The translations under genes were made by a program, and so were the position numbers. The notes under the pieces are model-generated. The model was given only the letters and a program-made list of their open reading frames with translations, was not told where the DNA came from and ran no database searches. From contig JAPNXP010000004.1 of the NCBI GenBank assembly GCA_028753945.1, forward strand, positions 1,612,001 through 1,676,000: a DNA stretch of 64,000 nt, given 5' to 3'. Positions 1 through 64,000 of this stretch are shown here, one piece after another (positions within the stretch are counted from its first letter, which is position 1; each line of letters begins with the position of its first letter). The DNA comes from Hexactinellida sp. DTS-2022. Its lineage: Eukaryota; Porifera; Hexactinellida.

Positions 1-150
1 TTTTAAAAAGTTGGATCAACTTGTTACTGATTTTTGTTGATTTTTAGTAATTAATTAATACAATTCTCCTTCCACCGATATCTTAACCACTTCCTAGTAC
101 TATATTTGACTTTGTTTCTCTTTAATAGTTAGATATTAAAAAATTTCTCA

Positions 151-1510
151 ATGCCGAACTGTTCTGCCCCTTGTTGTAGGGGTAATTATACCCCAGAAGA
201 GCGCGTCCCAGTTTTTAAACTTCCAGATGGTCCACCTGAGTTACGACATGCCTGGATACGTGCTCTCCATCGTGAGGATATTTCTGACCTCAAAATGGTG
301 TATGTGTGTGCTAAGCATTTTCCGAAGAAAGATATTCAATATTTTCATACGGTACCCAGAGGAGATGGCACATCCTATGAGGTCCCGCGAGGAAGACCCA
401 ATTTAAATCCTGGCGCTGCCCCTCTCTCCTTCTTGGTTGTCCGTCTTATTATTCCTCTACCCCTTCAATTAGAATCAAACGAACTCGGTTCTCTTACGAC
501 TCCAAAGAGGAAGATTTATTGAACCAAGCAACTAATCTCAGCTTGAGATCAGAGAACACAGAAATGGAGAAGTTTCGTGTTGGTTGTATACAAGAAATAC
601 GAGATAAGTTAGCTTTGATAACAATCCCAACTGACTGGTTAGTTTGGATTCAAACAGATAATTGTGTGAGATTTTTTTGCCTAAGATGGAAAATCATAAT
701 ATTTGTGCAGATGTTCCTCTTGAAATAAATTATTTTTTATCTGTGAACGGATATACATATGGGGAGTCCATTTCTCTCTCACTTATCTCTATCACTGATA
801 TTCGACAAATTGAAATGATGTTAACAGAGATTACTCTGAAACTTAGCTCTTCCCCTCAGAAGAAACATCCTCACCATATCTCTAAAGCAAAATAACATAT
901 AGAGGAGGCCATATGTAATCTATTAGATAGTGATGAAACAGAATCCAATTGTTCCGATTTGCCAAATTTACAATTTATTCTTGGCCAACTAGAGAATGTG
1001 GGTATTTACAAGAAGAGAAGGAGATATAATGTTATTTTCACTTTCCCAACTTTCAGAACATTAAGCTGGATTACTGTGTGTGTCCTGTTCAAGTTTACTC
1101 TGCATCTTTTAGTGATGTGCGTCTCCTCTATAATTTAATTTAGAGAAAGAATCCTTAGCTAAGTTAGCTCCTAGCTTGACTATCAACCTTGTTATCCTTC
1201 TGCTATTGAGCGCCAAAAGGTGAAACTTGTTTTGAAAGTATTCAACAAATTAACTGTTGCAGGTCTGAAGTTACAGAATGAACTCCGTAACCAAGAAGAC
1301 CGAAACAATACACACGACTTTGTTGAAATGCTTCTTCAAATTTGCGATTGCTAAATCGAGTTGTATATCTTGTGGTGTCTCTATTTTGACTATCCTAAAA
1401 AATCTTATTTTCACTTGCGCCAAATGTTTACTAGCTAACAAGGTTAAATATTATAACTCCGCTGTTGCATCTAAAGGTATGGAAAAGCGAAAACTGAAGA
1501 AGTTCTCACA
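151..1510 (+). pseudogene. P-element-like THAP transposase relic 1
   Basis: Decayed P-superfamily (THAP9-like) transposase gene. The first ~120 codons keep a C2CH THAP DNA-binding zinc finger: Cys4 and Cys8/9, the F-x-LP block at 22-25, Trp35, and V-C53-A-K-H56-F. A later segment at ~573-660 (EIRDKLALITIP) matches relic 3 at 28.3 kb. At 960-1040 the P-family block LPNLQFILGQLEN followed by KKRRRYN is readable. The catalytic middle is missing: at ~1135-1190 the sequence jumps to the late block YPSAIERQKVKLVLKVFNKL, so there is an internal deletion of several hundred codons. Several frameshifts and stops separate the pieces. No TIR or 8-bp duplication was found. Certain as to family, certain that it is dead. 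Confidence 0.85.
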
Positions 1511-1542
1511 TTAATGAAATACACCAGAAGGCTACTCTTCTA

Positions 1543-1578
1543 TTATTATTATTATTATTATTACAGTATTATTGTTAT
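1543..1578. repeat. (TTA)n microsatellite
   Basis: A run of TTA/ATT triplets just downstream of the P relic. Confidence 0.85.
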
Positions 1579-1805
1579 TTGAACCCACATTATTCTTTAT
1601 GTATTCTTATCGTTGAACATTGTTAAGTAAGCAATAAAGACTCAATAGAGAAAATCTATTAATTTACTAGAATTATTTATTATAACAGATTAATTTCTAA
1701 ATGAAGTTGAAAACATTGAACTGTGTAAATCACTTTCTCATCGTACACTACTTCATCCATGGAACATTTGATGGTAGGCCTTATATAAAGTAGGCTACGA
1801 TTAGG

Positions 1806-2528
1806 GTAATCTTTCTACTCCCTAATACAACATCAAAACTTCAGCCTCTAGATCTTGGGATAATCCAAAACTTTAAAGTTCATTATCGTCACTTGTTTCT
1901 GAGGCATGTTCTTGCCAAGATTGATGAATGTGAGACTGCATCTGATGTTACTAAATCTGTGAACATACTCATAGCAATCAAATGGGTTGCCAAGGCTTGG
2001 GACATGGTTAAATCTGAAACCATCTCGAAATGTTTTAGAAAGGCAGGAATACTGAGTCTTACACAAGATGTTATCAGTCGTGGTCTCAATGAAGATGAAG
2101 AAGATGATCCATTTTTGGAACAAGATAAATGTCTAAAGCTCCAGGATCTCATTGACAAGACTATACATGAAGGCTGTACTTTAAGCGAATATATAACTGG
2201 CGATGACGACCTACCAGTGTGTGCAAACCTGATTAATGAAAACTGGGAAGAGAACTTTCTGGCAGGTGTGGGACAATCTGAGCAAGCTATAGAAGATGAA
2301 GAGATAGATGACGATATATTGATTGAATAACCTACTGTTTTGAGCATGAATAGCTACAAGGAAGCAATAGTGGCATTAGAAAATGTTCAAGAGTTTCTGC
2401 AAAGCCGAGGGCATATGCAAGAGGCTGCATCAATTACTTCTACAATTGAGGCATGCGTTGAGTTCAGGGTCTCAGAATGCTCGCAGAAAAGTATTTGCGA
2501 CTACTTCTTAACTTTTATGCAGAATTAA
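1806..2528 (+). pseudogene. pogo/Tigger-type DDE transposase, C-terminal fragment
   Basis: Only the C-terminal part of a Tc1/mariner-superfamily pogo (Tigger) transposase remains. The reading frame opens with FLLPNTTSKLQPLDLGIIQN, the hallmark end of the DDE_1 domain, then KVHYRHLFLRHVLAKID and WVAKAWDMVKSETISKCFRK. It continues through an acidic tail to a helical C-terminus (SYKEAIVALENVQEFLQSRG). One in-frame TAA at 2328-2330 interrupts otherwise open sequence from 1809 to 2528, so the copy is fairly young. The helix-turn-helix and first catalytic Asp residues are absent. pogo-like terminal motifs follow at 2617-2645. The match to the DDE_1 end is strong; the exact subfamily is not assigned. 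Confidence 0.85.
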
Positions 2529-2555
2529 AGTTATGTAATAGATAATTTATTGTTA

Positions 2556-2841
2556 TATGGGGGCAACCTCCGAAATGCGACAACCTCCGAAGATCCGGCA
2601 CAAACGCTGCTCCCAAAAGTGTCGCAATTCGGAGGTTTACCTGTATAGGAATTCTTACACTAGTTGTGCAATGTACGAATTTTCATACATTCTACGGAAA
2701 TAATTTAGCGCAGCCACTAGCTGTATCTCAGAGGTGTCGCATTTAGGAGATTAACAGTATATTACTAGCGTAGGAAATCAATCGGTTGAAAGTGTTTGTG
2801 ACGCATCTCGGATATCTGACGCATTCGGAAGTTTACCTGTA
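2556..2841. repeat. Cluster of pogo-type terminal/subterminal repeats
   Basis: The motif GTCGCATTCGGAGGTTTACC, diverged and followed by TGTA, ends at 2645, 2761 and 2841. An inverted version (GGGGGCAACCTCCGAAATGC) starts at 2558. CTG|TA junctions at 2643/2644 and 2839/2840 look like element ends with TA target sites. This is probably the 3' end of the adjacent Tigger element plus one or two related MITEs. Confidence 0.6.
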
Positions 2842-3049
2842 TGACAATAATTAACATGGTCAGCTGTCCACCATCAAACTTCAAATGATATCAAGAGTGT
2901 TTTAGACATTTTACTAAACTAAATTATTACAATTATATAACAAATATACTATATTGGCTTATTTGTCAAATATTCTAGTAAAGCAAATATTATGAGAGGT
3001 ACATACATAATAATTAAGTAAATAAGGTGAGATAAAAGTTTTAAATATA

Positions 3050-4273
3050 TTATAATGGAGTGTCAGTTATTTTGTTGTTGTATAAATCGGACAAAATTAT
3101 ACATTCGCTATTACAGTTTGGTGAAGAACAATCATCTATGAGTTGGATAGAAGCATTACGGGCAAAAAACCAATTACCAAGTGCCATTGCATACGAGTAT
3201 CCCCCAATACGAGGACTTGAATTGAATGCGAGCAGATCAAGTGTATGATTAAGGCATGCAGGTAAGTATATTCCATCATATTTGCTAGATCTAGCTACTT
3301 GCTGCATAGAGAATATCATTTGTTGACCATAATAATCAATGTATTCTTTGGAAATTTTAGTATCCAATGGGCATCCCAAATAGCAAAAAATCTGATCGGA
3401 GTCGAACATATTTTCTGCAACAAATAATGGAGTTTTAATGTATTGGTACAAGTAGCCAACATTAGAAGGTCCGCATACCCAAGGTTTCAAATAATTATTT
3501 TTGGCACACATTCTATGTACATAACTATTGTATAAATTGTTGAGGTAAGGAGATGGTTGATTAGAAGGAGTCTGGTTTGTCCATTCAGAGAAGTTTAGTA
3601 ATAGCTGAGGATAAAACCAACCTCCTACAGGACTGACCTTCACTCTAGCGTAGTTGAGCCAATCAGAAATGTAATCCGAATGTTCTAAAGCTCCGACACC
3701 ACCTGTAGACACCCCAGATAGTAGTATATTTACTGCATTGGAGAGCTGATAATTATCAATGAGCATATTAATAACAGCAGTGAGAATATTGTGTCCAGAA
3801 AAATAAACACCCCATTCATTCGGTTCTGAATTCTGACCAGAAAAGAAATCACCGCTACAAGAAGGTATGAAGACCTTCATCCATGAGTAGAAGTCCGGGT
3901 TAAGGGATGGTGAAGAAGATAGAATAAAACTCTCATAGAGCCAGGGGGCCCAATAATTCGAAGACCCACTGCTAGTGTTTAAGCACTGTTTGCAGTCAAT
4001 TTCTGTAGCACAGTTAACATCTCCTCCTAAGAAAATTACCCATCGAGAGGAGTTTGATCCTGACTTGAAATAAAATCCGGATGGACTTCCGTCCAAACAA
4101 AGTGCACTACTTCTCTTCGCATATTCGGAAGAGAAAATAATCAAATCCATTGATAGTACTAACTTTTCTTGTTCGGATTCAAAACATATAACCCATTTCA
4201 AAGTTAGTGATACCAAGGTGGCTAATAAATAACATTTCAAGTGCCAAGAAGAAAATAAGAACAAAAACTTCAT
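3050..4273 (-). CDS. Secreted pectinacetylesterase/Notum-family hydrolase
   Basis: Single 407-codon open frame without introns. Residues ~10-31 form a hydrophobic signal peptide or signal anchor. The body matches the alpha/beta-hydrolase PAE family (plant pectin acetylesterases; animal Notum, a Wnt palmitoleate esterase): CLDGSPSGFYFKSG at 59-72, WVIFLGG near 78-84, and the nucleophile elbow G187-V-S189-T-G-G. A candidate acid is Asp291/Asp293 (FDSDQIF) and the base His343 (ACLNHT). Many Cys (30, 59, 88, 94, 97, 139, 256, 267, 297, 301, 340) and N-x-S/T sites fit secretion. The usual oxyanion block FLEGGGWC is degenerate here (FLGGDVNC). No flanking TE ends bracket it and it has no breaks, so this is the likely host gene. 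Substrate is unknown; it could act on sugar acetates or lipidated proteins. The absence of introns could mean retroposition or transfer. Confidence 0.8.
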   Translation of the reverse strand: MKFLFLFSSWHLKCYLLATLVSLTLKWVICFESEQEKLVLSMDLIIFSSEYAKRSSALCLDGSPSGFYFKSGSNSSRWVIFLGGDVNCATEIDCKQCLNTSSGSSNYWAPWLYESFILSSSPSLNPDFYSWMKVFIPSCSGDFFSGQNSEPNEWGVYFSGHNILTAVINMLIDNYQLSNAVNILLSGVSTGGVGALEHSDYISDWLNYARVKVSPVGGWFYPQLLLNFSEWTNQTPSNQPSPYLNNLYNSYVHRMCAKNNYLKPWVCGPSNVGYLYQYIKTPLFVAENMFDSDQIFCYLGCPLDTKISKEYIDYYGQQMIFSMQQVARSSKYDGIYLPACLNHTLDLLAFNSSPRIGGYSYAMALGNWFFARNASIQLIDDCSSPNCNSECIILSDLYNNKITDTPL

Positions 4274-4925
4274 AATAATTCACAAGTAGGATAAATCAAT
4301 TGACATTAAGTATAATTAAATATACTTTTAAAAGAATCGATACATAAAGGAACATCTGGCATTTCCAATATTTCCTAATACATATGACTACCGAATGAAA
4401 AGGAAACCTTAAATCAAGAACTAGAAAGATCATTTTAACAAAGAGAGACACTGATAATTAAAGAATGAGATATCGTAGAAGAGAATAAATTTGCAATTCA
4501 AAGCTGTTTAGTTTAAAAGGGTATGGATAACAAACAGAATGACAGAATGACATTACAGTTGCATGCGAGATCAAGTGAGATAATATAACCGAGAAGAACC
4601 CCTACATACAACATTGTACCTATAATATTTCATTGGTTAACATACTTTGTAGGTCATTGGCATAATTAATATAGACTGATGACTAGTTTCCACAAAAACA
4701 TTAGTTCTAATTAATTTAGTCAAGTACTAATTCATTAACTAGTAGATATCATTTGGTATAAAATGCATATTTATAAATTAGTATTATCTATACGTATACG
4801 TATATAGTATATATTAAAAATACAATTGTTCTGGACGTGTATCCTTATGGATACATACCTATTCTTATGGTGCAGCTGAAGTTTAATAAACTATTAATTA
4901 ATAAGATAATATTAATCACCCAAAA
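4274..4925. other. Gene-free AT-rich stretch upstream of the hydrolase gene
   Basis: Divergent upstream side of the minus-strand hydrolase gene. It must hold the promoter, but no core motif stands out above the AT-rich background. A short palindromic run of TATACGTATACGTATATA lies at 4789-4806. Confidence 0.4.
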
Positions 4926-4929
4926 AATT

Positions 4930-5127
4930 ACATTGTGTAACATTTTTCTATATTATGAGTGATATATTGAGGGTAAGGCCGCGAAGCGGCAGTTAATTAT
5001 GTTGCGTAGTATATAACACTAATGAACAAAGGTCGCGAAGCGACTTTTGTGAGAGTGATGCGTCGCGAAGCGACCGAGACCGAAGGACTCGTATTATACA
5101 CAGATCCTTGCGTTTTAATAGTATAGA
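4930..5127 (-). mobile_element. Helitron 5' end fragment
   Basis: Read on the minus strand from 5127 it begins TCTATACTATTAAAA, the 5' terminus shared by the Helitrons at 10405, 36875 and 38358, preceded by the expected A. It then carries repeated GTCGCTTCGCGAC hairpins. The 3' end was not found. Confidence 0.65.
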
Positions 5128-5216
5128 TAAAGAATTGCCTATGATCCCTGTTTGGGGTCAATAATTACATTTTGACACAATATCTCTTATAGTTCGTGTC
5201 AAATAATTACGATGTA

Positions 5217-5389
5217 CAGTAGAACCTCGTTCGTACGAACACGATTTTTCGGAATCCCGATTAATAGGAACACTATTTCAGTCCCCTTGAAAGCCTTTTC
5301 TATACAAATCATATTGGTTAATTTGAATTCGGATAAGGCGAAAGCATTTGACGGGCCCCTGGTGTTCGTACTAAGGAGATTCTACAGGG
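5217..5389. mobile_element. pogo/Tc1-type MITE (173 bp)
   Basis: Begins CAGTAGAACCTCG and ends with the imperfect inverse (TCTACAGG), flanked by TA on both sides (5215-5216, 5390-5391). Inner ends GTACGAACAC / GTGTTCGTAC pair. Confidence 0.7.
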
Positions 5390-5448
5390 TATTTGAATTA
5401 TACACAAATGAAGCACTTTTGTTGAGTACAATAAGCTTATTAAATATA

Positions 5449-5708
5449 CCGTATTTACTCGAATAGTAGCCTAGGCGATTATTGTTTTTTACTCCATTTT
5501 TCGACAAATAATTTTGAGCAATTTTCTAGAATATCACATTTTATTACGATTTAATTATGATAATCGGTTGATAATCGTATTATGAGTTATATTAGATGTA
5601 AATGTTTACTCCGGGTAGCAGTAATAAATTTTTATTTGCTACTTTAGGGGGGCGATTATTGGAGGTAGGCGATGATTCGAATAGAGGCTACTATTCGAAT
5701 AAATACGG
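5449..5708. mobile_element. TA-flanked MITE (260 bp)
   Basis: Terminal inverted repeat CCGTATTTACTCGAATAG at the left, its inverse at the right (ends at 5708), with TA at 5447-5448 and 5709-5710. Part of it (5603-5700) recurs inverted at 10262-10370. Confidence 0.75.
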
Positions 5709-6982
5709 TACATACATTTTATATTGGGTAATGAAGATTAACACTGTAATATATTTCATGAAAATAATTGCTTTTATACTATTTATAAAATAAAAATCTG
5801 CCCTAATGAAAATCTAGATTTGTAAGATTTATGCTATGAACCCTGTTAATTAATTTATAATGTTGTTTGATTTCACACAAGAGTAGTACAGTACATATTG
5901 GATATAGTGATAATGGTGGGGACATCTGATTTGTGGCCAAATTATCACTATACCCATTATATCACTATATCCACTGTATCACCGCATCTAATATATGACT
6001 GTATACATTATCAATACTTATATTCTGAAAAGAATAATCAAATTCCTTATCAAATTCAAGTGGTAACGATATTTATACTGTAAAATATAAAATTATGGGG
6101 TCCAAGGAAGGTCAAAAATCCAATATTCTTGTGTAATCTGTACACAAATTATCACTATATCCAATAATGATATGACTATAACCAATAAAAATTTTATGGG
6201 ATTTGCTCGGGGACGCACCTAAAGCTGCAAAATTGTCACTATCTATATATATAAAGTAGTAGGTTTGTCTGTGTGTCTGTCTGTCCTCACATCTCCACGA
6301 GAGTTCACAACAGATCTGAACCAAAATTTGCATGCCATCTAGAAGTTATCCCACCACCATGAATAAGGAGTTTTTAAGAGATATTTACATTCCTCGCGAA
6401 GTTAACTCAAAATATGTGATTTTATTGCCACCTTCCCATACATTTCAATGGGAATTATCAAAAGTTCACAGTGCTGCTAGAAAAACATTTCAAACGTGCA
6501 ATCTAGGTTTTAGTGTATGAGGAATCCAAATATGATATTTTAAAGTCAATAGAATGCATAATTTGCAACCACATGCATATTTTCACACTTTGCGAGGGTA
6601 CCGACCTTGACCTATCAGAATGCAGAGTTCTCACATTATTCTGACTCGAGTTTTATTGGTCTATAATTAAATGGGTCAATTGTGTATGAAAGAAAACAAC
6701 AATTCAATGTCCCTCGCTATAGCTGACATATATAATTTAACCAATAAAATTTCAGCTTGCATTGAGTTGTCAATAGTCTCATCGTCCCGTAATATTAATA
6801 CAACTGTGTACAATGTTTTTAACATATTTCACATTTCACATCCGTTATATTACATATCCGTCATATTACACTACACATCCGTCATATTTCAAATCATAAA
6901 AAATGCCACTAAAGAAACGTTCGCATGTGTCCAACGATTCCAAAACAAGATGCAATACAGCAGGAAAGCGACTAAAACGAGA

Positions 6983-7290
6983 CAACGAATGCGAGGAGCA
7001 GAGACACCTGCGCCTCGAAAGAGATATAACAGCTACTGCAGCTATTCGTAGCAACGAATCGGAAGAGCAGAGACACCTGCGCCTCGAAGAGATAGAACAG
7101 CTACTGCAGCTATTCGTAGCAACGAATGCGAGGAACAGAGAGAACTGCGCCTCGAAAGAAAAAGAAAAGCTACTGCATCAATTCGTAGCAACGAATGCGA
7201 GGAATAGAGACACCTGCGCCTCGAAAGAGATAGAACAGCTACTGCATTAATTCGTAGCAACGAATCGGAAGAGCAAAGACAATCCCGCAT
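6983..7290 (+). repeat. 69-bp coding tandem repeat in Helitron N-terminus
   Basis: About 4.4 copies of a 69-bp (23-codon) unit encoding variants of NESEEQRHLRLERDRTATA with Arg/Glu-rich helices. One copy is a base short, so the frame changes within the array. Helitron replicases of animals and oomycetes commonly carry such E-x-x-R-x-x-R-L repeats near the N-terminus. Confidence 0.8.
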
Positions 7291-8690
7291 TCAAACACAA
7301 AGGACAACTTCTGCATCCTCTAGATCCAAGAAGTACGAAGATCTTATTCATATTGCCTTCAGCTACCATGCCAGTACTGGCGATTATGACCATCCAGCTC
7401 TGCAAATCAATTCAATGGTAGAAATTTGCAACTTTTGTAAGGCAAAAAAATTCGAGGGAGATACTCTAGGCATCTGCTGTTCTGGAGGTAAAGTGAGCTT
7501 GGAACCATTCCCTGCACCGCCACCACTACTCCATGAACTGCTCTCTGGAGAAGAATCCCCGCCAAGTCGGCCAGAGGGTGGTACTCCCAGCAACTTACAC
7601 AGGTGGACCGAGGTACATGCATGAAAAACAGAGCGATGCCATGCCCTACGTCAGACGCATGGGACGCGCGGACTTATTCATTACTATGACATGTAATCCA
7701 AAGTGGCCCGAGATTGTGGGCAACCTGCTGCTTGGCCAGAAGTCCCAGGATAGGCCAGACTTAGTGGCCAGGGTGTTTCGACAGAAGCTAAGAAAAATGA
7801 TTACCTTACTCAAGAAGGGCGCCTTCGGCAAAGTACAGGCATGGCTTTATTCAATCGAGTACCAAAAACGTGGACTTCCTCATGCTCATATCCTGACCTG
7901 GCTGTACCCGGAGGAAAAAACAAGGTGTGTTAATTACTCAAAAATTTTTGAAATCTAAAAATTGACAACTTTTAGGATGTTGATTCTATATAATTTCATG
8001 TAGGCCCGAAGAAATAGACCTGGTTATTACTGCAGAGATACCCGATAAGTACGAAGATATAACACTACACAAGATGGTCCTCTCACACATGATACACGGT
8101 CCATGCGGCGCTCTAAACAGGAACTCACCCTGCATGGTTGACCGACAGTGCACCAAGGGATTCCCAAAGCAGTTCCTCGAATGCACAGAACAAGGAAATG
8201 ACAGCTATCCCAAATATCGCCGCCGCGAGCCAGAAGATTGTGGCAGGACAGGAAACATAATGATGCGCCAGGATGGCAAACAGGTAGAGCAGGAGGTCAC
8301 CAACCAGTGGGTAGTACCATACAATCCCTTCCTACTGCGCCAGTTTAACTGCCACATCAACTTGGAGACCTGCAGCAGCATTAACAGTATTAAATATGTC
8401 CTAAATATATCACGAAGGGAACGGGCCAGGCGGTATTCCAACTGCACAACACCGAGCAGGGGGACAACCAACAGCAAACAACCCAGTCCAAGGCAGTGGA
8501 CGAGATCGCCCAGTTCCAGAATGCCAGGTATGTAGGAAGCAGTGAGGCAGCCTGGCGTATCCTTGAACATCCCACTCACGAACACTTCCCACCTGTGGTT
8601 GGCCTGGCAGTGCATCTGGAGAACGGCCAGAGGGTGATGTTCACCGAAGCTAACAATTCTAGGTACTGTCAGGTCAGGAAGCACGTAAAT
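7253..8690 (+). pseudogene. Helitron Rep (Helitron_like_N) fragment
   Basis: Rolling-circle replicase remnant. 7253-7580 reads as the N-terminal zinc-ribbon-like region (MVEICNFCKAKKF, then ICCSGGKVSLEP). It then jumps, by internal deletion and frame change near 7575, to the Rep domain: LPATYTGGPRYM, ADLFITMTCNPKWPEI, and the HUH nuclease motif GLPHAHIL. A GT..AG intron fits at 7925-8005, joining the segments around EEKTR|PEEIDLV. Downstream blocks LSHMIHGPCG and CTKGFPKQF follow. In the two-tyrosine region (~8390-8420) a one-base frameshift separates SIKYVL from KYITKG. The sequence stops near VMFTEANNSR (8667), before the SF1 helicase part. It cannot encode a working transposase. Confidence 0.85.
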
Positions 8691-9059
8691 TTTAACTTTC
8701 ATTTTTACAACACTAAGCCCCAATACTGGCAAATGATACCTCGAATATACAGTTATCTTCTGTACTTCCCAAGTGGTAATTCCACTAAAGAGGTACAGAT
8801 ATAACAAGTTCGTTGGAACATAATGATATTTTGTAGGAACTACCAAGAAGCCTTTTTGTGGCGGAGGGCGGCGCTTCGGCTATTAGTAATACTATCAATA
8901 ACATATGTAAATATGATTATTACTTAAGACATCCCGTGAATTTGAATACCGCGGCGAAGCGCGGGTACTCGGCTTGTATCCAATATATCACTATATCCAA
9001 TATATCACTATATCCAATATCACTATATCTATTATGTACTGTATAATGCAGGGTATAGG

Positions 9060-10404
9060 GGTACAACTATACAATTATGAATAACAATTAATTAAAAAAT
9101 ATCACACTCCTAAGTAAATTAAGAAAAATGATTCTGAAAGACAAAATAAGATCTTACACTTTCAACAATTTGAATTCAAGATCTTTGAAATGAGTTTCAT
9201 TAACGATGATAAAAGTCAAAATATCCATCCTTGAGTACGAGGTATGAAAAATCACAAGCTTCCATCAACTCAACTTCCTGTATTGAGTCATTGTCTCCTC
9301 GCAAACAATCTCAACCAGTGTTCTAAGGATTTTTTCGGGGGATCCCCCGAAAATTACGCATTTTCCCCTATATCGCGAAAAAATCAAGGTCCCCGAAAAT
9401 TAGAGGGTATTAAGCCACCAATTTGGTATAAATAAATTGATTCTTCTACTCAAAATCTATATTATTAATACTCGATTGTTGGGTGCGTGTGTGTGTGTAA
9501 TAGAAACCGCATTTATATATGAGATATAAATTAACTTCTAAATGTTATAATAGGTAACAGGTATGAACACGAATTTCGCATTTATAAATATATAATATGA
9601 ATGGTTGTTGTTGTTGTTTACACAAATATGTAAACAAAATAATGAAAATTTAAAATTAGCCTAGAAGTTAGAACTACAACAAATATTTACTAGCTATATA
9701 ATCAATGTTTCAGTGTGGAGTAAGGCTGCGTAGCGGCCGTCAACTTGAGGTGCGTAGCACCTATCTGTCGCAAAGCTACCGAGATCCAAGGGCTCGTATT
9801 ATATAAATATCGTTTCAAAAGTGAAAATAACTTTTGGAATTGTTTGCCCCCCGAAATTTTGGCGAAACTCCCGGTCAGAAGTCCTGCGCCCCGAAAATTG
9901 ATCTCAACCCAAACAAGATCATCCTTGCTTAGTTCCGAAGCAACTACATCTCTTAGAAAGGTATTCATTTTTGGTCTTGTGTTGGCATTTGCAGGAGCCA
10001 GGTGTGTCTAGATTCAACTCGAACCCCAGTTAGTATCCGTATCCAGAGCCTCAAGTAAAAGAGGATCATGGAGGCTCGCGCTTTTTTAAGCTCCAATTTC
10101 AAGTTATTTTGGGACAAATAGCGCTTTCATCGGTTCGGTGAATAATACCTTACGACCCGGTCCACTCCTACCACCTGCGAATCTTGTAAATTGACAATAA
10201 TCGTCTCAGAGTAAAAAAAGATTTATTAAGAAAGTTTCAATGTATTTTAAACATCTAGAAAAGGAATGTGTCCACCGAGCCCCTATTCGAATAATCGCCT
10301 ACCTCCAATAATAGCCCCCCAAATTAGCGAACACAAATTTATTACCGGACCCTGAGTAAATTTATTTAACTAATATTAGTCGCATCACGATTATCAACAG
10401 ACTA
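9060..10404. other. Gene-free repeat debris
   Basis: 9322-9420 is a CCCCGAAAATT-rich stretch. 9580-9660 resembles the dispersed repeats at 22860-23100. 9715-9812 (minus) resembles internal Helitron sequence at 4975-5100. 10262-10370 is an inverted relative of 5603-5700. No supported coding region. Confidence 0.45.
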
Positions 10405-10916
10405 TCTATACTATTAAAACACAAACGTTTATACATATATGTACATATACGTATATATTTGTTTGTATGTTCCGAGTCGATTGAAGAGTGGAGTGGATGG
10501 TTTCCAAATGTGAATTTTGGCATATAGGGGTAACTTTTGGCACCCGCCAACAAGTTGAGGTTTCGACTCAAAATTTATAGCACCTCGACAAGTTATGACG
10601 TCATTGTCACATTTCGAGAACCCTGAAAATTCTCTTAAAACCACACATAATTCGGGCCATCTAAGACAAAATCTGAAAATTTCATAAATCATGTACATTA
10701 ATGATGCGGGCAAGTTGGTGACACCAGATTACCAATATCCTTACTCATTGTCGCATGATGACGTATTTACTAAATTCTCATTGTTTATTTGACTATTTTA
10801 GGCCTATTTACGCTTTATAATCAATGTTAGAAGTATGGAAACCACACACCAACCGCAAATCGGTTGGTGTGTGTTGTATTCTGCCGCGAAGCGACCTAGC
10901 AAGCGAAGCGCGCTAG
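10405..10916 (+). mobile_element. Non-autonomous Helitron (512 bp)
   Basis: Complete copy: TCTATACTATTAAAAC at the 5' end preceded by A, subterminal palindrome at ~10847-10880 (ACACACCAACCG...CGGTTGGTGTGT), then GCGAAGCGCGCTAG followed by T. No coding capacity. Related copies: 36875-37576, 38358-38775, 49514-49913, fragments at 14008-14070 and 33570-33678. Confidence 0.9.
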
Positions 10917-11468
10917 TATGTATTAAAAGCCATACCTATCGTTAAACTAACTTCGAATATTGTGAGTGATGGTATTCTCAATTGCCTAGAAGTTTTGAAT
11001 GAATCCCATTTCTCTCCTTGGGCAGTTATTTTCGATAATCATCAGACGAACATCGATTCTTTTAAACACCTAATATAATCTGATCCTATTGCCAACAAAA
11101 AAATTTGTATGTCCAATCCGAATAACTTCCGAGTAATTTACCTGTTTTATGACACTGTTCATCTGCTCAAAAATATCCCACAGTGGGAATTTTCAAGGGT
11201 GTAAGTGCAAATAGGAAAAGTATGCTAGATAGACTCTAATGAAGTATTATTGACATATGCAGTACCCGGACAAAAGTATTCGACCACCCAACATTTCCCC
11301 AATGAAAATAGTATTAAAGTAGGCCTAATAATATTTTTTGATGTATTTCAGATTGCTTGCAAATTGAATAAATAATAATTCAGATGAAATCATCATCAAA
11401 TGGCAACATGTGCCACCTGTTCCCATCTCTCCTATAGTTGCAATTTAGGAAAAGTGGTGCATAGTGGC

Positions 11469-12120
11469 CAGGCTTGTCAAAAGGTCAGGTCATGACCTGA
11501 CCTGACCTGACCTTTGAGTGACCTGAACCTATTTTCTGAATGCCTTGACCTGACCTGACCTGACCTGAACCTAATCTTGCATGATTTTGACCTGACCTGA
11601 CCAGACCTGAACTGAACTTTTTTGACCTGAATTGACCTGAAAATGACCTGAAAATGACCTGAAATTACCTGAAATTGACCTGAAATTGACCTGAAATTGA
11701 CCTGAAATTCAGGGATTTTCATTTGATTGACTCGATGACTCGCGAGTCACCACGAGTCATCGAGTCAGACTCGAATCACTGAATTTTGTCACGAGTCAGA
11801 TTTCTCGGTGACGCGAGTCAGTTGACTCGGTGACTCATGAAAGCCCTGCTGAATTGACCTGAAATTGACCTGATATTACCTGAAATTGACCTGAAATTAC
11901 CTGAAATTGACCTGAAAATGACCTGAAATTGGCCTGAAATGACCTGAAATTGACCTGAAATGACCTGAAATGACCTGAAATGACCTGAAATTGACCTGAA
12001 AATTACCTGAAATTGACCTGAGAATGTCAAAGACCTGACCTGACCTGACCTGTATGAATATTTTTCCACCAAGACCTGACCTGACCTGACCTGACAATGC
12101 GGGACCTTTTGACAAGCCTG
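11469..12120. mobile_element. hAT-type MITE filled with TGACCTGAAA-like repeats
   Basis: Ends CAGGCTTGTCAAAAGGTC / GACCTTTTGACAAGCCTG with an exact 8-bp duplication ATAGTGGC (11461-11468, 12121-12128). The interior is almost wholly imperfect repeats of ACCTGA-containing 6-11-mers. A second MITE sits inside at 11710-11848. Confidence 0.9.
11710..11848. mobile_element. hAT-type MITE with GACTCG repeats (139 bp)
   Basis: CAGGGATTTTCATTTGA ... TCATGAAAGCCCTG, interior of GACTCG/CGAGTC repeats. Same family as 23703-23817. Flanks CTGAAATT / CTGAATTG are near-duplicates but lie in repetitive sequence. Confidence 0.75.
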
Positions 12121-12410
12121 ATAGTGGCACTGGATGAAAATCTTTAACCAAATCAAAAAGGCATTGAATTGAAAGCTTTACAATTGTTAATTCGAATGCG
12201 CAGAATACGAATTTGTGATCGAAATAGCACTAACTCATGTAATTTGAATACACTATCTTCCATTGTTCAACCAACTATAGTACTATTTTCAATGGGAAAA
12301 TGTTGGATGGTCGAATACTTTTTGTCCGGGTAGTGTAGGTTACCAGTAGCTGTAAACTGAATGGCATTATCAAAAATGATGTACGTATTCTCCTAAACGT
12401 AGTTCTAGAC

Positions 12411-12728
12411 CAGGGGTTCCCAAACTGGGGTCCGCGAGGTACTTTTTGTAGGACCGCGAGATATAATTAAAACATTTTTTATAGTGAGATATTTTGTAAA
12501 TTTTGCATTAATAATCATTTATTGTAAGCAAAACTTTGAGTAATACAGGTTTAATATGTAGTAACCATACTTTCGCTTTTCTCTGTCATAATTTAGTAGT
12601 TTTTTCCAAAGTATTTAAATTACAAGCTTAGCAATTTTTGTATATTATTTCAGGGGGGACCGCAAGACGTTCCCAAATGAATATGGGGACCAAAATTCCA
12701 TTCTTTTCAAAAAGTTTGGGAACCACTG
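12411..12728. mobile_element. hAT MITE (318 bp)
   Basis: CAGGGGTTCCCAAACTGGGG ... TTTGGGAACCACTG with exact 8-bp duplication TTCTAGAC (12403-12410, 12729-12736). Classic hAT ends; non-coding. Confidence 0.95.
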
Positions 12729-12739
12729 TTCTAGACAAT

Positions 12740-13995
12740 TCATGTTAATTCTGTCATAAATTATACTTTAGGCATGTTAACAAATTTTTATTGTTCACCC
12801 ATGATTATTGGTTATATTTCTTGAACAAGGTATAATTTTTAAAAAATTCTAATATATATGCTCAAAGTTATTAAGTGATCCACGTCGAGCCTTTTCGCGC
12901 ATTTAGAAACTATTTCATAAGAATACATATTACATCACCTAGGTTTTAGAGCTATTAGAACCTAGTTTTGACAATATTGTTGAGATCTCAGTATGTAAAA
13001 GTATGTTTCCACTAATTTCCGACAGTTCAGCTCCCTGCTAAACTTGAATTCATCAAATTGACAACGAATTGTTTGATATTAGTCAGATTCTAATTCATTG
13101 TATTCCATAACTCACTGGATTCGAATTAAGAAATTCAAAAGCTTCCTTGTTATCCATAGGAAATAATTTTAATTGAAGGAGTATAATTTGTACTTGAATC
13201 ACTTATCTTAATAAATTAATTAATATTAAAAGAAATCATCTGTGGGAAAATTTTTGGGCATCTGGAATTTGGTTTATATTGAAGTTAAATATGTCTACTT
13301 AATATTAAAACACTAAAAAACCCATGAGCCTGGACACGATATTTCCCATCACCTTGAAGGAGGGAGACTAAGCAAGAATATATTGTCCGAATCGTATATT
13401 TACCGTTAGCCACATCCCATAATCAATTTATACTCAACTGTTATTATGATATCTAATATACATAATTAAACCATGTATATCAGAATATTCAAAAGAGAAG
13501 TCATTCTCAAGAACAGTGTTCTCAAAATCTGCAATGAAGAATTAGTAACTTTCTATAACCGCAAAATAGAAATTCCAATAGTCAAAAATGTAAACTTTGA
13601 ATAGTCATAACAACCAAACTATTTCTTAGATCAGAATGAAATTATGTATTACTAGGTTATTTGATATTCTGAATTCAGTGGCAACTACGAATTCAAGTTT
13701 CAAGAGAATGATAATTTTATCCTATTTCCCTTTAAATTCTGACTGTGTATATAACAATTTACTAAGCAAGCGTTTCTTTCAAATTCCTAAGTAGAAATAC
13801 GTCTCTTAGATTCCATTCACTGTATTTCAGCTGGTTTCGTAAATTGGTCCAGCTGGCATAACACACACACAGTGGCACGAAACAGCCCAAACCTGGAACT
13901 AGGCATTTAGGTTGCAGATAACATTCTAAACTATATTATTTATCTATGGGGAATATACCCCAAGGAATCATTTGGTATGATCAATATTATTATTT
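12740..13995. other. No recognisable gene or element
   Basis: AT-rich sequence on both strands with no long open frame or inverted-repeat ends that I could find. Confidence 0.4.
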
Positions 13996-14007
13996 CGTTT
14001 CAGGTGT

Positions 14008-14070
14008 GAAGTTTATGACGTCATTGTCACATTTCGAGAATCTTGAAAATTCACTTAAACTCACATAATC
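14008..14070 (+). mobile_element. Helitron fragment
   Basis: ~60 bp matching the interior of the 10405 Helitron (TATGACGTCATTGTCACATT onward). Confidence 0.6.
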
Positions 14071-14084
14071 CGCAAACTCCTCCA

Positions 14085-15085
14085 AGGAATAATAAGCAAT
14101 CAATACGAATCGCTTTAGCCATTTTTTATATCAAAACAACCACAGCTATGTGCCAATATCTACATGATATCGATCTTACAACTCCTACTTCTCTTGAACT
14201 CATACAGTTTTGGTGGCCTGTAGTCAACGCTAAAGAACGTTACCACCCTCATCCATTTGGCAATGCAATCAACTCACATATCTACCGTAATGTTTGTGCG
14301 TTTCTTCGACAAATGAACAAAAGGATATAAATTTGGAAATGTTCAGGTAAACTCGATTTATCCAACCAGACCTTTAGTGTCTTTACTGTTACTAACAACG
14401 CAATTTCCGATCTAACTTGTGATTTGATCAACGAAGGGCCTAGGGCTAACTGGAAAGTTTCAGACTGATCCTCTCGAGAGTCGATTAAATCAATACCGAG
14501 GGATGAGTTGGGGTCGCTTCCTTGTCAGCTTAACAGAAGTACTATGATCTGAATGAATAATTTCTTACAAGATTCTATTGAAAAATGATATTAACTATAA
14601 ATAACTGACAGTTACCTTTGAAGATATAGACTATAGAGCATCTTATCGAAGATTTTAACGAAATGTGAATCTTGAAAATATTGACAGTATTGAAATCTCA
14701 GAAAATATAGAACACGTAGTTGGTTATGTTGCTGGCTATAACTCACCGACTCCTCCTTCGTACAAATTGTCATTATTGCATTCGCATACTTCAAAAATAC
14801 GTAACAGATAACGAATGGACAAATAGTTTGAACAGAGGTGGGTTAAAATTGCCATCTAAGAATCTTTACGAATACGTTAAAACTGCCTTTTGTCTATTAG
14901 AGTTATTCGAAGAAAAGATTCTTATCACAAAGATCTGTTTCAAAACCTTATCTATGCATCTGCTCTTGAATATTAAAGTGACACCTGCTTCTTTTGTGAT
15001 CACCATTATCAGTTTGGTAGTATCAGGTAAATTCTTCTATTATAAACTTATATCTGAAGGGATTATCGAAGGAAACAAGTGATAG
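14085..15085 (+). pseudogene. P-element-like transposase relic 2 (C-terminal half)
   Basis: C-terminal third of a P-superfamily transposase in several frames. Recognisable blocks: FWWPVVNAKERYHPHPFGN (14208-14264), LTGKFQTDPLESRLNQY (around 14450-14500, the conserved FQTDPLE block), GMSWGRFLVSLTEVL, then VGYVAGY near 14722. The tail runs YVTDNEWTNSLNRGGLKLPS (14784-14843), corresponding to the late Cys-rich RGGL-x-x-P region. Stops and frameshifts lie between blocks. No THAP domain and no termini; it directly follows a Helitron scrap. Confidence 0.75.
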
Positions 15086-15296
15086 CAAACGAAAGGATCA
15101 AGTCGAGTCATTCAAAGCCCTAAGGTTTAACTGCATATCGGGAACTGCATATAATGTTCTTTAACCAGCACAAATGTATATAAATATAGTTGTATATGAC
15201 AACCGTTTTCTAGTAGAATGTTCTTATATCCGGCAAGTTCTTATAATCGGTGTTCATATATCCAGGATATACTGTACATATATACGTATATATGTA

Positions 15297-15935
15297 GTCG
15301 TGACCTACGTTATAATAAGGCCTATTCAGTGTTATCAAATGTGGACTATACTTTTTGAGTTTATGAGCTCAGTACCATTTACGGAATAAGACTTAATTAT
15401 CTCATTAATTAATTAATTTTTTTACCCAAAAAGTATCAAAGTTAGGCATAGAAAATTAACTTCGATGAATAGAAAGTCACCTATTGCGGATAGATGAGGC
15501 GTAGTCTAGTTTACATAACAATTATAGTTTTGGTGTTATGGCTCATTTTAGGAAATATACATTTGCCTGACAACCGAGGAATGTGTCAACATTCCTATTA
15601 TAATTTTGATATATTATATTTAACTAGGTCTGGGTATCATCATGTACCAATGTTGAACATATATAACGCGTTTAACTGTGTTAAAGCAGGGCTTTAAAAA
15701 CATGATAATTCGAACGAAAATTGACGATTACGTCATCAAATGATGACATATTTCAATTCTGAAAGGTTCTATATATCATATTCGGATGGTCCCATATAGT
15801 TACAAAACATATTCAGGTCAACCATTACTAATAATTGAGATAAAGAAGTACCCTCTATTTACAATGGCCTTCGACAGTATCCATAGTTCACATTTTGATA
15901 ACACTGAATAGGCCATATTATAACGTAGGTCACGA
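15297..15935. mobile_element. Inverted-repeat element (~640 bp)
   Basis: ~50-bp inverted repeats: GTCGTGACCTACGTTATAAT at 15297 and its inverse at 15916-15935. The interior (15430-15860) is homologous to a single arm of the foldback at 42638-43735, so the two are related but differently terminated. Confidence 0.75.
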
Positions 15936-15995
15936 TGTAGTGTAATCGAAAAAAACATTAAAAAGCCAAAATTATCTCACAATTAATGCCCAACT

Positions 15996-16327
15996 CAGGG
16001 CCGTGCCACCAATACAAACTGACCAGGTCAAACCTGGGCAGAATTTTTCCAGACCAGGTTCTGACCAGGTTGACTTGGTTATTTAACCAGGTCAACCTGT
16101 TCATATGACCAAGTTCACACTAACTTGCTGAGTTTCAAAACAAATAATAAGATAATATTAAAAGTTTAAACAAGTATAATTTTCAAGCGAAAACTCAAAT
16201 AAAGGAAACCATGATATTAAGAGTTCAAGAAGTTAATAATATTCAAAAAATTTAACAATGGGTAGTATTGATGCTTACTCTAGTTAGGTTTGACCTGGGC
16301 AGGTATCAATAGGCTCGCACGGCCCTG
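15996..16327. mobile_element. hAT-type MITE with ACCAGGTC repeats (332 bp)
   Basis: CAGGGCCGTGCCACC ... GCACGGCCCTG. Both subterminal regions carry repeats of GACCAGGT/ACCTGG. No clear 8-bp duplication. Confidence 0.65.
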
Positions 16328-16708
16328 CAACTATTGTTTAGTCAAAAATTAATTGGACGCATGTTGAGTTAGTAAATCCACATAAATCATTGGCATTTTC
16401 CAATGAAATAGTCCACTTAACGTGATGAGAATATATCATAGGTCTACTTTAAGCCTGCTTATGAAATCCGGGTGCTCCTAGTGTCCAATCCAAACAAACT
16501 ATTGGATAAGCCTTCGTGCCTGTGGCAAACGTTGTGTGCCTATTTTGAAGATGGACCTGGGACGGGAGCCGCACATTTACGTACATCACACTTGGGTACA
16601 AAAGAAATATACAATATACGTATACTAACTAGTTCAGTAAGTTGTGAAAAGTATACAAACTAATATATAAAAGGAATTAGCTAAGCACCAATTTCGAACA
16701 ATTAAAAA

Positions 16709-18118
16709 ATGGCTACTGATATTGATACAACCTTCAGCATTGTCAAATCCTCCAAGGGTACTGACAAATTATCCCACGACGGGTACTTATATATTTTCCA
16801 TCGGGGGACTTCGAAAAAGGAATGGAGGTGTGACGAAGAGGTTGTAAAGCAAGAATACACTCCGTTAATGAGACAATCATCAAGAAGTCTGGGGAACATT
16901 CTCATCCACAGGAATACGGTAAAGATGAGGTAACAGTCATGAAAGATTTAATGAGGAAGCGAGCGAGAGAAACAAACGACAATCCTCACGTTGCGATTGG
17001 AGAGATGACTAGTGTATTGTCTGAACCTGGGAAGTATTTGCTTCCAAATCAACACGCCCTGAAGACGATGTATAAGAGGCAACGTACATATTGCTCCGCC
17101 TAATCCAGCATCTCTTGAAGAACTTCAATTAGACGCTGAAAACATCAAGACATTTTCTAACAGGAACTTTCTATCTACGAGTCTGGTATTGGCCCGCACA
17201 GGATAGTGATATTTGCAACCAAAGAGAACTTAGAATTCTTGTCATGTCAAGCATCTGGCTAGCCGATGGGACATTCAAACAAAACAGTCCCTACTCTCTT
17301 TTGCCAACTATACACAATCCATTGTCTCGTTGGAGGACCCAATCCTTTTGAAAATGGTAATTTGGTACCATGTGTATACGCGCTACTGCCAAACAAATCG
17401 ATCTCAACATATACTAAAATGTGGACAATAATCCGTGAATCATGCGCTAATTCTCAACCGCACTATCTTTTTGTCGACTTTGAGCAAGCAGCAATCAACT
17501 CTTTCAATTCAATCTGGACATTAACCCTAATGAAAAGGTGCTTTTTTCATCTCTCACAGTCAGTTTTTAGGAAACTTCAGTATCTTGGAAAGCAGTCAGA
17601 ATACCATACTGATCCGGAATTTGCATAAACCATGCGTATGCTACCTGCTCTGGCATTCGTACCACCAGAGCTAGTCAGCTGGTCTTTCCAACAACTGGTC
17701 ATGATTTTCCCTGAAAATGCATCTCCTCTCTGCAGATATTTTGAGGAAAATTACATAGGCCTTCTAAGCTTGAAATGGGGAAAGGAATCCTCCTCTCTTT
17801 CCTATATCCATTTGGAACAATTTTCATCTTGTTCCACAAGGATTGCCGAGAAATACAAACTTATTAGAAGCATGGCATCGTGAATTTCTAAGCACATGTG
17901 GTTGTCACCACCCTATAGTTTGGAAATTTATACGTTGCCTTAAAACAGAACATTGTAATGTCGAGTTAAAACTATTGAAATTTATCCATGGTGAAGACCC
18001 CAAAAAAACGAAAAAATCTATTGATAATGAAAAAGCAATTATAACATTAGTAAATTCATTTTATCACAGGCCTGTATTAGTGTTTTTAAGAGGGCTTGCT
18101 TTTAGAACCATATTTTAA
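16709..18118 (+). pseudogene. MULE transposase relic with FLYWCH finger
   Basis: Mutator-like element transposase in broken frames. 16709-16820 is a FLYWCH zinc finger (FSIVKSSKGTDKLSHDGYLY, then EWRC). ~17170-17330 reads GPHRIVIFATKENLEFLS, then WLADGTFKQNSPYSLLPTIH, with the first catalytic Asp in ADGTFK; the frame changes near 17265. 17266-17628 gives VPCVYALLPNKSISTYTKMW and LFVDFEQAAINSFN (second Asp), then RCFFHLSQSVFRKLQ. The C-terminal block NLLEAWHREFLSTCGCHHP and LKTEHCNVELKLLKF is at 17850-17990, ending RPVLVFLRGLAF. At least three frameshifts. No termini were identified. Distinct from the OTU-carrying element at 50.7 kb. Confidence 0.88.
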
Positions 18119-18236
18119 TAAAGTATTTCCTATAATTATTATGCTTGTTATTTTCTGTTATACTCATTAAATTTTCATTCGTGTTTTTAAATTAATTAGA
18201 TAAATCAATTTGAATAGTCTACAAATAATAATGTAT

Positions 18237-18361
18237 TGTACGCAAGTGAGATGTACGCAAATGTGTATGACAAACTTTGTACGCAAATGTAACGTAAGCA
18301 AATGTGTATGACAAACTTTGTACGCAAATGTAATGTACGCAAGTGTGATGTACGCAAATGT
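18237..18361. repeat. Minisatellite of GTACGCAAATGT-like units
   Basis: About nine diverged 9-13-bp units (GTACGCAAATGT, GTACGCAAGTGA), some arranged in a ~50-bp higher-order repeat containing GTATGACAAACTTTG. Confidence 0.8.
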
Positions 18362-18385
18362 GCTAGACCCGCCTGGGACAGCATG

Positions 18386-18490
18386 CAGAGTTTCCGCGGG
18401 TATGAGATTTCCCATACACATTGTAATGGGATGAGAATGGGAATCAGATTTCCCCTGTGGGATTCCCTTATGGATCCCCATAGGACACCC
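18386..18490. repeat. GGGAATC-rich dispersed repeat
   Basis: Repeats of GGGAATC/GATTTCCC resembling sequence at 32480-32680. Nature unknown. Confidence 0.4.
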
Positions 18491-18789
18491 TTATGAATAT
18501 CAATACAAGTGATACAAGGTCGTTACACCAGTTACGGCATTTTCACTAATATTTCTTTTCTGAATTGTTATAGCAGCCTATTTGTATGTGTGGAGAGTTG
18601 CAAATGGCATACCTATGTAACATAGGTACGCCTTTTAGGCTCTGATGGATTTATCACTTCATATCATTTCACAGTGTAATAATGGTTATTCATTGATTGC
18701 AAACATTGTTCCACATATCACAAAATTTATTATAGCTTCACTAGGGTGGTTTATTTTTCTATTGGAAAAAAAATATTTTGGAATTGAGA

Positions 18790-21780
18790 TTCGCACACCC
18801 TCTCAAAACGTGACCCTGTATAGAAAACTGACAACATGCAATTTTTACATCAAACAGACATCATTAACAGGTCTCTCAAGATCATCATGTATGTACTGGT
18901 CATTTTGTTGCACGATTTTTAAAAATAATCTCGCTTTGATTTATTTGGTTTATAATTTTCAAGTTTTCTATGTGACTAATGACATAATACCTATTGATTG
19001 GGGACTATATAATTACTATAACACATTTGTTATATTATCTTATCAAAAAACCTATATACTGTATATTAGAGATTTTGAAATTTAAAATTACAATTTTTAT
19101 AACAAATAGCTAAATTTGATATTTCATGGCGACCAGATCATCAACAGCTATCTGGCTCATCGGACAGCCCCTCCACATGCTTGACGAGCTGAGTCAGTTA
19201 CCTCTTTCCAGCACGACTCTTCGACGTGTGTTCTTTGAAATGAAGATAATGCACTTGACACTTGCCACCGCTTGCAGTACAGTCGCAGACGAGGTGATCT
19301 CATTTGGGCTCGAGCTAACATCCCTACAACAGAGAAACCTCACGTTGTTAGCAAATTGAAGGATTTACATCACAAGTCCGTACGAGTTTCGAAAAACAAA
19401 TATCGCAGGAGTACAGCACAGCAGATGCTCGAAACACAATTCACCCTGCTACTCGGTAAATTATTTGACATTGCACATGCTGACTGGGAGAAAAAAACCA
19501 AGCTACTCGAAGATCGACAGTTTCTGGTAGATCAACGTAGCGACCGCTTGATGTCCATGTCCACTGAGGATAAAACCTTTAGAAGAGCTGTTGAGAAGAG
19601 AATCAGGCGCAAGCTATCTGAACAAACACGTCAAGCAGCCGCTTTAGTATGTTGTCCTCACAATCAATCTGAAAGGACTGATTACAATTTAAGCGACTGC
19701 GAAAATTCCGAAACTGGAGATTATATTTCAAAAACTCAACCGACTACCCTGGATTCTCAAAATCAGGAGTGTTTATCACCCAATCAATTCAAGAAACGCC
19801 GTATCATTGACAATCCAGTCTTCAACACAGCCCTGGACCGGACACAGATCTCTACTCGCAAGGCGATGATGATGGTCATGCCTGCACTTGCCGCAGCAGG
19901 TGTAAACTTGAAGGAGATCACAATGTCTCGCACTAGCATGATGGAGGCTCGCAACGAATCGCGAGAGTTAATGGCTACGGAGGTCAGACAAAATTTCAAT
20001 CCAAATGTTCCATTGGTCGTGCACTTCGATACGAAACTGTTGCCAAACCAAGATGGTACAAAGAACGATCGTCTTGCGATTGTTGTGTCGGGACTAGGTG
20101 TTGAGAAACTGCTGGGCATCCCCATCCTGCCTGTCGGAAGTGGGAAGTTGATGGCCCAGAAGGTGATGGAGTTTATCCACGAATGGTCAGGTGTCGAGGA
20201 GAATCTGGCAGGTCTCTGCTTTGACACAACAGCGAGTAATACAGGAGTTCACACAGGCGCGATAACAGTCATCCAGCATTTATTTCCTAAGAGACTGTTG
20301 TTCCTTGCGTGCCGGCATCACATGTTGGAGCTGTACGCAGCAGCAGTATTTGATAACTTATTTGTCTCGTCGGGGCCTGAGATAGAACTATTCAAACGAT
20401 TCAAGTCGCAATGGGCCTTTATTGACAAATCAAAGTTTGAACAACTTAACAGTGATCAGGATGGAGCTGGTGCTTTGAATCCTGCAGAAATGACATGGCT
20501 TGCATCACGGCGAGGCGAAGTAGTCGACAAACTTAGAAAATACCTGGCGGAAATAAAACCACGTGATGACTACCGAGAATTCGCCCTTCTGACGATGCGT
20601 TTACTGGGAGAAGAAGTTAATGCTTCAATCTACGCACCAGGGGCATACCACCGCGCAAGATGGATGGCAAAGGGCATTTACTGTCTGAAGATCTTTGGTT
20701 TCCGCAACCAAATTCATTTGATCAGAAGGGAGATCGACAGCTTGCGTCGCATATGCTTGTTTAACACTACAATCTATGTGACATTCTGGTTGGATGCGGC
20801 AGAAACGACCTCCGCACCAGCCAACGACCTCCGGATGCTGAAACTAGTGGAACAGTTCAAAACCGTCGACAACAAGGTCGCAATTGTCGCTGAGAAGAAG
20901 ATGCGACACCACTTGTGGTACTTGAGTGAGGATCTCGTCTGCTTGTCTTTGTTTTCTGACAACATCAATACCACCGATAGATCCGCGATTGTTACCGCAC
21001 TGCAAAGTGATATACAGACTACTAATACACTTGTGCGTCGTCTCGATCCGAACCAGGCTACATTCCAACATCGGTCGATTTCGGACTTCGTTACTCCACG
21101 ATCCTTTAACTTATTTGAGGCTTTGCGTCTTCCGCAGGGTTTTCTAACAGTTGCTGTTGAACTTTGGGAACAACGCGAAGATTTCAAGGCAGCACGTATG
21201 ACTGTCCGTGCATTGAGTGTTGTTAACGACGCTGCAGAGCGGGCCGTCAAGTTGGCAACAGACTTCAATGAAGTGCTAACAAAGAATGAAGAACAGCGGC
21301 AGCTGCTCTACCAGGTAGTGGAATATCACCGCAAACTATACAGTTCAAACGCGTGCAAGAATGATTTGATGAATATTTAGTGATGTGATTGTATGTTGAT
21401 AAATCAATCTGACAATAATTTGTATTCCAGTTAATGATTTTTCTATATGAAAATGATCAAAATTACTAATGTCAAAATAGGTGACTTTATAGGGGTGTTA
21501 AAAATGTAATAGTAAATTGTAGTGTGATGTCAAATTGTTATAAATAAAAACGAATTTGCCAGAAAATCACTAATTTTCGAATTTAATCGTGTATAGACTC
21601 GTCTAGTACCAACTTAAGCTCAATTAAGGTAACCATATAATTTATCGGGATTCGGTGAAAATCAGGATGACAAGAACAGACATAGTGACCTTGAGAGACC
21701 TGTTAATGGCATACGTTTGGGATAATAATTAGTATGATTCAGTTTGGTATATAACCTCACCTTTTGAGGGGGTGTGCGAA
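18790..21780 (+). mobile_element. 3-kb hAT-like transposon with ~100-bp TIRs
   Basis: Left end TTCGCACACCCTCTCAAAA and right end, inverted, TTCGCACACCCCCTCAAAA. Similarity continues inward ~100 bp to the shared block CATTAACAGGTCTCTCAAG (18865-18883 and its inverse at 21690-21708). No clean target duplication is visible. It brackets the near-intact gene 19126-21380. Confidence 0.75.
19126..21380 (+). CDS. Near-intact DDE transposase-like protein (hAT-like)
   Basis: Open frame of ~702 codons (from 19272), plus an in-register N-terminal piece 19126-19276 (ATRSSTAIWLIGQPL) that joins it across a single frameshift near 19290-19300 (VADEVI to IWARANIPTT). I recognise a widespread uncharacterised animal TE protein family. 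Motifs numbered from 19272: HFDTKLL (Asp253), LCFDTTASNTG (Asp318) followed by G-x-x-x-G, LACRHHMLEL (C347-x-x-H350), and a C-terminal NDAAERAVKLATDFNEVLT segment. The D...D...C-x-x-H order is that of RNase-H-fold hAT transposases, but there is no BED finger and the RW dimerisation block is not obvious. The ~100-bp TIRs around it support a transposase role. Function is inferred from layout, not tested. Confidence 0.7.
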
Positions 21781-22225
21781 GTTTAATGCGAATTTTTTTA
21801 TTTTCAGGCCACCCTAAGCTTCACACCAATAGGCAATAGAGACAATAATTATGAAATCATATCACTGAATAATTAATACCTTAAAAAAAACTTGCAAAGA
21901 TTCCAATATATTTATGGTTTCAAGTTCAAAATATAAATATGCCATATTATTTATTTTAAATATCAAAAACATATCTATTGAATCTATTGATCTATCCCAA
22001 TTCCAAGTGGGGGGCATCAAGGGCGCATGGGAACAAAGTGGGGGCGAAATGGCGCCCCCCTGGCTACGCCCTTGCTTAAGTTGCGACTGAAATTGCCATC
22101 AAATCTTGCATGATCCATTTTTACAATTTTTGATTTACCAGTTCAATTTTGCTCCCTCCCGCCTTCAGTGCCTGTCATATTTAGGATAAAAGACGAGATT
22201 ATAAAATTTGCATTATTACAAATTT
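21781..22225. other. Gene-free stretch with a hAT end fragment
   Basis: Around 22050-22075 GGCGCCCCCCTGGCTACGCC precedes CTTG, like the right end of a hAT element; no left partner found. Otherwise AT-rich. Confidence 0.4.
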
Positions 22226-22378
22226 CAGGGCTGTATCAACTCATTTTGAGTTAGAAAAAAACCTCATTTTTTTTGAATGAGTTGAATGAGTTGGTTACAT
22301 AAAAATGAATGAGTTGAATGAGTTGGTAGGGAGGAAATGAGTTTTTTTGCCAACTCAAAAAGAGTTGATACAGCCCTG
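22226..22378. mobile_element. hAT-type MITE with GAATGAGTT repeats (153 bp)
   Basis: CAGGGCTGTATCAACTCATT ... AGAGTTGATACAGCCCTG; interior of tandem TGAATGAGTTG units. Flanking ATTACAA-like sequence on both sides is offset, so the duplication is not exact. Confidence 0.8.
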
Positions 22379-22849
22379 ATTACAATATAAAAATGGTCTC
22401 TAAAATTTCCATTCAGTTGTTGATATGATTTGCTCAGAATTTAAGTATCTGATATGCATTATAACTGCACAGTCAACCTTCTAGCTTTAATTGGGCGTGA
22501 GTTATAGCAAAAATGTGACAATTAAGTATTAATTTGGATAGATTAATTACATTGATAATGACTCATTATCAATGTAATTTGACTCATTATCAATGTATTT
22601 CTTTCTTTTCGCAAAAAACAATAGAAAAGTGTATAATCACTATTTTTTAGATTCATTCAATAATTACAGACTGACGTGTTGTAGGCGAAATTGAGCTTCA
22701 GTCAAAATTGAGTCTCAATTTCGTCTAGGCGAAAATGAGTCAACCTTATAGAAAATGTTAACTAAATATTATGGGTTGTTAAAAATTAATTATATCCAGA
22801 TCTAATCCCTTTATTGTTCTAAATGTGAATACTAGGTAAACAAGTATGC

Positions 22850-23100
22850 TGAATACGAATTTTACACTCCAGATTTATATTGTGTCTATTTATTGTTGTT
22901 TTTACAAAATAGGTAAACAAATTAATGAATATTCCAAATTAACATAGAGCCTAATTCCCGACGGGAATTATATGTCGCAAGTATGCTGAACACGATTGAC
23001 TCATTGACAAATTTCTAATACAAATATTTATCTTGTTGTTGCTCTTGTTGTTATTATTGATAATATAAGTAAACAATTTGCAAAATATTAGAAATTTACC
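22850..23100. repeat. Two copies of a GTATGCTGAA..TTGTTGTT..AGGTAAACAA repeat
   Basis: 22848-22960 and 22978-23110 are diverged relatives of each other and of 9560-9665. Unclassified. Confidence 0.5.
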
Positions 23101-23362
23101 TAGAGACTAGCTTTTATTTAATTAGATTTAACACTTTCAGTTGAATTGGAGTGGAGTAAACAAAGGAATTTGCCACTCAATTATGGCACAAACTAAGCCC
23201 AATGTGAAAATTCGTGCAGAGTTAAAAGGTGTAGAATTATATTCTCCATCGAATGCATATAAATTCAATATCCGGGCACTATTTATTGGTTCCTGTTGTG
23301 GCATTATATATGCGTAAAATCTGTAGAAAAATGTAATAAAAAATCGTGACTCCAGGTGCATA
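23100..23362 (-). repeat. Body fragment of the hairpin repeat family
   Basis: Reverse strand matches 40575-40800 (ending GTTTACT...; GTGACCCCAGGTAC-like junction at ~23346). Cut on the right by the hAT element at 23371. Confidence 0.7.
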
Positions 23363-23370
23363 TCTGTAAG

Positions 23371-24171
23371 CAGGGCTGGTCTTAGCCAAATTGGCGCCCC
23401 GGGCGAGGACAACCTACCGCGGCCCCCTACGAAGGGAATTTGAATTTTTCCAAGTTCCTATTCTACCACACTGTTTACAGCGCTTATTTGCTCTTAGAAG
23501 CTAGTGTGTAGCTGTTAACAGCTCATATTTCATGTCATAACGGCTCAAAATTGCTAATAACAGCTTGTTAATAGCTGTTAAGGGTTTTGAACACCTTGCT
23601 GTAGCATAAGTAATCTAGTGTTACACGAGGGCCGAAATTCTAAGTGAAAATTCTTTAAAGTTACTTCTCTTTATAATCGAGAATAATAATGATTAAAAAT
23701 TGCAGGGCTTTTCATGAATCACGATCTTTTCAACTCGAGTCACCGAGTCATTTCACTCGATAATTCTTGGTGACACGCGAGTCTTTGAGTCAATCACATG
23801 ATTCGTGAAAAGCCCTGAAAAATTGTTGTTAACAGCATAAATTGCTGTTTGCTGTTAACATCCGAGTAATTTCCACTTTCCATCATGATTATAACCTCCT
23901 AAAACAATAGTCGCCAAGGAAATCTTGGTATATTTTGTGACAACCAAGTGCGCCGAACTTTGTAAAATCTTGATCGTACAAGCAATTCAATCAGCTCATA
24001 CATTGTTGAGGTGTGCTCGATTTATGAGATCGCAACCAACCAAATGGGGCTTAAGCGGCCCAATTTTCCTTCGGGCTTGGCGCATATGGCGCCGACAATA
24101 GGCCTTAAGCGCACCCAGAGGAGTGGCGCCCGGGCGGTCGCCCTACTCGCCCCCCCATAAGGCCGCCCCTC
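23371..24171. mobile_element. hAT element, non-autonomous (801 bp)
   Basis: CAGGGCTGGTCTTAGCC ... GGCCGCCCCTC with 8-bp duplication TCTGTAAG (23363-23370, 24172-24179). GC-rich ends, AT-rich middle with imperfect TAACAGC repeats; contains the MITE at 23703. Confidence 0.8.
23703..23817. mobile_element. hAT-type MITE with GAGTC repeats (115 bp)
   Basis: CAGGGCTTTTCATGAATCA ... GATTCGTGAAAAGCCCTG, exact 8-bp duplication AAAAATTG (23695-23702, 23818-23825). Confidence 0.93.
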
Positions 24172-24336
24172 TCTGTAAGTTACCCAAGCACCTATCCTGA
24201 AAATATGGTCTCTTAGTTAATAAAACTCTGGTCTATGGGGGAGTAACGGACTAATAATTTACCAAATATAGTAAGATTAAAACTGGGACACTATACTATA
24301 GTATAGTATATTCGGCACAGAGAATAATGATAAATT

Positions 24337-24445
24337 AAAAATTGCATCTGTGCCAACAGCATGTTCCTTGGAAGCAGTATCTTTTGGTGGCTAGTTAATT
24401 GATAGTGTTTGATACATGCTGCCGACATAGCTGCAATTTTAAACA
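24337..24445. repeat. Hairpin repeat, copy 1 (degenerate)
   Basis: AATTGCATCTGTGCCAACAG ... CATGCTGCCGACATAGCTGC; arms diverged and loop altered compared with copies 2-8. Confidence 0.7.
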
Positions 24446-24881
24446 AAAACCGCCATGTCATCAACGCCGTGTAAAGACCCATTTATCAAGTGTTGACGAG
24501 CCAAAGGAAGGATTGATAAATTGGAAAATTGCTTCTATCTTAAGCCATCTTGGTTTAAAGCAATACAATAATTGTGTATAAATAATCAAATTATATAAGG
24601 CCAGTTAAAATTAATTAATTGTTTCTCATCCATATATTTTCCGAAAATAAGGACGGTGGACGGGATTTACTTGTATTTTTACTGTGCCTACTATACTATA
24701 CTAAATATCTAGTATAGTAATATACAGTATGTATTGATTTAACTAATAAATTCCAGCTGGCTTCTATTTAATAGTAGTATTATATACAGTACAATGGATT
24801 AAATAAAGTAATATAATATAAGGAATTTGTAGACTCAACTCAACAAACCGTGGATAACATTGCTAAAATAATTAACTAATA

Positions 24882-25055
24882 CAGTAGATGTCGGATATAA
24901 GCACACCGGTTATAAGAACATATCGGATATAAGCACAATGTGTTGGAAAACGTTTGCCATCTACCCTGTATAATTTATGTCGGTTATAAGAACATGCCGG
25001 TTATAAGCACCTTAAGTGCAGTTCCCGACGATGTGCTTTTAACCGGCATCCACTG
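24882..25055. mobile_element. pogo/Tc1-type MITE (174 bp)
   Basis: CAGTAGATGTCGGATATAAG ... AACCGGCATCCACTG with TA at 24880-24881 and 25056-25057. Interior repeats GGTTATAAGCAC. A partial relative is at 15220-15290. Confidence 0.88.
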
Positions 25056-25084
25056 TAATATAATTTATTATCAATACATAATGA

Positions 25085-25620
25085 ATGAATGGCATTAAAC
25101 TCAACATGGTTAATGATAGAAACAAACTTCAAATTTATCTACCGTCCTTGTGACTCGGAATAATTAACAAATGCTTCTTGACACCTTGAAGCCTTGATGA
25201 CTTGGCGAAAAAAAATCCAAAATTGCAGCCTGTGCCGACAGCATGTTCCATTGGAGGCACTATCAATAAACCACCAACAGAATATAGTGCCACCAAAGGA
25301 ACATGTGTCGGCACAACTGCAATTTTAGATTTTTATAATCCTTCCGTGGATCATCCACAGAACACAGTTTAACTAACTAAGAGCCCAAATTTATAGGATA
25401 TGTGTCTCATGGGTTACAGATGTGCTACAGACGATTTTTTATCTGCATTTTATGGACACATTTTTAGACCTGTTTAATATTAGAAAAGGGACAATAAATA
25501 GTACCCGAATAATAAATTATATGCATTCGATAGAGAATTAAATTCTACACCTTTTCATAGCGCAAGCATTTTCAAATCGCTTCGTTTGTGCAAACCTATC
25601 TGTAAAGCACTGATTACGAA
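25085..25620 (+). repeat. Hairpin-family block with hairpin copy 2 (25213-25335)
   Basis: Flank GATAGAAACAAACTTC..., then the hairpin (left arm AATTGCAGCCTGTGCCGACA, right arm TGTCGGCACAACTGCAATTT), then the shared downstream body (CCACAGAACACAG, GATTTTTTATCTGCA, GCATTCGATAGAGAATTAAA). Same order as at 40.3 kb. Confidence 0.8.
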
Positions 25621-25728
25621 TACAAATTAAATTAAATTAATTAGTATATAATTTTTAATTAATAGTTATAAGTTAATAACTAACATCTACAATGATGATT
25701 AAACAATTAAAACTACAAACAATTACAT

Positions 25729-25904
25729 CAGTGATCGGCAACCAGTGGGCCGCGAGGCTATTTTGTATGGGCCTCATGAAACTTCTGACATGTTTAGTAG
25801 ATATACAATATAATGTTCAACTACCCATGATAATTTAAATCTGGGCCACATGACATTTTGTTCTTGTAAAGTGGGCCAACGACAAACCAAGTAGCCGACC
25901 ACTG
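25729..25904. mobile_element. hAT MITE (176 bp)
   Basis: CAGTGATCGGCAACCAGTGG ... GTAGCCGACCACTG, exact 8-bp duplication AATTACAT (25721-25728, 25905-25912). Confidence 0.95.
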
Positions 25905-26337
25905 AATTACATAGTATACATATAAACTTCTAATCAATCAAACAACATATATTGAGGTTTGGAGGTTTGGTGTAAGACTGGCCGCGCTTAACTTCAGAAT
26001 TAAACAGAAATAAATTAAATAGAACATAAATAAGATATTAAAATTTTTAATACACGAATTAAGAGTTGAATTTCTTTAACATTAGTTTTTCATTTCCTTT
26101 ACTTACAACAATTGAAATATAATTTTACTTGATTTCCTAATAAGCAATTTCCAGCAAAGAATAACAGCCTACGCAGAATTGAAACTCTAAAAACATCGAA
26201 GAAGGACATGAATTGCTCCAAAGGCTACAATCATGATTATCCACTATAGAACTTAGAGCCAGATCAACTAGAATTTTCCTCGCTGGACCTTCGATGGATA
26301 TTTAAGGTTCCCACGATCAGAGAGTTCTAAAAGCTTA

Positions 26338-28330
26338 TCACTGAAAGTCTAAAGATTCATCAACTAGTAAATCTTTATCGATGGTTAATATATCAAGACA
26401 TAAGCGACATACTGGATTTCGTTTAAAGTACTGGTGAGTAGAGTATCCTGCAATGAAAGCTAACGATTGGAGAGTTGGTATATCGCAATCAATAATTGAA
26501 AGGTCTGATATTTCATCAAAGAAAGGCTCAAGGTTAACACAACTTTCGGAAAAGGAACCCTCATTAGATGAAAAGGACTCAATAAATTCTTGTAGAGAAT
26601 AATTTTCAGAATCAGGCAGGTTGGAAAATAGTTTTAATACGTTAGAAAGTTTCAGATGCCGCTCGCTTTCTAAGATTTGAAGATAGGTAACATGAAAATT
26701 AGCACCTGACATCATGCGATAAAGTACAAAATGATGTTCTATTGGGTCTGTTTGTAAGAAAGATGTTAAGAGGTAAGAATAGCCACACTTTTCTGTTAGA
26801 TGATCTGTTATCTGAGGTAATACAAGGCAAGCGTGTCTAAGGCTAGTGAAGGTTTGTTTACTTAATTTCCCATCTTTCCCTGGGAGTGATTGCCAAGCTT
26901 CTAGCCAATAGACTATTCTATTCAAAAAAGAGAGAAACGCTCATCATTGAAAGTATATGGTCGAGATAATGGGTCATTTAAACGAATATGCTTATATGGC
27001 ACATTTACATTGAATATTTTCCATAAAAAGAGTAGAATGTCAACAAATTCTGAAGTGTTACTATTAAATGCTGAACAACGTTGATCGTTTTGAATAGCTA
27101 GTGGAGCAACTGTAGACTCGTGAATGACTTTCACGAGCTAGTTTCGCCAAACTTGCTTTCTCAGAATTATAGAGTGTACGAATATCATTAAAAGAAGCAC
27201 AACACAACCTTAGAGGGTATGAACAAGAATAAATTTGGATGTCCATTAAATTAGATAAATGAAATTTTTACTATGAGACTTCAGATTCAACCAAATGTTT
27301 CGAATTGTTTTTAATATGTACAAAATCAAAGGTAAGAAACAACACTCTATGAATATCACAAGGATGAGGAACTCGACATTCCAGTTCAACATTAGGAGAG
27401 AATAGCTTGAAAAGTTTCACGTTGAGAGGATAGTTGTCCGTCGAGATTATCTGAACGACCAACCCACAAGCCTCAACATCTCGAATACATGACTTAACTA
27501 TGGAAAATATTTTCTCTGCAGATAAAGAGCACAAGGCAAGAGACGAACAACACAGACCATTTTTTATAAAGACTAGATACCATGATAGCGAATACTGTTT
27601 TTGTAGGATCATCCGGACAGATATTAGGACCAATTATTTTGCCACCTTTGTAGGATATATCGGGCTTTACATGTATTTCGTCCATTGAAGAATAACATTC
27701 TTTTGCTCATTAGAAAAAGAATGCGTTGCTTGTTTCAGAAAGGGGAAAACATCGCTTTCAAGTCCAAAATAAGAATACAGCATTTCCAAAGTATTGAAGT
27801 GAGGAAGACATAAACAAGACATATGCTGTAAATACTTATAGCAAGCTGGAGAGATTAGGTGTGTTTTAAGAGACAATATCTGTGTTAGGATGTTGTATCT
27901 ACGACTGTTTTTTGTAGCAAGGCTGTTTTCTAACTGGCATTGAATGAAATGATGTCTATTAAGTTCTGGACACTCGTCTGATTCTAAGTCGGTAGAAGAA
28001 GTATTCAGACTGTCGATCGCTTGTTGGATGTGAATTTTTGCTAATTAAATATCGGACGCAGTAGTTGAATCATTTTTTTCGAGGATTCACAGGGGAGTGG
28101 CTTTATAGATATTTCATTCAGAATTGATTCAAGTTGTCGAAATCTCACCCTTACAAACCGCTAAACGGATAGATCAAATTTTACTAGCAAGTGGGAATCG
28201 ACATTAACACAAGAATTATTTAAACTTGGACGCATTAAAATTAGACCATATTCATCAGGATACCATAATGACCAAGTTTTAGGTAGAGAAATAAATGATA
28301 ACTTATCTTGGATATCCTGGAAACTATTCA
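26338..28330 (-). pseudogene. P-element-like transposase relic 3
   Basis: Most of a P-superfamily transposase, N to C along the minus strand. Blocks: FQDIQDKLSFISLPKTW near 28320, QILSLKTHLISPACYKYLQ (~27870), TKYMDEIHVKPDISYKGGK with the first catalytic Asp (~27680-27630), CIRDVEACGLVVQIISTDNY then PLNVKLFKLF (~27480-27400), FDFVHIKNNSKH (~27310), SLPGKDGKLSKQTFTSLRHA and LQTDPIEHHFVLYRMMSGAN (26925-26690). The last block, LQSLAFIAGYSTHQYFKRNP, is followed by C-R-L-C. Stops and frameshifts separate segments (at ~28150, 27690, 27260, 26925). No THAP domain was found upstream and no TIR. Inactive. Confidence 0.87.
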
Positions 28331-28770
28331 TCTTAAAATAAATAAAATAATTAAACTTAATAAATATAAGTTGAAATTGAAATTGGTGTTAAATTACAAA
28401 TAATATTAATAATTATTTATACCAATTTGATAAATAGTATTAATCTCAGAGATGATACAAGATAGAAACAAACTTTCAATTTATCAATTGGTCCTTATGA
28501 CACGTACCACCTATACAAATGGGTTTTGACACCTTGAGGTGATGATGACATCGTTAAAAAATGAGTTTTTACGATTTTGTGAATTATATAATTCGAATGG
28601 GTTGGTTGGTGTTGGGTGATCATATAAAAATACTGATCTTCAACTGAAACTTGAATATCTCTAAAATGAAGTGAGCTAAATGGAGACTTCCAACTCACTA
28701 AGGGTCGTTGCCATTTGAAACACCTTTCTGAAATAATTTAAGACCTTCATCAGTGATGATGACTTGGCGA

Positions 28771-28892
28771 AAAAATCCAAAATTGCAGCTGTTCCGACAG
28801 CATTTTCCTTTGGAGGAACAATCAATAAACCACCACCAAAATATAGTGCCACCAAAGGAACATGCTCCGGAACAGCTGCAATTTTGGATTTT
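28771..28892. repeat. Hairpin repeat, copy 3 (paired substitution)
   Basis: Left arm has GCAGCTGTTCCG where other copies have GCAGCTGTGCCG; the right arm has the matching CGGAACAGCTGC instead of CGGCACAGCTGC, so pairing is kept. Confidence 0.85.
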
Positions 28893-29660
28893 ATTTATTT
28901 TCTCCGTAGACGGTGCCCTGGCAAGAGCTATTAGTTGATGGGCTGAACTTGGCATGTAGGTGCGGATGGAGCGTCTAATTTGCACCTGAGGTTACGATTT
29001 TTGATTAACACGTTTTGGACCATTTTTTAACACCTTTCAAAGATTTTCTGGTCCATAACTCGAAAAATGCTATACTAAACCCCCAATTTTTATTATACTA
29101 TTGGATTCACCATAAAATTATGCGTCTAATGGGAGAAGACAGATTTTTATAATGGGTTTAATTCATGCCACTAATGGGGGTTAAAATTTCTTTGTTTACT
29201 CAAACATCAGTTTCATTAAACTGTTAAAGCAAATTCCATTGTTTCTACTTGTAATAAATTTATTGATTAAACTTGTTAAATATTTCACTATTGTTTCAAC
29301 TTGCGATAATTATATTGATTTAACTTATAAATTCCAGCTGGCTTCTATTTAAAATTGTATATTACTATACAATGGATTAAATAAAATAATAGAATATAAG
29401 GAATTTGTTGACTTAACTCACTCACCGTAACATTGCTAAAATAAATTACTAATAATATAATTTATCATCAATACACACTCACCATAACATTGCTAAAATA
29501 AATTACTAATAATATAATTTATTATCAATACATAACCAATGAATGGCATTAAACTCAAGATGGTTTATGATAGAAACAAACTTCAAATTTTATCCACCGT
29601 TCCTTGTGACTCGGACCAATTATCAAATGGTTCTTGACTACTTGAGGCGTTGAAGACTTG

Positions 29661-29785
29661 GCGAAAAAAAATATCAAAAATTGCATCTGTGCCGACAGCA
29701 TGTTCCTTTGAGGCACTAATAATAAACAACCACAAAAATATTGTGCCACCAAAGGAACATGCTGTTGGCACAGCTGCAATTTTTT
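29661..29785. repeat. Hairpin repeat, copy 4
   Basis: Left arm ATTGCATCTGTGCCGACAGC, right arm GCTGTTGGCACAGCTGCAAT; loop AATAATAAACAACCACAAAA. Confidence 0.8.
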
Positions 29786-30724
29786 ATTTTTTTATTTTTC
29801 TCCGTAGACTGTACCCTGGACACACCTTTATACACTATGGGCTGAAACTTGGCATGTAGGTGCGGAGTGGTCGTTTAATTTGCACCTGGGTAAACGATTT
29901 CCGTTCAAATCTTCTTAACACCTATTTAATCTAATTATGTCTCATAACATGAAATAATAAATAGTGAGCTTGATAAAATTTACATATTTGGGTAGCGAAT
30001 TAAAATCTACACCTTTTGGTAAATCATAAATGTTCAATTTGTTCTAAGTTTGTGCCATAATTGGGGTGCCAATCACCTCTCTTTCCTCAGATTTCAAATT
30101 CGGTAAAACTGTTAAATAATTTCCATTGTTTCAACTTGTAATAAATATATTGATTAAACTTGTTAAATCTTACACTAATGTTTAAACTTGCGATAATTAT
30201 ATTGATTCCACTTGTAAAATAGAGTAGGCTTCAATTTTCCAATTGAAAACTAAGCTTTTACATTCCATAACAACGACAGATTTATTATATTTACTTCTGC
30301 CAGAATATTCTTGCACAATAGATTCACGGACATGTTTAATTCTAATTAATTCCCCTGTGTTTAACTAATAGAGACGGTTCCAATTAGATTATTGGGGTTA
30401 TCGAGTGCGCTGAATTCAAATATTATATATTATGGTCCCAATTCGACAACTTAAATAAGGACAGCTTTTTTGTATAATTTTTAGTTCGCTTTTTATGAAG
30501 CCTCTCTATTATAAGCACAATTTTGTCCCCCTAAATGCTTAATATAAGAGAACTCGAATGCATTACTGAAAACAAAGATTGATACAAATGGAATATAAAG
30601 TTAATGATAGAAAATGATATGTACTATATGTTAATAATGTTTTGGTAAAGTACTAGGCGAACTAAAGTTATAAAATCTACTTATGGATTCTCTTTTCTCA
30701 TAACTACTGTGATGGGTTCATAAT

Positions 30725-30915
30725 CAGTGATGTTTTGGGGGTGGGACTCGGGGGGGCTCGCCCCCCCCCACATATTTCGCTAGGGGGGGCGCTCCTTCCT
30801 ATCAGTTATCTATAGAATTCATTATTGGGGGCCGTTTTCACCTATGTTTTCTAAGAAAATGCTAAATTTGAAAAGGGAGCGCTCCCCCACTTCTTTTTTT
30901 GGCAAAACACCACTG
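30725..30915. mobile_element. hAT MITE (191 bp)
   Basis: CAGTGATGTTTTGGGGGTGG ... GGCAAAACACCACTG, exact 8-bp duplication TTCATAAT (30717-30724, 30916-30923). GC-rich poly-G/poly-C subterminal parts. Confidence 0.93.
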
Positions 30916-30923
30916 TTCATAAT

Positions 30924-31631
30924 GTGATGCCTCATTTCCTAGATAATAGCTTAATTACTTTGAAATTTTTCTTCCCACTTTCGGGTTAAATCCTTAAAAG
31001 TCAATTTGTTCCTGGTATCATTTATGTATACAAACACAATTGTTTGTAGAAATATTGCAATAGTGAATAATTCGACATCATTAGCCCAATCTGTTGACCA
31101 ATTGTATTATTTATAGTTAGATATTCTTCCAATGATTGATTCGTCTTGTTATTACTACCTGGCCAAAAGAATTTGAGCAACAACAGTTAGTATTCATAAG
31201 TTCAAGCTTCTAGCAGGATAAAAAATCCTATGTTCACTTTTAAGAGGTCACCAGATTAGGTGTTCACATTTTACTAATCAGAGGTGTACAGAAGTTGGAG
31301 GGTAAACAATGTGTAAAAGAATAGGAAAATTTGGGACCGAGAAAAAGGTTCATATTTTGGAGTTGTTCATTTATTGAATCTGATTTCAGATTTGAATTCC
31401 ACATGGTCGTACTTTCAAATCAATATGATAATTTCTACTGAGATGCAGCCACATTCCAATTTGTGCCACTTGTGCTACAAGTGGCACGTGGTAGACACTT
31501 AAAATCAAAATATTTTTAACTTATAACTATATTAAGTCATTTCAGAGTAGGGTATCCATCCACAAACAGTAGCGTGTCCATTTGTGTATAAACATTATTT
31601 AATAGAACACATAATTTTTCCCATATACAGA
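30924..31631. other. No recognisable gene or element
   Basis: AT-rich; short inverted GTGCCACTTG / CAAGTGGCAC at 31462-31486 only. Confidence 0.4.
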
Positions 31632-32071
31632 CAGTACATAATGGATATAGTGATAATGATGGGGACATGGGATTTTATTCCAAATTATCACTATATACAA
31701 TATATCACTATATCCAACAAATCAGTATATCCATTATATCACTATAACCACTGCATCACTATTTCTAATATATGACTGCATACATTGTCAATACTTATAT
31801 TCTCAAAAGTAAAATCAAATTCCTCATAGAATTCAACTGGTAACTATATATATACTATAAAATATGAGATTATGTGGGCCAGGAGAGGTGAAAAATCCAA
31901 TATTCTTGTATAATCTCTGCACAACTTATCACTATATCTAACAATGACATCACTATAACCAATAAAATTAGTATGGGATTCTTCTCGGGGGGACACCTAA
32001 AGCAACTAAATTATCACTATGTATATCCAATATATCACTATATCCAATATCCCTGTAACCATTATGCACTG
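31632..32071. mobile_element. Pogo-type MITE, unsplit (440 bp)
   Basis: CAGTACATAATGGATATAGT ... ACCATTATGCACTG then TA at 32072. Rich in TATCACTATATCCA. Full-length paralogue of the split copy at 5889-9041. Confidence 0.8.
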
Positions 32072-32181
32072 TACATAGTATTAATAATTAATTAAGAGAT
32101 TTTGAAATTACAACTTGAAAAGCTCCGGGGTGTGGAATTTTAATGTTTATCCATAAATTGGACACCTAATAATCATCTATA

Positions 32182-32899
32182 CAGTAATACCTCGTTTTAC
32201 GCGTTTTCGTTTTACGCGGAACAATTTTTTATAGCCAAAGTTTTTACGCGATCCTCAACTCGTTTTACGCGGTTTATCTATGATTTTCATACAATTAATT
32301 CTCTTTTTTTATCGAGATTCTAGATAATTTTTAAGATTTAGTGGCAACAAAGCGGTTCTACATTTCCAAAAAACAAAAAATGATGATTAGGGATAGTACA
32401 TAGTTTGAGATATGTATTTCTCATATAGTAAGTTCATGCAAATATATTATTGGTCTTTGCTTCACTATACACACTAAAGAAACCCGATTGTGGGAGGTAC
32501 CCGTAGGTGTAGGCTTGCGGTGTGAAAGGAATTTTGATTCCCTTCACACAACAATTCCCTTTCTGTGGGAATTCCCAAGTATTCTCACAAGTTGGTTTCT
32601 ACCAGGATTCCCATAGGTTAAAATAATTTCCATTTCAATCCCATATTGGAAATCCCATGGGAATTTCCATGGGATTAACATACACACGGAAAACTTGGCT
32701 ATCTGAGAGCTCCGGATGTTGGAGGTTTGAATGTTTAAACAATAGGTAATAAAAATTTTATTCGATGTTGATAATATTAGGAAACGCATCTATTGGTTTA
32801 ATATGTGTTACTATGAGAATATACCGTTTTTTATACGCGATTTCGTTTTACACGGGCTTTTCAAGGAACGCATCTACCGCGTAAAAATAGGGATATCTG
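32182..32899. mobile_element. pogo/Tc1-type element (718 bp)
   Basis: CAGTAATACCTCGTTTTACG ... GGGATATCTG flanked by TA at 32180-32181 and 32900-32901; several TTTTACGCG repeats near both ends. A GGGAATTCC-rich insert lies at ~32470-32700. Confidence 0.75.
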
Positions 32900-32939
32900 T
32901 AGTGTTTAATAATAATAATTATCATTAAACACTATAGCT

Positions 32940-33546
32940 CAGTGGTTCCCAACGTTTTTTAACTCGTGAATACCCTGATACCCGAAAATCTGGCGATGCA
33001 CCCCCAGGACATACCTAAGTCTGAAGGATTCTATTGACAAGGGCATCGATTATAAAAACAATATGGGGGTGAACATCATAATATCTCATTATGGTGAAAA
33101 TCGTTAGTATGTAATAATATCACAAGGTTAATCTAAGTATACATGGGTTTATAGACGAGCGAGCGTAGCGAGCGAAAATTTTCTGGGGTGAAGAGGATTT
33201 TCAAATATCATTGAGTATTACTAACAATTTATGACAACAATATTTTGCTGATTTTAGGGAGGATAAAATTGTGAGCTGCACCAATATTGGGAGGGGGGGG
33301 CGAATGCCAAAAGGTGGGTTGTGGTAAATGGACCAGTACGTACCAAGCCCTTCTTGAAAAAGCGTCGGGTAACTTACAGAACATAATAGTAATAAATTAA
33401 TATAGTCGAGTAATCAGAAATTAACTTGTAGATTCAAACTTTATTTAAAAATGCTCAATATTCACTCCACTCCTTGTCCAGTGCACCCCGAGACCTGTTC
33501 CCGTGCACTACCAAGGGATTCATGCACCCCAAGTTGGGAACCAGTG
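32940..33546. mobile_element. hAT element, non-autonomous (607 bp)
   Basis: CAGTGGTTCCCAACGTTTTT ... AAGTTGGGAACCAGTG, exact 8-bp duplication CTATAGCT (32932-32939, 33547-33554). Target lies at the broken end of a Helitron fragment. Confidence 0.95.
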
Positions 33547-33569
33547 CTATAGCTGTTATAGCTGTCCCC

Positions 33570-33678
33570 TGTTTGCCAAAATTAGATTTGGAAGTTTCTT
33601 TAATCAACTCGGAACATACTATCAAATATACTATAAACACATACACATAAATACAGCCTTGTGTATTAATAGTATAGA
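33570..33678 (-). mobile_element. Helitron 5' fragment, outward-facing
   Basis: Minus strand from 33678: TCTATACTATTAATACACAA, matching 36875 on the plus strand. Truncated after ~110 bp. Confidence 0.8.
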
Positions 33679-36600
33679 TATAAATTGTTTCATATTTCCT
33701 TCCTAATATATCAACAGTAGGCGGCTAGGGGATACGAAAAAATTATTTATTTAACACCATGCAACAAATTCATTTAAGTAGTCATACATTAAAAGGCGGC
33801 TTTTTTGTCCAGTTTCTGAGATATTTTGGATATGATTCGATTCTAATTATACATACATCCTTATTATGTGCATTACAGCTATTATAACGTATTTGTCTAT
33901 TCAAGTAATAGAAATATCATCGATTTCTAGGTTGTTTATTTTATTTTATTTTGAATAATATGCAATCTACAAGCTCACAATTCTGAAATTGCTACAGTTT
34001 ACAATGAAAAAATGAGTTTATTACTAATAGATTAGGTATTATTTCTTTACATTGAAATGAGGTAGACAATCCCTCGAAATAGCTCTATTAAGAATAAATC
34101 TATGACGGGCTTGATGGTCACATCGTTTTATGCTTGCATCGGTAACTTCTTTCACCCATCTTTCCACATATTGAGAATGACAAGGGTAAGGTGGAAATAA
34201 CAAGGGACTATCAATGGCTGATTGTAACTCCATATCTGTAAGTAAATAGGTAAGTGGTGGTTCGATGATGGTTATTTTATCAAAATCGATAAGATTGAAA
34301 TACGTTGAAGCTTCGAAATTCACCTTAGGGACCTTAAACTACCTGGGCTCGTTTGAAAATTCTAAAATTTGAGAATTTACGATATGCCTACAGTCCATAA
34401 TAATTTCAACTGCATTCTTCCTCAAGTCTTGATTATAATCTGAAAGCATAGATACAAGGATATTTCCTGGATGACTCCAGTATCCATTCGTTTGGAGTAC
34501 TTCTGAGTAATTGTCCTCTCAGGCTCTGGTAATTCTTGAGAAAGTTGGACAAGGTAAATTAAATTTTTTGAACCATCAATTAAAGTCGAATACCGCTTAA
34601 ATTGAAACCATCCTGGAGCGTATTGATTAAGAATGAAATGTACTATACGCTATAGATTGGGAGATGGGATTCGTTTTGTTACATATAGTCGAAAATTCTG
34701 TTTGCTAGAATATTCCATCTGGCATTGTCAAGTGCTCCAGGTTCCATAGTGAGCAAGTTCTCGGGGTCAATGTTCTGGGCTATTTTGAATTATAAGTGCA
34801 ATCTCGTACAAATATCTTTGATCTGTACTAAGTTCTTTGACGATATCTTCTGGTATTTCTTTCACTTTTCCAGCAACTGGATCAAAATGAACGAGAGATA
34901 ATTTGGTCAGATCTTGTTTGATTTCCTTCCCAATAGAACCACTGAACTAACTTGGACCGCTTGTTATTCCATCACTATCTTTGAATATGTGCCTTAGTGG
35001 CAATTCGTTTGTATGAATGCCACACATAGCTTGTTGACATGGCTTGCCCAACTCGATTTCGATAATCCTATTAATGCCTCCATGTGGTCCAGTATTTACT
35101 GGAGTCCCATCGCAACCTAATACTAATAGCTCAGTACCTGTTTCTCTGATAACATCTAGGATTTCAGTGGCTTTATAGCTTTACCTCTTGCTTTTCCGGA
35201 TTTTGGTGACACATGGTCAATGTATCGGCTCCCGGGTTCTGCAACAATTACCTCATGGCTCTTCCTTATTGTGAATGTGGTGCATTTGAAATGTGAATCA
35301 TTATCAAATTTTGTTAGGGTATTATCTTCTCTATCATCATAATACGTAGATAGCCTTGATAGTTCCAATTTTATTCTTCAAAGAATTATCTTTCTCCGTA
35401 ACTACCCTCACCTTTTTCTTTCTCTCCGTAGTTTGCTATGATCGATGACATCTCTTAAGTTTTCCTTAGTTAGGAGACCATAATCCTGCAAAACAGCGTT
35501 CGCAATAGAAGCTCCTGCACGATCGCTTATGCCATATCTATCGCACATCCTTGCGAGTTTTGGAAGTGAATAACGATTTTGATCAGAAGCAGACTGTGGG
35601 CTGTATATACTACATTCGTAATCTTCATCATGCGCATCTTTTGGTTCGCATTCGCCACCAGAAATTTCTAAAAACATTTCGAGATCAGCTACGAGAGAAT
35701 TGTCATGTTTAATTTCCCTTTTCTTTTCAAGTAGGGACTTATGGTCTATTACATCTTGCCTCTTAAATCGTTTTTGATATGTTTTTGTTCCTTTTGTGTC
35801 AATTCCTTAAATAATCATATTTCGTTCGCTTCTCTGATCATTAATAAATGAAACTTCAAGATCTGGGATTTGCTTGTCGAATGGACAGTTCCTACAAGAG
35901 GTATCGCCCAGTTCACACATACAACACAGAATATCAAAAAGGCACTCAAATCTGGCTTTCAAATTAACACATGTTTCACATTTGTAGTTATCTATTTTAT
36001 CTTCCTGCCACTTGAGAAGTTTTAGACCATCTTTATATATTTTTTCAATCTTTTCAATGATTCGCTTTTCACTTATGATATTGGTCCTTTCTTCCAGGAA
36101 ATCTCCATTTTGGTCCAATTTCTTCCTCCACTTCACTACACTAGATCTATCCCATATAATCAGGATTCCTTGCAACACCACTTTGGTCACTTTCCGCAAC
36201 GTAGTAGGTTCACCATTTGAAATATGTTTTTGTCTTTCGAATGAAAATAATTGAAAACATCAGTACACCAAGGTAGTATGGAGTGACATAATTCAGCCGG
36301 GTGACCGAATTATGGATTCATTGTTTGGCTACGTAGATTGTTGCCATAGGATAAATTCTTGATGACAAATTATTTAGTTATTTTGAAGCTTATTCAAAGT
36401 TGCTATTTATATTATGATTAATTTGACACCTGATAGTTCAAGATTTCAAAGATCACTAACTAAGATATATCATTACATATATGCTTGCTAATGGTATATT
36501 CTATTTGCCATGTATACATTTATAGATAATTCAATAAAAGATTGAGGACAAATCTACATTTGAACACTATAATAGACGTTATAATAGTTGTAATGCACAT

Positions 36601-36874
36601 AATAAGGATGTAAGTAATTAGAATATAGTCATATCCAAAATATCTCAGAAACTGGACAAAAAAGGCCCCTTTTCATGTATGACTACTTAAATGAATTTGT
36701 TGCATGGTGTTAAAGAATTAATTATTTCGTTTTTAAAACATATTCTGGTTAATAACATCCGAACACATCCCATTGCACCCCTTCCGAAACAAAATTAACA
36801 AAAAAGGCATTTTCGCAACACCCTAGGCCCGCCTACTGTATATTTATTAGGAAGGAAATATGAAACAATTTATA
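33679..36874 (-). mobile_element. Inverted-repeat transposon with hAT-like gene
   Basis: Inverted repeats of ~215 bp inside the Helitron ends (33679-33895 versus 36574-36874, the latter with a small extra segment): ACAAATTCATTTAAGTAGTC on the left and its inverse on the right, through TATTAGGAAGGAAATATG. The homology continues outward into Helitron sequence on both sides. No target duplication recognised at the 33678/36875 borders. Confidence 0.7.
34039..36250 (-). pseudogene. Divergent hAT-like transposase relic
   Basis: Broken gene of an uncharacterised animal TE family. N to C on the minus strand: a Cys-rich region (CETCVNLKARFECLFDILCC ... CRNCPF, ~36040-35880); LPKLARMCDRYGISDRAGAS and DVIDHSKLRRERK (35580-35410); a core near 35130-34985 reading LGCDGTPVNTGPHGG, then IEIELGKPCQQAMCGIHTNE followed by LPLRH; and a C-terminal PYPCHSQYVERWVKEVTDAS to PHFNVKK (34200-34045). 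The CDGT-x-x-NTG ... C-x-x-H-x-x-EL order parallels the 702-aa protein at 19.3 kb. Several frameshifts and stops; inactive. Subfamily unnamed. Confidence 0.75.
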
Positions 36875-37576
36875 TCTATACTATTAAAACATAAGGCTGT
36901 ATTCATGTGTATGTGTTTATATTTGATAGTATGTTCCGAGTTGATTAAAGAAACTGGACAGTTCCAAATCTAATTTTGACAAACAGGGGAAAATTCACTT
37001 AATCGCTTAACTCTCGAAAAATCTGAAAATTTGATATAACATGTACATTAATGATGCGGAGATGTTGATCACATCAGATTATGGATATGCTCACTCATTA
37101 TCGAACCGTTAAAATTCACAATGATAAATTTTACCATTTTAGACCCATTTACGCTATAATTAATATTAGAAGAATAAACCACGTTGGCAGGGGTTTGCAT
37201 ACGTAGATCATTTTGATGATTGATTTTCTCGATTTCATTTCTCGAATGATTTGATTTTGATTGATTTATGAAAACTCGGGAGTAGAACAAAAACTAATTA
37301 TATCTTCGTATTTGGAAATGATTTGATTTAGATTTTTGATGATTTGTGGTGAATCAAAATGATTTGATAATAGAATTTTCAATCTCACTTTTTGAATGAT
37401 TTGATTTTGATTCATTATTAACATAAAATATTGTGATTGATTTGATTTAAAATCAAAATCAATGATTCATATGTAAAGCCCTGAAATTTAGTCTTAGTCT
37501 GTCCACAACACAACCGCTTCGCAATTGTTGTGTGGTTGTGTAATTCCGCGAAGTGATCTAGCAAGGGAAACGCAAG
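36875..37576 (+). mobile_element. Non-autonomous Helitron with nested MITE
   Basis: Starts TCTATACTATTAAAACATAA, has the ACAACCGCTTCGCAATTGTT palindrome and a mutated 3' end (CTAGCAAGGGAAACGCAAG). MITE 37188-37483 is inserted just before the palindrome. Confidence 0.8.
37188..37483. mobile_element. hAT-type MITE with TTTGATTTTGA repeats (296 bp)
   Basis: CAGGGGTTTGCATACGTAGA ... ATTCATATGTAAAGCCCTG; interior of GATTTGATTTTGATT repeats. No exact duplication at the borders. Confidence 0.75.
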
Positions 37577-38357
37577 TATAATAAATATAATGTAGAAAAA
37601 GGTGAAGTTGGTCAGTTTGATTCAGTTGTAGGATTATTTTTTCCGATTAATGGCTATACATAGTAGCTTAGAAAAGTTCAATTCTAAAACAAAATTATCA
37701 ACTACCATGAAGGTATGACCTAAATCTCAAATTGAAATTTGATAGAACATGCACATTAATAATGTAGGAATGTTGGTTACTTTATAATATTATTCTGCTT
37801 CCATATTTATGATCAAATGAAGCCGTAATCATTAAAATTCACATCGTCAAATTTGATCATTATAGACCTATTTGCGTCATAATTTAAAAATAAAATTTTG
37901 ATTAAAATTTAAATATCAACTAACCTGTCTGCTAAGAATTGTCCGTCCTTATGAATCATATCAATTTCTTCTGAATCTTCAATATCTTTAGTAGTCGCGA
38001 TTAAAACTAATGGTATTCCCCATAGTTTACTGTTGCGAGCTTTAGTAAACCATCTTATATCTAATAATTTATAAATCAATTCAATTTGTGGGTAAGCATT
38101 ATAATATCAATTTTTTGGAGGCACAATATTTTAGTATTTGCTTGATAATGTCTAAATTTTAACAATGCTGTTTGCATAGGTGTAATTCTAGATTTTTTCT
38201 CCAGCTGAGCTGAATGACAAAGTATTATATGCATAATTGGATACATGATTAAATATTGTTTGGAATAGCAAAGCTAGTTCATAATCAATTATTTAAATTA
38301 AAAATGGATTTGGCTAGAAAGTAAGACATTTGCGTACTCATTAATAGCGTCTCTACA
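37577..38357. other. No recognisable gene or element
   Basis: AT-rich; 37680-37880 weakly resembles Helitron interior (AACATGCACATTAATAATG). Confidence 0.35.
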
Positions 38358-38775
38358 TCAATACTATTAAAACACAAACCATTATATACCTATGTGTGCA
38401 TTGTGTGTGTGTATATATATTTGTTTGTATGTTCCGAGTTGATTGAAGAAAATGGACGGTTTCCAAATGTGATTTTGGCATATAGGGGTACTTTTGGCAT
38501 CCGCCAACAAGTTGAGGTTTCCACTCAAAATTTCTCACTATGTACTCGCCAAGTTATGACGTTTGTCACATTTCGAGAACCTTGAAAATTTACTTATCGC
38601 ACATAATTCCCGCCCTCTAAGAGATAAAATATAATATAATAGAAAAATATAATAGAACATGTACATTAATGATGCGGACACGTAGGTCACACCAGATTGC
38701 CAATATGCTTACTCATTATCGCATGATGACGTAATCACTAAAATTTCAAATTGTTAAATTTGACCATTTAGGCCA
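38358..38775 (+). mobile_element. Helitron, 3'-truncated
   Basis: TCAATACTATTAAAACACAA at the 5' end, interior collinear with 10405-10800, lost before the 3' hairpin. Confidence 0.8.
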
Positions 38776-38864
38776 GGCTTTAATCCAGGAAAATTTCCCG
38801 CGTGCCTAGATTAAGATTGAGCTCGCTCACACGCGTTTAACAATTAACAAGTCAGTGGCTTCAA

Positions 38865-39070
38865 CAAAGCTGGGCACTAAAGCGTTAATTAACGAAGTTA
38901 AATTTTTCACTAACAATTTAACTTGTAAGTTTACTTTGAACATCATGAACGGACTAATTAACTTCAGTTACAAGTCCGGTTGTTTCTTATACTAGTATAC
39001 AGCAGTTTTTATTGGTAAACGGATTAACGATTAACAAAGTTAACATTTTGATTAACTGTGCCAACCTTTG
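38865..39070. mobile_element. hAT MITE with GTTAAC-like repeats (206 bp)
   Basis: CAAAGCTGGGCACTAAAGCG ... CTGTGCCAACCTTTG, exact 8-bp duplication GGCTTCAA (38857-38864, 39071-39078). Interior of TTAAC/GTTAA repeats. Confidence 0.9.
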
Positions 39071-40360
39071 GGCTTCAATTCTAATTGGATGAGTCATTAG
39101 AGGTATTCAAAATCATCGCCCGACATGCACATACCGATAAAGAATTTATTACTGTGCCGACTATACTATAGTATAGTGGCCCAGTTCTAATCTTAGTGCT
39201 TTGGTTAGTTATTATTATTATTCTTCCGTAGCTCATCCACAGAACAGAGTTTGATTAACTAACAACCCAAATTTGCAGGACAGGTGTCTCATGGGTTACA
39301 GATGTGCACCTGGGGTTACGATTTTTGATTAACAAATTTTGGACACATGTTTAACACCTTTCAAAATTTGTCTGGTCCATAACTCAAAGAATGTTATACT
39401 AAACCCCCAATTTTTATTTCATCTTTGGATTCATCTTCAAATTCTGCGTCTGATGGGTAAAGAAATTTTTAGTAATGGGTTTAATTTCTGCCATAAATGG
39501 GGGTTGAAATTTATTTGTTTACTCACACTTCAATTTCAGTAAACTGTTAAATCTAATTCCATTGTTTCAACTTGTAATAATTATATTGATTAAACTTGTT
39601 AAATCTTACACTATTGTTTAAACTTGCGATAATTATATTGATTCCACTTGTGAAATCGAGTAGGCTTCTATTTTCTATTTGAAAACTAAGATTTTACATT
39701 CCACAACAACGACAGATTATGTATTATATTTACTTCTGCATAGAATATTCTTGCACAATGGATACATGACATATTTAATTCTAATTAATTAGCTCTGTGT
39801 TTAATGTATAGAAATGGTTCCAACTTCCAAATAGATTATTGGGATTATCGAGTGCGCTGAATTCAAATATGATAGTGAAATTCAATTTAAGTGAATAATT
39901 ATTGCAAAAGATTGAACTTAATATATTTTGATGTACATAATATTGGTGTTAAATTATTAATAGATTAATTAAATATTTATACAAATTATCTAAATTTTAT
40001 TAATCTCAGAAATGATATAAGATAGAAACAAACTTTAAATTTATCAATTGGTCCTTATGGCACGTACCACCTATACAAGTGGATCTTGACACCTTAAGGT
40101 GATGATGACATCGTCAAAAAAATGTATTTTTACAATTTTGTGAATTAAATAATTCGCATGGATTGGTTGGAGTTGGGTGAACACCCAACACGCACTTTAA
40201 GAAATGCTGACTCAGCACATATTATATTCTACTGAAACTTGAATATCTCTCAAATGAAGTGAGCTAAAACGAAACTTCCAACTCACTAAGGGTCGTTGCC
40301 TTTTGAATCACTTTTCTGAAATAGTTTAACACCTTCATAGTGATGATGACATGGCGAAAA

Positions 40361-40485
40361 AAAAATCCAAAATTGCAGCCTGTGCCGACAGCATGTTCCA
40401 TTGGAGGCACTATCAATAAACCACCACCAAAATATAGTGCCACCAAAGGAACATGCGTCGGCACAGCTGCAATTTTGGATTTTTT
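40361..40485. repeat. Hairpin repeat, copy 5
   Basis: AATCCAAAATTGCAGCCTGT ... ACAGCTGCAATTTTGGATTT around the loop ATCAATAAACCACCACC. Confidence 0.85.
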
Positions 40486-41560
40486 ATTATTATCCTTCCG
40501 TATCCACTCCACAGAACAGAGTTATATTTACTAAGAACTGAAATTTTCAGGATAAGTGTCTCATGGGTTACAGATGTGTACCTGGGGTCACGATTTTTTA
40601 TCACATTTTTTTGGACACATTTTTGCACCTGTTTAATATTGAAACAGGAACAATAAATAGTACCCGAAAATTAAATTTATATGCATTCGATAGAGAATTA
40701 AATTCTACACCTTTTCACAGTGCACGAATTTTCAAATTGTACTTAGTTTGTGCCACAATTGAGTTGCAAGTTTCCTTTGTTTACTAACCCTTCAGTACAA
40801 TTGAAAGTGTTAAATCTAATTCTATTGTTTCAACTCGTTATTATCATATTGATTCAACTTGTGAGATCGAGTAGGCTTCTATTTTCCAATTGAAAACTAA
40901 GATTCTACATTCCATAACAACGACAGATTATGTGATTATATTTCCTTCTGCAAGAATACTCTTACACTGTTAATATACTGACGTAATTAATAATAATTAA
41001 TTAAGTCAGTATATGACTTATATAGATGCTCCCAATTTGTTTATTAGGGGTTATCGAGTGTGTGGAATTGAAATTTGATAGCCAAATTAATTAATTAATT
41101 ATTTATGACAAAATAATTAAACTTAATAATTGTAAGTTGACATTGAAATTGGTGTTAGATTATAAATAATATTAATAATTATTTATACTAATTAATTAAA
41201 TATCATAAATCTCAGAAATCAAATAAGGTAGAAACAAACTTCCAATTTATCAATTGATCCTTATGCCACGTAACACCTCTACAATGGGTCTTGACACCTT
41301 GAGGTGATGATGACATCGTCAAAAAAATGTGTTTTTACAATTTTGTTAATTCGATATTTAAAATGGGTTAGTTGATGTTGGGTGATGACCCAACACTCAC
41401 ATAAAAAATGCTCAGTCATCAGCTATTATATTCTACTCAAACTTGAATATCTCTAAAATTAAGTGAACTAAATGGAAACTTCCACCACTCTAAGGGTCGA
41501 TGCCTTCTGTAACACCCTTTTGAAATAATTTAACACCTTCATAGTGATGATGACATGGCG

Positions 41561-41690
41561 AAAAAAAAATCCAAAATTGCAGCTGTGCCGACAGCATGTT
41601 CCATTGGAGGCACTATCAATAAGCCACCACCAAAATATAGTGCCACCAAAGGAACATGCTGTCGGCACAGCTGCAATTTTGGATTTTTTT
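41561..41690. repeat. Hairpin repeat, copy 6 (most perfect)
   Basis: About 50-bp arms from AATCCAAAATTGCAGCTGTG to GGCACTAT and back, with two or three mismatches; loop ATCAATAAGCCACCACC. Confidence 0.88.
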
Positions 41691-41699
41691 ATAAACTGT

Positions 41700-42637
41700 C
41701 AACTCTTGATATTATGAAGTGCTAGAGAACGTAGTTTCATTTCGTTATATGCGGAGTCTGCTATAAACGGATTTCGTTATAACTGGAGTTCGTCAGATGC
41801 AAAATTAGTTATTTCCGGAGTAAAGTCAATAACTTATAGCCTATATGAATTTCGTTATATCCATTTCGTTGTAAACGAAGTTTTAATAATGTTATAAGAT
41901 AGTTAGATAGAAGGATTTCCGAATCATTGAACGAATTCGTTATATCTGATTGGGTAAAACGTGAGCTGACTATAGATCGGGGGGGGGAGCGGCCAATGTT
42001 GGATGTTGGGGGGCCACGACCCCCCGCCCCCCCTTTCGTAATATGCTATAAATTAAAAAGAATAAAAAATAAGATTAGAACTAAGAAATAGTACACAAAT
42101 TTCACAAAGTACATTTAGAATTTTAGATAGATTCACACACAAAAAAAATCTCCAATCCTCAGTAAGCATCACCACAGGGATCTCCTATTTAAAACAATTT
42201 AAAAGGATTTAGATTGAGTGGATAGTTTCTGAAAAGATTAATTGAATAAATAAGGCAAATTCTTAGATATCATGAATATACAATTTGATATTCACGATGA
42301 AATTTACAGTTGTTATAGGAGCACTTTACAATAGACGAACAAAAGTACAAGATCATTTCTTATACAAACCGGTGAATATAATAGTAAAACAGTCTTGATA
42401 GGATAATCTGGCTAAAGGTTAGGATCATGCATTTATCCCCTTTTAGAAGAAAAATCAGATTTGAATCTAATCCAATTTTAAATATTAAAGAACTCGTTTT
42501 CAAGTCCATCAGATGAACACATCTTTTGTAACGTGCTCGAGTGCAGAAGAGATAAGCAGGACATACTATGAAGATACAGGTAGGAAACAAGTAATTAAAT
42601 GTGTATAAGAGATAAAATTTAGGCAAAAAAGTTTATC
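41700..42637. other. Gene-free; partial TIR-like sequences
   Basis: 41735-41960 holds several TTTCGTTATA-type repeats like a decayed pogo MITE; 41975-42040 is a poly-G/poly-C segment like a hAT end. No gene. Confidence 0.4.
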
Positions 42638-43735
42638 TCCACCATGGCCTACTTAATATACGGCTATATATGTCGCCGAGAAGGCCATAAAACAAAGAGG
42701 CCAGTTTCTAATTTTCAAAATGGAGAATTGATCTTTATTTGAATAATTAGCAATGATAGAGCTGAAAAGTGTATTATAACTATATAGGAATATGGTATCC
42801 AGGTATACATAGCACCCTCCAGAATTGTGATATGTCATCATCTGATGACGTTATGGTTATTTTGGTTGCGAATTATCTTGTTAAACTAGCATACTTTTAA
42901 CATAGTTAAACGCGTTATAAATGTTCAAAATTGGAACATGGTTATACCCAGAAGTAGTAGAATAAAATATATCGAAATTATAAATGGAATGTTGACACAT
43001 TCCTCGGTTTCCATGGAAATGTATATTTCCCAAAATGTGCCATAACTCATAAAACTAATGAATGTTATGTAAACCAGACTGGTACTGATCTGTCCGGAAT
43101 AGATAACTTCCTATTCATCGATAATACATTTTATATGCCTAACTTCAATAATTTTTGAGATAGTGAGTCATTACCTAATAATGAATTAAGTTAAAATTAT
43201 CTCATTATCTCAAAGATTATTGAAGTTAGGCCTATAAAATGTATTATCGATGAATAGGAAGTTACCTATTCCGGACAGATCAGTACCAGTCTAGTTTACA
43301 TAACATTCATTAGTTTTATGAGTTATGGCACATTTTAGGAAATATACATTTCCATGGAAACCGAGGAATGTGTCAACATTCCATTTATAATTTCGATATA
43401 TTTTATTCTACTACTTCTGGGTATAACCATGTTCCAATTTTGAACATTTATAACGCGTTTAACTATGTTAAAAGTATGCTAGAAAAACAAGATAATTCGC
43501 AACCAAAATAACCATAACGTCATCAGATGATGACATATCACAATTCAGGAGGGTGCTATGTATATCTGGATACCATATTCCTATATAGTTATAATATACT
43601 TTTCAGCTCTATCATTGCTAATTATTCGAATAAAGATCAATTCTCCATTTTGAAAATTAGAAACTGACCTCTTTGTTTTATGGCCTTCTCGGAGACATAT
43701 ATAGCCGTATATTAAGTAGGCCATGCCTCCACCTA
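42638..43735. mobile_element. Foldback element, ~525-bp arms
   Basis: Left arm ~42642-43163 and right arm ~43200-43730 are near-perfect inverted copies around a ~35-bp centre. Outer ends ATGGCCTACTTAATATACGG and its inverse. Flanks CTCCACC on both sides suggest a 7-8-bp duplication. Non-coding. One arm is homologous to the interior of 15297-15935. Confidence 0.9.
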
Positions 43736-43739
43736 ACAT

Positions 43740-44127
43740 TCAGGACAAGACTTTGAAGTTGGCAAATAACAAATTGGAGTATAGAAACCTGTGGACAAGG
43801 TAGCAATAGATGTTTGGATATGGATTCGTGCAAATTATTAATACAAGTTGGATCTAACCAAAGGCGGCGCAAGGGTGGGACAGGGGGGGGGTCGAGCCCC
43901 CCTGGAGCTGCAATAGAATATCATCCTCATAAGGATGTTACAACCTCTGTACGAGGTTATAATATAGAAATTATATTTATGTTGTCCCTGTACCTTTGAA
44001 TTAGAATGAATATTCGAAAAATGAAAGCATATACATAGTAATTGCAATTCATTTGTTTTCATTTCTTAATCACTAATTCACTATCTAAGTTATATAATTC
44101 ATTAAAAATGGCAAATAATATATATTT
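43740..44127. other. No recognisable gene
   Basis: Contains GGCGCAAGGGTGGGACAGGG at 43865-43884 and a short GGATGTTACAACCTCTGTAC palindromic area; nothing assignable. Confidence 0.35.
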
Positions 44128-44980
44128 ATTACTGTGCCGACTATACTATAGTATAGTGGCCCAGTATTGGTCTTAGTGCTTTGGTTAGTTATTATTATTA
44201 TTACTGTGCCGACTATACTATAGTATAGTGGCCCAGTATTAGAATCACTGCCTTTATTTTTTTTTTTATTTTTTTCTCCGTAGACGGTGCCCTGGCCTGA
44301 GCTTAATAGTTGATGGGCTGAAACTTGGCATGTAGGTGCGATGGGACCGTCTAATTTGCACCTGGGGTTACGATTTTTGATTAACAAATTTTTGACACAT
44401 CTTTAACACCTTTCAAAATTTGTCTGGTCCATAACACAAAATATGTTTTACTAAACCCCCAAATTTTATTTCACATTTGGATTCACCATAAAATTCTGCG
44501 TCTGAAGGGAGAAGAAACTTTCAATAAAGAGTTTTATTTCTGCCATAAATGGGGGTTGAAATTTCTTTGTTTACTCACACTTCAGTTTCAGTATAACTGT
44601 TAAATCTAATTCCATTGTTTCAACTTGTAATAATTATATTGATTTAACTTGTTAAATCTTACTCTATTGATTCAACTTGCGATAATTAAATTGATTTAAC
44701 TTATAAATTGCAGCTGGCTTCTATTTAATTTACCATACAATGGATTAAATAAAATAATATAATATAAGGAATTTGTTGACTTAATTCAACTCAACCGTGG
44801 ATAACAATGCTAAGATAAATAACTAATAATATAATTTATTATCAATACATAATGAATGAATGGCATCAAACTCAAGATGGTTTAAGATAGAAACAAACTT
44901 CAAATTTATCTACCGTTCCTTGTGACTCGGACCAATTAACAAATGCTTCTTCACACCTTGGGCGTTGATGACTTGGCGAA

Positions 44981-45111
44981 AAAAAATCCAAAATTGCAGC
45001 CTGCGCCGACAGCATGTTCCTTTGGAGGCACTATCAATAAACAACCAACAAAATATAGTGCCACCAAAGGAACATGCGTCGGCACAGGGTGCAATTTTGG
45101 ATTTTTTTTAT
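44981..45111. repeat. Hairpin repeat, copy 7
   Basis: AATCCAAAATTGCAGCCTGC ... GGTGCAATTTTGGATTTT, loop ATCAATAAACAACCAAC. Confidence 0.82.
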
Positions 45112-46190
45112 CCGTAGCCACTCCACAGAACAGAGGTTTATCAACTAAGAGCCCAAATTTTTAGCACAAGTGTCTAATGGGTTACAGATGTGCACCTGGG
45201 GTTACGATTTTTGATTAACAAATTTTGGACACATCTTTAACACCTTTCAAAATTTGTCTGGTCCATAACTCAAAATATCTTTTACTAAACCCCCAAATTT
45301 TATTTCATATTTGGATTCATCTTAAAATTCTGCGTTTGATGGGAGAAGAAAATTTGTTAAAATTGGTTTAATTTCTGCCATAAATGGGAGTTGAAATTCC
45401 TTTGTTTACTCAACACTTCAATTTCAATAAAACTGTGAATTCTAATTCCATTGTTTCAACTTGTAATAATTATATTGATTCAACTTGTGAGATCGAGTAG
45501 GCTTCTATTTTCTAATTGAAACCTAAGATTTTACATTCCACAACAACGACAGATTAAGTGATTATATTTATTTCTGCGAGAATATTCTTGCACTGTTAAT
45601 AGACTGACGTAATTAATTATAATTAATTCAGTCAGTATATGACTTATATAGATGCTTCCAATATGTTTATTAGGGGTTATCGAGTGTGCGGAATTGAAAT
45701 TTGATTACCAAATTAATTAATTAATTATTTATGACAAAATAATTTAACTTAATAATTGTAAGTTGACATTGAAATTGGTGTTATATTATAAATAATATTA
45801 ATAATGATTTATACTAATTAATTAAATATCATAAATCTCAGAATTCAAATAAGGTAGAAACAAACTTCCAATTTATCAATTGATCCTTATGCCACGTAAC
45901 ACCTCTACAAATGGGTATTGACACCTTGAGGTGATGATGACATCGTAAAAAAAATTTGTTTTTACAATTTTGTTAACTCGATATTTAAAATGGGTTAGTT
46001 GAAGTTGGGTGATGACCCAACACTCACATAAAAAATGCTGAGTCATCAGCTATTATATTCTACTGAAACTTGAATATCTCTAAAATGAAGTGAACTAAAT
46101 GGAAACTTCCGCCACTCTAAGGGTCGATGTCTTCTGTAACACCTTTTGAAATATTTTAACACCTTCATAGTGATGATGACATGGCGGAAA

Positions 46191-46315
46191 AAAAATCCAA
46201 AATTGCAGCTGTGCTGACAGCATGTCCCATTGGAGGCACTATCAATAAACCACCACCAAAATATAGTGCCACCAAAGGAACATGCGTCGGCACAGCTGCA
46301 ATTTTGGATTTTTTT
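46191..46315. repeat. Hairpin repeat, copy 8
   Basis: AATCCAAAATTGCAGCTGTG ... CACAGCTGCAATTTTGGATT, loop ATCAATAAACCACCACC. Confidence 0.85.
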
Positions 46316-47597
46316 ATTCTAATTATGAAATTTTCAAGTATTCCTAAATGCCTTCACCGCTGTACCAATCGACAATTCCCTCCTCTGCTGTAGCTCGTTT
46401 ATTACTATAAATTTGATGGCTTTCTTAAACTTTATACTATAGTCTTGTAATGGAGCATTAAAAAATATAAATTAATTGTGCCCCCCCCCCTGAAATCCCC
46501 ATGCCCCCCTGAATAAAAATCCTGGCGCCACCACTGGATATGACGTTGTGCGGAAACGATAAAAAATTGCATTATTGCCAAGCTTTAAGGAGATAAATTT
46601 GCGTTCTTAATTTTGGCATAATAGTTACAGAGTAGTGTTTGTTTACAATGAAAATAAGAAATAATTGTTGTTCATCTTCCCACAAGAATAAGTATAGGGG
46701 TAGATGACGTATTTCAGCCTGGAACATCAAACAACACAAATAGTATAGTTTTGGTGCCAGAAAACTAACGTTAATTCTAGTAGAGACTATTATGGCGTCA
46801 CAAAAGATTTGAAATAAATATTAGGTGAACAGTAATCAAAGTGTTTCCTCGAATTTATACAAATTGTTTTTTTGAATTTAAACTATTCAACAAATAAATG
46901 AATAAATGGTGGAATATTAATAGGACAAATGAGCAAGAATGTACTTTCGTAGATGAGATATTCTGCTGGAGAGATATTGAAAGTGCCAGAAAAATATTTG
47001 GAAAGAGATCGCACAAAAATTAACTAGTTTTGTGAATAACAGGTCTGTGGAAGAATTCAGGAAGAGTGATACGTTAATTGATGTTTCCATGTTTTAGTGA
47101 CTTAAATCTTGCTGATGAGTAAAAGCGAACAATGATAATTCGAATAACTGGATATATCAAGTTGTTTCCTACTGTTGCTTTATTCTACCTGATAAATGCT
47201 GGCTGTATAAATACAATTGGAAAATATTGATCCAGTGACAATTATAGGCGTGTTCATTTACATTTTCTGCAAACCTCTCGGGGAGCCCTCGGTCAATGTC
47301 GAACCGAAGGTCATTTTGATCCGAAGGCAATATTACTGTAGGCTGAGTCCCACCCCGAATACACAAGCAACTAGTATATTGAGCAAATGCCCTACATAAA
47401 ATACACTTTGATGGGTCTGTAAGACACCAGAGAACCCAAGCAAGAGTTTGGGATTATAATATTTCATCCTTAGTCAACTCCACTATTCTTCAATATAAAT
47501 ACAATACTATCATACTACATTTCGCCACTAACATTCTTTCTTTCTAGATTTTCTCAACTATCTATACTTACTTTCAACATTTGACGTTTTTGAGATT
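46316..47597. other. Gene-free; one hAT end fragment
   Basis: 46480-46548 (CCCCCTGAAATCCCC ... GGCGCCACCACTG) looks like the right end of a hAT element without a left partner. The remainder may be the upstream part of the integrase element but shows no terminus. Confidence 0.4.
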
Positions 47598-49430
47598 ATG
47601 GATCCTCCTGAGTACGAACAGATCCGTGACGACCTCTCCAGTAAACTAATTCCTGTTAAAATTCAATCTGATCAGGTATTTTTTTAAAGAATTTTGTCAG
47701 GAAGTGTAAGAGTGTATCGGTACAAAATTTCACCAGATGAAGGTAATTTTCGGAGTAGTGTCACTCTCGGAACAAATTATGCATCAATCTTATTGAATAT
47801 ACGGAGGAACAAAATATGTTTAGATTCCTATTGACTCCGAGATAAATAACATTATCTGTTTCTATCACGATGTCACTCATCCCGGAATCAACACAACAAT
47901 TGGCAGTATTCGGAACAAAAAAGACTGGAAAAGAATCCACGAAAATGTTTCAGAATATGTAAGTTTATCATCATTATCTAAACTGTCCCTTACGATATCC
48001 AATGAACATAATTATTAGGTCCGAACTTGCCACGTATGCCAAACAAGTGCTGCTTTACTTCCTCAGCCTGAGCGAGAACTGCAACCCATTCCACCTCCTC
48101 AACAACTATGTTCACTGTGGCATCAATCTAATTTGCAATATGACACCAACCTCTTTTGGATTCCAAAACATCCTGGTAATGGTCTGTTACTTGAGCAAGT
48201 TTGTAGTTGCACGGAAACTCAAAACTAAAATGACATCAAGGATTCTAGAACGCCTCCAAGATATTTACCTCATATTTGGGTGTTCCTAAAGTTATCCAGA
48301 GCGACCAAGGAAAAGAATTTTCCAGCAAAGTAAGTTATTAATAAAACTAACAAATTGTTAAGTGAATTTCACGATTTAATTAATTTGGCAAATCTAGCTA
48401 TTTACTACTATATGAAAATTGTAATAATCAATTATAATCTTACTTCAGCTTATATTTATTCCAAACTAGTGTATTATACAGCCGTATCTAAAGATTCTCC
48501 TAATCCTAGTATGATCCAATTTAAGTTCGCCTAAATCCCAAATTAGTGTTACGGTATAGGAGAATATTCCAAATTTTGGCGCTCCTAATTAATATTTTCC
48601 AAAAATCATACTCCCAATGAAGCGTCTCGCGCTTCTGGATAATTTCTTCTCCCAAACACTTGTCTATCGATTAATTTATATTGAACAAATTGTTACATCC
48701 CTTACCCCTTTTATTATGTATCTTAGTGAATGTAATTACAGTCTGCACAGCTAAGCTTTATATATTAGTCAATGTTTTATCTGATTCTTATCCACATATT
48801 TTAGGAATTTCAAGTATTCCACAAGAAACTAGATGTTGACTTTAGGAGAACCACTGCCAACCATGCAAAGAGCAACGGACTTGTTGAGGCTCATAATAAA
48901 ATCATTAAAACGTATGTTGACTATCATTGCAAAATTATAAACGACTAGTTGATCAAATTACAAGTTATTAATTTGACAAAATAAAATCTCAAATAAGTAC
49001 TGATTATTGATTGAACTTGTTTTATTTATTTAATTGAATATATTTAGTGTTATATTCAAATTCAGGAAAATAGATAGAATGAGAAGCAGTGCAGATAAAG
49101 AATGGACTGAAAAACTACAACCAGTTGCACTAGCGGCAAATACCCAGGTGAAACGATCCACAGGAAACACTGCGTTCTATCTAATGTTTGGTATAGACTA
49201 TGATTCATCTAACCTCCTCCATCTCATAACCTCTGGTTCTACTTCGGAACCTAGTCTAAAATCACAAGAAAACATTGAAGATGCCTCAGATCCCGAAATA
49301 CAAAATACAAACAATGAAACAGATATCAACTACCAACAGACGAAAATGAATGGATCAAAGTGATAGATGAGAATCGAATAACAGAACACTCAGAAAAGAA
49401 TCTTTGACCGCAAAGTAAAGGCAACAGGTT
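47598..49430 (+). pseudogene. Integrase relic, GIN/Ginger- or Gypsy-like
   Basis: Integrase gene split by introns and small frameshifts. 47598-47676 encodes DPPEYEQIRDDLSSKLIPVK. 47845-47957 encodes the H2C2 zinc-binding domain (FYHDVTHPGINTTIGSIRN), continuing after a GT..AG intron (47958-48019) as RTCHVCQTSAALLPQPE. The catalytic core follows in shifted frames: GINLICNM (in place of the first Asp block), VIQSDQGKEFSSK (second Asp), a further intron, then ANHAKSNGLVEAHNKIIKT with the catalytic Glu, another intron, and IDRMRSSADKEWTEKLQPVA to GNTAFYLMFG. Spliceosomal introns are unusual for LTR retroelements but typical of Ginger DNA transposons and the GIN genes derived from them. No RT, RNase H, LTR or TIR was found. 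Confidence 0.75.
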
Positions 49431-49513
49431 AGTTATGTAATCATGTTTACATGATTTTCTGTACTTACATTTGCGGCATTAGGTGATGGACATTTTTCTT
49501 TGATATTACCTAT

Positions 49514-49913
49514 TGCACAATGTGATTTTTGGCATATAGGTATATATTTTGGCATCCGCCAACAAGTTGAGGTTTCCAAAGAAAATTTCTCACACCTCGA
49601 CAAGTTATGACGTCATTGTCACATTTAGAGAATCCTGAGAATTAACTCAATCGTACATAATTCCCGCCCACTAAGAGATAAAAATCTGAAAAGTTAATAG
49701 AACATCGACATTAATGATGCGGACACGTTGGTCACACCAGATCATCAATATGCTTATTCATTATCGCATGGTGACGTAATCATTAAAATTCTCATTTAGG
49801 CCTATACGCTTTATGATTAATGTTAGAAGTATATAAACCACACACCAACCGCTTCGCGGTTGGTGTGTGGTTGTGCTCTGCCGCGAAGCGACCTAGCAAG
49901 CGAAGCGCGCTAG
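49514..49913 (+). mobile_element. Helitron, 5'-truncated
   Basis: Collinear with 10500-10916, with the full palindrome (CACACCAACCGCTTCGCGGT) and 3' end GCGAAGCGCGCTAG followed by T. Confidence 0.88.
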
Positions 49914-50677
49914 TCAATTTAAATTGGATTCATTTATTTACAACAAAAAATGAATTTTGGTGGGTCATTCCTCAATACAATTGATAAATAAAATTAATAG
50001 TAGAAAGAAAAACATCTGTTTAATTCAAGAATGTTTTGAATTTATATCTTTTGTGAAGAAAGATCCGTTGAAGTGAAAATCGATTATTCATCGTAGAGTA
50101 TGTAGCTTGTAAATGCAGATGATATAAAGACAAATATTCATTTGGTAGAGACATACTGAATTAGTAATAAATAGTTAAATTAAAGATTTGGAGGAAGATT
50201 TTATAGACTATAATATTATTCTTTGTAACATTGATAGTTCAAAGAAAACCCACTTTTAGAAAACATTTTGTAAAACAACCTACTCCTCTTAATAGAGCCA
50301 CCAGTTAATACAATTCACTGCTAATCAGTTCAAATTTCGAAGGATTTATAGGACGGAATTACATTTTGGCTAAAAATATTTTCGGTTAATAGATTTCTCC
50401 GCTTAATCGGGTCAAAGCAATCTGGTCCCGAGGTGACTCTATTAAGCGGAGTTTACAGTATTACCAAAATTTGCAAAAGCTTCGATAAAGAATAATACTG
50501 GCAAAAATGAAGATTAAAATCCTGGGTATTTCCTGAGGTTAACACAACATCTGTGGCCTGGAGATTTAACAAATTGTTGATTGTTATCAGCATTTCAATT
50601 TGCTTTTTACCCGAGAGCGAATAAAATATTTGAAGAACAGAAACGAGTTAGAGATAGTTGGAAGAACAATGGGTTGA
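49914..50677. other. Gene-free stretch before the OTU transposon
   Basis: 50385-50460 has the end of a pogo-like MITE on the minus strand (ATACTGTAAACTCCGCTTAA); no partner was firmly found. Confidence 0.4.
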
Positions 50678-51478
50678 TTATGACTGTGAAGTTGGCTTAG
50701 TATTCGACCAGGCTCACTTCAGTCAGATATTTGACTCACTTCTAGTTATTAGATTTGAATAAATTTAGTGTCGTTCGAAAGAGGAGATACGGAGGTTTTC
50801 CGTGATATTATTTATTTAAAATTTTTTTAACTTTCAGTTGGTTATTTTTATCATACAAAGCCGCACTGGTATCTCATCAAAAATCACATTCTCAAAATTT
50901 GTTTACAATTCTGAAAATTTCTTATCATACTTTGGAGAGTTGGAGGTTTATGTGATTTAATTTTTATTTAAAATTTCCCAAAAATTTTGGAGTTATAAAC
51001 ATTCAAACTTGAAATTGGGAAAAAGAGTGGAAGTAGAATTTTGAAAAGTCCATTGAGTAGGGTTAGTTCAAAGTGTCAATTCCTATCCAATATCAACCTG
51101 AATCGAATTTATTTTGGTACATTCGTTAGAGGAGACACGGAGGTTTACCTCAATGCCATTAGATTCGAATATTCCCTTTATAACAGATAAATAAGTCCTT
51201 TAAAAATGGCGTAAATCTCTGTTTTTATTGTTATATCTTTTCAAATATTGAGCTCAATTTTCCGAGATAAAATTGAACCAGAATCGATTCAAACTTTACA
51301 GGTACTTTCTCTGATATATTATTATTCTATCCCCAGAAAAAAAAACAGGGGTCGCTAGTCATTTCTTTCAGAATCTTTTTAATTTCTTGGACAGCAATAG
51401 ATAATTAATTAAATTTTCAATATTCATACTTTAGTTTATAATAGCTCAGTATACAAGTATGCACCTATAGCCCTAAAT

Positions 51479-51552
51479 GGTATTTCCCACAAGTCTAATT
51501 TGCGTTAGACTTGTGGGAAATACCAATTTGCGTTAGACTTGTGGGAAATAGG
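51479..51552. promoter_or_regulatory. Perfect 20-bp-arm hairpin plus third copy upstream of ORF
   Basis: GGTATTTCCCACAAGTCTAA, 6-base loop TTTGCG, and the exact inverse at 51505-51524, followed by a direct repeat of the right arm and loop (51525-51552). It lies ~100 bp inside the left TIR's inner end and ahead of the first coding segment. Its role, if any, is unknown. Confidence 0.6.
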
Positions 51553-51717
51553 CTATTCTTAGAATATTTAAGCCTCGACTCGGCTAGGAGGAAATTTCGA
51601 ACTTACATTCATTGCTTTTTTCATCACTCTTTCAAACTTTTCCTTGATTCTTCTACAATTATTTCTAGAACTTTAGTTCTTTTCTACAAATATTTATTGA
51701 TTCATTATTCTCTCTCA

Positions 51718-52317
51718 ATGATTTCTATTGAATTGTGGCGTGCTCACATCGGATTGCATTGCAGCCGCAGATGCAATAATACCCATCATCGTCATCAATC
51801 AACAGACCAAACTGATTCATCTGTTTCGATCATCTCGGCTTTTATTGCATGTATAGTAGCCATTCTACTCGTCATTGGCGGAATCGAGATCAATCCTGGG
51901 CCTATCACCCCAACTCAAGATACTCATCACGAACGAGGTAATTTTGACTTATATATGTTATGGGTAAGAATAAACTTTATTGTTATTTTTTTAGAACTAC
52001 CAGCTGAGATCAAATCTTTTGTCGACGCACTCCTCTCCACAACACTATCATTCGAACAACTGATCCAGTCCCTGTCTGCAAGCTACAGTTCGCCCAGTTC
52101 CATTTGGGGTTCCATTTGTAAGAAAGTCTACTTGCGTAACAAGCCTGATAAGAGACATAGCTTGTACTTGAAGTGGAGAAATAATTCTTATGACGTAAGA
52201 ACCCTGGTGAGGGATGCTTTGAGCGAAGTTAAGCCTTCAGTAAGTCCCCCTAGTTCGGAGGAGCAATTTCACGTGAGTTATAGTCTTAGTAACTTAACTA
52301 TTCAGAGCAGTTGGTAA
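51718..52317 (+). CDS. N-terminal segment of OTU transposon protein with 2A-like motif
   Basis: Open from 51511, but the Met at 51718 (MISIELWRAHIG) is the more natural start. A hydrophobic helix (IISAFIACIVAILLVI) runs directly into GGIEINPGP at 51877-51903. That matches the 2A ribosome-skipping signature [D/G]-[V/I]-E-x-N-P-G-P, with Gly in place of the usual first Asp. Skipping would release a ~61-residue N-terminal peptide before the final Pro. A 57-base GT..AG intron fits at 51938-51994, is a multiple of three, and leaves the frame open. Downstream, ELPAEIKSFVDALL and a basic SICKKVYLRNKPDKRHSLYL follow. A second small intron may start at 52273 (GTGAGT). The downstream segment is not recognised by family. 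Confidence 0.6.
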   Translation: MISIELWRAHIGLHCSRRCNNTHHRHQSTDQTDSSVSIISAFIACIVAILLVIGGIEINPGPITPTQDTHHERGNFDLYMLWVRINFIVIFLELPAEIKSFVDALLSTTLSFEQLIQSLSASYSSPSSIWGSICKKVYLRNKPDKRHSLYLKWRNNSYDVRTLVRDALSEVKPSVSPPSSEEQFHVSYSLSNLTIQSSW

Positions 52318-53610
52318 CTTCCACAATTCTTAAGGAAGTAAGTTTAAGTGTAGCTGCTTGTTTCGATTTATTTTCGTCATTCGATAACTTAAATTTAAGA
52401 AAACTTGAATTGAATGTAGTTGACGATAAAATTCTTATTGTGTGGGCATCTTCTGCATCCGACCAAGCTGTGTATGACCAGTTAAAGTAGATTCTCAGAA
52501 TACAAAACTTAGTTCTCTGAATAGTGAAGGTCACGACGCGTATTACATGTTCAATACAACTGAATGCCAGTTATGGGTAGACGGTGCTATGTTTTATGGA
52601 TTAATTAATCCACAAAATGTTTCTGGTTATTTACAATTCGAGGAAATGTGCTATTTTGAGGAGTGTTTTGATTTTATTACCACGATTGTAAATACTTATT
52701 GTAAAAGCTTTGTGGAATGTACTCCTTTATTGTTTTTGTGGTTGTCTGAAGTACAGCTTGAATGTAGTTTCTTGTATCAAATGTTTGGTAAGAAATATGT
52801 GTTTTTAAGTGGAGATGACTTGAGTCTTTTTATAACTTGGGTAAAGGTGTTGAGAGATGAGTACAATGCTAATGGTGTTAAGTGCTTAGAAAGTAAGTGT
52901 ACTGATTTTAGTGTTAGAGTTGAAAGTGAATTTAGTGAACCACTTCCTCGTTCTCACGATGTGCCTGATATTAAAACTGACAACTTTGAACACAAATGGT
53001 GATAGAAAGTTCTGAGATTTAAGTTCTACGTGATACGAGTAGTAGTGACTGTGGTGAGTTTTATCTCGAACTGAGTGAGTGGGATAATATTTGTATTACC
53101 AATTCTACTGGTAAACTTCATTGGTTAGTTATTGGACAAATGTTTTCGCTGAAAAATTTAAAGATTTAGCCCCAATGTGTGTTTTGAAGTTTGTAAATTA
53201 TTGGTTGAAGAAACCTGATAGTCGCAAGGGTAATAGTCCCTTCTTCAGAGCTAGAGCGTATTGTAAGTTTGAAAATTGTCGATCTTATATCTTTTATATT
53301 AATGATGCACTAAATTTGGTAGATAATGACATACTTGTCAAGATTTACTCAGAAGGATATTTGTCACTTCAACACACAGAGATCAGAGTGCATTTAGTCG
53401 CCATCTACCTTGCAGTGAGCGTAGTAAAATGGGAGAATTATAGTGAATAATTCGGTTAGCGAAATTTATAATAAACAGTTTAATAATTCAAGTAATCAGG
53501 GTCTCTGTTATGGTAATTTTACTTCTCTTAAATTACAAGATTGTTTGCGGAAAGTTAAAGCTGAATTGAAATCTAAGGAGCGGTTTTCTAAGTAATATAT
53601 GGAAGATGTA
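52303..53610 (+). pseudogene. Middle region of the OTU transposon protein, unrecognised
   Basis: Successive open segments in changing frames: 52303-52489 (QLVTSTILKEVSLSVAACFD), 52547-53002 (CQLWVDGAMFYGLI; Cys/Phe-rich), 53121-53450 (FVNYWLKKPDSRKG, SPFFRARAYCKFENC), then ~53445-53600 (CYGNFTSLKLQDCLRKVKAE). The piece with R-A-x-C-K-F-x-x-C may be part of a zinc-binding DNA-recognition domain as in MULEs, but I cannot assign it. Stops or frameshifts lie at ~52490, 53003 and 53450, and the gene is then cut by the MITE at 53618. Confidence 0.5.
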
Positions 53611-53617
53611 GCAGCAA

Positions 53618-54191
53618 CTAGTGCTGCGAACTGGAATTAAATTTGATTCAATTCAGTTACAGTTACAGTTACAGTTTTAGTTTCATTTCAGTTACAGTTT
53701 TAATTCAGTTACAGTTACAGTTTTCATTTCAGTTACAGTCTTAATTCAGTTACAGTTTTAATTCAGTTACAGTTTTCATTTCAGTTACAATTTTCATTTC
53801 GGTTACAATTTTACCACAGTCAGTACAATTTCGTACTTAGTTTTGTATTCACAACTTTCACCTATTTTATGACTAAACCTTAGTTAATTATTACTAACCC
53901 TTATTATACTCTATGCAATAAATAATCGTAATCGCTTAATCTAGGTTCCAAGGTCTGCAGACAACATAATCTAGTTTCATTTTTTGCCGCCTGACTAGTG
54001 CTGCAAACCGGAATTGAATTTGAAGAAATTCAATTTCAGTTGGAGAAAAATACATTTCAGTTACAGTTACAGTTACAGTTTTATAATCGAGTACATTTCA
54101 GTTACAGTTACAGTTACAGTTTAGAAAATCGCTAAAACTATTTCAGTTTTAATTCAGTTACAGTTTTAATTCAGTTTCAGTTCGCAGCACT
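53618..54191. mobile_element. hAT-type MITE(s) filled with CAGTTACAGTT repeats
   Basis: CTAGTGCTGCGAACTGGAAT ... TTCAGTTCGCAGCACT, exact 8-bp duplication AGCAGCAA (53610-53617, 54192-54199). A second start-like sequence at 53994 (CTAGTGCTGCAAACCGGAAT) suggests a nested or duplicated copy. It interrupts the transposase reading frame. Confidence 0.88.
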
Positions 54192-55786
54192 AGCAGCAAC
54201 CCAGCAGTATTTCCGTTATCTACTTCCTGAATCCCCCCTACCAGGCTATGTTCAGTATTTCGTACAGGATCCTTGCATTTTCCATATGTATTCTTATAAG
54301 CAGCTGGAAATTCTAAATCTAATGAAAAGTAAAGATATTTTCTTGAATTTAGATGCGACTGGTTCTCTTATTTCTAAACCCCCTTCCTGTTCTAAGAAGA
54401 TATATTATTATGCCCTTACAATACAATACCCGGAGTTTTCCACCAGTCCCATCCCATTAGCTGAAATGATTAGTAGCGATCATAGCACAGCTGAGATCTC
54501 ACACTTCCTGAATAAATGGTGTTTGAGTGTAAAATTATTTAACACAATGGAGTTAAAAATTAAGAAAGTTGAGATAGATTTTAGTTGGGCTATGATACAC
54601 AGTACATGTTTAGCGTTTAACAAATTTACTCTTTTTCATTATCTCCAATATTGTTGGGAATTTATAGCTAATAGTGAGAACTTAGGTGATAATATTATAA
54701 TAGTCCTCCATCTCCTCGGCTCATAGCATGCACAGAATTAGTTATAATTTAAATAAGAAATTCAAATTAGAAAAGGCTTTAAAAAGATTAATATTGCATG
54801 TATTTGGTCGTATGGTTAATTGTAAACAAATGGATTAAATTAATCAACTTTTCGGGTTAATTTGTTATATTTTGTGTAGTAAGAAGCAAACTAGTGTTTA
54901 TTGCACTAAATTAAACAAACTAGAAGAATGTATTAGGGCGGAGATTAATGTTAGTAATGATGCCCCCAATGAATTCGAGGATGAGACTGAAGTTAATAGT
55001 AATGCTGTAACTTACAGAGATAAATCCCCTTTTGGCAGACATTTTGAAATGATTTATCGTAATACCTTAGTCTCAATAAGCGAATTCGACAATAATTCGC
55101 AACTTGATCCTGGTGTATCTTATAACCCCCAGGTAGTTGAATTTCTTCTCACGTATTATATGCCATTGTTACTGTTGTGGAGTGAGATAATTTTATGTAC
55201 AGTTAATTCGTGAGAGAATGCAACAGACAGTAATGCGATTGTTGAGAATTGGTTCAGAATTGTTAAACACAGCATATTTAATTCAGAGACCGGGATACGA
55301 GCTGCTGATTTCATTAGAACAGTTTATAATAACATAGACGATAGGATCGCGGCGTTTAAATTTGCTTTTACCCCACTGGCTCATAAAGTGTTTAAAGTTA
55401 AGAAGAGATTACGCGTGGAGAATGAGGAGGAGTGCAAAGAGGAGTGGTCTAGAAGTAAGAAGAGTAAATTTAGTTATACTAAACCAACTGTTGATAAAGT
55501 TAGTACGATATTTAAAAATTTCAAGTCTAAAAGTTTAAGTACTAAAAATAAAAGTTTTAATGTAGAAAGTATAAGTAAACGTTCAACAGACAGAGAGGAA
55601 GCTACTATTTGTGAAGAAAATCCAGTAGATGTTGCTACAGTTATTAATGATATAGTGCGTGCAAGTGTAGTTGAAATAATTGGTGATTTAGATTTAGTAG
55701 AAATGGCTACCATGGAATATAAGTTACCGGCATTCCAACCACTTACATATCGGGGACAGAAGAAGTTGTGTGAAGATTTACAATAA
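54192..55786 (+). pseudogene. MULE-like DDE transposase of the OTU transposon
   Basis: Continues the gene after the MITE: AATQQYFRYLLPESP-type sequence into 54286-54726. Candidate catalytic residues: Asp at 54352 (FLNLDATGSLISKPP), Asp at 54577 (VEIDFSWAMIHS) and Glu at 55244 (SNAIVENWF-x-x-VK). The order D-D-E and the NA-x-VENWF block resemble Mutator-like transposases. PLAEMISSDHSTAEISHFL lies between. One frame change occurs between 54726 and 54872. From 54872 the frame is open to 55987 apart from two stops, TGA at 55211-55213 and TAA at 55784-55786. A basic Ser/Lys-rich linker (55388-55600) leads to the OTU domain in the same frame. Family: probably the OTU-carrying MULE lineage of animals (Phantom-like), from memory. 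Confidence 0.7.
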
Positions 55787-56333
55787 AAGTTGTCGGATTC
55801 TACAAATTCCATAAGAGATAATATCCCAGGCAATTCTAATTTAAAAGAATATGTTCCTTCGAAGTGTTTGCGAATTCCTGGAGATGGAAATTGTTTTTTT
55901 GCATCATTGTCGTACTGGTTGACAGGAAATATTGATGGTTTTAATTTAGTACGGTTGAAAGTTGTAGAGAATATATATGGTTGGTAAGCTGAAGGATGCA
56001 TGCAATAAGTTTATTGCCAATAAATTTCCTAGGAGTGTAATCAACTATCGTAATGTGGCAGACTATGTAGTAAAATCTAATATGAAGAGGAATTCTACGT
56101 GGGGTACTGATGTGGAGTTATTTGCAACAGCCTTATTATTGCATACGGATATTTGGGTATTTAGTTCAGACATGGGTAACAAGTGGATGGTATTCTCAGG
56201 TAGAGGGGTTAAACTAATTGATACTTTGGAGTCTCCTCCAGGAAACAATGCAGGCTCTATCTATATTAATCATAATGGAGTACATTATGAACCAATATTA
56301 CGGGTGGATTTAATATCTACGGGCAATCAATGA
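55787..56333 (+). pseudogene. OTU-family cysteine protease domain
   Basis: OTU (ovarian-tumour) deubiquitinase-like fold. CLRIPGDGNCFFASLSYWLTG carries the catalytic Asp (55883-55885) and Cys (55892-55894) in the canonical D-G-N-C. The C-terminal IYINHNGVHYEPI carries the His (56283-56285). In between, WGTDVELFATALLL and IWVFS match the OTU core. One frameshift at ~55975-55990 separates the Cys half from the His half. The upstream stop at 55784-55786 is the only barrier to fusion with the transposase. Normal size for an OTU domain (~160 aa). The role of OTU domains in transposons is unknown; deubiquitination of the transposase or silencing factors is speculation. Confidence 0.88.
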
Positions 56334-56617
56334 ATTCACTGATTACCTCGTAGTCGTAGATATCAATTAATTAAAACTATATAATTAGAAAACCAAAGGA
56401 TTCCCTTTATTAGTCAATGATTAATTGTCTTATGCGGAATGTTATCCAGGTTTAGAAGTGATCCTATTAATTACATCGATAGAAGCAAAGAAGAATAAAA
56501 TTTATTTCGGGCTCTTATAGCGCAAAAAATTGCGATTCTCATGTTCTACAGGCAATAAACAAATATTTCTACAGCCACCTTCTCTACTTAAATAGTAAAG
56601 ATTTTCAACAACATTTA

Positions 56618-56935
56618 TGTTGGACAGTGTGACATAGCGGTATGTGATCCGCGAGAGCTTATGGTCAGTCACTCCCAGGAGGACTAGGCGCTGCTGGAGC
56701 TGTGTAGACAGCGAGAGAGAGCAGGCCTAGATGTGTCGCGACGATGGAAGATGTACCATCTGGACGAGGTCGGACACTGCGGTCTTAGTGAGCGTACCAA
56801 GGGTAGAGGACTGGGCCGTCCTCCTGATGAGGCCTATGGAGGGCCGAAACACTAGAGTGGTGGCGACACCACTTGGACCACTTGAGCTGTCAATGGTGGC
56901 AGCTTGATACAGAAAGGTCGCAAAGCTTCTCATGA
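56618..56935 (+). mobile_element. SINE-like GC-rich insert with hammerhead-like core
   Basis: GC-rich ~315-bp island in AT-rich surroundings. Its start, GTGACATAGCGGTATGTGATCCGC, contains a tRNA-like A-box/D-arm (TAGCGG...ATCCGC). Flanks ACAACATTTAT (left) and ACAACAGTTAT (right) match at 10 of 11 bases. At 56831-56856 CTGATGAGGCC-TATGGAG-GGCCGAAAC has the hammerhead CUGAUGA / stem II / GAAA arrangement. A hairpin AGTGGTG-GCGA-CACCACT follows. No clear B box. Confidence 0.5.
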
Positions 56936-57082
56936 CAACAGTTATAAAGTGGTAAGTTATATTCTTAAATGTACATGTGGATGATTTATAAATATTTGTG
57001 CAAAGATTTATCCTATAGTTCTTTAAAAGAAGGCAAATACAAAAAGGAAATGATCTATCCCAAAGCAGTCGGAATTGATATA

Positions 57083-57274
57083 CAATAGTCTCCCAAAACG
57101 GACACTCCGAGAAGCGGACAACACATTTAAAACGGACAAACCCCCGTGAAACGGAATGAATTTACCATGCATGTAATTAAACTTCAGCCGTCTCCGAGAA
57201 GTGGACATCTCCAGAGTCCAAAGAACTAACTAAGGCCATGTCCGCAACGTGTCCGTTATTCGGAGACTCCACGG
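57083..57274. mobile_element. pogo/Tc1-type MITE (192 bp)
   Basis: CAATAGTCTCCCAAAACGG ... TTCGGAGACTCCACGG with TA at 57081-57082 and 57275-57276. Confidence 0.72.
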
Positions 57275-57611
57275 TAAACACATATTATTTTAATGAGATA
57301 CCTGGATGCCATTCTCTCTTCTTGGAATTGGATAAGTAAGATCAATCCAAAAAGCAGTGGGAATTGATACAAGCACACATTGTGGATGCCATTCTTCTTG
57401 CATTTGTTAATAATTATATAATTATCACTACCAATATTACAACCAGAATAATTCATTGTTTACTGATTCTGTTTGCATTCCAATCATCTAATGTCTTAGT
57501 TATATAGTTGCAATTACAATTTTCTATTATTAGTTGAAACTCAATACTACAATGGGAACTAAGAGAAGCGAATGAATTGTGATACATTACGTAGATAGTA
57601 TATATGATATA

Positions 57612-58111
57612 CAGTGGAACCTCTATAAGTGGGGGAGCTGGGACGGGGAAAATTTCAATTGCCCCCCATTCCCCGGTTATAAAATTCAATTGGAAAAACA
57701 TTATATATGCTATATTATACAAAATATTCATATAACACACACATTAATGCACGTTCTAGTTCTTATTTGTATATTATGACAATTTAGTTAACTGCTGATC
57801 TACACTAGGTGATTTCTTCTAAAAACATCAGAGTAGATCAATCGAAAATATTTTTTCTGTAGAACTTTTGAGTCGATTTATTGGAAATATTGTATTATTG
57901 TATAAGAATCATGTTAGGATTTGTCCATTCCCCCCATTTATGGAGGTTGTTTTGTATGGAGATAAAAACTCCTTGAAATTTATGGTCCCCCATTCCCCAC
58001 TTCCCCGCTTATAGAGGTTCATTTGTATGGATATATACGAATATGGTTAAAAAATTCCCCACTTATGGAGGTTCCCCATTTATAGAGACCCCACTTATAG
58101 AGGTTGCACTG
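57612..58111. mobile_element. pogo/Tc1-type MITE (500 bp)
   Basis: CAGTGGAACCTCTATAAGTG ... ACTTATAGAGGTTGCACTG with TA at 57610-57611 and 58112-58113; multiple CCCCACTTATGGAGGTT subterminal repeats. Confidence 0.9.
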
Positions 58112-58920
58112 TATATGATATATATGATATCACTAATATTGATGTTATGATGAAATAAAGATAGGCTTAGCTAAAATAATGAGATCGAAATTGAAACATT
58201 TTGGAGAAATTTAAAAAATTCTGAAAGAAATGACTAGCGACCCCTGTTTTTTTTCTGGGGATAGAATAATAATATATCAGAGAAAGTACCTGCAAAGTTT
58301 GAATCGATTCTGGTTCAATTTTATCTCGGAAAATTGAGCTCAATATTTGAAAAGATATAACAATAAAAACAGAGATTTACGCCATTTTTAAAGGACTTAT
58401 TTATCTGTTATAAAGGGAATATTCGAGAATCTAATGGCATTGAGGTAAACCTCCGTGTCTCCTCTAACGAATGTACCAAAATAAATTCGATTCAGGTTGA
58501 TATTGGATAGGAATTGACACTTTGAACTAACCCTACTCAATGGACTTTTCAAAATTCTACTTCCACTCTTTTTCCCAACTTCAAGTTTGAATGTTTATAA
58601 CTCCAAAATTTTTGGGAAATTTTAAATAAAAATTAAATCACATAAACCTCCAACTCTCCAAAGTATGATAAGAAATTTTCAGAATTGTAAACAAATTTTG
58701 AGAATGTGATTTTTGATGAGATACCAGTGCGGCTTTGTATGATAAAAATAACCAACTGAAAGTTAAAAGTTTTTTAAATAAATAATATCACGGAAAACCT
58801 CCGTATCTCCTCTTTCGAACGACACTAAATTTATTCAAATCTAATAACTAGAAGTGAGTCAAATATCTGACTGAAGTGAGCCTGGTCGAATACTAAGCCA
58901 ACTTCACAGTCATGGGTTGA

Positions 58921-59545
58921 AGAGGGTATAGGAAAAGAAAACTGTGCCACTTACAACCCAAATCATATGATTTTGTAAAAAACTTCTCGGAAAAGAGGGA
59001 ATTATTAGACTTTCATACTAGGATGGCATTTTACATGCTTAAATTCACTAAACAAACCACTTCAAGGATGATTTGCCACTAATGAAATCATGGATAAAAT
59101 CAGAACTGATATCATGAAGTTGGACATGGCTATGGCTTGGAACTGGGACTTACAATCTGGGATCTCGATCCATTTCACGTCCGGTATTAAATCCTGGAAT
59201 TTGTTTTTTTAATCCGATCCCGATTCCAATTCAGGGATTCCAAACTAGGTGTCAATGACTTTAATTGCAGTCAAATAATGGAACAGGTTTGCTTCTCTAG
59301 CTAGACAAACAATCATCCACTTATAGGATGCTTATACTTTCTTATCAGCCCTTATTTGGATTCGGGGTTCAATGATAATCTTTGTGGTCATTGTTGCTAA
59401 AATTTAACAAACGATGACTCGAAGATTCCATTTAAATAAATCATGACTAATATTATAGAATTCTATAACTAAGAAATTATCTCGCTAAATTCTATATTTA
59501 TGGCTGAAAGTAATAAATTTCAAAATTTCGCTGGTGCAGAAATAT
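58921..59545. other. No recognisable gene or element
   Basis: AT-rich; no open frame of note. Confidence 0.4.
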
Positions 59546-59599
59546 GCAAACATTTTCTGAGATCTGTATGTGGCAAACATTTTCTGAGATCTGTATGTG
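59546..59599 (+). repeat. 27-bp tandem duplication
   Basis: Two identical 27-bp units starting GCAAACATTTTCTGAGATCT, immediately left of the P element. Confidence 0.92.
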
Positions 59600-59751
59600 G
59601 CACTATTTAATTCTATGGACTGTCGACTCTCAATCTCGGGTCTTCAAACCCGGGTCCATTGTTATCTCTAGAACTATTAAGTGTATTGATATTAAATGTA
59701 TCATTGTTGAATATGAAGTCGTATATGGCGATGCCATTGGTCGTACGGTAG

Positions 59752-60239
59752 AACCCCGCATTTCGGGGCAGGCGCGTATCGGGGCAGTAGGTTGGTAATT
59801 TGCTTTTTTCCCTTAAAAAATAACCCCGCGTATCGGGGCGCCATTCACTTATCGGGGCACTCCACCGAAGATTATTTTCTCTTGAGTAACATGATTCACT
59901 TTTGAGCAGCTGAGTATTCTTTGTAATGCCCGCTAAGCGTCACCCACTCACGATAGAGACTCGTGCTGAGGTATTCGAGGGAGTTTTTCAAAAGAAAAAG
60001 TCGGTGATTATCATAGATTTGTGACTCCTAGTGTAGGTAAAGTATAATGTGAAATTGTAATGTGTAGTACTGCATAAATATCATCCTTAACTCTAGGTTT
60101 TTACTATATATGTATGATTTGTTGTGTAGGTGCTAACTTATTTGTTTTAACCAACATATTGGAGTTCTCTTAGAATCCCGCATATCGGGGCAATCCCTCG
60201 TATCGGGGCGCTGAGTGCCCCGATACGCGGGATTCCACT
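59752..60239. mobile_element. pogo/Tc1-type MITE inside the P-element TIR (488 bp)
   Basis: CGGTAGAACCCCGCATTTCG ... CGCGGGATTCCACTG, preceded by TA and followed by AA (probably mutated TA). Repeats of CGTATCGGGGC near both ends. The uninterrupted right TIR of the P element gives the empty site. Confidence 0.87.
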
Positions 60240-60899
60240 GAATTGGCATATCTCAAATATCTCTACATTTTGAGTTTTGGGGTATTCACAGCTTTCCATA
60301 TATGGTAAAATGTTGAAAACTCGGAATCAGTTAAAGTTAGACATGAAGAATGTATTATGGGGGAATGGGAAGTTGTATATACGTAGGGAGTTTATTAAAG
60401 CTATTGGCTTATCTTAAATATTTCTAGTTCTTTAGTTTTTTTCTCCAAATATGGTGATAATCTTAATAACTCGGAACCAATTGTAGACTTTTGTTTATAG
60501 TCGCAGTTTTAGTAATCTTTCATTAAAATAGAGCTATATTTTGTACTTTAGCTAAAAAGAGACTAAAATAAATGTTAGACGGAACTAACTAATAATAAAT
60601 GCAAGGGTAAATAAATTCACATAACCATTCTTTGATAAAAAGTAATTAAAATGAAAAATAAGTATGTAGAATGAATTCTTAAAATTGAGAATACTAAGTG
60701 GTATTAGAAAGCTTTTCATAGCATCTCAAGCAAACTAATTCTATCTCAGTGTCACTATTATTTAATACATACGCCTTGTATACAACGTTGGTTGCTGTTT
60801 GGCATGCATTCTCATTTTGGGAAATAGGTGCATGATAAAAGTTTTTTTAAGTATATATGTAGTACAATTTCGTCTACATTTTAGAATGGTTTCGTGAGC

Positions 60900-63235
60900 A
60901 GTTATTTGACAATGAACAAAAACACTGTATTTAAAGTGGGTATTGATACCCCACCTCGATTAAGCTCGTTTAAAAATTCTGATGATACCTCTCCTTCATT
61001 ACATCAGGTTGTCCATGCTTATGAACTAAAAATACACCAATGTAAACAACTTTATGTTTTAATGAATCACTTGAATTTAGCAAATTTTGTGTATCTTCGA
61101 CACTCAACTCATGTAGTAGTTGTATGTCAGTTTCTTCAATATCTGAGTCACAGACCGAACAATTTCTACCAGTGGTGCCATGGGGAATTATGTCATATTT
61201 TATTAATTAGTGAACGTGTTGAGTTTTTCCAGCGGATATTACATCTTCAATATCGATGCAATAATTTCCGCCGCAACGCTGCCCAGCCTGACCAAAAAAG
61301 ATTTCTAGAGGATCTTGAGAAATATAGAAGGAATAATATATTGGAAATCATAATTTTCCAACAGATATTTAGATGCAGCTATATTATTAATGGTTGTAGT
61401 CACAAATTCCTCAGCTGTGAATTTAGTCAACTTCATTTTCAGTTCCCGCCAAACCAGTCCATTTACAACTTGAAATTACTTAACAGATTTTTCGCAAAGC
61501 ATCAAAACTTCCGCAATTATCAGACCAAGGAGCACGAGATTCATCTTTAAGTGAAAGCAGGAGAATTTATCTTTAACATTCATCATTTTAAACCACTGCG
61601 TTATAAGATTGATGAAAACAAGTGTCCCTTCTTGAAAATTGAAATTGCACTGGAGTGCTTTAAAAGCAGCGTGGGTTTTATCACTAAAAACTTGGCAAAC
61701 TAATGGTGCACTTTGACGCTGTAGTGGTTTTGGATGAACAGAACAGTTAGATATTTGGTAAGTCGAATTGGATTTTTTTAATCTTCATGATAAAGTTTGA
61801 TAACATCATCCCAACATGCAACATAGTCTTTGTTGTTTACTGTAAATGATAATTCTTTAAGTTTTCGGTAATCCAATTATTTCTAAAATTCTTAAAAATA
61901 TGTATAAAGTCATAAACAAGAAATACTTGTAGTCCATCTGGTTGTAAATAAACTCTTGCGGGGCCACCAAGTTGAATATAAGTTTGCTGGTTTAAAGGGC
62001 AATTGTCACAGATAAATGAAATAATGCAATGTATCCCCCCTTTTTTCTTACGACAAAAGCAGCTTCCAATAGCATTTCTTTTAATTGACAAGATTTTAGG
62101 CATGTGACAGGAATAATTCTTATGATGTACCTTGGTCCACCATAATGGCATATTAATTCAATTACTAATGCTGAAGTTGCAAGTTCTTCTGGTTTGTTAG
62201 CTGCATGACCAACTACATGCCCCCCAGTAAACGCATTGCTTTTTTAAGTTTGACCTCATCAAATAATATGTTTACCAAACGTTGTGTGGCTTCAATGTTT
62301 CAAAAAGTTTTGCCAAATTGTTGTCTTGATATGATTTTGACAATAACTCTCGAATTAATTTTTTTCTTGGTAGTGTAATGGTTTTAGAATTTCTTAACAA
62401 CCTGTATGCTGCTGGTGATATGCAAAGTAACTCGGCTGCAAGGATAACGATATGCTTAGTATAACGGCGTCCTTTAAGTTGGGGAAAAAGGAGGTCCAAT
62501 TGTCCCAGAATGAATTGAAAGTTCGGCGAATCTTGTAATTCTTCAATTTTGTTAAGCTCATTCATAGCTATTGATAAATAGTCCTTATTTGAAGGATGAT
62601 AGCAATTCATTACAGATATTATATTGCTCAACTGTGACCATTTATGTAGAAAGTTATTCTTTTGCAAATCAAATTTGTTGTTGGGCACTTCAAATCCATT
62701 TTTTTCTGCCAATATGAGTTGTAAATATCCAAATGTGGATTCGACTTCTCGGAAATGTAAAAATTGGACAGACTTTTTACCAAGTGTGTCAGTCATAAAC
62801 ATGGTTAAATCCTTTCCGTTATTAATAAAACGAAAATTAGTAACATGTGATGCAATATAATTAGCAAAGTTCTGATAATTGTTGATTTTATCGAGTTTTT
62901 CTTCCAAATCTTCTCGCATTTTCTTTCCTGCATAAGATGTTGCAAATTAGTAGGTCTTGGGATGGGTTTACATTGTTTCATGCATGATTTGGGAACACCA
63001 GGATAGTAAATTGCTTAGCAGGACGTTTCCCTCCTCTTGTTTTTACCCAATCGCAGTCAAAGTGTGAAGCGCATATCCAAATTTCCTTTCTTCCAATTAA
63101 AGTTTGGGGATTATTGGGCATTGCACCAATCCAAGTGTTTCTTTCGTTTTCATTTGATGGAAAGCTAACTAATTGCGAGTAAGGTTTACGACTATACTTC
63201 CCTCGACAATTAAATGCTGCACAAAGTCTGGGCAT
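60900..63235 (-). pseudogene. P-element THAP transposase relic 4 (near full length)
   Basis: Start chosen at the internal Met (MPRLCAAFNCRGKYS), the usual THAP beginning; ORF opens at 63271. THAP finger: C-x4-C, then IWICASHF. Following segments: 62919-62272 with PNFQFILGQLDLLFPQLKGR, ILAAELLCISPAAYRLLRN and LPRKKLIRELL; 62151-61837 with PLNQQTYIQLGGPARVYL and VFLVYDFIHIFKNFRNNWIT. About 61740-61560 reads KPLQRQSAPLVCQVFSDKTH; about 61330-61220 reads SQDPLEIFFGQAGQRCGGNY; near 60960 KVVYIGVFLVHKHG. Frameshifts and stops occur between most segments, so it is inactive although nearly complete. The plus-strand open frame over 60894-61550 is antisense to it. Confidence 0.87.
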
Positions 63236-63639
63236 CTTTGGATTGAAACGTGGAATAGTCATAAACGACAAAACTAAAAACTAGAAATATTTAAGATAAG
63301 CCAATAGGGTTAATAAACTCCCTATATACAACTTCCCATTCGCCCATAATATATTCTTCACGTCTAACTTTAACTGATTCCGAGTTTTCAACATTTTTAC
63401 CATATATGGAAAGCTGTGAAAACCCCAAAACTCAAAATCCAGAGATATTTGAGATATGCCAATAAGACCAATGGCATCACCATATACGACTTCCTATTCA
63501 ACAATAATACATTTAATATCAATACACTTAATAGTTCTAGAGATAACAATGGACCCGAGTTTGAAGACCCGAGAATGAGAGCCGACAGTCCATAGTATTA
63601 AGTAGTCTATGGTATGTGGGAAGCAGGACTTTGAATATA

Positions 63640-64000
63640 TAATATCAGATATATATCTGATATGATATATGATATATATATCATATCGTCCAAATGAAAT
63701 ATGAGTGATATACACGTTTAGTAAAATTCAACAATGACATGGTACGTATAGTATATCAGATATAATTTACACTAAAAATTTTCACTTGACCGTTCAGACT
63801 TCATACAGATGAAACTGAAAAGCATCAATGAACATTCAAGTGTGATATATATATCATAAAAGGATATATACATCACTACAAGATATATGATAAAAATATC
63901 AACTCAATCCAAGTGTATGATACTGATTGATATATCTCGATTTGAAAAAAATAGAAATAATATATATACGTATATCATATATCCTGATATATTCAAAGCC
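63640..64000. repeat. AT-rich ATATC/GATAT palindromic region
   Basis: Dense alternation of GATATATATC-type palindromes, e.g. 63642-63690 and 63960-63990. No gene. Confidence 0.6.

Follow-up and report, generated by a model that had tools for sequence, protein, structure and literature searches.

A decayed IS256/MULE-like DNA transposon of a hexactinellid sponge with a predicted OTU protease and a putative StopGo/2A leader

The element studied here lies in the window, a stretch of 64,000 nucleotides of contig JAPNXP010000004.1 from Hexactinellida sp. DTS-2022, and is best explained as a decayed member of a young DNA transposon family of the IS256/MULE-like DDE kind, in which a short leader exon would be spliced to a long second exon, a hydrophobic leader peptide would be released at a StopGo/2A site, failed skipping would divert the transposase to membranes, and a C-terminal OTU domain would act as a deubiquitinase. 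Taken as a whole, we regard this explanation as probable. The initial annotation of this DNA emphasized the fusion of transposase and OTU domain; on consideration, the 2A leader appears to us to be the more interesting part of the element.

The ends of the element and two repeats inserted within it are as follows:

50671..50679, no strand: left target-site duplication (TSD), gggttgatt, from the sequence
50680..51387, + strand: left terminal inverted repeat (TIR), from the alignment of the arms; 711 bp in copy L011
53619..54190 (about), no strand: inserted repeat with many CAGTTA units and with CTAGTGCTGCGAACTG as inverted ends; missing in L011
57611..58118 (about), no strand: second inserted repeat, containing ATACAGTGGAACCTCTATAAG; missing in L011
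58205..58913, - strand: right TIR, from the alignment of the arms
58914..58922, no strand: right TSD, gggttgaag, matching the left in 7/9 bases

The near-identical inverted arms of ~700 bp that had been reported were recovered (50680-51387 and 58205-58913, 98.6% identical over 710 columns in the window copy). A TIR query of the genome (112.4 Mb, 18 contigs) returned 161 candidate places, and among the best 40 of the 161, which were scored, 40 matched at 86-100% identity, so that the arms represent a repeat family and chance is ruled out. TSDs, expected to be 8-11 bp long, were looked for in the window copy and in eight other copies whose TIRs could be paired: an exact 9-bp duplication was present in six of the nine (L010 to L015), the duplication was 8 bp in L009 and a 7/9 match in the window copy, and in L018 the repeat was shifted by a few bases. 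The octamer TGGGTTGA, noticed previously at both borders, is not the TSD itself: its T at the right border is the final TIR base. When copies were collected genome-wide, arms and genes were found to occur together in other copies, rather than being unrelated.

Recent activity, which had been proposed for the element, holds for the family, given that L012, L014, L015 and the shared parts of L013 were at least 99.79% identical to L011 and that the two arms of each of L011 to L015 differed by 0-5 mismatches or a single gap. As described, the window copy is dead, its coding region being disrupted by frameshifts, stops and an insertion. It is ~96% identical to L011, as are L009 and L010 (~96%), with L018 at 90.6%, and it is ~1.1 kb longer than L011 (7136 bp), mostly through the two insertions listed above. 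The features of its coding region are the following:

51718..51937, + strand: leader exon (220 nt) with MISIELWRAHIG..., a hydrophobic segment and the 2A core, from the sequence and leader-query matches
51880..51903, + strand: putative StopGo/2A core GIEINPGP, from the sequence
51938..51994, + strand: putative gt...ag intron, 57 bp; its removal keeps the frame
51995..56333, + strand: remains of exon 2 (N-terminal domain, zinc-finger-like domain, DDE core, linker, OTU), with frameshifts, stops and an insertion
53262..53279, + strand: CKFENC of the zinc-finger-like domain (named by resemblance); CKF..C is invariant in alignment A1
54349..54366, + strand: first D block LDATGS, from alignment and sequence
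54571..54588, + strand: second D block EIDFSW, from alignment and sequence
55235..55255, + strand: E block (N)AIVENWF, from alignment and sequence
55880..55900, + strand: OTU nucleophile block GDGNC, from Pfam match and sequence
56274..56294, + strand: OTU histidine block NGVHYEP, from Pfam match and sequence

All of the DDE and OTU motifs were located on the plus strand, as annotated. Contrary to the initial annotation, they do not share a frame in the window copy: the two D blocks are in one frame, the E block and OTU cysteine in a second and the OTU histidine in a third, and a single frame exists only in intact copies. Four copies (C18, C1, C9 and C10) have an open stretch of 1260 residues and a fifth, C17, one of 1251 residues. 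L017, the C10 copy, has one arm for which the TIR match was only partial. The coding start lies far upstream of 54286, in the leader exon that was overlooked in the initial annotation. A separate open stretch of 112 residues upstream of the main frame holds the ATG of MISIELWRAHIG, and the gt...ag intron would connect leader and exon 2 in frame; its length differs between copies (57 bp in the window copy, 58 bp in L011), yet its removal preserves the frame in both. The putative splicing of the leader to exon 2 is supported because the first methionine of exon 2 does not occur before residue 161, though the N-terminal domain is conserved in relatives. The spliced L011 protein would have 1326 residues, 61 before and 1265 after NPG|P. 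The window-copy intron is a multiple of three, and the unspliced reading is also open.

When the DDE core of a homolog was compared with known structures, its best structural neighbor was ISCth4 of the IS256 family, with the helical insertion present, at low whole-length TM-scores (0.19 for the query, 0.34 for the target) and with the structure aligner's own caution that a middling Z may reflect a common arrangement. On this homolog, the DDE blocks lie in a transposase fold. Together with the Pfam match of protein P0001 to OTU (34.5 bits versus a cut-off of 23.3, E 3.5e-8), this agrees with the proposal that transposase and OTU form one polypeptide of a TIR DNA transposon. Long TIRs (711 bp), TSDs of 9 bp in most copies, a DDE RNase-H core, the helical insertion and the likeness to IS256, of which the TSDs are 8 bp, are all in keeping with a MULE, but P0001 matched only OTU in Pfam and no curated transposase model. 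ISCth4 is a bacterial 47-kDa transposase, to which the window family adds the OTU domain, the zinc-finger-like domain and the 2A leader. It is quite possible, although not our favored placement, that the family is not a MULE proper and is instead Rehavkus-like or a separate superfamily with an IS256-type fold. Rehavkus is given as an outgroup of MULEs, with a PHD finger in its transposase, 9-bp TSDs and TIRs of 26-400 bp, in the sections of Dupeyron et al. 2019 (PMC6446971) that treat it, and PHD finger matches were found in 8 of 20 aligned homologs of our family (Pfam, E<=1). Moreover, none of the 20 aligned proteins, of which four (P0006 and P0010-P0012) are without part of the DDE core, matched a Pfam transposase model at E<=1. 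P0001 itself had no PHD match in Pfam, and the family differs from Rehavkus in its 711-bp TIRs, OTU domain and 2A leader. The IS256 family of the best structural neighbor is described as similar to MULE transposases, which speaks against the Rehavkus-like placement, and 9-bp TSDs with long TIRs fit MULEs and Rehavkus equally.

The leader ends in IISAFIACIVAILLVIGGIEINPG|P, a hydrophobic stretch followed by GIEINPGP, which satisfies the StopGo core motif (D/G/C/N)(V/I)ExNPGP as given in the part of PMC12846837 that defines it, and is on that basis a predicted StopGo/2A core that would be active in skipping. Two residues before NPG, the 19-residue Kyte-Doolittle mean reaches 2.98. The upstream context is L-rich and hydrophobic (ILLVIG), and the core opens with G instead of D; in the viral data described in PMC12846837, L-rich upstream motifs associate with D, and G is common and functional in other contexts. 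The core is GIEMNPGP in a sister subfamily and has been lost in the decayed copy L018, and NPGP was absent in every frame of the fetched DNA of L043 and L044 despite their intact frames, so that the lineage can do without the leader. Between subfamilies, selection on the leader is weak, with a dN/dS of 0.52 (15.5 nonsynonymous and 8.5 synonymous changes); within the window-copy family the value is 0.14-0.37, on 5 to 8 changes. The relatives that have no core, the dN/dS between subfamilies and the unusual pairing of G with an L-rich stretch would all fit a leader that is translated but StopGo-inactive: as a signal-anchor-like N-terminus it would tether the entire transposase-OTU protein, and its core would be a relic of a functional ancestor. 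We consider this unlikely, since GIEINPGP is kept by each of the five copies whose main frame is unbroken, and relatives with D cores have the same layout. The spacing is recurrent as well: a leader start pattern had 63 genome matches (0 when reversed), of which the 50 lying on contigs that the listed cores cover were checked. In 38 of these an exact core followed downstream in the same orientation, at a distance of 153-195 bp in 37 and of 680 bp in one; the other 12 had none.

A degenerate DNA pattern for the 2A core, which in addition allows E in position one and M in position two, had 128 matches in the genome, 100 of which were listed, versus 0 for the reversed control. Leader queries of the genome gave 100 matches (85-residue query) and 79, with some loci split over two rows. 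Among the OTU matches listed (150 of 440 candidates scored), one was found 1-6 kb downstream on the same strand for 18 of the 100 listed cores and on the opposite strand for none, and nine of these 18 carry the core DNA of the window-copy family. Ten further sites were read. Three precede diverged members of the transposase lineage: L048 (core GDVEVNPGP) and L045 (GDIEINPGP) lead to decayed relatives of P0001 (36 and 35% identity over the longest tblastn block), the OTU included, and L057 to a third relative (two tblastn blocks, E 3e-5 and 2e-4). Two, L046 and L050, precede a Helitron-type protein; their DNA is 85% identical, and in both the leader shares its frame with a repeat-rich protein. 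Helitron_like_N and PIF1 domains lie downstream of L050, the one of the two whose downstream DNA was covered. In L058 the leader and a PF20700 transposase (E 1.1e-28) form a single open frame, and in L056 the leader is followed by a gap and then, close to the start, an integrase (rve, E 1.1e-8) that by its looks resembles Ginger more than an LTR element. Of the remainder, L051 is a relic of the window-copy family, and L047 and L049 were unclassified. In a pairwise comparison of six leaders (the window-copy family, L046, L047, L048, L057 and L058), made in a tiny database that flatters E-values, those of the window-copy family, L046, L047 and L058 aligned over their full length at 36-46% identity, that of L048 was 42% identical to that of L058, and that of L057 matched the others mainly near the core; the leaders of L046 and L057 are weakly hydrophobic. 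From these sequences we infer a leader module common to several DNA-transposon superfamilies that would separate the transposase from a membrane-type leader during translation. An origin of the leader in the host, as an exon or a signal sequence that several transposons took up independently and that tells nothing of their control, would account for similar leaders preceding unrelated proteins, and sea urchin NLR genes do have N-terminal 2A signal sequences in the account given in PMC4981915; nonetheless, we think this improbable, as host genes were recognized at none of the 10 sites read (of 128), with eight transposon-linked and two unclassified. Short as the motif GIEINPGP is, coincidence is made very unlikely by the count of 128 versus 0 and by the recurrence of its position, upstream hydrophobic stretch and layout in several families.

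The OTU domain, with both its cysteine and its histidine block (GDGNC and NGVHYEP), is a predicted cysteine protease with predicted deubiquitinase activity. The coding region is under purifying selection. When L011 is compared with L010, 2 nonsynonymous and 15 synonymous changes fall in the OTU part (dN/dS 0.033), and 19.5 of each in the zinc finger and DDE core (dN/dS 0.233); OTU differs from the remaining ORF at a Fisher p of about 0.001, and its dN/dS values against L027, L035 and L038 are 0.047, 0.036 and 0.096. Its dS is also raised (0.154 versus about 0.05), and the OTU part may therefore have had its own recombination history. The relatives L043 and L044 (39 and 35% identical) retain OTU in intact frames. 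Among the homologs of alignment A2, matches at E<=1 were found to Ulp1/C48 in 2/20 (best E 3.6e-8), to UCH in 1/20 and to OTU in 1/20, and in P0004, P0019 and P0023 the protease follows the DDE core on its C-terminal side. The presence of three ubiquitin-type proteases (OTU, Ulp1/C48 and UCH) in one transposase lineage points to a recurrent need for removing ubiquitin or a relative of it, supporting a general need and no particular substrate. Proteases of the OTU or Ulp1 type also occur in some Ginger elements. Their integrase is of the Gypsy type, according to the description in PMC2836005, whereas the window family has an IS256/P-like core. The fusion is not without precedent, because a MULE with OTU is already known: Hydra MuDR-6_HM (group 14) is listed with one ORF and an ovarian tumour gene in Table 1 of Dupeyron et al. 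2019 (PMC6446971). The likeness is by description only, as that table records no TIRs for it and leaves its TSD unstated, and the passages on it mention no 2A leader.

In the mechanism that we favor, the mRNA of the window-copy family would join the short leader exon to the long second exon, and a 61-residue hydrophobic leader peptide ending in NPG would be freed at the StopGo/2A site. The ribosome would carry on with a 1265-residue protein that starts at proline and comprises the N-terminal domain, zinc-finger-like domain, DDE core and C-terminal OTU. Where skipping failed, the transposase would be fused to a signal-anchor-like N-terminus and diverted to membranes, such that only the skipped fraction would reach the nucleus. 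This putative split between nucleus and membrane is drawn by analogy with sea urchin NLR proteins, whose N-terminal 2A-like sequences are portrayed in PMC4981915 as acting as signal sequences if skipping fails and being separated if it works; the leader here is of the same build, a hydrophobic N-terminal leader ending in a 2A core, whereas the genes there are immune genes and here are DNA transposons, with the leader on a separate exon in the window-copy family. The OTU domain would strip ubiquitin either from the transposase or from proteins of the host where the element inserts; its probable role is to shield the transposase or to edit ubiquitin at the target site.

According to PMC12846837, StopGo is for the most part limited to viruses and seldom met in cellular sequences, and the non-viral sites named in a 2024 paper (PMC11512398) are non-LTR retrotransposons and NLRs. 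Among the open-access papers listed, which mostly exclude subscription papers, we found no report of StopGo in DNA transposons, nor of one leader module across transposon superfamilies; two of the listed papers that contain both "2A-like" and "transposase" used the words in other senses. A similar leader in unrelated transposons of one genome hints at shared control. Whether the StopGo leader serves several unrelated superfamilies (MULE-like with OTU, Helitron, PF20700 Mutator-like and probably Ginger-type integrase) as a portable device of translational control, exchanged at the 5' end, splitting the transposase into nuclear and membrane-held fractions and making transposition self-limiting, is in our judgment evenly poised. 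The 128 cores over several transposon types would make a natural non-viral role of ribosome skipping testable.

Two stretches of the window element are missing from L011, a 7136-bp copy of its family, and a pair of short repeats precedes the leader exon:

51497-51550, a 26-bp direct repeat present in two copies, located after the left TIR and ahead of the leader exon
53619-54190, likely a non-autonomous element inserted here, its inverted ends reading CTAGTGCTGCGAACTG, with a CAGTTA-rich minisatellite; not in L011
57611-58118, second insertion, containing ATACAGTGGAACCTCTATAAG and presumably pogo-like; not in L011

The position held by OTU in the window element is occupied by other proteases in homologous transposases, namely Ulp1/C48 together with PHD in P0019 (Astyanax) and UCH in P0023. 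OTU domains are strongly expanded in the whole genome, as all 150 scored matches (from 440 candidates) were above the Pfam cut-off, and among the scored matches a 227-residue open frame recurs at many places. A relative that is 37-38% identical and has open frames of 1255 residues was identified in the same genome as four matches with near-equal scores (C1:6588609, C1:12266393, C1:12122044 and C18:236682), and is perhaps a further recently active family.

The StopGo/2A core pattern gave 128 matches across the genome versus 0 for the reversed pattern. A 2A leader also opens the first frame of a Helitron-type element (loci L046 and L050, with L054 downstream), and this frame holds a variable array of AERLKDPEKRAEHN repeats. 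Since repeated variants are numerous among the 128 cores, we conclude that StopGo/2A cores are used by several repeat families.
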